A DNA stretch of 64,000 nucleotides from positions 2,237,966 to 2,301,965 of the forward strand of contig CM020514.1 in the NCBI GenBank assembly GCA_009823395.1, written 5' to 3'. The position numbers were made by a program, and so were the translations under genes. The notes under the pieces were generated by a model, which was not told the DNA's origin, made no database searches, and was given only the letters and a program-made list of their open reading frames with translations. This DNA is from Thamnaconus septentrionalis. Lineage: Eukaryota; Chordata; Actinopteri; Tetraodontiformes; Monacanthidae. Position 1 is the stretch's first letter. Every line of letters begins with the position of its first letter. Positions 1-64,000 of the stretch are shown in pieces.

Positions 1-510
1 CAATAGATGCAATTTCTGTTGTTTACATGTTTTGTTATTTAAAATTTGCACAAAGAAGAGATGCACTTTGTGTTTTGTGATTTGCACAACTGCCAACCTT
101 AGTGGACAAGTCTACCTGTTACAGTTTGCGTAATTGCGCAGTATTTCTTTTTTTTAATTTGTTGCTGTGTGTATTTTTGTTATGTAGGAAATGTATATTT
201 GTTTGATTTTATTCAAGAAGATTTTTTTTAACTTATCAAGGCAGTTATTTTTTCATTGTTTTATACAGTATGATATTGTGCAGACAAAAAAAAAATAAAT
301 AAAGGTGCCTGTTTGACATTTGGTATGAGGCTACGACTGATAACTTAGTTTTTGTTTTTTTTGAAGGGTTGCCTTAAGGAAAAAATTAACAGAGAGCTTT
401 GGAGGGAACCAACATTACATTGCGGAAAAATATCGATATATATGTGGAGTATCACCATTCAGCTAAAAAATATTGAGATACAAGATTTGTTCAATATCGC
501 CCTGCCCTAA
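1..510. mobile_element. right end of a hAT-like MITE
   Basis: The sequence up to 510 is AT-rich and ends with a motif reading AATATCGCCCTGCCCTAA, the usual terminus of a very common fish hAT-type MITE (TAGGG...CCCTA ends). At 511 the sequence becomes collinear with the NLR copy B intron near 18543, so the element border is at 510 or within a base of it. The left end was not found and may lie outside the window. The family assignment rests on recognition of the terminus only. Confidence 0.5.
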
Positions 511-554
511 TCCAAACTGTCCAACTGAGCAGTCAAACCCAAACTTCTCCACAG

Positions 555-679
555 GAGGAGCAGTGTTGGTGGCTGTGAGGAGCAGGACGTCCTGACTGAC
601 CCAGTGTCCACCAGCTCATACTGGGACCAGGCTGCTCCATCAGGACTGCAACCTGTCAGTCACACCAAGACTGCTCACA
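555..679 (+). CDS. NLR copy A, N-terminal linker exon
   Basis: This 125-bp exon lies between an acceptor (CTTCTCCACAG) and a donor (CACA|GTAAGA). It translates in one open frame to a Ser/Gly-rich linker including the stretch EEQDVLTDPVSTSSYWD. It matches exon 2 of copy B (18587-18723) but is 12 bp shorter because of an in-frame deletion in a GAGGAG-type run. The preceding exon, which carries the start codon in copy B, is not seen in this window: a hAT-like element occupies that position, so the true first exon is either lost or upstream. Such short low-complexity N-terminal exons are typical of fish NLR-C genes; no catalytic role is known. Confidence 0.75.
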
Positions 680-849
680 GTAAGACTGTCCACCTGCACT
701 TCCTTCACTTCTCCCTCTGAGGTCATGTCAGGACCTCCAGTGAGAAGGTTCACTGAGGGACATTGAGAGCAAACAGTCACACAGCAGCTTCACCACAGCA
801 GCTGAAAAGTTATGCTCACACTGTCACAATGATGTTTTCTCTGCTCCAG

Positions 850-2704
850 AGGTTGACGATGGTCTGCAGGAGCTTCTACAGCAGCATAAGATCAGTCTGG
901 AGAGGAGATGTGAACGTGTGACTGAAGGTGAAGAAGCAGGAAGTCAAACCGTCTTCCACAGCATCTACACTGAGCTCTACATCACTGAGGGACTGAGTGA
1001 GGAGGTCAACAGACAGCATGAGGTCAGGCAGCTGGAGACCAAGAAGACCAAGAAGAGCGTCCACGACCGTCCAATCAGGTGCAGCCAGATCTTTGAAGCC
1101 TCACCTGAGCAGCAGGGACTCAGAGTCAGAGTGGTGCTGACCAACGGTGTCGCTGGGGTTGGAAAAACCTTCTCAGTGCAGAAGTTCACTCTGGACTGGG
1201 CCCAGGGCCTGGAGAACCAGGACCTTCATCTGGTGATTCCTCTCTCATTCAGAGAGCTCAACTTGGTCAAAGAGCAGCACTACAGTCTTCTGGAGCTGCT
1301 CTGTGTTTTCCATCCAACGTTAGAGAAGCTCACAGCAGAGCAGCTGCATGTCTGCAAACTTCTCTTCATCTTGGACGGCCTGGATGAAAGCAGACTGGCT
1401 CTGGACTTTGAGAAGAACCAGGTGGTGACTGAAGTCACTCAGAAGAAGTCAGTCAGCGTCCTGCTAACAAACCTGATTAGAGGAGATCTGCTTCCCTCGG
1501 CTCTGCTGTGGATAACTTCCAGACCTGCAGCAGCCAATCAGATCCCTCCGTCATGTGTGGACAGGCTGACAGAAGTACGAGGCTTCACCGATGACCAGAA
1601 GGAGGAGTATTTCAGGAGGAGGTTCAGAGATGAAGGAGATGTGTCCAGCAGGATCATCTCCCACATCAAGGCCTCCAGGAGCCTCCACATCATGTGTCAG
1701 ATCCCGGTCTTCTGCTGGATCACTGCCACAGTTCTGGCGAGCATGTTGAGCTCAGAGCAGAGAGGAGAGCTGCCCAAGACCCTGACTGACATGTACTCAC
1801 ACTTCCTGCTGGTCCAGACCAAGAGGAAGCAGCACAAGTATGGAGGAGACCATCAGACCACAGATCCACAGGAGCTGACGGAGGCTGACAGGAAGCTTCT
1901 TCTGAAGCTGGGCCAGCTGGCATTTGAACATCTGGAGAGTGGAAAGATCATGTTCTACAGTGAAGACCTGGAGAAGTGTGGTCTCAGTGTGACTGACGCC
2001 TCTGCGTACTCAGGAGTTTGTACAGAGATCTTCAGAAAAGAGAGTGTGATCTTCCACAAAACCGTCTACTGCTTCGTTCATCTGAGCGTCCAGGAGTTTC
2101 TGGCTGCAGTCTACTGCTTCCACTGTCACACCAAAACAAAGGCTCTGGGGAGCTTCTTGACAACTTTAAAATCAGATCCTTTATTACCTCTAGTTTTTAA
2201 CATCAGCCCAGAGATAAAAGGATTTGATCTCCCTCATCAATCCCTGGATGAGTTCCTGAGGAGGATGATAGAGGAATCCCTGAAGAGTCCAAACGGTCAC
2301 TTGGACTTGACTGTTCGCTTTCTTCATGGACTCAGTCTGGAATCCAACCAGAGACTCTTAGGAGGCCTGCTGTGTCACACTGACAACCATCCAGAAACCT
2401 TAGAGAAGGTCATCAGCAACCTGAAGGAGATGAACACTGGTGATGTTTCTCCTGACAGAAGCATCAACATCTTCCACTGTCTGCTGGAGGTGAAGGATCA
2501 GTCAGTGCATCAGGAGGTCCAAGAGTTCCTGCAGTCAGAGAACAGATCAGAGAAGGAACTCTCAGCCATCCAGTGTTCAGCTCTGGCCTTCATGCTACTG
2601 ATGTCAGAGGAGGTTCTGGAGGAGTTGGACCTGAAGAAGTACAAGACATCAGATGAGGGAAGATTGAGACTGATTCCAGCTGTGAGGAACTGCAGGAAGG
2701 CCAT
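850..2704 (+). CDS. NLR copy A, FISNA-NACHT exon
   Basis: This is the signature giant exon of fish NLR-C receptors. It starts after the acceptor CTGCTCCAG and ends at the donor GCCAT|GTAAGT, so the TAA at 2706 is intronic and not a real stop. The frame is open throughout, about 618 codons. The FISNA segment precedes the Walker A motif GVAGVGKT (1146-1169); Walker B follows as [11 protein letters not shown] (1359-1391). Further on are helical winged-helix/superhelical segments with [12 protein letters not shown]. By family knowledge the NACHT module binds ATP/dATP and drives oligomerisation of a cytosolic sensor. Compared with copy B I counted about 32 amino-acid substitutions and one extra residue over 596 compared positions. 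The exon is intact, but the gene around it has only two LRR exons, so function is doubtful. I give no gene symbol, because NLRC3-like and NLRP12-like names are applied loosely in fish. Confidence 0.92.
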
Positions 2705-2722
2705 GTAAGTCCAGATGTTTCT

Positions 2723-2734
2723 GTCAATCAATCG

Positions 2735-2766
<32 letters not shown>
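2723..2766. repeat. (ATCA)n microsatellite, tail of antisense LINE
   Basis: Tetranucleotide run starting 18 bp after the NACHT exon donor. It directly abuts the 3-prime end of the minus-strand L2-like element, so it is best read as that LINE's simple-repeat tail (TTGA/TGAT on the minus strand). The same run is longer in copy B (20819-20911). Confidence 0.8.
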
Positions 2767-3177
2767 CATTTTATTTACATAACAGTGCATGGTTATTTAC
2801 ATATATACATTTATGTAATGGTGCACAAGGTGCTTTCCAGACTAAAACATAATAAACGCAATACTAATAAAATATAGTTAAATACAACATTACCATGAAT
2901 GTGCAATTGTAAATCAAGAATAAAATGCAAAATTGGTGAAACATAATTGAAACACAAATGTAAAACCAATAAGCAGCAGTCCAGTCAGTGGCTATGTATA
3001 AAATGCCACCCTGAATAAATGAGTTTTTAACTGTCAGGCTTGTAACTGAGCTGGAAGAGAGTTCCACAGCCTCGGGCCCAGAACGGCAAATGTTCGGTCT
3101 CCAAACTTTTTGTGCTTGGACCTGGGGATGACCAATGAGGTGTGGTCAGAGGAGCACAGAGTCCTGATTGGACGGTG

Positions 3178-3961
3178 TGTGGCAAAGGCCCGTCACTGAG
3201 GACAGACAGTGTCAGGAACTCAGCACACTATCACACATTCATTGTTCCCTCTGTCTCTGTGGTGAGTGCACGCATCACAGTTTCTTCACATTCAATGGTT
3301 TATACCACTCCCTATAGCCATTCTTAAAGAAAACACACAGTCTCTGATTAAGCACATTTGGTTATTTATTCACATTCATACTTATTCTGTAACCGTTTGC
3401 TGAGGGTCCAATGAACTGCTGTCTCTCTCCTCCACAATCACTAGGTCTGAACAAGAGCTGCTCTGAATCAGCACTGTTTATAGTTGGCAGGAAGTAGCCA
3501 TCTGCACAGGTGTGCTAATAAGTGGAACATACCATGTGCAGTCCGGTAATTTTCTAATTAATCGTGTGGTGGGTTAATTCTGGGGTTTATTTGTCAGGAG
3601 GAGGAAGTAGCTGCCATCTGTATATTGTTTGATTGTGAGAGCCATGACATAGAGCCTCTGCTTTTCTTTAATACTCTTTAATAGGTCATTTTGTTGTTTA
3701 CCTCTTTCTTGTGGGTGGGTCCAGGGGGAGGGGCTTGGCAAGATAAAAGCCTCTGGCCCACCAAAGCGCCGGGGAGTTTTTCAGAGTGCTGCAGACTAGA
3801 GCAGGAGAAAACGCTGTGCCGCTTAAATTTTTCCTTTAGTTTCTTTTGTCATTTTTGGACGTCTGAGTTTTCTTTCACATCTTTTTCTAAATAAAGCACC
3901 TCAACCTGCTTTTGCCGATCGAGCCAACATTTTTTCTTGCAAGCGGTAACCCACTCTAACA
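3178..3961. mobile_element. solo LTR (784 bp)
   Basis: The segment begins TGTGGCAAAGG and ends CTCTAACA, giving TG...CA ends. It is flanked by CGGTG (3173-3177) and TGGTG (3962-3966), a 5-bp target duplication with one change; copy B has the empty site with a single TGGTG. Inside are a TATA-like GATAAAAGCC near 3739 and an AATAAAGCAC polyadenylation-like motif near 3890, both ordinary for an LTR. No internal retrotransposon genes are present, so it is a recombined solo LTR. Superfamily (Gypsy-like or other) was not determined. Confidence 0.8.
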
Positions 3962-3971
3962 TGGTGTACAG

Positions 3972-5029
3972 TAGGGTTGTGCATCTCTTGCCTGTGGCCG
4001 ATGCGATATGGATCTCGATACACTACCAACGATTCGATACATTAAAGATACGATTCGTATATTTACGATACGATTCCTCCCAATACGATGCAGTGCGATT
4101 CAGCACAGTTTAATCCAACACAATGCGATTTGATTTGCGACTCCGATGCAAAGGAATGATGCTATGCAATTCAATGAGTTTGATTATTTATTCACCAAAA
4201 TACAAACATTATGTATTTTTCAATTTAAATTTATAGGTATTTTGTGAACAACTGGTTAACAATTAACAATAACAAGGCAAGTGCAATATACGTTATGAAA
4301 AATAAATTGACCTTTCCTTATTGCTTACAAATGGAATAAATATAAACTCTTTTACTGTAAACAGACACCAGCCTAACTGTCATAATAAAACAGTCACGAC
4401 AGTGAAATAGCTTGGCTGTGATGAGAAATTGAAGACAGAAAAAGATTCAAATACTCAAAAAAAAAAATAATGCCATGGTTCTTTGAACTCAATCTAAATT
4501 AGTGCACAATGCAACTACTCATTGGTGTGTCACTTTCAGTCCATACGGTATTATTCAACCGACATGTTTCACTCTAAGGTTTTTCTTTAGAAATATCAGT
4601 TGATCCACATGATCGGGGTGAAGCAAACTGCGCTGTGCTGGAAGTTACAGCACAGCACCCCTTCCGCTGCGCCAGAATTCAGGAGTCCGGCGGTGGCCAG
4701 TGTTCTTTGTCGTTGGGCACTTTTGGCTGTAGAATTGTTCCACGAATAGCCGCCGAACGATGGTGTCGTTAAAGCCAGACTTGAAGCGGAACGTATCTCC
4801 GTGGCCGGCTCGCGCAGTGATCGGTCTATTTTTTATTTTATTTTAACTGCGCTTTGCTGTAAGCTACGACACTGCGCTGTGCAGTGCTGTATCTGTCTGT
4901 GACAGACGTAAAAAACGATGCATCTAGATTTAATCCCAAAATTGCATCGATTCACAGCTGCTCTACTGATGCACTCGCATCGTGGTCGCGCATGTCCGTG
5001 TATCGATACGTGTCGGTTAATCTTCCCTA
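3972..5029. mobile_element. hAT-like TIR element next to the solo LTR
   Basis: The 1058-bp segment starts TAGGGTTGTGCATC and ends AATCTTCCCTA, so the ends form a short TAGGG/CCCTA inverted repeat. The interior is rich in CGATACGATTC-like motifs seen in a common fish hAT-type family. Flanks are GTGTACAG (3964-3971) and GTGTAGTT (5030-5037), a partly matching 8-bp duplication, and the empty site in copy B reads GTGTACAG. It inserted 10 bp from the end of the solo LTR. No transposase frame was seen, so it is non-autonomous. Confidence 0.7.
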
Positions 5030-5995
5030 GTGTAGTTACTGAGGTAGGGCGGGGCCAAGCCATGAATGTCCTTGAAGACAAACTAGAGGACTTCGAACTC
5101 CACTCTGAACCGCACCGGAAGCCAGTGGAGGCAGTGGAGGATGGGTGTGATGTGGGAGTGCTCAGAAGTGCTGAGAGAAGGCTTGCTGCTGCATTCTGGA
5201 CCATCTGGAGCTTTTGGAGGAGAGAATGGTTAAGTCCAGCGTAAAGGGCATTGCAGAAGTCAATCCTTGTGCTGATGAAGGCATGGAGGGCCTTTTTAAG
5301 CTTAGCTCGGGACAAGAATGGCTTGACTTTAGCGAGGAGCCTTGCCTGGAAAAAGCTTGTCTTCACCACTGCACTTATTTGTTTGCTGTAGCTTAGACCA
5401 CTGTCTGAATGTATTCAGTCTTTCCTTCATTCAAGTGAAGGAAATTCTGGGAAAGCCATTGTTTGATATTATGAAGATATATATTGAGAGGTTTCAGTGC
5501 AGAACAGATACTCAGGATCACAGCTGTAGATCTGGAGATCGTCTGCATAAAAGTGAAAATGGATGTTGTGACTGCCAATGAGTTTTTAGCATATACAGCA
5601 GAAACAGAATTGGGCCAAGACTTGAACCTTGAGGAACACCAGTTGAAAGAGGGGCAACTGAGGATGGGAAGTCATTTAACATCACTGAGAAAGATCTGTT
5701 AGAGAGGTATGATGAGCACCGCACCCTGCAGGCTGACAGTGAGATGAGGATGGACAGTGATCCACGGTGTCAAATGCAGGAGGTGTTAATGGCCTCCTTC
5801 ATAACTCTCTTAGGGACAGTGTCAAGAGGGCAGGTGGTTGCACTGAGCTCCTGGACCACTCTCTTAAGGTCCGCAAGAGCAACTGGTGCAAAACTCTCAA
5901 AGACACACTGGGATGGAGGTGACCTCAATAGGGGCCTGTGTGATGGATTGTCTAACTGAGGAAACCTTGTCCAAATAATATTGTCTAAAAGCATT

Positions 5996-6560
5996 ACGTG
6001 TGTTCAGACACGTCATTTAAAGCAACAGACACAGGATTTATGACAGAGCTGATAACACCCTGCTTTGGTCTCCTTCCCACACTGTCAATCACTTTCAGCA
6101 GCAGCAGGCTGTAAACACAGGGCTAATGATGCTGCAGTCTGGACATGTAGACAGGGTTGTGGACCATGAATGGAGTGAAGCTGCTCCACTAAGTTCAGGC
6201 AGGAGCTTGAGTGAATGAGAGGGACTGGAGGATGAGAAGAAGCAGCAGGAAGGAATGAAGCCACCAACATGATCAACATGTCCAACACACAGCACTGAAG
6301 GAGCTCTGATCCAGTGGAGCTCCAATCTGCTGTGACTGGACACACCAGTGAGCATCATGTGGATCTGAAGCAGCAGATCAGAGCAACAGTGTCAGTGTTG
6401 ACTCACTGGTGTGTGAAGCTGCACTTGGTTCCTTGTTGCAGGAGAACTTCATGTGTCCTTTGTGATGATGGAAGCAGCTGATCAGCTGTTGATGATCCTT
6501 CAGTCACTGTCACACTCTCACATGGTGATGATCTTCTCACTGGTGTCTCCTTCACTGCAG
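5996..6560 (+). other. NLR copy A intron, unique part
   Basis: Intron sequence immediately before the first LRR exon. It is closely matched by 22301-22853 of copy B. Open frames on the minus strand (6085-6358) are shadows without recognisable domains. The polypyrimidine tract and acceptor of the LRR exon lie at its end (TCCTTCACTGCAG). Confidence 0.6.
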
Positions 6561-6734
6561 ACTGTCTGACAGTGAACTCTCAGAGGTCCACTGTGAAGTG
6601 GTGTCTTCAGCTCTGAAGTCCAGCCCCTCCCACCTCACAATGCTGGACCTGATTAGGAACCACCTGGAGGATCTTGGAGTGAAGCTGCTCTGTGCTGGAC
6701 TGCAGAGTCCAAACTGCAGACTGGAAGTTCTCAG
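6561..6734 (+). CDS. NLR copy A, LRR exon 1
   Basis: A 174-bp exon (58 codons) between acceptor CACTGCAG and donor CTCAG|GTCAGT, phase 2 at both ends like every LRR exon here. It encodes an NLR-type ribonuclease-inhibitor-like LRR pair, with [17 protein letters not shown] followed by [12 protein letters not shown]. It joins in frame to the NACHT exon (AT+A, Ile). LRRs of NLR proteins contribute ligand sensing and autoinhibition by family knowledge. Confidence 0.88.
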
Positions 6735-7087
6735 GTCAGTTGCTGCCCTCTACTGGTGGACCGTGTGTGTCAGCAGATGAACATCAGACACACAACATCT
6801 TGTCTAGTTGTTGTGATGTTTGGAGCTGCTCAGTGTGACCAGTTTGGACTGGACGTCCTTCACCATCACTGTGAAGGACGTCAGCAGCTTCTTTCTCACT
6901 TTAGTGTTTTTCTTTGAGTTCATTTCTAAATAAAGTCTGTCTATGTCGATGTCTATGTCTAAGAGGAAACTTGTTAAAATTCTATTAAATATGAAGTCAT
7001 AGTTTTGTTTATTTTAGATTTGATTGTGTTTTGACAGAATAACTTTGAAATAGTAATTTCACTCTCCATCATTTCTTCTTTATTCAG

Positions 7088-7261
7088 GTTGTGGGGTTGC
7101 AGTTTGTCAGAGCTCAGCTGTGATTGGCTGTTCTCAGCTCTTAAGTCCAACCCCTCCCACCTCAGAGAGCTGGACCTGAGTCACAACCAGCTGCAGGATT
7201 CATCAGTGAAAGTTCTGAGTGGTTTTCTGCAGAGTCCAGACTGTAACCTGGAGGTTCTGAG
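7088..7261 (+). CDS. NLR copy A, LRR exon 2 (last seen)
   Basis: A second 174-bp phase-2 LRR exon, acceptor TTTATTCAG, donor CTGAG|GTCAGT. Recognisable LRR core: [17 protein letters not shown]. The intron that follows resembles introns behind LRR exons 3 and 4 of copy B, suggesting that the matching exon is not the second but a later one of the ancestral array. The intron is then cut by an L2 LINE near 7.4 kb, and no further LRR exon or terminal exon occurs before copy B begins, so copy A is 3-prime truncated. Confidence 0.87.
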
Positions 7262-7399
7262 GTCAGTTCACAGTTGATTAATAGTCATGTGACTAAACAG
7301 GTTTGATGGAAAATATTTGATTGTAGTGATGAGTCATTCTGCTGTTATGAGTCCACCTTATTTTAGACAGCAGCACGACAGCACAGCAGCACGGCAGCT

Positions 7400-9560
7400 C
7401 TGAGGGGAGCACGCCACCTAACTAGCTAGCTTCATTGTTTACACACGGCCTTTATCAGCTATCTCATAGTCATAAAACCTATGAAACATTTGACAATTTT
7501 AACAGAAAACTGAAATCAACTTTGGACTCTGTGGCTCCAGTTGTCACAAAAACTATAAAAAGTAAACCCAAACCCCCAAGGAGATCTGCAAATGGAATCC
7601 CAGAATTAAAAAGACAATGCAGGAGTGCAGAGAGAAGGTGGAGAAAAAGTAAATTAACAGTCGACTATGAAATATTTCGTCAGCTACTCAAATCTTACAA
7701 TAAAACTGTCAAACAGGCAATAATATCCCATTTCTCCATCCTCATCACAAACAATAGCAAAAACCCTCGATTCCTTTTATCCACCTTCGATCTTTTAACT
7801 AATAAAAATTTTAATCAGGGTCTACAGACACCAACAGATGCCCTCTGTGAGGATTTTGCAGACCACTTCGTAAGTAAAATTGATGTCATTAGGTCCAGTA
7901 TTTTAACTAATCAAAATCAAAATTTTTACACATCTGGACAACCACTTTTATCTGAGGAAACACTGGAGAGTTTTGCTCTGGTTGACGCAAGGACACTTGG
8001 TCGAGTTTTCTCCCAAGTGAAGCCCACAACCTGCCTTTTAGACCCGATTCCCACATCACTCTTAAAGTCACTTTATGGGTTCTTTGAGGAGCAGATTTTA
8101 TATATTGTCAATTGCTCTCTTCAGACGGGTGTTTTCCCTGCTGCCTTTAGAACAGCGGTGGTGAGGCCCCATTTGAAGAGGAGCAACTTGGATCAAAACA
8201 TTTTTAATAACTACTGACCATTATCCAATTTACCATTTTTAAGTAAGATTTTAGAAAAACTTGTTTTTAACCAAGTAAATGACTTTTTAAATACAAACAA
8301 TATTTTAGAGAAATATCAATCTGGTTTTAGAAAGAACCACAGTACTGAGACAGCCCTTTTAAAGATCGTCAATGATCTCAGGTGTAACGCAGACTCTCAG
8401 AAGCTGACAGTCTTGGTGCTACTGGATCTAAGCGCTGCTTTCGATACAGTAGATCACCATATTTTATTAAATAGACTCAGAAACCTGGTGGGCTTGTCAG
8501 GTACTGTTTTTAAGTGGTTTCGTTCTTATCTGACAGAATGCATGAAATTAGATGTGGGGTCGCCCAAGGGTCAATTTTAGGTCCGGTTCTTTTTAATCTG
8601 TACATGCTTCCCTTGGGGGACGTCGTCAGGAAACACGGCATCAGCTTCCACAGCTATGCTGATGATACACAAATGTACATTGCCGTGTCTCCTGATGACA
8701 CAGGGCCAATTGATGCCCTTTTTAACTGTATTTTAGATATCAAATCATGGATGGCAGAGAATTTCCTACAGCTCAACCAGGACAAAACCGAGGTTTTAGT
8801 TATTGGTCCTGAAGGCCGGAGAGAGGAACTTTTACCAAAACTTTGGGATTTTAAACCCTCGCAATATGTAAAGAATCTGGGCGTTGTTTTTGATTCTGAG
8901 CTCACCTTTGTTCCGCATATAAAAAATATTACAATGATAGGTTTTTATCATCTAAAGAATGTAGCCAGAATCCGCCCGTTCCTCTCTCAGGCCAACACGG
9001 AGGTGCTAATGCATGCTTTTATTTCCTGTAGATTAGATTACTGCAATGCCCTGCTCTCTGGTCTTCCCAAAAAGAGTGTTTACAGTCTACAAATACTACA
9101 AAACTCAGCAGCACGTGTGCTGACTAGGACCAGAGGAAGGGAACACATTACACCGGTTTTAAAGTCGCTGCATTGGCCCCCCGTCCGCTTCAGGATTGAT
9201 TTTAAGGTTCTCTTATTAGTTTTTAAATGTCTTAACGGTCTTGGCCCATCTGACCTGCTTTTATCATATCAGCCCTCGCGGAACCTGAGGTCTTCTGGCA
9301 CTGGCCTGTTAACTGTTCCCCGAGTCAAAACCAAAACCCATGGTGAGGCTGCTTTCAGCCATTACGGCCCTACTCGGTGGAACAGCCTGCCAGAGAGCCT
9401 CAGGGCCGCAGAGACTGTTGATATTTTTAAGGGGAGGCTCAAGATGTATCTTTTTAACCTGGTGTTTAACTGATTTATTTTACTCTTCTCTCTCTTATCC
9501 CACTAATTTTATGCCGTTTTACTATTTTTATGCCTTTTATTACCTTCAATTGATTTTTAT
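7400..9560 (+). mobile_element. L2-type LINE, 5-prime truncated, decayed
   Basis: Plus-strand pol fragment with the endonuclease-RT linker, then the RT domain: PIPTSLLKSL, TGVFPAAFRTAVV, the NYxP motif, LLDLSAAFDTVDHH (first catalytic Asp) and HSYADDTQMY (YADD box), ending with an L2-type C-terminus (WNSLPESLR). Three lesions are visible. A TGA at 8215-8217 replaces the Arg of the NYRP motif (CGA to TGA, a CpG transition). Near 8530 about twenty codons expected between the LSDR-like motif and GVAQG are missing. The reading frame changes at that point (7435-8530 in one frame, 8514-9473 in another). The endonuclease domain is absent. Exact 5-prime and 3-prime ends are uncertain. It sits in the intron/3-prime region of NLR copy A. 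Confidence 0.85.
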
Positions 9561-9824
9561 ACTCTTATAATGATTGCCCATTTTTATGCCACTGTTTCAA
9601 ACTTTATTTTTATGTATTTATTTTATTTCTGATTATGATTATTCTCCCTTTTATACTTTTAGTGCCAGTGTTTCCTCATGGGGGGCCCTCCACGCTGGGA
9701 GCTACGCCTGGTCTGCCCAAAGGGGCGCTGCAGACCATGGTGCCGCCTTGTGTGGACGGCTCCCCATAGTGGCCTTTCCTCATCAGATTCTTCAGTGCCA
9801 AGCCATTTTATCTAAGGGTTAGGG
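9561..9824. other. unassigned, between LINE and LTR-like segment
   Basis: AT-rich stretch to about 9655, probably the LINE 3-prime untranslated region, then a GC-richer stretch with no coding signal. No repeat boundary could be fixed. Confidence 0.3.
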
Positions 9825-10264
9825 TGTTGTTGGAAAACTTGCTGTTTGAGCTTGTGTGCAGATAAAACGAACCTAGACGCAAGTGCGGCTGGCATCCGGA
9901 GAAAAGAGACTCCAAGACGACAACATCCTCCTCAAACTGAGCGGGCCGTAAGAATGACTCTCATTCTCACGATGCATCGCTGCCATGACAACCATCGGCT
10001 GACAAGCACCTGTCGGTGCTAGGAGGACCCCGGTCACGCCCCGCCGGCAGAAGGAGGATAAAGGACAACACCTCGAAGGAGGGGGCGCGCTCCTCGATCC
10101 GGAGGGAGAAGAGAACGCTCGGAGCGCTCCGCATCATTTATTCAATTGTGACTTAATACTGAACTTTTATTAAATTGTTAAACTTTGACTATTGGCCTCG
10201 TCTCCGTTATTCCGATCAACGAATTCGCGAGGGAACCAGGGAAAGGAGGCATCTTCCCTCAACA
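9825..10264. mobile_element. possible solo LTR
   Basis: The segment starts with TGTTGTTGG and ends CCCTCAACA, giving TG...CA ends with a TGTTG/CAACA inverted repeat. It has a TATA-like GGATAAAGG near 10056 and an A/T-rich ACTTTTATTAAATTG near 10160, followed by a U5-like tail. No target-site duplication could be matched on the flanks, so the borders and the call remain tentative. Confidence 0.35.
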
Positions 10265-10269
10265 CTTTC

Positions 10270-10739
10270 AGTAGAAATCATGTATCTATATCCACTGTCC
10301 CCAACTGGGTTAGTTTCTATATTTTATGGATCAGAAAATTCCACAAAACGGTGAGACGTCAAGGTGACGTATCTATAAGCATGAGCAGGTTGGGGTTCTG
10401 GAGATCCAGGGTGGAGCTGCTGCTCCTCACTCCTGGGGTTCCTACTGGATTCATCCTGGTCCCTCAGACCTCCTGACCACCAGGGGGCAGGCTGCTCCTG
10501 GTGTGACAGGGCTGGAATTGTCTGCGTGTGCTTCGCTGCTTTGTGCTGACTTTTCCAGTGGGCTGTTCTAGCCGTGTGCAGTGGTCTCACCTGCTTTTCT
10601 CTCTTTTTAATGTGCAGGTTTTAATATGAATGCTGTGTTTTGTGGAGTCTTTTACCTTTTACCCAGAATTTTATTTCCAATTACCCCTGAACGCCCCACC
10701 CGTGTCAATACAATCACCCAGATCAAGTACAGGTTTGAA

Positions 10740-10740
<1 letters not shown>
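10270..10740. other. unassigned sequence
   Basis: No recognisable gene or repeat. Short open frames on both strands lack domains. It leads into a (GA)n tract. Confidence 0.3.

Positions 10741-10742
<2 letters not shown>

Positions 10743-10788
<46 letters not shown>
10743..10788. repeat. (GA)n microsatellite
   Basis: About 23 uninterrupted GA units; the Arg/Glu repeat proteins predicted over it are artefacts. Confidence 0.95.
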
Positions 10789-10791
<3 letters not shown>

Positions 10792-10917
10792 TGCTGGAGG
10801 AGTATTTGTGTCTCTTCAGACAGACTCTGCCTTCAGTTAGCTTAGCAGAATGGCAGAATGCTAATAGCATGAAAGCTATGTTAGCTCTCACGCTATTAGC
10901 ATGTATGTGTCTTCAGA

Positions 10918-11140
10918 CAGAAGGTCTGGCCCAGGTGGACCCGGCCACCGCCCTGGAGGAGGAGCAAGGTGGAGGTGGCCCGCATGCAGGAGAGGATGAC
11001 GCTGAAGCACCATAACAGTGGCAAGTGGGCCAAGTCCAAGGCCATCTTGGCCAAGTACGACCAGGAGGCCCGCAAGGCCATGCAGGAGCAGCTGGGGGTC
11101 CACAAGGAGCTGACCATGAAGGTGGCGAAACAGCTGCAGT
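10918..11140 (+). pseudogene. utp14: utp14 fragment, part 1
   Basis: The plus strand encodes LAQVDPATALEEE and then, after a one-base frameshift near 10965, VARMQERMTLKHHNSGKW followed by AKSKAILAKYDQEARKAMQE. This is the conserved central block of UTP14, a nucleolar U3 snoRNP/SSU-processome protein needed for 18S rRNA maturation. A possible splice acceptor precedes it (CTTCAGACAG). The reading frame ends inside the TIR of the element that begins at 11141 (TTG TAA). The matching continuation starts at 14301. The frameshift and the insertion make it a pseudogene or gene relic; whether a full utp14 lies elsewhere cannot be seen here. Confidence 0.75.
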
Positions 11141-11395
11141 TGTAAAACCCAACTTGTTGTTTCAAATTAAAAATTCAAGTGTTCATGCTGCCTCGAAAAT
11201 TTCTTTAATTTCTTAAAGTTAACTCAATTAAATATTAGCATTTGATACAACAAGGGGTTGTTGAGACAACTTGATATTAATTGTTGATCTCACTTTTGTT
11301 TTTGTCACATTTAGTTGAAACAACCCAACATTGGTTGTTACAACTCCATCAATGGAAACTAAAAAAAAAACTTAAATCAGTCACCTGTATTTTGC

Positions 11396-12860
11396 TTACA
11401 CAATCTTTCTTAAAAGTTTGTTTCTCAAACCATGAACCAACGCAAAGCACTGCCCACCTCCAATGTCCATGAGGACTTTCTGAATCACTTCAAAAGTGTA
11501 CCTCAAGCATTTGGGATAGTCGATGTTCAGAGTGTAAAGCAGACCCATCAGCAGTTCCACAGCTTTAGGAAAATCGTTGAGGGATGAAAAGATGATTTTT
11601 TTTATCCGAGGACCACTCCAAAACCGATCTCTTCAACTCCATCTACCACCTTGAGGATGCCAACAGCCATTCCCTTGGTCATGTCCTCTTCAGAATCTGT
11701 GGCCTAAAACAAGTAGACAAACAATTATGGTGTTGCGTTTCAGCAGCAAGAAACACATGTGGTTCATAAACCTTTTATCTTGAGACCCAAAATAGACTAT
11801 ACTGTCTTTTCAGGGTCACAACTGTGCGTTTGATACAGATCGTCTATAAGCTCTACACATCCCATACTGCAAGTATGCATTGTGGGTTTGTAGATCTGTT
11901 TGTCTATTGCACGCACATAGGCACACCTTTGACACCCATTGACTAAATCAATACAAGATACAAAAGAGTGATGGCATAGGAAGCAAAAATAAAAAATATA
12001 AATAATATATATAATATATATAAATAATATATATAAATATATAAAACACAGAACCAATGGAACATCAGAAAAAATAATTGTATTTCTTGTTTTTGCATCT
12101 CCAGGGTTCATTTTACACTACACACGATTCATCCAATCAGAGAGAAAAAAAAAACCAGGTAAATAGCAAATGAAACAAATCAGGTATTTTCCCTGCAATA
12201 CCCTTTTCTACTATCCAGCAACAATGATACATTTTATATATTATGGGGCATATTAAAAGCAAATGTGATTTTAGCATGCTTACGTCACTATCCAGGCTCT
12301 TCAAAAGGTTCTTCAGTTCCACCAAACCGGTCTTAGCTCTGTAGATCTCAAGAAACTTTGACAAATACTTATCAAGTCCAGCAAAGAGGGCGCCCTTGAG
12401 CTCAATAGACATTAGACGAGTGAATTCTGCTTCAATCTAGGAGGCAAAAAAAACCAAAACACAATGCAAGGTATTTGCTGTTAATTCAATATTTACTGAT
12501 ATACAACTGCTTCAACAGTTTATAATCCATGCACTCTTTACAGATACATCCTTTACTCATTTGTAATCTACAAGTACATTACCTGACGTTCAGAAAACAG
12601 TGTTGGCCATTTAGCTTTGATGTCAGCTACAGGTGGCTCTTCTTCCACTATTTCCTTTCTCCGCAGAGAGAAGGTAGTGGACATCATTGCTTGAATTTTT
12701 TTCCAATCGACTTTCTTCTTCTTCATTTCTGCCACCATTGCTGTTCTTTCCTCATCAAGAGAGTATGGTGTTTGTCCTTGCGGAAGGTCTGGCAGGAAAT
12801 TAACTTCTGATTTTTTAGCTCTTTTAAGAATCTTTTGACCAGATTCACAGGCTGACCGAG
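11396..12860 (-). pseudogene. cargo gene of a repeated uncharacterised fish family
   Basis: At least four minus-strand pieces join into a recognisable protein. Piece a (12583-12860) has LPDLPQGQTPYSLDEER, then MMSTTFSLRRKEIV and IKAKWPTLFSER, ending at donor CAG|GTAATG. Piece b (12284-12436) starts after GCCTCCTAG and has ELKGALFAGLDKYLSKFL, ending at donor GAC|GTAAGC. Piece c, near 12050-12105, has AKTRNTIIFSDVPLVL and then runs into an AT repeat. Piece d (11396-11703, after GTTTTAG) has EEDMTKGMAVGILKVV and, in another frame, LLYTLNIDYPKCLRYTFEV and LRNKLL before a TAA stop. I recognise this order (Leu-Pro-Pro block, RRxEIV, WPxLF, leucine-rich middle, YTLNxxYPK, LRNKLL end) from many uncharacterised predicted proteins of fish and some invertebrates, sometimes annotated as SAM-domain-like. 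Function is unknown. A frameshift at an 8-base A run (11596-11603) and stops at the start of piece a show decay. Confidence 0.6.
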
Positions 12861-13263
12861 AGTTGATCTTGACCTCTTATCATTTAACCTAGAGAACACA
12901 CACACAAACAGTTGGTTAGGACAGATGTGACTTGATATTTGAAGTATTTTTTTAATCAACCTACCTGAAATATCTTTAGAAAAAAATCTTCATTTCAATT
13001 TCAGAAGTGTCAGTCTATCATGACAAAACATCTTTAAGATGGTAACTTAAATGAGTGGCAGTTCAACATGGCAACAAAGTAAAATGGGTCTCCTGGCTGC
13101 AAAATAAGGTAAATAAGAAAGAATGAAGTGCCGACAACAGAAAGAGCGCAGTTCTGTGTTTTCCACCAAAGGAACTGCAACTCAAGGAAAAATGATCACC
13201 TGGTTTAACCTGAACACTTTGTTTAAGGGGCAGTTTAAACGCATCCAGCGATTCATTAAAACC

Positions 13264-13286
13264 GTGTGTGTGTGTGTGTGTGTATT

Positions 13287-13317
<31 letters not shown>
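13264..13317. repeat. (TG)n microsatellite, interrupted
   Basis: Two TG runs separated by TATTTATATA inside the TIR element. Confidence 0.95.
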
Positions 13318-13771
13318 TTAAACCACATGTGAAAAAAAGATGCATATACACGCTTAGGCAGTAAAAACTGCGAGTTTACTGCCTAAAGGGGGGAAAGTAG
13401 AAAAAGAACACCTGCGGCACGCTACAGGCTGTGTGGAATTACAAGTATGGCTAATTGGAAGTACGCAATTGCGCGAAGTCTGTCCCAATTCACTCTGTCG
13501 ACAACAATTTTAACGACAATTTCGCGAAATATCATTCGTAAAACAGACCACTTCTCCCGTATGTGTGGGCACACTAAGAGTGGGGGTGGGGGTGGAGGTT
13601 CGTTTTAACGGCCCCAATTTATGGAGGCCAAAGGCCTGATGTAATTCACGGGACTCCGTGGTCATACGTTAACAAAGTTTTATATCGAAGCTATGACCGA
13701 ACATTTTTGCTGTATGCTTGCTAACAATTTGGTTCGTGTTAACTAGTTAGAATACTTGCGAGCGCGCGCAG

Positions 13772-13772
<1 letters not shown>

Positions 13773-13844
<72 letters not shown>
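13773..13844. repeat. (CA)n microsatellite
   Basis: About 35 CA units, preceded by GCGCGC; inside the TIR element, upstream of its cargo gene. Confidence 0.95.
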
Positions 13845-13848
<4 letters not shown>

Positions 13849-14300
13849 AATCCGGTAAACCGCGTAATAAAGAACCGTAAAACAAGTCGTAAGTCTTGTC
13901 GGTTAAAAATCATTAACACTCACCTTCGAACAAGTATTTCGCCAAGGTATTTCACAAGGCCTTTTTCTTGTTTTATTCGTCGTTTTTTTTCAAACTTGCC
14001 GCTTTTCTTCTCTCAGTCTTCTTCTGGCGGGAGGTACGAAGCCACGCGATGTCAGGACGTCGCACATGATGACATAAAACGTCGCACATGATTACGTGCA
14101 ACATCAAGTCAACTCAACGCACGTCAACTTTAGTTATTTTGTGAACATAACTAATTGTTATGTTTGAGTCAATGTTCATGAAGTTGCAACACTGTCAACT
14201 GATTATTTTGATTTGAAATGACTTTTTTAGCAAACCTTTATTATATTGACTAGAATTTTCTAATTAAAATAACAAAAAAAGCACTGTTGGGTTTTACAGT

Positions 14301-15100
14301 GTGGACGCGGAGGAGGTGGAGGAGGAGGATGTGGGAGAGGAGGAGGTGCTGCCTGACTTTTCGATGACGCAGAAGATGGAGGAGATTCCTCCAACCTCTG
14401 GATGAGAGGGAAGCTCTCTGAGGAGGAGAAGAGGAGCGATGCCGTGGCTCTCTCTGCTGGGGAGGAGGTGGAGAAAACTGTTGAGGAGGAGGAGGAAGAG
14501 CAGCAGGTGGAAGAAACTGAGGAGGAGGTGCTCCTCAAAGAGTTTGAGAACAGGAGGAAGTTCAGTCAGGATCAGGAGGCAGCAGCTGGAGCTGTGGAGG
14601 AGGAGGAGGTGTTGATGGACAAGGAGGAGGAGGTGGTGATGGAGGAGAAAGAGGAGGTGGTGATGGACAAGAAGGAGGAGGAGCTCTCAGAGTTCACTCA
14701 TGTTTTCCGAGAACTTGCAGACAGTGGTCCTCCTGCTGCTGCTGCTGCTGGGCCCGCTGAGCCAAAGTCCAGCAGGAGGAAGAGGAAGGTGGAGCTGAAG
14801 GAAATTCTCACCAAAGGGACCAAAGAAGTCCAGGTGGCGCTGGCGCCGACCGTGGAGGACGGCGAGGACTGGGAGGAGCAGCCGGACCAGAGAACCCTCA
14901 TCAGGGAGGCCTTCGCCGGCGACGACGTGGTCTCCGACTTCCTGAAGCACAAGAAGGTGCAGGAGGACCGGGCCAAGCCCAAGGAACTGGACCTGGTGCT
15001 GCCGGGCTGGGGCCAGTGGGGCGGCACCGGCCTCAAGCCGTCCCGCGCCAAGCGCAGGAAGTTTGGCGGCAAGCAGGAAGCTAGAAACACTGACAGCAAC
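14301..15100 (+). pseudogene. utp14: utp14 fragment, part 2
   Basis: Acidic sequence beginning VDAEEVEEEDVGEEE continues the utp14 frame interrupted at 11140. A frameshift near 14397 leads into the frame starting at 14402, where LLKEFENRRKF, then IREAFAGDDVVSDFLK and LPGWGQWGGTGLKPS are diagnostic of the UTP14 C-terminal half. The match stops after RAKRRKFGGK at about 15075, just before a (TG)n tract; the rest of the conserved C-terminus is missing. No introns are seen in the 0.8 kb. Reading frame damage at two points plus truncation argue for a dead fragment. Copy number and a functional utp14 elsewhere need a genome search. Confidence 0.8.
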
Positions 15101-15113
15101 CACAACTGCCTCT

Positions 15114-15116
<3 letters not shown>

Positions 15117-15154
<38 letters not shown>
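15117..15154. repeat. (TG)n microsatellite
   Basis: TG run at the point where utp14 similarity ends. Confidence 0.95.
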
Positions 15155-16480
15155 TTTGTGAAGATCTAATTCTTCAAAAGTTTTCCCATCAGTTCTGTTT
15201 AAAATCTGTAAAATTCTATAAAATAAATCTCTTCTCTTGATTTGAATCAATGATGTGTGGATTATATTCAGTTTTTTCAGTTCAACAAAAAAATTAAAAA
15301 GCGGTATGACGCAACATATTTATCACTTTAGTTTTTCTTGCTCAATTGGTTTTGTTCAAACAAAGACAACAAGAGAAGAAAGTGAGAAACAGAAGGTGAA
15401 ACTTTATCTCAAAGAATCCAGATTGTCAAACTCTCATAACTGAGTCTTGGAAAGACCTGCTGTCTGTCTGCAGCTGAAGGGTAACAGGCGTTTGTATTTT
15501 TTGTTTTTTTTTAAATATATATTATTAATATATAATATGTATTTCATTGACAATACATTTATATTCCCGTGGATTATATTTCATTTAGTATAATTGTATT
15601 TATATGACTAATATTAAAGTCTTTATTGCAACTTTATATAGAATCCATCTGCACTTATACACACACACTAATAAAAACAGTTATAGTTTTGAGCGGTACA
15701 AGAACATAATATAATAACAATAATAAGAACCACATCGCCCTCCACTGTCCGTAGGATGAGCTACAGTTGAGAATGTTTAAGCGTCCACTCGCACTGTGGC
15801 TGTTAGTTTGGTTGTGATGTGAGACAGTTGTTGAAATAAAACTCCTGAATCAGTGACGACCATCAGTGTTGATGAGCACTGGCCACTTTATTAGAGACAC
15901 CTCGCCAGTCTTTGTTTGGACACCTTCCACCTCCAGTGGGAGGAGCAGCCATCAAGAAGCAGGAAGAGAAGTCGAAAGTGAAAGTTAAAATTTGTCCGAC
16001 TCCATGTTGTGTTTAGTCAGTTTCAGCAGAAGTCAAAGTGAAGCGGTTGGTGAGTTGTTCTCTCCTAATATCTCCTTTTCCAGCCGGCAACAGTTGCTCG
16101 TTCACCAGCGGTGGCAACTTTATCATTACTTCTTTGAACCATCAAGAGTCTCTTCCACTGGGAGCCAAGAGGTATTACGCAGTCCCAGTATGGTGACTGG
16201 CAGTGCGGTCAAGCCAGCCAACAGTTCGGCAAAAGCGTTCGAGCTAGCATACACTCGCTTTCTGCTTGCTTTGTGTACACCGGGTATTACGGTAACTGCT
16301 AACTGCTTCGCACAATGGCAGAGGAAGAGGGAGAAGCTGCTGGAACTTCAGCCTTATTTTTTTCGAGAGACAGCAGGCTCGATTTGTGGCAGTGGCACCC
16401 GTTCTTCGACTGCCGCGGCATTTGCTGCGACTGCCACGGCATATGCATTTTGTTTCCTTTACAATATCCACGTTTTCATT
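15155..16480. other. unassigned AT-rich sequence
   Basis: No recognisable gene. The open frame at 15992-16546 has no domain and runs into the tandem array, so I treat it as chance. Confidence 0.4.
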
Positions 16481-17233
16481 TACTCATATGATGTACTTCA
16501 TTTGATCTGTGTTTATTATCCTCTTTTAGAGTTTGTAATGTCATAATTTCAATAGAAAAAAAAACTTGCTGCGACTGCCGGAAGTGTCGCTGCTCGGTGT
16601 CGCTAGCAGTCTGCCGGAAGTGTCGATGCTCGGTGTCGCTAGCAGTCGCGGCATTTGCGGCATTTGCTGCGAACGTTGCTCGCTATTTGTTGTTTTAATT
16701 TAAAATACCAGTCCTTTTTCTCCATTAGTGCTCTATTTACGTTTTAATTTATGTGCACCTCTTCTGATTACTGTGCTTTGTTTTTCCCTTGACAAAATCC
16801 CCGCTTCATTCATTTTTATACTGTCATTAATTTAATCTGTGTTTATTATCGTCTTTGAGAGTTTGTAATGTCATAATTTCAATAGAAAAAAAAAAAACTT
16901 GCTGCGACTGCCGGAAGTGTCGCTGCTCGGTGTCGCTAGCAGTCGCGGCATTTGCTGCGACTGCCGGAAGTGTCGATGCTCGGTGTCGCTAGCAGTCGCG
17001 GCATTTGCTGCGACCGTTGCTCGCTATTTGTTATTTTAATTTAAAATACCAGTCCTTATTCTCCATTATGTGAATTTAAGTGCCCTATTTACTTATTTAT
17101 TTTTACTTTATATGCACCTCTTATTATATTTATTTTGTTTCCTTTACCAAAATCCAAGTTTTCTATTTACTTATATGATGTATTTAATTTTATCTGTGTT
17201 TATTATCCCCTTTTAGAGTTTGTAATGTCATAA

Positions 17234-17274
<41 letters not shown>

Positions 17275-17390
17275 GTTTTCGCAGCTCGGTGTTGCTAACA
17301 GTCGCGGCACTTGTTGCGACTGCCGGAAGTGTCGCAGCTTGGTGTCGCTGGAGATGCTATTATTTGTGCCGCTGTTGAGGTGACACTGTA
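16480..17390. repeat. tandem array of ~340-bp units
   Basis: The word ATCTGTGTTTATTAT followed by GAGTTTGTAATGTCATAAT recurs at about 16504, 16841 and 17190, giving two periods of roughly 340-350 bp. Each copy ends in a run of A (AT in the third) and then a GC-rich block built of GCGACTGCCGGAAGTGTCG and CTCGGTGTCGCTAGCAGT, which itself recurs two or more times per unit. No coding signal. It could be a local satellite or the inside of an unknown repeat. Confidence 0.75.
17239..17268. repeat. (AT)n microsatellite
   Basis: Run of AT units replacing the A run in the third tandem unit. Confidence 0.9.
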
Positions 17391-17710
17391 AATGTTATAG
17401 GGATTTTACCAACCACTGACCATCTTATTTTTATTTATTTATTTATTTATTCTTACGAAGAATCGAATTGCTTGGAAGCAAAAATGTCCTTTAAATAATG
17501 TTAGATAACCGATTAATCGATCGATTGAGTTTAACTCCAGTCTCTCTCTCTCTCTCTTTCTTTCTGACATGTAATGATGATGTGTAATGAGTTGACATTT
17601 CTAGGTGATGAACTATGCCATCTTTGCCATCTTTAAAACACTGAAGTAAATCTATTTCCACCTTTGAAACACACCGACACAAAAGAGATTGGAAGTCTTT
17701 TTAATAAACA

Positions 17711-17927
17711 TCATTCCTCAAATTTCGAAAACACCTTGAGGTGCATCTGGTCAACAATATGTTTGTTGAATAATTCAAAGTCTTCCTTTTTTTCGAATTC
17801 AAACATAAGCATTTCAGCTGATGAACATTCGTCATATCCACTCTCCCAGGATTTTAGTTCTGCGTGCAGCTCTTTTTTTGTTTGGCTGTCCATGTGGAGG
17901 ACAGCAGGGAGTTCAAGTGCACCCGCT

Positions 17928-17930
<3 letters not shown>
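17711..17930 (-). other. coding-like minus-strand segment, unknown
   Basis: The minus strand is open and protein-like here, with no simple repeat in this part: LHAELKSWESGYDECSS then MLMFEFEKKEDFELFN and FSKFEE, followed by a TGA and, a few bases on, TTTATTAAAAAG. This looks like the 3-prime end of a gene or a retrocopy. The upstream side is lost in a (CT)n/(GA)n tract. I do not recognise the protein. It lies head-to-head with NLR copy B. Confidence 0.3.
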
Positions 17931-17933
<3 letters not shown>

Positions 17934-17975
<42 letters not shown>

Positions 17976-17987
17976 TCTCTCTCTCTC
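17934..17987. repeat. (CT)n microsatellite
   Basis: CT run with one GCC interruption, about 70 bp upstream of the first coding exon of NLR copy B; it would sit in its promoter, 5-prime UTR or first intron. Confidence 0.9.
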
Positions 17988-18053
17988 CATCCGTTATCTG
18001 AGCTCAGTGTCACACTTCTGTGTTTCACCCTCAGCTGGACTCCAGTTCAGGAG

Positions 18054-32088
<14,035 letters not shown>

Positions 32089-32209
32089 TGAGGGAGGATC
32101 AGCTGGTCCTGATGATGCAGCAGCAGCAGGTCTGACTGGACCATGGAGCTGAGGGAGAGTGGAGAGGAGAGCTCCATCTAGTGGTGGATCCTGCGTCCTG
32201 CCCTGTTGG

Positions 32210-32215
32210 ATTAAA
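32210..32215 (+). promoter_or_regulatory. ATTAAA polyadenylation signal of NLR copy B
   Basis: ATTAAA lies about 120 nt after the stop codon, a plausible 3-prime UTR length. No GT-rich downstream element was verified. Confidence 0.5.
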
Positions 32216-32399
32216 GCCACGTTCACACCATCGCTACGCCAAATATTTCTCCACATGACTGAACCTGAACTAGTGATGCAGAGTGTAGAAGATGGCAGGA
32301 CCACATCACTGGTCATCATCATTGAAGATGTTCAGCCAGCGAGACGGATCCTGGATGATCTGGGACAACGTCAAGGAGAAGAAGACGACTGACATTTAA

Positions 32400-33135
32400 A
32401 ATGCAGAAATAGTCACATTGTTCTCCCGTTAAGATGATTGAAGTCCAAATCTTGCTTGAATCGGTATCGTTCTTGATATATTTTCTTCAATTTACTTCCA
32501 TCTACTGCCAGTCCCCCTTTATTCTTCGGTAAGTGAAGAGTTTGAAATCTTATTCTGGGTTTTTTACCTTGCCAAATGTATTGAGATATTAATTTATCCC
32601 GTTCGTGGAATAGTTTGTCGTTAATTTCAATGGGGAGGGTCTGAAATAGGTTTAGTATCCTTGGCAAGATGTTCATTTTTACAGATTCAATCCTTGATTC
32701 AAAGCTTAATATTGGAATAAGGTTCAATCTCTTTAAATCTTCCTTTAATCTTTGATTTAGTTTACCCAAGTTTGAGAAGTCCTTTGGGATGTTGACTCCG
32801 AGATATTTCATATGCTCTTGATTCCAATTTAATTGAATCGTAGAGGTGATGTACTGGCTGGGTTTATAATTGAAACTCAATCGCTGGGTCTTTTGGATAT
32901 TTAGTTTGTAACCTGAAACTGAAGCAAAGGTTTTTTAAAAAAAGATAGCAGTTTCAGAATTGAACTTTCAGGGTGTGACAGACTGATTAATACATCGTCA
33001 GCGAATAAAGAAATTTGATATTCTTGGTCTAGTATTTTTATGCCCATGATGTTATTGTTCTGGATGATCCCCCGGCTTCACGCTTCTATAGACAGAGCCA
33101 ACAATAATGGGCTCAATGGGCAGCCTCGTCTCGTC
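32400..33135 (-). mobile_element. L1-type LINE ORF2 fragment (RT domain)
   Basis: Minus strand: a catalytic FADD box (SLFADDVLISLSHPESS) near 33000, then after a frameshift in an A run, YLGVNIPKDFSNLGKLNQ and IESVKMNILPRILNLFQTLP, the RT thumb region of L1. It begins within 350 bp of the NLR copy B stop codon. Both ends are truncated. Confidence 0.85.
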
Positions 33136-33174
33136 CCTCTTTTAAAGTCAAATTAATTTGATATCGCTCCATTC

Positions 33175-34515
33175 ATTCAAGGGTCGGGTGCAGTGTGGTT
33201 CGGGCGGCAGTCGAGGCGGAGGGCCTCGACAGCCCGGGCCTCGGAAGCAGCCTCTGGATGTAGGGACATGGAATGTCACCTCGCTGGGGGGGGGAAGGAG
33301 CTCGAGCTTGTACAGGAGGTTGAGAGGTACCGGCTAGATATAGTCGGGCTCACATCCACGCACAGCATGGCCTCTGGAACCCAGCTCCTCGAGAGGGGCT
33401 GGACTCTCCATTTTTCTGGCGTTGCCCGCGGTGAGCGGTGGCGGGCTGGTGTGGGCGTGCTTATTGCCCCACAGCTTAGCCGCCACGTGTTGGAGTTTAC
33501 CCCGGTGAACGAGAGGGTCGCGTCCCTGCGCCTTCGGGTTGGGGACAGGTCTCTCACTGTCATTTCGGCCTATGGCCCGAATGGCAGTGCAGAGTACCCG
33601 GCCTTCTTGGAGTCCTTGGGAGGGGTGCTGGATGGTGCTCCGACTGGGGACTCCGTTGTTCTGCTGGGGGACTTCAACGCACATGTGGGCAGCGACAGTG
33701 TGACCTGGAGAGGCGTGATTGGGAGGAACGGCCTCCCTGATCTGAACCCGAATGGTGTTTTGTTGCTGGACTTCTGTGCTAGTCACAGCTTGTCCGTGAC
33801 AAACACCATGTTCGAGCACAGGGGTGTCCACCGGTGCACTTGGCATCAGGACGCCCTGGGGGCGGAGGTTGATGATCGACTTTGTGGTCGTGTCGTCTGA
33901 CCTCCGTCCCTGTGTCTTGGACACTCGGGTGAAGAGAGGGGCGGAGCTGTCAACTGATCACTACCTGGTGGTGAGTTGGATCCGCTGGCGGGGGAGGAGA
34001 CCGGAAAGACCCGGCAGGCCCAAACGTATTGTGAGGGTCTGTTGGGAACGTCTGGTTGAGCCCTCTGTCAGTGCGGTCTTCAACTCCCACCTCCGGGAAA
34101 GCTTCTCCCAGACCCCAGGGGAGGTCGAAGACATTGAGTCTTCGGGCGGTAGCGGAGGCAAAAACCCGGGCTTGGGAGGAGTTCGGGGAGGCCATGGAGG
34201 AGGACTTTCGGTCGGCCTCGAAGAAGTTCTGGCAAACCGTTCGGCGCCTCAGGAGGGGGAAGCAGTTCGCCACCGACACTGTTTATGGTGCAGGTGGGGA
34301 GCTGTTGACTTCGACTGGGGATGTTGTCCGGCGGTGGAAGGAATACTTCGAGGATCTCCTCAATCCTGCCGTCACGTCTTCCGCGGAGGAAGCAGAGGCG
34401 GGGGACCCGGGGGAGGACTTGTCCATTACCCAAGCCGAAGTCACCGAGGCAGTCAGGAGTGGCAAGGCCCCGGGGGTGGATGAGAGATCCGACCTAATGA
34501 CGAGAGAGGGCCCTC
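33175..34515 (+). mobile_element. LINE fragment: endonuclease plus start of RT
   Basis: Plus strand, starting with a GC-rich 5-prime part. It encodes an APE-type endonuclease: GTWNV-like start (frameshifted in a G run at 33284-33292), [14 protein letters not shown] (the GDFN catalytic motif), HRCTWHQ, then after another frameshift [13 protein letters not shown] and LSTDHYLV (the conserved SDH-type His). After a deletion the RT N-terminal region follows (FWQTVRRLRRGKQF) and the frame ends at GKAPGVDE. The clade (RTE-, I- or other type) is not settled by eye. Confidence 0.8.
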
Positions 34516-34759
34516 TTCAGCCTCAAAGCTGAAACACAGGTCTGTTATGTCTAGAAAAAAAACTCCCGACATCAAATATATATTCTCATGCCATTATTAT
34601 TTTCCTGACAAGTGCAGTATTACCACAAAAACCTCCGTGTTTGTGTCAATTCTCATCCTCTTAATTTCAGAACACAAAAAGATAAGCAACGCTGGAAGGA
34701 ATAAGAGGAATGTAAAGACTTTGCTATATAGTCATTCTATTATCGTTACTTATCAAGTG
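34516..34759. other. unassigned sequence between LINE fragments
   Basis: AT-rich, no recognisable feature. Confidence 0.3.
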
Positions 34760-35010
34760 TCCTGGTGTCGGAATCTTTGAAGTCTCTCTCTGACGTCGTG
34801 CCTGGCGCTCGTACTCTCCCGCTTTCCTCGCCACCAGGTCAGCCGGCTTATCTGATCCAAAAGAGAAGCTGGGTTTTTCAGAACCGTCACTGGTATTCCC
34901 CTCTCCGCCATATCTGCCGTCGGTGCTTCTGCTGAGTTGTAGGTCACCGTGCCTTCCTTGTAATGCACCCGCAGCCTGGCCGGGAATGGAGTCTGAATGA
35001 AATCTTATGT
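34760..35010 (-). mobile_element. L1-type ORF1p C-terminal fragment
   Basis: Minus strand reads PFPARLRVHYKEG, then DMAERGIPVTVLKNPASLLD and a basic tail ending RFRHQDT and a stop. This is the C-terminal domain of a fish L1 ORF1 protein. It has no ORF2 beside it in the sense direction. Confidence 0.7.
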
Positions 35011-36461
35011 TTCTCTCCTGTCACCTCTCCTGTTATAGATAGGCCAGAGCAACTAAAATATCAGTTTTCCATCGTCAGGGTTTATAATGGCTTTGAAGGT
35101 AACCAAGCTGCTACAAGAAAGGCTTTTTAACCTTTCAATGAGAGCACCTTGGGGTTTCTCCTGTTTTGCTTCTTCTTGTTTTTCCCATCCGAAGAGCACC
35201 TCAAACTTACAACTCCTGAGTCCAGTAAGCGCTCATATAGGCTTTTCTTTCAATACTATGAGTAATTGCTTTTCACCCAGCCATTTGAAATCAGTTCTGG
35301 TTTTGGTTATTTTTTTGTAGACATTAAAAGAGTTTCTTTATTTTGCTGACGAGTTTCAGCGTATTAGTTCGGTCTTCCTCAGACAGTCACCAGATGCCTG
35401 GTGGGGGCATGTCTGATCAGTTCTTGTTGGATTTGATATCAGTTGGAATTGCCAACTCTAATTTCATATGTCAGCACTTCAGGCATTATTTTTTTTTAAA
35501 TAATTCAGCCTTTTGGAGTTGCAGTTCTAGTGTTAAAAATCTAGTTACTTTTCATATTCATACTGACACTCACTTTTCATACTCACGTTATAATATATAT
35601 ATATTTTTTAAATCAGTGGTAGAATAATCGCCAACTATTGTCTGCTGTAAATGCAACGTAAATGCTACCATCTCAAATTGAATCAGACTCTGGTAACGTA
35701 TATGTTCTGTCTTACAAAGTGAGTGGAAAATGTGATTGGTATTATAAGACATGTTGACTCTGATGTGTGTTTAAAAGTATACACATTATACATTTTTAAA
35801 TATTTTTACACACAAGCTTGGAGGTTTCCCGTACTCTTATGTTTACAGGTGAAATAATCTCACTGTATGCTGATGCTGTGAATGTGAGAGCTCAGCAGCC
35901 TTTAAAGCATTCCCCATACTGTCCTCCTGTCATGCAACGTGTCCACCCCAGCAACTGTTGAGTCACGGTGATTCGTTGTCTCAGACACTCTGTGTGACTC
36001 TGTGCTCATCTCACTTTGTCCTGACAAGTTTTAAGTGCCGAGGTGCTGGAAAAGTGCGATATGAGTGCAGTCCATTTACCATTTAAAGACCTCAGTTTGG
36101 TTCCCTTCATACAAAAATAATGAGCACAGTTGCATATTTAGAGGCAGACTGATCAAAGCAACTGTCATAAAACAGCATCCTTCGTTCTGGGGTAGAAATG
36201 TCGACTGTACACGACTGGCCTTGCCGGGCACATGCGCAGATAAATTTGTGGTCAATTTTAGCAGGTCGCCTCCAGCATGGCCAGGACAAAGCGACAACCA
36301 CATTGTTTTTCACTGAAGGTGAGGGCTGACCGTCGAGCGAAGCCACTTCTATCAACACCCAGGAGCAAACTGACTTGTGGAGGAGGAGTCATGTGTTACC
36401 TTTTTGACATTGGAGAACACCGGAGGGCGCCATCCCAGACCTCCGCTTGACATTGCAAATA
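35011..36461. other. unassigned, mostly unique sequence
   Basis: No confident gene. Near 36055-36095 the word GAGTGCAGTCCATTTACCA resembles the tail of a common fish retroposon. The two-strand open frames at 36065-36358 lack domains. Confidence 0.35.
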
Positions 36462-36530
36462 AATAGAATAGAATAGAATAGAAACCTTTAGTAATCCCAC
36501 ACTGGGGACATTTACATAATTACAGCAACA
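36462..36530 (-). mobile_element. LINE 3-prime tail remnant
   Basis: (ATAGA)n followed by ACCTTTAGTAATCCCACA is, on the minus strand, a GGGATTACTAAAGGT-type LINE end with a pentamer tail. The same tail architecture occurs at 52326. Confidence 0.5.
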
Positions 36531-37050
36531 ATGTAGTGCAAATAAGGAAAAGTATATTGATTAAAGAAGACAAAGAAATAAAATGAAAATATTTATAGGC
36601 TAAGTCAGGAAAAAAAAGAAGGTATGTGAAGAAAGAAATGCCTCATAGTGAGAGGGTTGTGATCTCGATGCCCAGCCCTGGGGCCTTTCTGGGGCCTTCC
36701 ATCCATGGAAGTGTGTATGTAATATTTAGGGTTGGGTGTGTATATACATCTAAGTGTATATGCATGTGATTTGCAGATTTCAATTTTTTTTTTGAATTTT
36801 TTTTTTTATAGCTTAATAATATTGATAATAGTTAATAGGTAAAATAGGATATAGTGTATAATGAAGTTTTTCTTCTCCACACTCCAATTCAAGCATGTTG
36901 TTAAGTTTTGGGTACACTATATTTTAGTTGTTCTTTTGAACTTTATTTTTGCTGACTTCTGTTGGTTTCTTTTTAAAAACTACCTTGCATGTTCTAAATA
37001 AAGTCTTTGAATCAACTTGAAAAAGTTCTTTTACACTGGGACATCTACAG

Positions 37051-37088
<38 letters not shown>

Positions 37089-37738
37089 AAGAAAAAGTGG
37101 TTGAAAACTATCACTACTACTTCTAAGCAAACTACGAAACAAAAAGTAAAGAGCAGAACAGGGAAAACCTAATCAGAAGCGTTGGAAGCCACAACGATGG
37201 TTCAATAATAATGAAACTGTTGCACGAAGTGCAGTACAGTGCAGTGCATGTTTGGAACCTTTATTGTGTGCTGCCTCATATTTTGAATTGCTCACCAAAT
37301 TGCCAACCACTTCCTGAACCAGTTGTGTAATAAAAGCAGATGACATCTAATTGGACTAATACGCAAGCTGGTGTCCATTGCAGCCAGTCAACCCAATAGG
37401 AATTTAATTGTGTAATAAAATATTTGCTGACTGACTTTGCCAAACTGTCAATTTAACAGCCTGATCAGTCCAGTTCACAGACTCTGAATGCAATGATGCT
37501 GGCAACATTTCCGGAACCTCAGGTTTAAAGTCCTTATGGTTCCTCTGCCAACTGAGAGAAAATGAGGCAGTGAAACTGCTTAAGCTGATGGAATTCTCTG
37601 TCGTTTTCCAAGTAGTTACACTACATTACAGTAGTTGGACCCAGTGCCTTCAGCAGCATCAGCATCCTGTTCCGATGATGTGGTCTATGATTCCTGATCT
37701 GATGTGAGACAGTTTTTTCCTGCAAGACCTTATTATGC

Positions 37739-37772
<34 letters not shown>

Positions 37773-39269
37773 AATAATATGTCTTTATTTATTGCCGCTT
37801 CTTATTATTGTGTTCAAAACATAATTTATTGCACAAGCAACATGCAATAAAACAGCATGACTGTTGTAAATATAATGGCCAGCAGATGTCAGTACTGTAC
37901 TCCCAAATAAGCTGTGAAATGGGGCTCCTGGTAATCACCCTTATGTGGAAGATGTTTGTCGAAATTATTGGAGGAATGAAATGTAATAAATGAAATGTAA
38001 TAAATGTAATGATTCAGAGCGGAAAATAACTTAAAATGTGTATAGACTTTTTTTTTTTTTTTTTAGCGAGGAATCTTTTTTTTTCACTTCAGGTTCACTT
38101 CCAGGGACTGACGTTCCCTCTGACAGCTGCTTGAACCTTTTTTTGGCCGGTGATGCAAAAGGAGTTGATGCTCTCACTGCTCCTCAAATGCTTCAAGCTG
38201 TGCTGCTCTTCTTCTGTGCACCAGGGACATTTGCTGGAACATTTAGGTGGTGATGCACAATGCACACGATACTAGAGTGTCCAAATAATAATAATAATAA
38301 TAGTAAAAAAAAAAAATCCAAAACTGAAAAAAAATGGTAACATGGTCTCATTGTTATTCTACAACAGGTGAGTAATACAGCAACTGATTTGACTCTTCTG
38401 TCTATAAATAATAATAAATATGTTATTACATATCCGGAACTGAGTTATTACATGTCTGGAGTGCTCTCACGTTGTCATCTGTGTAGCTTTTGGTGCAAAT
38501 AAGAGCATTTATGTCAACTGCAAGTCTCAATGTAGCCCATTTGGCGTGTTCAAGGCCTGCTTCTCCTGCCTGCGTGGCAGCATGTCACACTATATTGTGC
38601 TTCACAACATAGGAATTATATGGAAGGAGACGTTGTGCACCCGATACCCCTGTGCAACGTTGCTGGCTGGCCTTCACAAACCATTTTTCGTTCTTGTATG
38701 AACAGAACAGAAACACGGCTTTTTCAGTGTAAATGTAAAATGTCAAATACCTTCTTTTCTTATTTTGTTTTTGTCCTCTTTGTAAAAAAAACGAAATTCA
38801 CACTTCAGTCTTTACTCTGCTTGGAAATCAATCACGTGATGGAATTACCTTCAGTATCATGTTTCAAGTTTCACCTGCTGGATGCTTTGATTTCTTGTCC
38901 TCAATGTCAAGCTTTTCTTGTGATTCAATTTTCAAACCTAAACCTATGTCTGTCGTCTCCTACTTGTCTCCAACCATGAACACAGAACACAGTTGCTTTC
39001 ACTTTTAAGCAGTAAATCTGTTTGCAACGCTCACTTGGCTGCACAAGTCAGTCACCCTGGCCCTCCTAGTGGAAGCTAAAGTCTCAGGGGGAGAGGATTT
39101 ACCTCCTTGGCCTGCACAAGTAATAGAATCAATTCATTCACTTTAGAATTAAGAGCACTTGAACCAATCATTAGTCCCATATGCAGACCACCACTGTTAA
39201 CAAGTCATTAACAGTAAATCAGTTTCGGCCAAGTGTCCACACCCTCCAGAGACCTGTGAGAATGGCAGG
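36531..39269. other. AT-rich sequence with microsatellites
   Basis: Contains (GACA)n at 37051-37087, (TA)n at 37741-37770, a T run at 38048-38063 and short (AAT)n at 38287. No gene was recognised on either strand. Confidence 0.4.
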
Positions 39270-39985
39270 GCCGCCCACCCACAGGCCCCCCCACTACGGA
39301 CCCAGTATGGCGCATCAACCGCCCCCTCCACCCCCCACATTCCCCAGCCGCCCCCACCGCCCCGGAACCCCCCGGCGCCAGGGGAAAGCCCCCCCCCGGC
39401 CCCCGAGGCCACAGCCGCACCCCCTTCCCCCAACGCCGGCAAAGCGGGCCCCCAAGCGAGAGCCCCCCTGGTTCCCTCTGTGCCCTGTAAAAGAAGTAAA
39501 TAAAATAAAAAGATAAAATTAAATAAACAACCTGTGGACCCCGCCCACCACCGTCAGACCCCTGTGTCTCGGGTTGGGGTCGACCACACAGGGCCCATCC
39601 AGAGTGGGAAAGATGCGGGGGACCCCACCAGCGAGGCCAGCCCCACTGTGGGGAGGGGAGTGTGTGTATATGTGCATTTGCTCCCCATAGGCCCAGGGGT
39701 CACGCACCCTGGGGCACCGGACTGCTGCTGAGCCCATCCAGAGTGGGAAAGACCCCCGCCCCCAGGCCCTGAGTGTCTAAAATGCTATTAAAATTGGAGA
39801 GGGTCTCGGATGGAGCGGTGGCCGGTCGATGGAGACCCTCATCCAAAGCCCTAGTGATAATGTCAGTGGGTCATTGACTGCGTGGGGGCCAGGTCCTCGC
39901 CAACAAGGGTGCAGTCGGTGCCCCAGGGCAAGGGTGAGGAAACCGCACCGGGGAGGCCCACCGGGGACCCGGTCGCCGCCAAGAT
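39270..39985. repeat. C-rich island, probably an unknown repeat
   Basis: Strongly C-rich on the plus strand with long runs of C, separated at 39490-39530 by an A-rich (AATAAA)-like stretch. GCCCATCCAGAGTGGGAAAGA occurs twice except for trailing bases (near 39594 and 39732). The open frame at 39181-39516 (Pro/Arg-rich) has no domain. It may be part of a LINE 5-prime UTR; I cannot name it. Confidence 0.45.
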
Positions 39986-41989
39986 TTTATATTTAATGTT
40001 TCATCTTTTCAATCAGGTTGGGCCTTGCCGATCACTACAAGAGAAGTCATTTAGTGTCTTTGAATATGCTCGCACACAGTCACCCACGACTGAGACAGAG
40101 AGCGTGTCTCCAATGCAAAATTTGGAAAAACTTCACCAACTGGCGGTGCACATATTGAACACTTATGAAATCAGTCCCATAATAAACTTATGACGTTCAA
40201 CACCAAAACTGTTCAATTTCATTGAGCTGCTAGACTTAGTAGTTTTCAAGATAATTGCTTTCTAATGATGCCAAATATTTTTGGGACACTGTATATATCA
40301 AGAGTCTTGCTCCTAGTTACCTGCCATCTTCTACCGCCATATTTCAAAGGAAGCCTGGTGTGGACAATCCAGCAGCTTGACAGCGCATTTAGTTTTTTTT
40401 GGGTGAACGCCTCAAATAAACCAATGAAGAAGACGGTGGACGAGGTATCCACTCTTGTGTGTGCAGGTCACTGTAGCCCACTGGCAAACTCAGCAGAGGG
40501 AGAGAGAGTGAAAGATGCTGCAATCTAAAATGTAACCACTTGAAGTCGCTGTTTGTTCTTCAAAATCTCCACCTTTAGCAGTCAACCCTTCAGCAAAAAT
40601 GAGGTTTCCTGCTGGAAGCCTCCTTGGACTTTTCTGTGTGAAGTTTACATGTTCTTTCTGTGGGTCTGTGGGTTCTCACCGGGTTGCCTGGCTTCCTCCC
40701 ACAGTTCAAAACATGCATGCGGGGCAAATTGGGGGAAAAAAAAAAGCATTGAGAGTAAAAGTAAAATGTAAAATGTAACATTTTAGGGTAAACCATAATG
40801 GTCAAGATTCAATCACAAAATGGCCTGAGTTATTCAATGTTGCAGAAAATACATTGCTGTAGATATCTGTATGACTTCATGACTCCATTCAAGGAAAATA
40901 AGTTGACCCCAAGTTGCTTTTAGAAGATATTTCAAAAAGATGTTTCATTGTAGATATTCATCATATAATGGGTGTTGACCGATCTTTTCTTTAACATACA
41001 TAACAACTCAGGCATTACATATGTTTGACCTTCGACAGGCCCAGCTGTCATCTGTGTTTTTCTTTTTCTTCTGTTTTCCTTGGGAGCTGGGTTTACACTT
41101 TGGGGTCTTTACATTCCCCGGAGTCACGTTTAACATTAGATAGGATAAGTAGACGTGATCTGATGGCCTGTCTCTTTGACTCGGTTCTGGAGTGGATTTA
41201 GTACAGAGTTGTCGGAGGAAGCGAGGAAAGATTCATTCGACAGACAATCCACTTTCACAGCGAGCAGCTTCACCATCTCCACGGGATTTAAGAGCCTCTC
41301 TGCCACCACTTCTTTATTGACAAGTCATTTTGCAAATTTAGTCTCGCAGCAGGTTTGGTCACTTGTTATCCAAAATGCTACTATCATAGCATTTATTCTT
41401 CATAACGATAGCTGTAACATACAGTATGTTTTCTGTCACACCGTGGTGAGGTTTGTCCTGTCGTGGGGTTGTTGTTTCGTCACTTCCTGATTTATTTTGA
41501 AGAACCGACTGACCGTCCTCTCGTTTCAGATCACGTTCCCTTCCTCGTGTGCCACCTGTGCGTCTGACCCGATTACCTTTTGTCTCCACCTGTGTCTCAT
41601 TACCTCGTGTGTTGAAATGGTCTGCGTCTCGCTGGTCTTGTGCCTTCATCAGCCACAGCCACAGCCACAGGAGATGAGTGACTTTTTGTTTGACAAAGTT
41701 TGCCCTTAGTTCAGGTTCTTCTGTTACGTATTGCTCTTCGCTTCTTGCCTCCTCCTTGTTTCAGTTTCAGATTTTCACTTCTGGTTTCTTTTTTGTTGTT
41801 GGGTGCTTTTAACTGTCTCCAAAATTGTCCACAGCCAGAGGACAAGGAACAATTTACAAGCGCAGATGAACTGTAATGCCGTTTTTTTTTTTTTTTTTTT
41901 TCTGAAACGCAAAGGATTCTTAGACAATACAAAAGGAGAAGCGCTTTTGTTGACTCCATGGTGGCTGTTGCTAACTCCGCTACACTGAC
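39986..41989. other. unassigned, with a SINE fragment inside
   Basis: No confident gene. The SINE piece at 40595-40725 is listed separately. A T run at 41881-41900 precedes the Harbinger remnant. Confidence 0.35.
40595..40725 (+). mobile_element. SINE body fragment
   Basis: TTTCTGTGTGAAGTTTACAT, then GGTTGCCTGGCTTCCTCCCA and AAAACATGCATGCGG match the middle of the SINE at 24220-24623 with many changes. Head and tail are missing. Confidence 0.65.
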
Positions 41990-43800
41990 CGTTCGCTCTA
42001 CGTGGATCCGGCATAGACAACAGTTTTTGGTCAGCAGTTGAGCCTTTCGATGATGAGCAGTGGAAGTCCCACTTTCGCATGACCCGATAAACGTTTGACC
42101 ATTTAGTGGAAATCCTTGCTCCATCCATTACACGACAAACAACCAACTTTCGGTAGGCGATTGAACTACCCCGGCGAGTCGCCATAGCCCTGTGGCAACC
42201 CCAGCAGAGTACCGCACTAGTTCCTGCCCGTTTGGTGCTGGTCTTTCGACTGTGCAAGACAGTTCGGCAGGTAACGAATGCGGTGGTGGATAAATTATAT
42301 TGTATCGTTTCCTTGCCAACTGCACAACGTCTGGACGTCGCAATTGCTGGTTTTCGAGAGTGGTAACCCCCAGTGCGCTGGTGCGATAGACATGACGCAC
42401 GTTCCGATTATTAACCCCAGGGGACAACGCAGCCGACTACTGCAACAGAAAGGGTTGGCATTCGATCATCTTGCAGGCTGTTGTGGATCACAATTTCTGG
42501 GAAGCAAAACACAAATTCATTGAAATGTAGAAGTAAATGGAATCAACAAAGTCAGGGGTGTGTTTGCTGCACTTCAGTGTTTGAACAATTTCCCTTTGTT
42601 TTCGTTACACAGATGTGTACATAGGCTGGCCTGGACGTACATATGAGGCCAGAGTGTTTGCTAATTAAGACCTCTTCATCAGTGCTGAGGAAAGACAAAA
42701 TGGCTACCTTTTCCCCAGAGAGGTGTGTGTGTGTGTGTGTTGGTATGATTAATTTGTTATTGATTTAGACTATCCCTATATTGTGTCTTGTTCTTACAGA
42801 AATCAAAGGTGGTGGATGGGGTAGAGATCCTGTGGTAGTTTTAAATAGAAGATACATGGTGTGAGCCGAGAGGACACTGACCAACGCCAGAAGGTCTGAA
42901 CGTTGATGGACATCTGCGGCTGGCAAGTGACCACCGGATAAGAATACGCCAGAGCAGGCCAGAGGTTGCAAGGCCAGAGGTTGCAAGGCCCGAGGTTGCA
43001 AGGTCAGTTAGTGATCTGTTTGAAGAACCACTCCTTATAGGAATATCAGCTGTAGGTCTGTTTGAAGTACAACACCGTATTGGGATATCCACAGGACAGG
43101 AGACTCTCAGGACTTTTGTCATGCCTGGAATCTTTAAAACTGCGTGGATTACGGAGCATCGTTCATCAGCGGTGCACCATAGGATGCTGTTGTCTGGCTT
43201 TTGTAATTCTGGATGACCCCAGCTTGCTGTACAATTTTTCATCTGTCAGTAAACCTGCAAGAAATGCCTCCGATCCTTGCCTACTTTGCCTTATTTCAAC
43301 TTTAGAACGGATTAATCAGCAACTACAAAAGCTAATGAACATCAGTTGACCAGGAGGACCTGGAAGCGTCTGCACTGGCCCGGAGTCTTTCTTTTGGTGC
43401 AACAATCCCTTTGCATCTCATTGGGGACGCAGCCCACCCTCTGAAGAAGTGGTTGAAAGGATTCAGAGCATCATCAACTCACAACGGAAGAAGCACACTG
43501 CACCTAGTTACACCTCGTCGGGAATGCCTCTGGTCGGCTGAAAGGAAGCTGGAGATGTCTGAAGAGGAACGATATTGAGCTCAGTGCCAAGCGTAATGTG
43601 GTGGCTGCTTGTTGTATTTTGCACAACTTGTGTGAAATCCAAAAGGACAGCTTTTTTTTTTTTTTTTTTGCCTGACTGGAACACTGCGTTGGAGGATTTG
43701 CTCCAACCATGCACTGCAATGCCCAAACAGAACCTCAATACAGCCCAGCTTATTCGAAGTACAATGGCAGTTAATCTGGCAGCTCTGTTGTACAATTAAC
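41990..43800 (+). pseudogene. PIF/Harbinger transposase remnant
   Basis: Plus-strand pieces in changing frames follow the order of a Harbinger (HARBI1-like) DDE transposase: FDDEQWKSHFRM near 42045, RVAIALWQ near 42180, VRQVTNAVVDKLYCIVS near 42260, then WGNPQCAGAIDMTHVPII with the first catalytic Asp (near 42365-42415), IGWPGRTYEARVFAN near 42620 with the second, and the third region RNDIELSAKRNVVAACCILHNL with its neighbours near 43570-43640, ending MAVNLAALLYN. Stops interrupt the frame, and an unrelated stretch of about 530 bp splits it around 42843-43372. A T run inside the last piece (43651-43669) is another lesion. Transposase domains by family knowledge cut at 3-bp targets. Confidence 0.75.
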
Positions 43801-44054
43801 GTTTCTTGTTTGCGTGCTTCACATTTTTTTTTTCTTGCGTTGAAACAAATAAAAACAAGTTGTGGTTGTCATTATGCATACAATGAATATTTTGAGTAGA
43901 GGGGAAAAAAAAGCTTGATTTCACACAAGAAAACTGTTTTCGAAGAAACAAAAGTGACATGTACCCAAAAAAATCTAAATTGTGAACAGATGAATATAAC
44001 AGTGCAAATTAAAAAGAAAATAAATAAAAAAAAAAAAAAAAGTGCTGTGATAAA

Positions 44055-44405
44055 TCAAAGGTGCCTGTAGCTTGTCTCTCCATGCTCTGAAGATGTGCTG
44101 GGGTAGGGAGGCCCACCCTGATAACTGCCTTCATATGCAGGGTGTATATACTGTGGCTGAGGAGTCTGGACTACGAGCCTTGAATGCAGCATTTCAAACA
44201 TCAGCCTGTGGTTCTCACTCTCCTCCCTGCGAGCTCTCTCCTGCTTCTCCCACAACTTTTTCTGCTATTTAAAGAACGTTGTAACTCTGGCATCATCCCA
44301 TGTAGCTGCAACTTCATCCACCTCCCTCAGATCAGCCATAGCTTGGGACAAGATGGCTGATGTCTGGTCCAGTCTAGTACTCTTTCTCCTTGTTACTGGA
44401 CGGGG
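44055..44405 (-). pseudogene. Harbinger accessory (Myb-like) protein, 3-prime part
   Basis: Minus strand, one frame with a single TAG: TSAILSQAMADLREVDEV, then KLWEKQERARREESENHRLM and a Pro/Tyr/Gly/Ser-rich end SYRHL. Autonomous Harbinger elements carry a second gene for a Myb/SANT-type DNA-binding protein; the convergent position 250 bp behind the transposase fits that role. The Myb domain itself was not seen, so the identification is by context and composition. Confidence 0.5.
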
Positions 44406-44934
44406 TAAACCTTAGCGGTAAAAAAACAAAAACAAACAAACCTAAAAGACATTGGAAGGTCACAACTTGAAATGCCATGCAGTCAGAGGCCGCAGAAGAC
44501 CCGGCCATGGATCTTAGAACGACGGTGGTTTGTGTATCTGCTCTCCTGCATTAATCAGGATTAAACATTGCGATTTGCCATACAGGCACACACTTAAACA
44601 CATCAAAACCAAGGTAGAAAAATCCATTACACGTTTTTCCTCAGCAGGAGTCAGCTTTGGGAAATTTCATAATGTAAAGCTTTATCCGTGCTGTGATGAC
44701 AGTGCATACACACATGTAAGTGAGGGAGGGATTTAAAACAAAAAAAAACAACAGCTTTTACCTCCAGCAGATGCCATCACTGTGCACTGGAGTGTGACTC
44801 TGCCTTAAGCATTGAAAGTTCAATGCAATGTATAGCTGGAGAATCATTCAGTGGCAGAGGTCTGTGTTGCTCATTCCTCAGGCTCTCACAGCCAGATTGC
44901 TCTGGCCCTTCATTCATCAGATGAGAATTACTTC

Positions 44935-45015
44935 AAGCACCAAGTGGAATCCGGAGTACCTGGTGAGAACCCACGCAGACACTGGGAGAATGTGCAAGGC
45001 CACAGGCGCAGGGAT
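44935..45015 (-). mobile_element. SINE body fragment (antisense)
   Basis: GTGAGAACCCACGCAGACAC followed by GGGAGAATGTGCAA is the complement of the SINE motif seen at 24320-24350. Confidence 0.6.
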
Positions 45016-46588
45016 GAAAGCTTCTTCTTGCTGCTTCAAGACCACAGTGACCACTGCACTGCTGTGCTGGTCAAAACAAACAAAAAATAAACCATAAAAA
45101 AAAAAAAGAAATATGTAAATATATTGACCATTTAAGTCTGGCTTAACATCTGCATTTAAAACGACCCCCATTATTAGTTTTTGAATAATTCAAGTCCATA
45201 CTCACCTGTGGATTCGTGGTGTAAGGCAGCCATTATTGTGCCTAACACAGCAACTTCAAAGAAATAAACAATGAGATTCTGATTTACTTGCAGGAAAAAC
45301 TGTCTTAAATTATTACATCAACAACAAAAAAAAAATAAAAAATTAAACAAGTGTTACTGTTATGGTTTTTCCAGCTCTTCCGGCTGTTCAAGTAAATGTG
45401 TTCAGTTTTTAGACTTGCCAGATCTCTTATTTCTGTTTTTTTTTTTTTTTTACTGTAAGGCATTGACTTGTTTTTTCCACTTTCTTCATATTAAGAATGG
45501 ACCCTTGCAGACTTGGTAGATGTAATAGCTAATATCAGTTCAACTGTCTTAACAGTTCTGAACTAAGGGCCTGTTTTACCCAGGCCTAATGTCCCTTTTC
45601 TTACAGCCGTGATTGTCACACCCAAACACTGGCATCGTCTATTAACCTGTTGGCAGGGCTGACGTGGGCTGCATGTCGGGCTCAAAACTTTAATCAACTC
45701 TTCCTCCTCTCGTCGACAGGTTTTGTGACATTTCTCAAGCTGCTACAAAGCCCTGAAGCAGCAAAAACAGAAAGCAGTGCATAACTCTATGTCCTCCTCA
45801 CAGAGAAAGTCCGTAGTAATTACATTAAGCGGCTGGTTGCCATCTGCCATTCATCCATTTAAAAGCAGATTACTTATTTCAGTCAGGGACAGTGAATTCA
45901 TTTAATAGGATGAAAGGTAAGTGCCTCTTATGTCTCTTCCTGCTCGCAGAAGATGCAGCGGCGCTAATGAGCTCCCAGCAGCCCGTAGATGAGTGAGACG
46001 CAACAAAGGAAGCTGAAGATAAACTGTCCACAGGTAACGGTAAGTCTCTGTGTCTCACGCTGCATCACTTTCATGCAATAAGAGCAGCCATATCTCATCA
46101 CGAACCTTCTAATGCTCCTGTCCCTGCTTACGTTTCTGATCCATGTCTCATGGCAGATAGACACAGTTCTGGCACCAGATCAGACTGGGCCGCGTTCTGA
46201 TCAAGCTCTGTTTCCCGTGTAATATGACACGGACAGGTGCGGCGTGACATTTTGATGCCATCGAGCTTTTATATTCTGACAAGATGTATTTATGGTGCCA
46301 GTGACGTTTCACTGAAATTTATATAGCACGGACAAATATCACAGCATTAAAGTAGATCCTGCTGTCCTAAAGCACCTCAGTCAGGGGTTCTCACACTCCG
46401 TGAATCCTCACTGAAGTGAGACAAATGTAAAAGGTAATATAGAACAGTTGAAAGGAGTTGGTCGGTAAAGGAAAACAATAAAAATATAAAAATACATGTT
46501 TTAATCAAGATTGATTATTAAGCATATGGTACTAGTTTGTAAGCTTCAGGACAAACAGTGTCTCTTCATGTATATATATTGATGTGCA

Positions 46589-46646
<58 letters not shown>

Positions 46647-47862
46647 GTATGTACACACACACACACCACCATATGCCACCACCACCACCGTGCAAGGGCT
46701 TGTCACCATCCCGGTTACAGTCAGTAATACACCTTTTAATCAGATCAAGTCCTGCAAACTGTGCAGAATGTCTTCCCTCTCTTGTTGTCTCACCATGCTG
46801 CTAGTCCAATCTTTGCAGATGATTTAATTATAATAATAACAACATCATTGCGTTTCGAGTGTATGGCTCTACATAAATTAAGTTTAAAAAAAAATTAAAC
46901 CAGTTACATTTAAAAGCTGATTGAACAAAATGATTTTATTTGCAATAATTGTACAAACGAGGAAGAAAAAAAACATTTGTTCATGAGTAAACACCGAAAG
47001 CTAAAAAGAGAAAAAGCTTCTTTAAGGTATATTCACAACATAATAACCGGAACATTAATAACGATGAACACTTCTAAGAGGCAATATTTTGGTGGTGACA
47101 TCCAAACAGGAAGTCCAAGATCCCACATTAACATGTACCCAAAGTGGCATTGTTGCTGAAAATATGATCAAAGTTGTTTTTTCCCCTCCTGGCTGAACTT
47201 CACGCTGATAGTTATTGCCTGTGTAACGCCGCCTTGCTGACTATTTTAAAAGGGGACAGTTGCGAGAGAGTCTTATCATCTACAGCTTCAGTGGATGTTT
47301 TATTGAGCTCCGTCAGCGGGCAACACGCCTCATGTATAATTGAGTGCCAGTCAGAGTAAAGATGACCTAAAAAGTCCTCTTCATGTGTGGTTTGAAAACG
47401 GAAATGGCCGCCACCCTGCTGTAGCCAAGTGCTGTACATGTGCATGAGCAGCGTCTGGCAGTAAGAGATTGAATGCTTTGCCAAGAGAACGTGTTATCGT
47501 GCAGAAACAGGAGAGAAGACTGAAAGAAATTATTGGGGAAGAAATGGCTCTTAAATGGCTGTTTAAAGTTTCTCAAAGATTTATGAGAGTGTCACTCCAG
47601 TTTATGGCTGCCGCATTTTCTTCCTCATGAAACTTGTCTGGAACGTGCTTTCAAGCATGCACACATTGAGTGCACAATTTCTGTTTTTCTTCTCTTGATT
47701 TCAGCAACCCTTTTTTAAAGGCTATTCTTCTTCTTCTCCTTCTTCTTTGTGGAAGGAGTGTGAGTGAAAGACAGTGAAAATTGTCTTCTATTATTTATTT
47801 TTTTCTATTCTTTGCACCTGGGTGAAAAATGTTTGTTTACTGAATTACTTTATTATGTTAAG
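45016..47862. other. unassigned sequence
   Basis: Contains (TA)n at 46592-46640 followed by (CA)n. No gene could be assigned. A minus-strand frame at 45964-46164 with a hydrophobic C-terminal segment is discussed under findings. The rest is AT-rich. Confidence 0.35.
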
Positions 47863-48501
47863 CCCCTTTCCCACTGGCCAAAAAACCTAACGTAGACCAG
47901 CTATGAGTGGGCATTTGGTAGCAGTAGGAAAGGCTCACCGAGCCGCGCCGAATATCGTGCAAGTCGCAGTGTATATCACGTACCGAAGCAAAGGTGCGCG
48001 CCGCTTCAAGTCTGGTCCACTTTCACCGCTGCGTGTCTGCTGACATCATCGCACTGAGATTGCACAGATGAAGTCCGACAGAATTCAGGGAAGTAAACGA
48101 TGGAGAGCGACATGGAAGCGAGTGCCGTGCTGCAGTGCTCGTTTCGGCTATTTTGTGCGCGAGCCGCGAGTGGAAAAGCCAGAGGACCGTGAACAACTTT
48201 TGAGCGCTGATGGAACGTAATCGAACACCTTTGTTTTGATACGTGATGTACGCCACGACTGGTGCGTTATTATGACTTAGCGCATGCGCCGCTCAACATC
48301 ATCCCATGCGGCAGGTAAACGACGTGATGTTGACGCGGGTCTCCCTTTCCCACTGCAAGCCGATTGGAGCCGATTTCAACCCGGGTCTCTTGCCGGGTTG
48401 CTTGACGCGTTGCGGCGCGGCTAGGTGAGCCTTTCCCACTGCCACCAAATGCCGATTCATAGCAGGTCTACATTAGGTTTTTTTGGCCAGTGGGAAACGG
48501 G
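47863..48501. mobile_element. MITE with ~77-bp terminal inverted repeats
   Basis: 47863-47939 (CCCCTTTCCCACTGGCCAAA... GGCTCACC) is matched by the complement of 48424-48501 with few changes. The interior is GC-rich with short internal copies of CCCTTTCCCACTG (48348). Total 639 bp, no transposase frame. The target duplication was not resolved, so the superfamily is open. Confidence 0.85.
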
Positions 48502-48639
48502 ATCTGGAGAGGTTTGCGTTCAGTCCTGGTTTCGTTGCCATTGTCATTCATTGCCGTGCCGTGATCTGTTGTGTACTGTGAAGTGACATCGAGAGTCTAC
48601 TGAAGTTCAACAGCAGTCTGTATCGTGCTCTCCTCAGGG

Positions 48640-49445
48640 TACAAAGGGGAGTCAGACAGGGCTTAATTTTACCCAATGTTGGATTAAAGAATAGTTTTGT
48701 CTGTGTATGCAGACGATGTCATTGTTCTGATAAAACATCTAAAAGATGTTGATGTTTTATTTAAGATAACTAATTCTTTTAATCACCTATCTGCAGCAAG
48801 GCAGACGGATGATTGGCAAGAAAAGTGAAGCCCTTGCAGTTGGCAGTACTTCCCCTAAACTTATCTTGTCGTAGAGATGGTTTAAAATATCTCATTATTT
48901 TCCTTGACAATAAAACAATGACCTAAAGAAACTTGAGTGACATTAGCAGCAAAATAGAGGGTCAATAAATGGAAGTGGCTGCTCCCTCACATGTCATATG
49001 GATGAAGAATTCTGGTGCATAACAACCTTGTGGCCTCAATGTTGTGGCATTTATTAACTTGCTTGGACCCCCCCAAGGGGCTTTTAGCTGAGATTCAAGT
49101 GCCACAAGGGTGCCTGGAGAGGAGGGGGGACATCTGGCCAGCAGAACTGCCATTTTTAGGGTACAATTTATTCAGACATTTTTAACAGGACCAGCGGATC
49201 TAATGTGGAGAGACATTGCCAGTTGTATTCTCAGATGGGCGAGTAATTTTGAGCCTGGGTGATGCATCATTTTTAACTGATTCTTTTTTTCTTTTATTTA
49301 TTTTTATTTTACATTAATGGATTGCCTCCTTTTTTTTTTTTTTTTTACCAAGGATGTTTTAAGTCATGGTCCCTTTTTAAATGCAGTTCAAGCAAAAGCT
49401 CTAACCCAAAGAAGTGGCAACTCCTGAACTTTGTCACTGGGGAAG
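48640..49445 (+). mobile_element. heavily decayed L1/Tx1-type ORF2 remnant
   Basis: Scattered plus-strand matches in all frames keep the order of an L1/Tx1-type RT: GVRQG-like start near 48650, SVYADDVIVL near 48705-48735 (catalytic YADD), the NSFNHLS segment, KWKWLLPHMSYG near 48970, then NNLVASMLWH and LDPPKGLLAEI. Multiple stops and indels. It starts about 140 bp after the preceding MITE and ends near a T-rich tract at 49331-49347. Confidence 0.7.
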
Positions 49446-49462
49446 CCATGATGACTCTTTAT

Positions 49463-49690
49463 TAGGGATGTCCGATATTGACTTTTTGCCGATATCCAAT
49501 AAGACGACCTTGTCCAAACGCTTCATTTCCGATTCCGACAACAGCCGATACCGACATATGCAAGCCGTTTTCCCCAATTTTAGATCACATCACATATCTC
49601 TTGTCGTTGAATTAACACATTACCTACTTTTATTGGGATGCCTAACTAGATGCAATCCACAAATTAACATTGTCTGTTGAAAATAAAAAC
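49463..49690. mobile_element. end of a hAT-like element
   Basis: TAGGGATGTCCGATATTGAC followed by CCGATATCC-type words is the left terminus of a common fish hAT MITE. The opposite end was not found, so it is truncated. Confidence 0.5.
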
Positions 49691-52324
49691 ACCACTTGAA
49701 CTTAAGCGTCTGAGAGTTCCGAGCTACTCGTGCTGCCTTCCAATCTGAGCAACAGGAAAGCATTGTAACCTCCTCTAACATTTAGAAAAAGACATGACTG
49801 GTGTGTTGGCTTTTATATCAGTAATAAATACTCCAGTTCAGTAGTCAATACACAATACAGGCGTCATCACTGTGATCTCAATGGGGCTTTGAGTATGAAT
49901 CCAAAATAGTTTCTAAATTAGTTTAATCATCTCCGAAGTCTTTGTGCTTATAAAAATGAAATGGAATCTGGTGCCTGGTGTCTTCAAGCCACCGCTGATG
50001 TGTTTCATTTTGTGTTCGAAGATTATTATTTTTTTTAGCAGATATAAATGATTCATGTGCCCTGATGCTATGTTACATTTTGATGTTCCTAGCGGACCCA
50101 AGAAGACAAACATAAATGTGAACACAATTTTAATTGGGAAATGATATTAAGATCAGTACTTCTTTGAAGCTGTAGTATAGTGGTACCCAATGGGTATACT
50201 TTCAAAAATAAAAGCCAAACTGCTAAGAGGATCTGTGAGGCATTAGAACAAGGATTTCTCTGTCTGAGTCAGTGTTTCTTTTTTTACCTACTTGATTAAT
50301 TTTTTTCCCCCTCCTCTTCATTTTCTTGATTGCACTTGTTATCTTAATTGGTTTTGTTGGTAGATCCTCTGGAGGCTGCAACACCAGAGACATGCCTTTC
50401 TTTTCATAATTAAAGCATTCTAAGACCAGTTTAGCATTTGAATGTGATCAGGCATATCATTACTAAGTCTTAGTCATGTTTAGGGCTTGAGAAAGAGGCA
50501 GTTGTTATGCTTCATACTACCAAGATATGGTAAGCGTCACAAATCTTTTTAGTTTGTATTGTGCTATGACATTGCATACCCCCATGTCACGGGATGCAGT
50601 TCTTTCCCTTTCAATAATACAGACAGAATAATGCTGTTTGTGTTGACATAAGAAAATAGCCAAGACAGCAGCGACAGATGCAACCAAAGTGACCTTGGCT
50701 GTATACATGAAATCAGAGTAGACTCTGGACTCTTCCTTCTTAATGATGGCGATGTCTCACAAGAAGTGATTCAAAGAGAATTACGCAAAAAGCAGAATCC
50801 ATTGGAAGACCTGAAATGCTAACATTCTCTCCAGGATGAACGCAAGATGATTCATCTGGATGGAGGGCAAACACTGGCGCTGTCGATGGGGAGGACAAGT
50901 TTGTGGGATTTGGCTGGAGTGGATTCCGAACAAGCAAAGAGAGGCCCAGCTTTATCGCCGTTGAGTTATAAAGCAAAAAAAAACAAAAAAAACCCAGAAG
51001 ATAGGTCATAGACATTTGCATATACTCGCACAGTAAAGAGGCAGGATATTGATTGAGGAGAAGGCTGACAGCCACAAACTCCTGGACACTTTGTCCTTGT
51101 AGTGCTCAAGATTGCTTAACTCTCGGGGGGGAATTGATCCAAACGTCTGAGAGCAGTCACAGCAGTGTGGAACGATACTGTTGAACTTCTGGGACCTTTG
51201 CTGTTTGTTAAGCAAATGGTTCCTTTTTTTAAGTGAAGTAGAACATGTTCGCTGTGTGCATATTATTCATTAGCATGCTGAACCGTTACAATCTCCATTT
51301 TCACACCGAAGGCAAGGGGAGATGTTCATCCCTATTTTAGCTGTGTTGCTGATCCTTGCCAATGCAACTGAGTTGAGTCCGGGAGGTATGAGTTGACAGG
51401 TCCACTAGCTGGCAACAGATGTATCAGACGCGTATCTAAGGACATGTTGCAAAAAACACCGTTGCGGCAAGGATTTGTCCACGTTGTGTGAATAATAAAG
51501 GCATGTTAGTGAAGCTACTGGCGGCCAACTCTCAGACGGCCCTTTGACTAAACAGGGCTTAAAGCTCTCATTGATAAACGTCTGGAAATGAGAGGGACAT
51601 TAGACTCACTTGGCCCATTGTGCTCTGTTTTCAGGTAATTCATTTATTAGTACAGCTATTTCAAATAGCCTGTAGAGAGAAATATGAAGAGGTTATACAC
51701 CAGTTATTTTAGTCAACAGTACTTCATTTCTCACTCACAAGCCAACAGTTTAAATTACCATGTTAAAAAAAGGCATGTTTCACAAGAAAATAAGCAAAGT
51801 AATAACTTCATTGTCTTTAGCAAATGTTTAGGATTACGTCTCACTCAACCCTTGTTTGTTAGAGAACAAAATACCCCGTTACACCTGAGAACAACCGCAT
51901 GGGAGGAGAGTTGAAGGGAGTCGACCAAAACATTCAAACTCTGTTAACCACGGGATGTGACACTGGCTAGGTTGCAGAGGTTGCAGGTGTGGATGAAAAC
52001 CCGGCCTTGAAGACACGTCCGGGTGCGCAGCAGATCGGCGGCAACGTGGAGACGTGAGCGCCCTCTACACCGACAACGGCAGCATGCGGTAGCAGGCTAG
52101 CAGGCCGGCGTGCAGGATTTTCGGCGTTGAAGCAGGCAGGATGGAGGCAGCAGGCAGCCAGACAGGCAACACTATACAGAAATTCGCAACACTCGCTCGT
52201 TCCCGTAAATGTTCATGTTGCCACCAGTTCACCAAATGTCTCGACTTACTGAGGAATCTCAGCACGAAATACTCTCCCACACACGCGCTCTCCTTTTTCT
52301 CCGGGCTAGCGAGGCTGAGGCTAA
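49691..52324. other. unassigned, no gene recognised
   Basis: Mainly AT-rich unique sequence. All open frames are short and without domains. 51960-52320 is GC-richer with many CAGGC/GCAGG words. Confidence 0.35.
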
Positions 52325-52990
52325 CTAGATTAGATTAGATTAGATTAGATTGAACTTTATTGATCCCAAATTGGGAAACTACACTGTTGCAGCAGTCAAA
52401 AAAACAATATGAAAAGTCAAAATAGAAGGATAAAAATAAACTATGCAGTAGTTTCAGTTTACAGTTAAAAAATTGGTTAAACTACACGGTAGTAACAAGA
52501 TATACAATAAAATATAAGAAATCAAATCGATCTATTTTACAACAAGCCAGGGGCAGATGTGCAAAGACAGTCAAATGTGGCTTTATAAACCATTTTGCAT
52601 TATTTGCCATTGAGTCCAGTTAAAAAGTCCAGAATGCTAACTGGTCACGGGGGGCGGGGGGGGGGGGAGTTGTACAAGGCGATGGCTCTCGGAAGGAAGG
52701 ATCTTCTCAAGCGATCCTTCAGACAACGCAGCTGCCTCAGTCTTTTGGAGAAGGCGCTCCGCTGTCTGTCAATAGTGTGGTGGGGAGGGTGGTCCTGATT
52801 GTCCATGATGGACAGGAGCTTGTTCAGCGTCCTCCTCTCCACCACCGCCTCTAAAGTCTCCTGACTGCAGCCAGTGACAGAGCCGGCTTTCTTGATCTGT
52901 TTGTTCAGTCTGCCGGTGTCACTGGCTGAGATGCTGCCACCCCAGCAGACCACAGAGGAGGAGAAGAGAGTGCTGGCCACAACAGACTCT
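52325..52990 (-). mobile_element. LINE 3-prime end (RT C-terminus and tail)
   Basis: Minus strand 52980-52645 encodes the region behind an RT domain: RLNKQIKKAGSVTGC, ERRTLNKLLSIMDNQDHP and CLKDRLRRSFLPRAIALYN. The untranslated end carries GGGATCAATAAAGTTCAATC and a (TAATC)n tail at 52326-52351. A G run at 52649-52667 interrupts the end of the frame. The element is strongly 5-prime truncated; clade not fixed. Confidence 0.82.
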
Positions 52991-55394
52991 CATCTCGGAA
53001 GCAGGTAAGTGGGCTGACACTAATTGGCTCCTGAAAGATGGACACCCTGTCAGCCCCGACAAAGACAGGAAATAACATGAGATGTTCAAGTACCCTTCAA
53101 AGCATGGGACAGAGCATAAAACCCAATTCCTCCACATCAACTGTTTTCTCTCAACAGCAGCAACATTTCAAAATACACATTTCTTAAGCGAACACACATC
53201 CAAACGAACACATTTTAATACATTTTAAGCAGGGCACTACATAAGTATGGTAGCACAGTGGTCAACAAACGTAATTCTGAACATCTCATGTCTAAACAAA
53301 TGCAGAAGTAACTGATGCTTGTGAAGGTATGAAATAAAAACGCCCTATTAGTTAGTAGTTAGAAAAGAGTCTGCAATACATTTATAAGAGAAAAACGTCA
53401 CATCTCTCCTTACACATCACAGGACCTTTGAACTTTAAATGTTAAAAGTTCTGGTGACAAATGAAGGTTGTTTGTCTCCAGCACTTTAAATAGGATTAAC
53501 TAGCATGTCGAAATCTTCAACGCCGGACATAATCTGTCACCATAATTGCATACATCCATTGTACACACTTGCAAACATGCCCTGCTACGCTTCACGAACC
53601 TAAAACAACACACACTCCAAAAGAACAGGGAACTGAAATCAGGAATTAAACTCCATGACAGACAAAAAACATAAAACCTAGCAAGCAACAACAAGCAGGG
53701 CACAATCAGCCGGACTCACATGTCACTGAATGAGGACTCAGTGGACAGGACGGTTTGTATATAACCAGCCTAGAAGATGCAAACCACGTCTTCCGGTGCG
53801 ACTACTCTGGCCTTGAAAACCAGCAAGTGGCTTGCAGGGTTGACTGTGATTGAAGGGCTATCACAGCATCATCTAAACACTTCTCATAAGGTGCCTTTGA
53901 CGGCGGCAATGACCGACGACTCTCCTTACACAGTGTCACGCACCGGAGCGATGAATAATTCAGGAACCGTTTTCCACGAGAGTAGGTGATGATGGGGGAC
54001 TACATTTGTGTTCAGAGGACAATTATTGATCAGCCTTTGAAGTTCATCAAAAGCTTTTGCCAGTTTGAAGAGTTTTGGCAGCATCCCAGGGAGAATCAAA
54101 CAGACCTTTACTTTCAAAACTGCCAACATTAGATTGAGGAGAGTGGCGTCACCTGGAGGACGTTGTTCCTTCCGGGTGCTTTCTTATTTGCTTTCCTGCA
54201 CTGTGCCCGATTTCACACTGTTGTGTTGTCTTTCGCCTGCAGGCTGTGCCTCCAGCAGGGTGACATTTTAAGACAAAGGTAATCTACTGAAAACTAACGT
54301 TGTTTCCAGCGTTGTGTCGAGCCGTGAACTCAATCGTCTCGCCGCTTGTTTCATCGATCTGTCCAGGCACCTCTTTCCTCCCCGACTCTTCGAAACACAA
54401 TTCTACGTAGTCTAAAAGGTTATTGTTGTGCCTGCAGAAGTGCTGACGCCATTTTGACCTAAAGATTGAACTGCAGTGCAATGGAGAAAAAAATAACTGC
54501 CAGTGGACGGTGGCAGATCGGCAATCGCATCATCTCATTGCGTTCCCACCAGGATGTTTTTCTTATTCATTTCTGCCAGTTTACTGACTCATCTTACTTT
54601 TCTCCAGCTTCGGCTGCTCACTGCTCAAAAGAAAGTAGACACTTTTCATTGGAAACCAGGTTGCCCCCAACATAGCAAAAGGAATAAGCAGAGGAAGTTC
54701 AACTCAGTGATTCTCAGCCGCTACTCATTGGAACGTCTGCAGAAACCTGCGGCATGAAGTGTAAAACCTTTTAAAAGAATGACGACTTGAAGAATAAAGT
54801 GTTCCAGACGCTGAGTCTCCCCGCCCCCTCTTGGTTTGTGACCTTTAACAGCTTTGTTATGCTGTCTGCGACAACATTGTTGTGCATTTGTTTGGATGCA
54901 AAAACAGCAGAACTTCTCGAGCGATCGCCACTGCGCAAGCGGTTTTGGTTGCGTGGCACAGATTTCAGGGTAACAGCCACGCTCGCGAAAGGTTGTTAGC
55001 CTTTGACATCGGCTGGAATTTCATTTTAAAATGTCACAGGCTGTCAAAGTCAGTGAAATCCTGTAAACGAGATATTAATGGGGGGAAAGGGCAAACCGCC
55101 CCTCCCCGCTACAAAGCCCATATAAAGTTCACTCTGTGGCAATCTACTCCGTGTAATTCAAAAAAATATAAAAAATCTCATGGTATACAACATGCCTGTT
55201 TAGCAATTCCAAACAAGACTGCTAGAGCTCCACACATCCCATTTTTTTGACTGACTGACATCGTGTGAAAATTGTGTATTGCCCCTTTGACCAGCACGAG
55301 TTTGTTGGTGGACGGCCTTGACGATGAAGGCAGCAGGGTGCAAATGTATGGAAGACTCTACTCTACTGTCTGGATGCATGATGTGTTTAATGGT
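52991..55394. other. unassigned, no gene recognised
   Basis: Several frames of 65-80 codons on both strands, none with a domain I can name. No repeat boundaries were found. Confidence 0.35.
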
Positions 55395-55839
55395 CAAGTT
55401 ACTTGGAAATCGTAATTAGTTACTAATTACTGATTACTTGTCCAAGAAAGCGATCCAGTTACTTTACTGATTATTTATTTGCAAAACGAATTAGGCACTT
55501 TACTCATTACTTTACTTAGTTACTCTCCAAAAACATGATGCATAAACTAAACACGCCATGAAGCGACATAGCCAGCAACGAGCTTTCCTCAGTCCAGTGG
55601 CACGTTGGAGGATGTGGGAGGGAGCCGTGGGTTTATCGGTGACTTTCACATTCCTGTGCCGGTTTGCGAGGTGTTTGCTCAGATTTGAGGTGGAATTCTT
55701 CGCCGCAGATCAAAGTTTTACCGCGTCAAATTCAAAGTAATGTCAGTACTTCTGATGTACTCCCTTACTTTACTCATTGCTTCAGAAAGTAATCAGATTA
55801 CAGTAACACATTACTTCTCACGCGTTACTGCCCATCACT
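55395..55839 (-). mobile_element. hAT-like MITE
   Basis: On the minus strand it begins CAGTGATGGGCAGTAACGCG and continues with TAATCTGATTACTTTC-type words, the start of a very common fish hAT family; the other arm (55395-55540) is rich in GTTACTAATTACTGATTAC words. The left border is approximate. Confidence 0.7.
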
Positions 55840-58244
55840 GCTCATGATTAAAATGAAGGATATTGATTGGTGGTGGGATCAATTGTTCTGTCACAACAAG
55901 GAATAACACGGCATCTTAAGACTTTGACGGATGTGCATATGCTACGCATGAAAGCATATGTTTACGAAGAGTATTAAAGACGCACTGTCATATTTGCCGT
56001 GAAGAGGGTTTCACAGGAAAATGCTCTGCTTTTCTCCTTTGGAGAAACGCAATGCACCCTCTTGTTAAGTTTCCACCAAGAACGATTCCTCGAACTAATT
56101 AGGGATGCAAGAGGGACGCAGAGGTTAAGGTTGGATAAAATTAGTCTCAAGAGCAGATGTGAACAAAGATCAACATTGCAGTGTGGGAGTCTCAGATACT
56201 ACCATGTCTTGCTGTCGTGATCGTTGTTTGTTTCATGACTGAGCTGGGAGGATACTTGAAATCAAACAATGTCCCTGTAATGTCCCTCAATTCAACCCAA
56301 GTCAGCAGCAGTGCGTCATGTCCAGGAATCATTGGTTGATTTAACCCCCTCGTCCAGTCCAGCCCTCGTCCAACCCCCTTTGGTATGATCTGCATGGAGA
56401 TGGAACAAGTGTTCCAAACATGAGCATACTGGATGTGAAAAATGCTCTAGAATCCAAATTATTATATAGCAGGCACAGTTCCAGTTCCATTTGCCTGGAG
56501 AGGAAGGATGTGAATCCCTGACATATATATTTATAATTGAACGTTTTCCATCCTGTGTATTTTCAGCTCCGCAGCTACCTGGGAACAGTGAGTCAGCTCC
56601 CCTCCGAATCCATTAAGGATCCAGTCAGCGAGAGAGGTATTTTTAGTCTGCTTTTATTTTTCTAACAACAACCAAAACACAGACCCTTTCAGCGTATTAG
56701 TCGAATGAGTATCCTTTCAGGGTGATTCATAGACAAAACCAAATGTCACCAAACAGAGGCTGAATATGAACTATTCAGGTGTACCTGCAAGTAAAAATGT
56801 TCACTTCAGTGAAGTTTGTTCTTGTACATCTCGGGGTGATTTTACAGAGGCTTAAATTCATTCACACATGAATTTAACTGCTATGATGTTCTCTATTCTG
56901 TTGAGAATCCTTATTTTTTTGTTGTCTTTAGGCAAAACGTCAGAGTAATTCTACAGTTTGCTTGAGTTGATTTTTTTTCTTTTCCAGTCAGTCATTCTCT
57001 CTATTGTCATTGTTTGTCTGAAATAGAATGAACGTCACACCCTCAAGCAAATCTCATTACTGTCAGCAACTATGTAAATTCTGCTCTCTCAATTTGACCA
57101 CATTTCAATTTATTACACATAAACAGTAAGTGATATAATTGGAAGTTTTTTTCTTGAATGGAACTAAAGCTTTTATGACCGGAACCCCAACAGGATAATT
57201 GCTCAGAATTAATGGGCGTGCAATGTTCCTCCTTACACTCATAAAATACAAAATGACTTTATGCCCAAGATGATAATGGAAGTGTAATGAGAAATGAAAA
57301 TATCCTTCGGTAACCCCAAACAGTTCAATGTCGAGACAAAAGATTTTTGAGTCAATGGTTGGGATGCAGTAATTAAGAGTGCTGTCAGTATTAATTATGC
57401 TGATTTGATTTAATCAGTATTATTCTATACAATACTGACAAATTGTTATCTACAATAATGGCAGTTTGAAATGCGTTTTGATTGGAAATGTATCTCTTTT
57501 TAATCTCTTTTTCAATCAAAATCCAAGCAAAAAACAAGCAGTGCGACAACTGTTTATGGAGGGAATTAGGCTGCAGTGCTCTGCTTCTGCCCAGGGATTA
57601 AGACAAGGCTAACGGCTAAGGCTAACAAAGGAAGGCAGAAGACGTAGAAAACAAATACACAAACAGAGAAGTAAAATATATTCTAAGAGAGGGTGAAATG
57701 GGCAATTTTTATTTTTTTTTATATTTGGCTGAACTGGTCTTTCATCTTTTTTGGTCTTCCACCCCCATTCGTCCCTGCAGATTCTAGTGGGAGTTGTATA
57801 ATTACGTCTAGTGAGAGTTCAGGAAGTCTTTACACTCTCATTGACGCGCTATCAAGAATCGTAAAATTGTCTTCACAACTGCTTCTATTGGAGCAAAACC
57901 TTTGAGCAATTTCTACCGTGAATATTCTGAAGAAAGAAAGAGCCATATCAAATAAAATGAACAAAAACAAACAAAAAAAAACAAAACAGATGCTAAATCC
58001 TATTCTCGGTGTGCTGGAAACGACCCTTATCTGTCCACGTCTCTTCTCCTTTGAGGTCAGCTCTTCTCATAAGGCCCACCCGGAGCTGTGCACTTACTTC
58101 TAAACACACTGCAAAGAGAGAGCTCTCTGTCCAAAGGGATTTGGAGAGGCACGACTGGCAGTGCTCAAGTCTCTTTGCGCAGCTCGAAGAAAGCCGTCCT
58201 GCATTGGAAATTTTAAAGTTCCACTTAAACGGCATCTTTTGCAC
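55840..58244. other. AT-rich unique sequence
   Basis: No confident gene. One isolated exon-like segment (56567-56636) is discussed under findings. 56940-57500 is AT-rich unique sequence with TAATTA-type words. Confidence 0.35.
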
Positions 58245-58505
<261 letters not shown>

Positions 58506-59229
58506 ATTTTGAGTTTGTGGACAATCAAAATACATCAGTTTCCATCCAAATGTTATAGAACTAGTGCAAATAATGAGGGCCATAATTTCAAAATATCAGA
58601 ATATGCATCTTGTCTTAAATGAATCATGACAGTAGTTTATATACTGGCAACCAAGTTTAAATCAGTCAAATGATTTTAATGTGAGTCTCCTATGTGTTGG
58701 CAAGAAATAGCTTATTTCCCGTCCTCTCAGTTTTCCCTTCATCCTCTCCACTTGTGTGTTTTTCTTGCACGAGAACTGCTATCTGCCCTCGACAAGCGTC
58801 TATGAAAAGAAGCTATCAATATTTCATCCATCCAAACTGCAACTGGAACGAACGAATCGAAACAGGAAGCAACTCGGGTCGCAATTTCAAAAAATAGCAG
58901 GAGCGCGTTAGCTTTCTACATAGACAAACAGTCACAGCAGAATGCAGTAGATAGATTGCAATGTATATAGTGACAACCCAATTAATATCAGCGGGATGAT
59001 TTCAATGTGTGTAGTGTATGCGTTGATAGAGTTATGGCTAATCTAACATGACAGTATTGGGGAAAATGACACCGACAAAATATCTCAACATTGGTCCGTA
59101 TTTGCAAAGGCTCTCTTGACAAGAACCAGGCAGCAATCCCCCTGGGGTGATGATGCTCACCACCACACTGTGTATCTGACCCGAAGCGTTGCAGCTGCTT
59201 TCGGGAGGTGGTTCTAATTTGGATCTCCG
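58506..59229. other. unassigned sequence
   Basis: Nothing recognisable; AT-rich. Confidence 0.35.
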
Positions 59230-59335
59230 GCAAGGCGCAGAGGGCCCCGGCGGGCTTCGAACCCCAGACTCCCGGGTAATAGACGTGCGCACCAACCAGT
59301 CGGCCAAAGGGAAATCCCCTTGGCCGAGTTGCCAG
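59230..59335 (-). mobile_element. tRNA-like SINE head or tRNA pseudogene
   Basis: Minus strand: TTGGCCGACTGGTTGGTGCG resembles an A box and GGGGTTCGAAGCCC a B box, about 35 nt apart, the arrangement of a tRNA gene promoter. The stems do not form a clean cloverleaf by eye, so a SINE head is more likely than a tRNA gene. Confidence 0.5.
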
Positions 59336-59507
59336 GGCGCGTCAATAGGAGGCATAGTGACAGGAGCCTCGACTGTCTGTTTCAGTTTTGACTGTGAACA
59401 CGCTTGGAATTGGCTCCTGGATTTGATTTGGCAAATTCTATCTAAAGTTTGATTGATTGATTGAACGATTTTTTTTTTTTTTTTTTTGTACGAGACAAGA
59501 TCATCTG

Positions 59508-59648
59508 GCCCTGCCAGGAATTGGCGACTCGTCCGGGGTGTCGCCCCGCCTTCGCCCTGTGACAGCCGGCCTGGGCTCCAGCAGACCCCCCCTCTTTGAC
59601 CCTGAGCTCGGGAAGAAGCAGGTATGGAAAACGCATAGGTGGATGGAT
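59508..59648 (+). mobile_element. 5-prime truncated SINE with 9-bp target duplication
   Basis: CCAGGAATTGGCGACTCGTC and GGCTCCAGCAGACCC match the 3-prime half of the SINE at 24220-24623; it ends in a short GGAT tail. GATCATCTG flanks it at 59499-59507 and 59649-59657. So this is a complete retroposition event that was truncated at its 5-prime end, not a decayed longer copy. Confidence 0.8.
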
Positions 59649-59999
59649 GATCATCTGTGGGGGTGAGAAATGACATGAGTGACGGCAGGCCATCTCTCCG
59701 TCTCGCTCTCAAACCTGTTTGCTTATCCAAGCACCCATCGCTGCGGAGCCTGGCTTGAACAAAGGAGTGCGAGGAAACGATGACAAATCGAGCCGGGTGC
59801 CTCGCGCGAAGCGCCGCTGCTTCAACCTGCTGGGGACGTCAGAGGCAAAGCAAGGCAAGGCGGCTTTGTGCGTGTGCTTTACATGAAACAAACATTTCAG
59901 AATAAGAGTTAGAAATGAAAACAAATACAATAAAAAAAAAAGAAAATAAAACAGAAATATAAAAAAATGAAAAAGAGAGCGCGGGAAAATAGTTCATAA

Positions 60000-60450
60000 A
60001 AATACAAAAATAGATTTAAAATTAGATTTAAAAGGGGCATAGGACATGAGTCGACTTGCAGCATGAAATATAGTTTTGTTTTAAAAACAATTAGGAGGAC
60101 TTAAAGTACAATGACTACATGAGAAGGGAAATGTTTTCAACCTGGATTTGAAAATGCTTCCAGTTGCGGATGATTTCACTTCTGCTGCTCGTTTGTCCCA
60201 GTTGTGTGCAGCTGAACAGCTAAATGCTGCTTCGCCATGCCTGCTTTTACCTCTGGGCTCTACTATGTGACCTGAGTTAGCTGATCTCTGAGACGTACTG
60301 GATTGACATGCCGGGGGGGGGGGTCTAGTCAGAGCGCTGTTACAGAAGTCAAGCCTCCTGCTCAAAGCGTGAATTAGCTTCTCCTGAAGCAGCGAGCACG
60401 AGTCAGTGAGTTCAATGACCCCGCCCACCCCCAATCTCTGCTCCACCTGT
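60000..60450 (-). mobile_element. L2-type LINE 3-prime fragment
   Basis: Minus strand: RRLDFCNSALT, then RHGEAAFSCSAAHNWDKRA and FKSRLKTFPFS, the C-terminal end of L2/CR1-group pol. A G run at 60311-60320 and missing segments show decay. Confidence 0.7.
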
Positions 60451-60898
60451 CTAGAAATAAGAATCCCAGTTGCGAGCTCATCAGCTCACATCATGGGTGT
60501 GCACAACACAATGGGTGCATGGCACGTTGGAGAAAGAAGACTACAGTGAAATGTGCATTTTAAACAAAGCTTGCGTGGTACCAAACCAAAAAATTTGATT
60601 GAATCACTGTTTGGAATTGTGAAATAAATTAAATTTACAATGTGGCCTCTAGCATTAGGTTGCAGGTAATTTGACTGCTTCTCACTTTGATTTGTGTCTG
60701 CGCCGTACGAGTGTGTACTCTTGGATACAGTGACAATCTATTTGGAAAGTGAGGTTATTATTATTATTAAAAAATACTCATTATTATCATAATTATTAAA
60801 ATAATTGAATTTATTTTGTTGGGTTGGGTTAAGGGTTTGAATTAGGATGTTCAAAAGAATGGAAGTCAATGCAACTCACAAAGACAGTGGCACCAATG

Positions 60899-60940
<42 letters not shown>

Positions 60941-62906
60941 CATTCTTGAAAGCCAACAACTTTAATCAAAACTGTGAAAAAGTGATTTTTCTTCTTTTTT
61001 TTCTATGAGCATTAAAACCTACCAAAATAAAACGGACTAATGCGTTTTCTCTCCACTTCTTGAGTGAACGACTTGTGAAATTGTACCTAAGTTCTGGATG
61101 CGTGCGAAGCAACGCTCTGCGTGATGACCAGGGTAAATCAATATAATCCTCCCCGCACAATGCATCAGCAAAACTCCTGTGCACTCAGCAAGTAAATCAG
61201 CCGGCTTCTTGATATATGAAGCGTGCTGATGGGAGAACCGTATTTCACTTTTGTCAAATTCCCGTCGGCGGCGACTTTGGCGAGCGCCGCTGGCGGCTTC
61301 CGCTTGGCCCGAGATTTGCGGGGTCGCTCGCGCATTTGGATAAAGATCTGAGCTGCTTAACATATGCACTGTGCCAAGGACCTCCATAATTCCACGTGCG
61401 GGCAGGTTGAACCAGCCTGAGTGACCGGGTCTGCTCTGGGCTTCTCTTTGGTGAAAAGGGGACTCAGGCATCGGATTTAAAAGGAGCTGAAGTGCTAGTT
61501 GGAGAGACAGGCGGTGGAGCTACACGGAAATGTAGAAAAAGTATCGTGAGCAGAATGTGAAGGGAAAGTAAAGGATTGTATTTAAGATCATGTCTGGATG
61601 TAAATGACCCGACTTTGACACCAGAGGAAAGACGCAACAACAATATCCTTGGAAAGGAAATAAAAATGATGCTGAGAACATTTCTCAAAGCCTCCTACAT
61701 GCCGAAGGTTGGGCTATGGCCGATTTTGTGTTGAACCCCTTGATCACTAGATGGCAGTGTTGATAGCCGCTTATAAACTTGGCGATGGCGCTGCAAAAAA
61801 GAATTCCACGCTGACCAATTATGATTTTTTTCCTCAATTTCGTGACACCGTATTGGATGGATTTTTCTCCTTTTCTCAGCCAAAGTGGAGAGCAGTTACT
61901 TTATTTATTTATTTTTTTCCCCCCTACCGTCATTCACGCTCGTCACCCCTCTTTGAAGCACGCGGCCTTCTTTTCCCTGTTTCTGCAGTTTCGCTCACTC
62001 TGTCTCTCACTATATTTAGTGCCTCCTCCAATGCTTGCATTGGCGCATTTGAATGCAGGCTTGCATTGGCGCATCCATAAAGCATGTTATAGTGAAAACT
62101 CTCAGTTTCAGGGTTAGGAGAGGGGCCTTGTTGATGGACGCCAGAAAATAAATCCTGTCAGCGTTTTATCAGCGCTGTGCCCGCATGGTCGTGATGGTGA
62201 GTCACAGCCTGTCCCGGGGCTTCACGGAGCCACTCAGCCTTGAGGCTCACCTTTTTTTTTTTTTGGTATTATATTTTTTTTAAGGGCATAAACTTCAAGA
62301 ACAGAAGAAAAAAAAGAGACATAGTCGATCAAGATCAATGCTCTAATAGCTCTGATGAAGCAAATTGAAAAAACAACAGCATAATTCACTCGACATATAC
62401 AGTACTCTGCATTGTTCATATCAGTGGTATTCTCACTAATGTTTTGGACTGCTTTAACACATCGACATATTGTAAACAAGCCCCGTTGTAAATATTCACT
62501 CGGCGGCTGTGATGTTATCTACGGAAAGGAAGTCCCATGCAGTTCTATTTGATTTAGCTCAGGGGCATCCAGAGAGCAGGCGGATGCCTTTGGCTGTTGT
62601 CATAGTCACACACTATGTCCTGCTGGGACCGTGGTGGATTGCCACTGATATGCTCATGTGCCTAAAAACAAGAGAGAAAAAAAACAAATCCAGTGTTTTC
62701 TTCCTTTTCTTTTGACCATTTACCAAAGAGAGTGCAAATATCTGACTGTCCTTTCTGTACTTGTAGTGACGATATGCAATTTGTCATCCTTGCCAAATAT
62801 AAACTGAGCACTAAGGTTAGTGAAGTAACACTTCGTAGCTTTTTTTGTTGTTGAGGCAATCAGTTTGCGTGGTTTTAACTATTAAGTCAGATTGCTGTTC
62901 AAGTAA
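60451..62906. other. unassigned, no gene recognised
   Basis: (GT)n at 60901-60939. Open frames of up to 144 codons (61037-61471, minus) have no recognisable domain and are not supported by splice or context signals. Confidence 0.35.
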
Positions 62907-63680
62907 GGGCCAATTCCAATTCCTCCCTTAAACTCCTCAAACTCAACCCTCGCCCTTAACCCTCAATCTCAACCCTCGCCCTTAACCCTCAATCTCAACC
63001 CTCGCCCTTAACCCTCAATCTCAACCCTCGCCCTTAACCCTCAATCTTTGGCCCTCAATCTTGGCCCTCAATAATAAGTGTAAGGGCTATCTTGTGACTT
63101 AGAAATGGGACACCCCTTAAGTGCAGTTATGTCTTCAGACTGTGGGGGGCGGCCTTACGCCAAAGCTACGTCCAGTCTGTCAAGAAGACGACGACGAAGA
63201 AGAAGAAGAAGACGACGAAAAAGAAGAAGTCCTCCGTCGCTACACAACGAGGTACACAAGTAACGTGAAGCCGGGACCGCCGGTCCGGCCGACAAACATC
63301 GTAAAGTTAAAAAAATAAATAAATGTTACGCAACAACGATGTCAATAATCCATAAAAAAGTCTTAAACTAAGACAATAAAATGGTTTGGTAATATTTATA
63401 TCTTTATTAACTAAGAAAATACTTCCATTTGTAGCTCGCTTTTTTCGCCATCATCATCTTTTGCAAGATGTCTTGGCGAAAACACACAATGCCTTCTGGG
63501 TAGCCCTTACTCCCAAGGGTGGTGCCGGAGAATCTCAATATTGAGGGCGATACAGCCCTTAAACTTGTCCCTCAACTTGACCTTCTGAGAATCGGGACAG
63601 CGCTTGCACTTGGCGGGAGCGCGCATTTTTGAGATTGAGGGTTGAGATTGAGGAGTTAAGGGAGGAATTGGAATTCACCC
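62907..63680. mobile_element. 774-bp TIR element with a subterminal minisatellite
   Basis: The left end (GGGCCAATTCCAATTCCTCC, then CTTAAACTCCTCAAACTCAA) is matched by the complement of the right end at about 63630-63680 (AGGGAGGAATTGGAATTCAC). The inverted repeat is around 50 bp with a few changes. A 26-bp minisatellite lies just inside the left arm. An Arg/Lys/Glu-rich frame at 63121-63318 comes from AAGAAG/GACGAC repeats. No transposase. Confidence 0.8.
62940..63068. repeat. 26-bp minisatellite
   Basis: The unit CAACCCTCGCCCTTAACCCT plus CAATCT recurs about four times head to tail, then decays. The unit is derived from the inner part of the element's own terminal repeat. Confidence 0.9.
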
Positions 63681-64000
63681 TACATATAAGTAAGTTGAAG
63701 GAAATGTCAAACAAGTTATCTCAACTTAGGTAAGTGTGTTGTATGGACTACAGACAGTAGATTTTGCATGCAATAATTTGTAGACCCTTAGTACGGGGGT
63801 AAGCAGGTATAGCAGAGGGATGGACGGATGATTTAGTAGATGTGAAATAGTAATGCTGATTCATTTTTACTGTGTCGAGAGTACATCTCAAGTAAGTTAG
63901 CAAGTACATTGTACTTTAGTCTCTGAAACTAATGTTTTGTGTACTGTACAAAAGAAGTACAAGTTAAAGTTACACAAGTTACAATACCTATTTACCTTTT
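63681..64000. other. unassigned window edge
   Basis: AT-rich; short copies of AAGTTAG/AAGTACA words; nothing recognised. Confidence 0.3.

What the first reader, a model, noticed from the sequence alone, without database searches (positions are those of the whole stretch)
11141..14298. A 3.16-kb TIR element that carries a gene of a repeated uncharacterised protein family
Perfect 13-bp inverted ends bracket a segment that interrupts utp14 coding sequence. Inside, on the opposite strand, is a spliced gene whose motif order I recognise from many unnamed fish proteins. If the gene is regularly found between such ends, the large unnamed family may be a mobile-element gene, either an unrecognised transposase or cargo. 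That would explain its high copy number. The element lacks any transposase I can identify.
Basis: partly seen in the sequence, partly recalled or inferred. Interest (0 to 1): 0.78.

Follow-up and report, generated by a model that had tools for sequence, protein, structure and literature searches.

The report
Second gene of fish CACTA transposons
The segment is a decayed cut-and-paste DNA transposon, and the unnamed fish protein family inside it turns out to be the second gene of a widespread group of such transposons, encoded just behind their transposase, rather than an ordinary fish gene.

Summary
Two paralogous empty utp14 sites put the element at 11137-14301 with a 2-bp duplication, TG. 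Its ends are CACTG-type (CACTGTAAAACCCAAC; the other is a variant), as in CACTA/EnSpm elements. The gene is broken.

Three 98.7-99.3% identical 7.4-kb elements elsewhere in this genome (CACTG...CAGTG ends, 2-bp duplications) carry on one strand a zinc-finger/tnp2-like transposase (ORF1) followed by a member of this family (ORF2). Genome-wide, 24 of 62 ORF2 loci have ORF1 as nearest neighbour upstream on the same strand, 0 have it downstream, 4 in opposite orientation, 34 none within 10 kb; shifted controls average 0.3-1.3. One anchovy gene model fuses both.

So the family, often labelled SAMD3-like, is the second gene of a vertebrate CACTA lineage. The window element is an internal-deletion derivative without transposase; two copies of the young family lost ORF1 similarly. 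A TnpA-like helper role is inferred. Against: most old copies tested showed no recognisable end, 19 of 44 ORF1 loci lack a detected ORF2, and the tnp2 profile scores seen were below cut-off.

The parts
11137..14301 (-). whole element, 3165 bp, internal-deletion derivative of a CACTA/EnSpm-type transposon; genes read on the minus strand
   Evidence: empty-site comparison with two utp14 paralogues; right end shared with the C4 copy
11135..11136 (.). target site duplication TG, left copy
14302..14303 (.). target site duplication TG, right copy
11137..11153 (+). terminal inverted repeat at the gene's 3' side, CAGTTGTAAAACCCAAC (variant of CACTG end)
14286..14301 (-). terminal inverted repeat at the gene's 5' side, CACTGTAAAACCCAAC
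   Evidence: same end in the C4 copy
11241..11344 (+). subterminal array of four GTTGATACAAC-like 11-mers (at most 1 mismatch)
   Evidence: 4 found, 0.01 expected; motif picked by eye beforehand from these and two related ends
13924..14285 (-). promoter side and first, apparently untranslated exon up to the splice donor at 13924/13923 (start of the exon not determined)
   Evidence: donor CGAAG|GTGAGTG; region shared with the transposase-carrying C4 copy
12875..12888 (-). acceptor side of the transposase zinc-finger exon, shared with the C4 copy; the deletion junction follows directly
12583..12874 (-). ORF2 (SAMD3-like family) exon, N-terminal half of the protein missing
12284..12436 (-). ORF2 exon
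11396..11703 (-). last ORF2 exon, frame broken inside
10900..11136 (+). utp14 copy, left of the insert
14302..15100 (+). utp14 copy, right of the insert, with frame changes

Best explanation
The window element is a dead, internally deleted copy of a CACTA/EnSpm-type DNA transposon (CACTG ends, 2-bp target duplications). The complete elements of this lineage encode, in one direction, ORF1, a four-C2H2-finger transposase distantly related to tnp2, and behind it ORF2, the unnamed or SAMD3-like fish family. SHOWN: the arrangement, the ends, the duplications, recent movement of one family in this genome, and repeated loss of ORF1 with ORF2 kept. INFERRED: ORF2 is expressed from the same transcription unit (a donor stands at the ORF1 stop codon and an acceptor just before the ORF2 start) and works like TnpA of maize En/Spm, i.e. 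a DNA-binding, self-associating helper that gathers the element's ends, through subterminal repeats, for the transposase and may regulate the promoter.
For: Complete copies C2, C3, C15: 7.4 kb, 98.7-99.3% identical, unrelated flanks, CACTGAAAAAA...TTTTTTTCAGTG, duplications AG, TG, TG; ORF1 then ORF2 on one strand. 24 of 62 ORF2 loci have ORF1 upstream on the same strand, 0 downstream, 4 opposite; shifted controls mean 1.3 and 0.3, maxima 5 and 4 of 1000. The C4 copy carries the window element's right end, intron and acceptor followed by ORF1. ORF1-less, ORF2-keeping derivatives at C5:1.82 Mb (both ends, TA duplication) and C17:0.40 Mb. A Coilia grayii gene model of 1290 aa is ORF1 (61% over 777 aa) plus ORF2 (47% over 534 aa). 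ORF1: PF02992 matched in 28 of 50 members at E up to 10, best 9.3e-5, DUF4218 in 7, Plavaka in 4; conserved DD 352/353, D444, C464/C467, E538. ORF2 and ORF1 show alike codon-position conservation between two families (.59/.70/.36 and .58/.75/.41). Weak PB1/Coilin_N matches in 5 and 11 of 65 ORF2 members. Splice signals between ORFs. Subterminal repeats.
Against: 34 of 62 ORF2 loci have no ORF1 match within 10 kb and 19 of 44 ORF1 loci no ORF2 match; first-look candidates were only partly scored (59 of 176, 86 of 171, 58 of 178). Strict end pattern beside only 4 of 9 ORF2 loci, the window's own variant end among the misses. The C17:0.316-Mb element has one damaged end and no duplication. In one search only 5 of 10 ORF1 proteins matched PF02992 at E 0.1 or better, all below the curated cut-off; the three above-cut-off tnp2 loci of this genome are other loci. 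dN/dS within the young family rests on few changes, and the pair of ORF1-less copies shows no constraint (3 synonymous, 14 non-synonymous). No transcript, binding or transposition data; no structure.
Confidence: 0.82

Rival explanations
1. Gene capture: a short TIR element picked up a fragment of a host gene (Pack-type), and the family as a whole is a host family.
For: The window gene is truncated and broken and its element has no transposase; 34 of 62 family loci show no ORF1 nearby.
Against: Three nearly identical full elements carry the whole gene behind the transposase; directional co-location in 24 loci against 0.3-1.3 expected; fused gene model in another order of fish.
Confidence: 0.06
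2. ORF2 is a host gene taken up once, long ago, by this transposon lineage and kept as cargo or as an anti-silencing or self-repressing factor, not as part of the transposition machinery.
For: Public names call many members SAMD3 or SAMD3-like, suggesting similarity to a host gene; ORF1-less, ORF2-keeping derivatives have moved, which fits a protein that is not needed in cis.
Against: Long co-inheritance with ORF1 and alike codon-position conservation fit a working part of the element; known CACTA second proteins act in transposition (passages of PMC1636069 and PMC4158355).
Confidence: 0.3
3. The SAMD3-like protein is itself the transposase.
For: It is the only gene in the window element.
Against: ORF1 carries the tnp2-like match and the conserved acidic residues; the seven invariant columns of ORF2 (N250, E273, P278, G283, F317, R320, R321) hold one acidic residue only.
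Confidence: 0.02

Closest known systems
En/Spm (CACTA) of maize with TnpD (transposase) and TnpA (helper)
   Same: CACT ends, short target duplication, one-directional pair of genes with the non-transposase protein behind, splice signals that fit one transcription unit, subterminal repeats
   Different: 2-bp instead of 3-bp duplication; ends CACTG not CACTA; ORF1 bears four C2H2 fingers; no sequence relation between ORF2 and TnpA was tested here
SmTRC1 of Schistosoma mansoni (animal CACTA; PMC1636069, passages seen)
   Same: 2-bp duplications, tnp2-related transposase, tandem ORFs from spliced transcripts
   Different: its ends begin CCC; its second protein had no detectable relatives according to the paper, whereas ORF2 is conserved through fish and present in Xenopus
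Fungal EnSpm, Plavaka, ESTA and Lanisha of the CMCT group (PMC12730594, passages seen)
   Same: CA..TG termini, 2-5 bp duplications, C(2)C motif between catalytic residues; some carry an extra conserved gene (TET/JBP)
   Different: the extra gene there is a dioxygenase; ORF2 is a different, unnamed family
SAMD3, the host gene whose name many family members bear
   Same: public names; a similarity of the part behind the SAM domain is my recollection, from no call
   Different: 0 of 10 proteins named SAMD3 had a Pfam SAM match

Membership tests
CACTA/EnSpm (CMC) transposons | terminal inverted repeats beginning CACT | tested here: met
   C2, C3, C15, C5:1.82 Mb elements CACTG...CAGTG; window CACTGTAAAACCCAAC at one end, variant at the other
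CACTA/EnSpm (CMC) transposons | target duplication of 2-3 bp | tested here: met
   2 bp in 5 of the 6 elements in which I read both ends; the sixth, C17:0.316 Mb, has a damaged end and none
CACTA/EnSpm (CMC) transposons | tnp2 transposase (PF02992) | tested here: inconclusive
   28 of 50 ORF1 members match at E up to 10, best 9.3e-5; 5 of 10 at E 0.1 or better, all below cut-off; one ORF1 locus found by the profile in this genome, E 0.02
CACTA/EnSpm (CMC) transposons | catalytic acidic triad with C(2)C between second and third residue | tested here: inconclusive
   conserved D352/D353, D444, C464-x2-C467, E538 in 50 ORF1 proteins; assignment by eye, H(3-4)H not resolved, no structure
En/Spm-like two-protein system | second, non-transposase protein in the same element | tested here: met
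   ORF2 in complete copies and 24 co-located loci
En/Spm-like two-protein system | both proteins from one alternatively spliced transcript | tested here: inconclusive
   donor at the ORF1 stop and acceptor before the ORF2 start; fused gene model in Coilia; no RNA data
En/Spm-like two-protein system | second protein binds subterminal repeats and is needed for transposition | not testable with these tools
   repeats present; binding untested
SAMD3 | SAM domain | tested here: not met
   0 of 10 proteins named SAMD3 match a SAM model at E up to 10
PB1-domain proteins | PB1 domain above curated cut-off | tested here: inconclusive
   PB1 in 5 of 65 members, best 5.2e-4; Coilin_N in 11 of 65, best 0.0045

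The most novel reading that the evidence does not exclude
ORF2 is a deeply conserved TnpA-type helper of vertebrate CACTA transposons, and the host gene SAMD3 of land vertebrates descends from it (a domesticated transposon helper joined to a SAM domain), or was its donor, so that a gene family annotated in countless fish genomes and one vertebrate host gene share a mobile-element history.
Probability: 0.3. Interest if true: 0.85.

Novelty: new variant of a known kind. Interest (0 to 1): 0.72.

Why it matters
A large vertebrate protein family that databases list as uncharacterised or as SAMD3-like, without a Pfam domain above cut-off in the members examined, gets an identity as a transposon gene. 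This explains its copy number, warns against reading such loci as host genes (one carp association study reports SNPs in a Samd3 gene, passages of PMC8945855; whether that locus is ORF2 was not tested), gives repeat libraries a second protein to search for CACTA elements in vertebrates, and makes the old question of how animal CACTA elements replace TnpA directly testable.

Tried and rejected
Rejected: the stated bounds (the 13-bp core is inside the true ends); ORF2 as transposase; one-off capture. The idea that the window's left end is a 4-bp deletion of a CACTG end was dropped once the empty sites showed that all bases are accounted for.

Led nowhere: structure prediction (switched off); solved-structure search (only zinc-finger chains for ORF1; none for ORF2); strict search for ends beside nine ORF2 loci (4 with a hit, three of them the young copies, some of the nine not checked for orientation); dN/dS within the young family (too few changes); the closest relative of the window gene at C7:23.03 Mb (L051) showed neither ends nor ORF1; C5:15.47 Mb shows one end only, and the stretches fetched around C5:15.46, C4:0.81 and C8:1.42 Mb (L012, L013, L014) hold no ORF1. 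Literature: searches listed no paper that I recognised, from titles, abstract starts and a few passages, as linking SAMD3-like proteins with a transposon; the library holds open-licence PMC papers only, and Repbase was not available, so it may be recorded there.

Weak points: ORF1 and ORF2 loci were merged at 4 kb on one strand (ORF2; ORF1); one search was not added. No rows were dropped. Equal contig lengths of ORF1 and ORF2 proteins (189172; 4690; 4679) were noticed by eye, not tested.

Full report
What is there. The window lies at C14:2237966-2301965 of a 474-Mb genome whose ORF1 and ORF2 relatives with names are almost all teleost fish. The 13-bp inverted ends are real, and as single words they occur only at chance level. 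Searching with the left utp14 flank gave two paralogues without the insert. They read AAACAGC-TG-GACG where the window has AAACAGC-TG-[element]-TG-GACG. The element is therefore 11137-14301 with a 2-bp duplication. Its right end is CACTGTAAAACCCAAC when read inwards; the left end is the variant CAGTTGTAAAACCCAAC.

The gene. Three minus-strand exons encode the C-terminal half or so of a family that spans roughly 500 aa. Between the splice acceptor and the first family codon stand two stops, and the last exon changes frame, so this copy cannot make the protein. The best relatives are unnamed or SAMD3-like fish proteins (99 listed).

The first clue. The only other copy of the element's right end, at C4:0.81 Mb, matches window 13819-14302 and 12875-13371 at 93% and 91%. 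At the shared splice acceptor it continues not into the family but into C2H2 fingers and the start of another protein, which is ORF1 as defined below (tblastn E 4e-34). So one promoter end leads in one copy to ORF1 and in the other to ORF2.

The complete element. The family search of the genome gave 75 exon matches at E 0.01 or better. Three loci with equal scores, on C2, C3 and C15, are copies of one 7.4-kb element, 98.7-99.3% identical, with unrelated flanks. They end in CACTGAAAAAA...TTTTTTTCAGTG and are flanked by AG/AG, TG/TG and TG/TG. In the C2 copy a 754-aa open frame (ORF1: C2H2 fingers, then a transposase-like body) is followed on the same strand by the family gene (ORF2) in several exons. 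The ORF1 frame changes once in each of the three copies. Between the two genes, a donor sequence stands at the ORF1 stop codon and an acceptor 17 bases before the ORF2 start.

Genome-wide link. ORF1 (69 matches, 59 of 176 candidates scored) and ORF2 (96 matches, 86 of 171 scored) were merged into 41 and 62 loci: 23 ORF2 loci had ORF1 upstream on the same strand, 0 downstream, 4 opposite, 35 none; 1000 local shifts of 100 kb, 300 kb and 1 Mb with random strands gave means of 1.3, 0.6 and 0.3 and a maximum of 6. With a second ORF1 query there are 44 ORF1 loci: 24 of 62, 0, 4 and 34; controls 1.3 and 0.3, maxima 5 and 4. In the other direction 25 of 44 ORF1 loci have ORF2 downstream; 19 do not. 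A third ORF1 query returned largely the same places and was not added.

Deletion derivatives. The C5:1.82-Mb copy of the young family keeps both ends and ORF2 but lacks the stretch with ORF1, and has a TA duplication; the C17:0.40-Mb copy keeps the left end and ORF2 and lacks most of ORF1. The window element is the same kind of product in another family. An older family, C17:0.316 Mb and C5:0.360 Mb (96.7% over 4.8 kb), also has ORF1 plus ORF2; its C17 copy shows CACTGTAAAAACTGTT at one end and a damaged counterpart at the other, without duplication (read by eye).

Other species. ORF1 has 307 relatives and ORF2 605 at E 0.001 or better among those scored, 120 listed each; ORF2 relatives include Xenopus. 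A Coilia grayii gene model (1290 aa) is ORF1 in its first 774 residues (61%) and ORF2 in the rest (47%). It is the only one of the 120 listed ORF1 relatives longer than 1000 aa.

What the proteins are. ORF1: of 50 members, 28 match Transposase_21 (tnp2, PF02992) at E up to 10, best 9.3e-5, 7 match DUF4218 and 4 Plavaka. In a closer look at 10 members, 5 match at E 0.1 or better, all below the curated cut-off. The profile finds three loci above cut-off in this genome that are other elements, and one ORF1 locus at E 0.02. Conserved residues fit a CMC-type catalytic core, DD352/353, D444, C-x2-C at 464, E538 (assignment by eye, following the motif description in PMC12730594, passages). ORF2: no Pfam family above cut-off in the members examined; PB1 in 5 and Coilin_N in 11 of 65 weakly; no SAM domain in 10 of 10 proteins named SAMD3; no solved relative.

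Selection. Between the C2 and C17:0.316-Mb families, third codon positions are far more diverged than first and second, alike for ORF2 (.59/.70/.36) and ORF1 (.58/.75/.41), so both proteins were constrained. Within the young family the counts are too small.

How it probably works. In maize En/Spm the second protein, TnpA, binds the ends and helps the transposase, and both come from one spliced transcript (passages of PMC1636069, and PMC4158355). The Schistosoma element SmTRC1 has 2-bp duplications and tandem ORFs, but its second protein had no relatives there. The fish lineage has the same plan with a conserved second protein. The element end on the ORF2 side carries short repeats: four GTTGATACAAC-like words in the window, 2 in the C5:15.47-Mb end and 3 in the C8 stretch, against 0.01-0.02 expected (motif chosen by eye from these sequences, so the figures are optimistic; none at the other end); the C2 element has three 27-nt repeats there. 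A weak PB1-like N-terminus would fit self-association. These points make a helper role the likeliest, but binding and need are untested, and cargo or a silencing-related role remains open.

SAMD3. Many family members are named after SAMD3 although the ten scanned lack a SAM domain. That the rest of SAMD3 resembles ORF2 is my recollection and was not tested; whether SAMD3 came from the transposon or the reverse is open.

Noticed in passing
window 7426-9473: Reverse-transcriptase-like open frames on the plus strand, probably a LINE, upstream of the utp14 copy (by eye).
   Followed up: no
G000 C14:2234378 (L057) and window 10900-15100: The utp14 copy is duplicated about 14.5 kb apart, 96% alike; only the window copy has the element, so the insertion followed the duplication or excision left no trace.
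   Followed up: partly
G000 C14:665820, C14:330320, C6:23697028: Three loci match the tnp2 profile above its cut-off and are not ORF1 loci: other CACTA lineages in the same genome.
   Followed up: no
L054 5238-8553 and L055 993-5227: Two independent ORF1-less copies keep ORF2; with the window element that makes three, which may reflect chance or an advantage of ORF2 retention.
   Followed up: partly
G000 C34:9466-12099: Distant ORF1 (33-35% identity, 901-aa frame with one stop) without a detected ORF2: a lineage that may lack it or have a much changed one.
   Followed up: no
   Followed up: no
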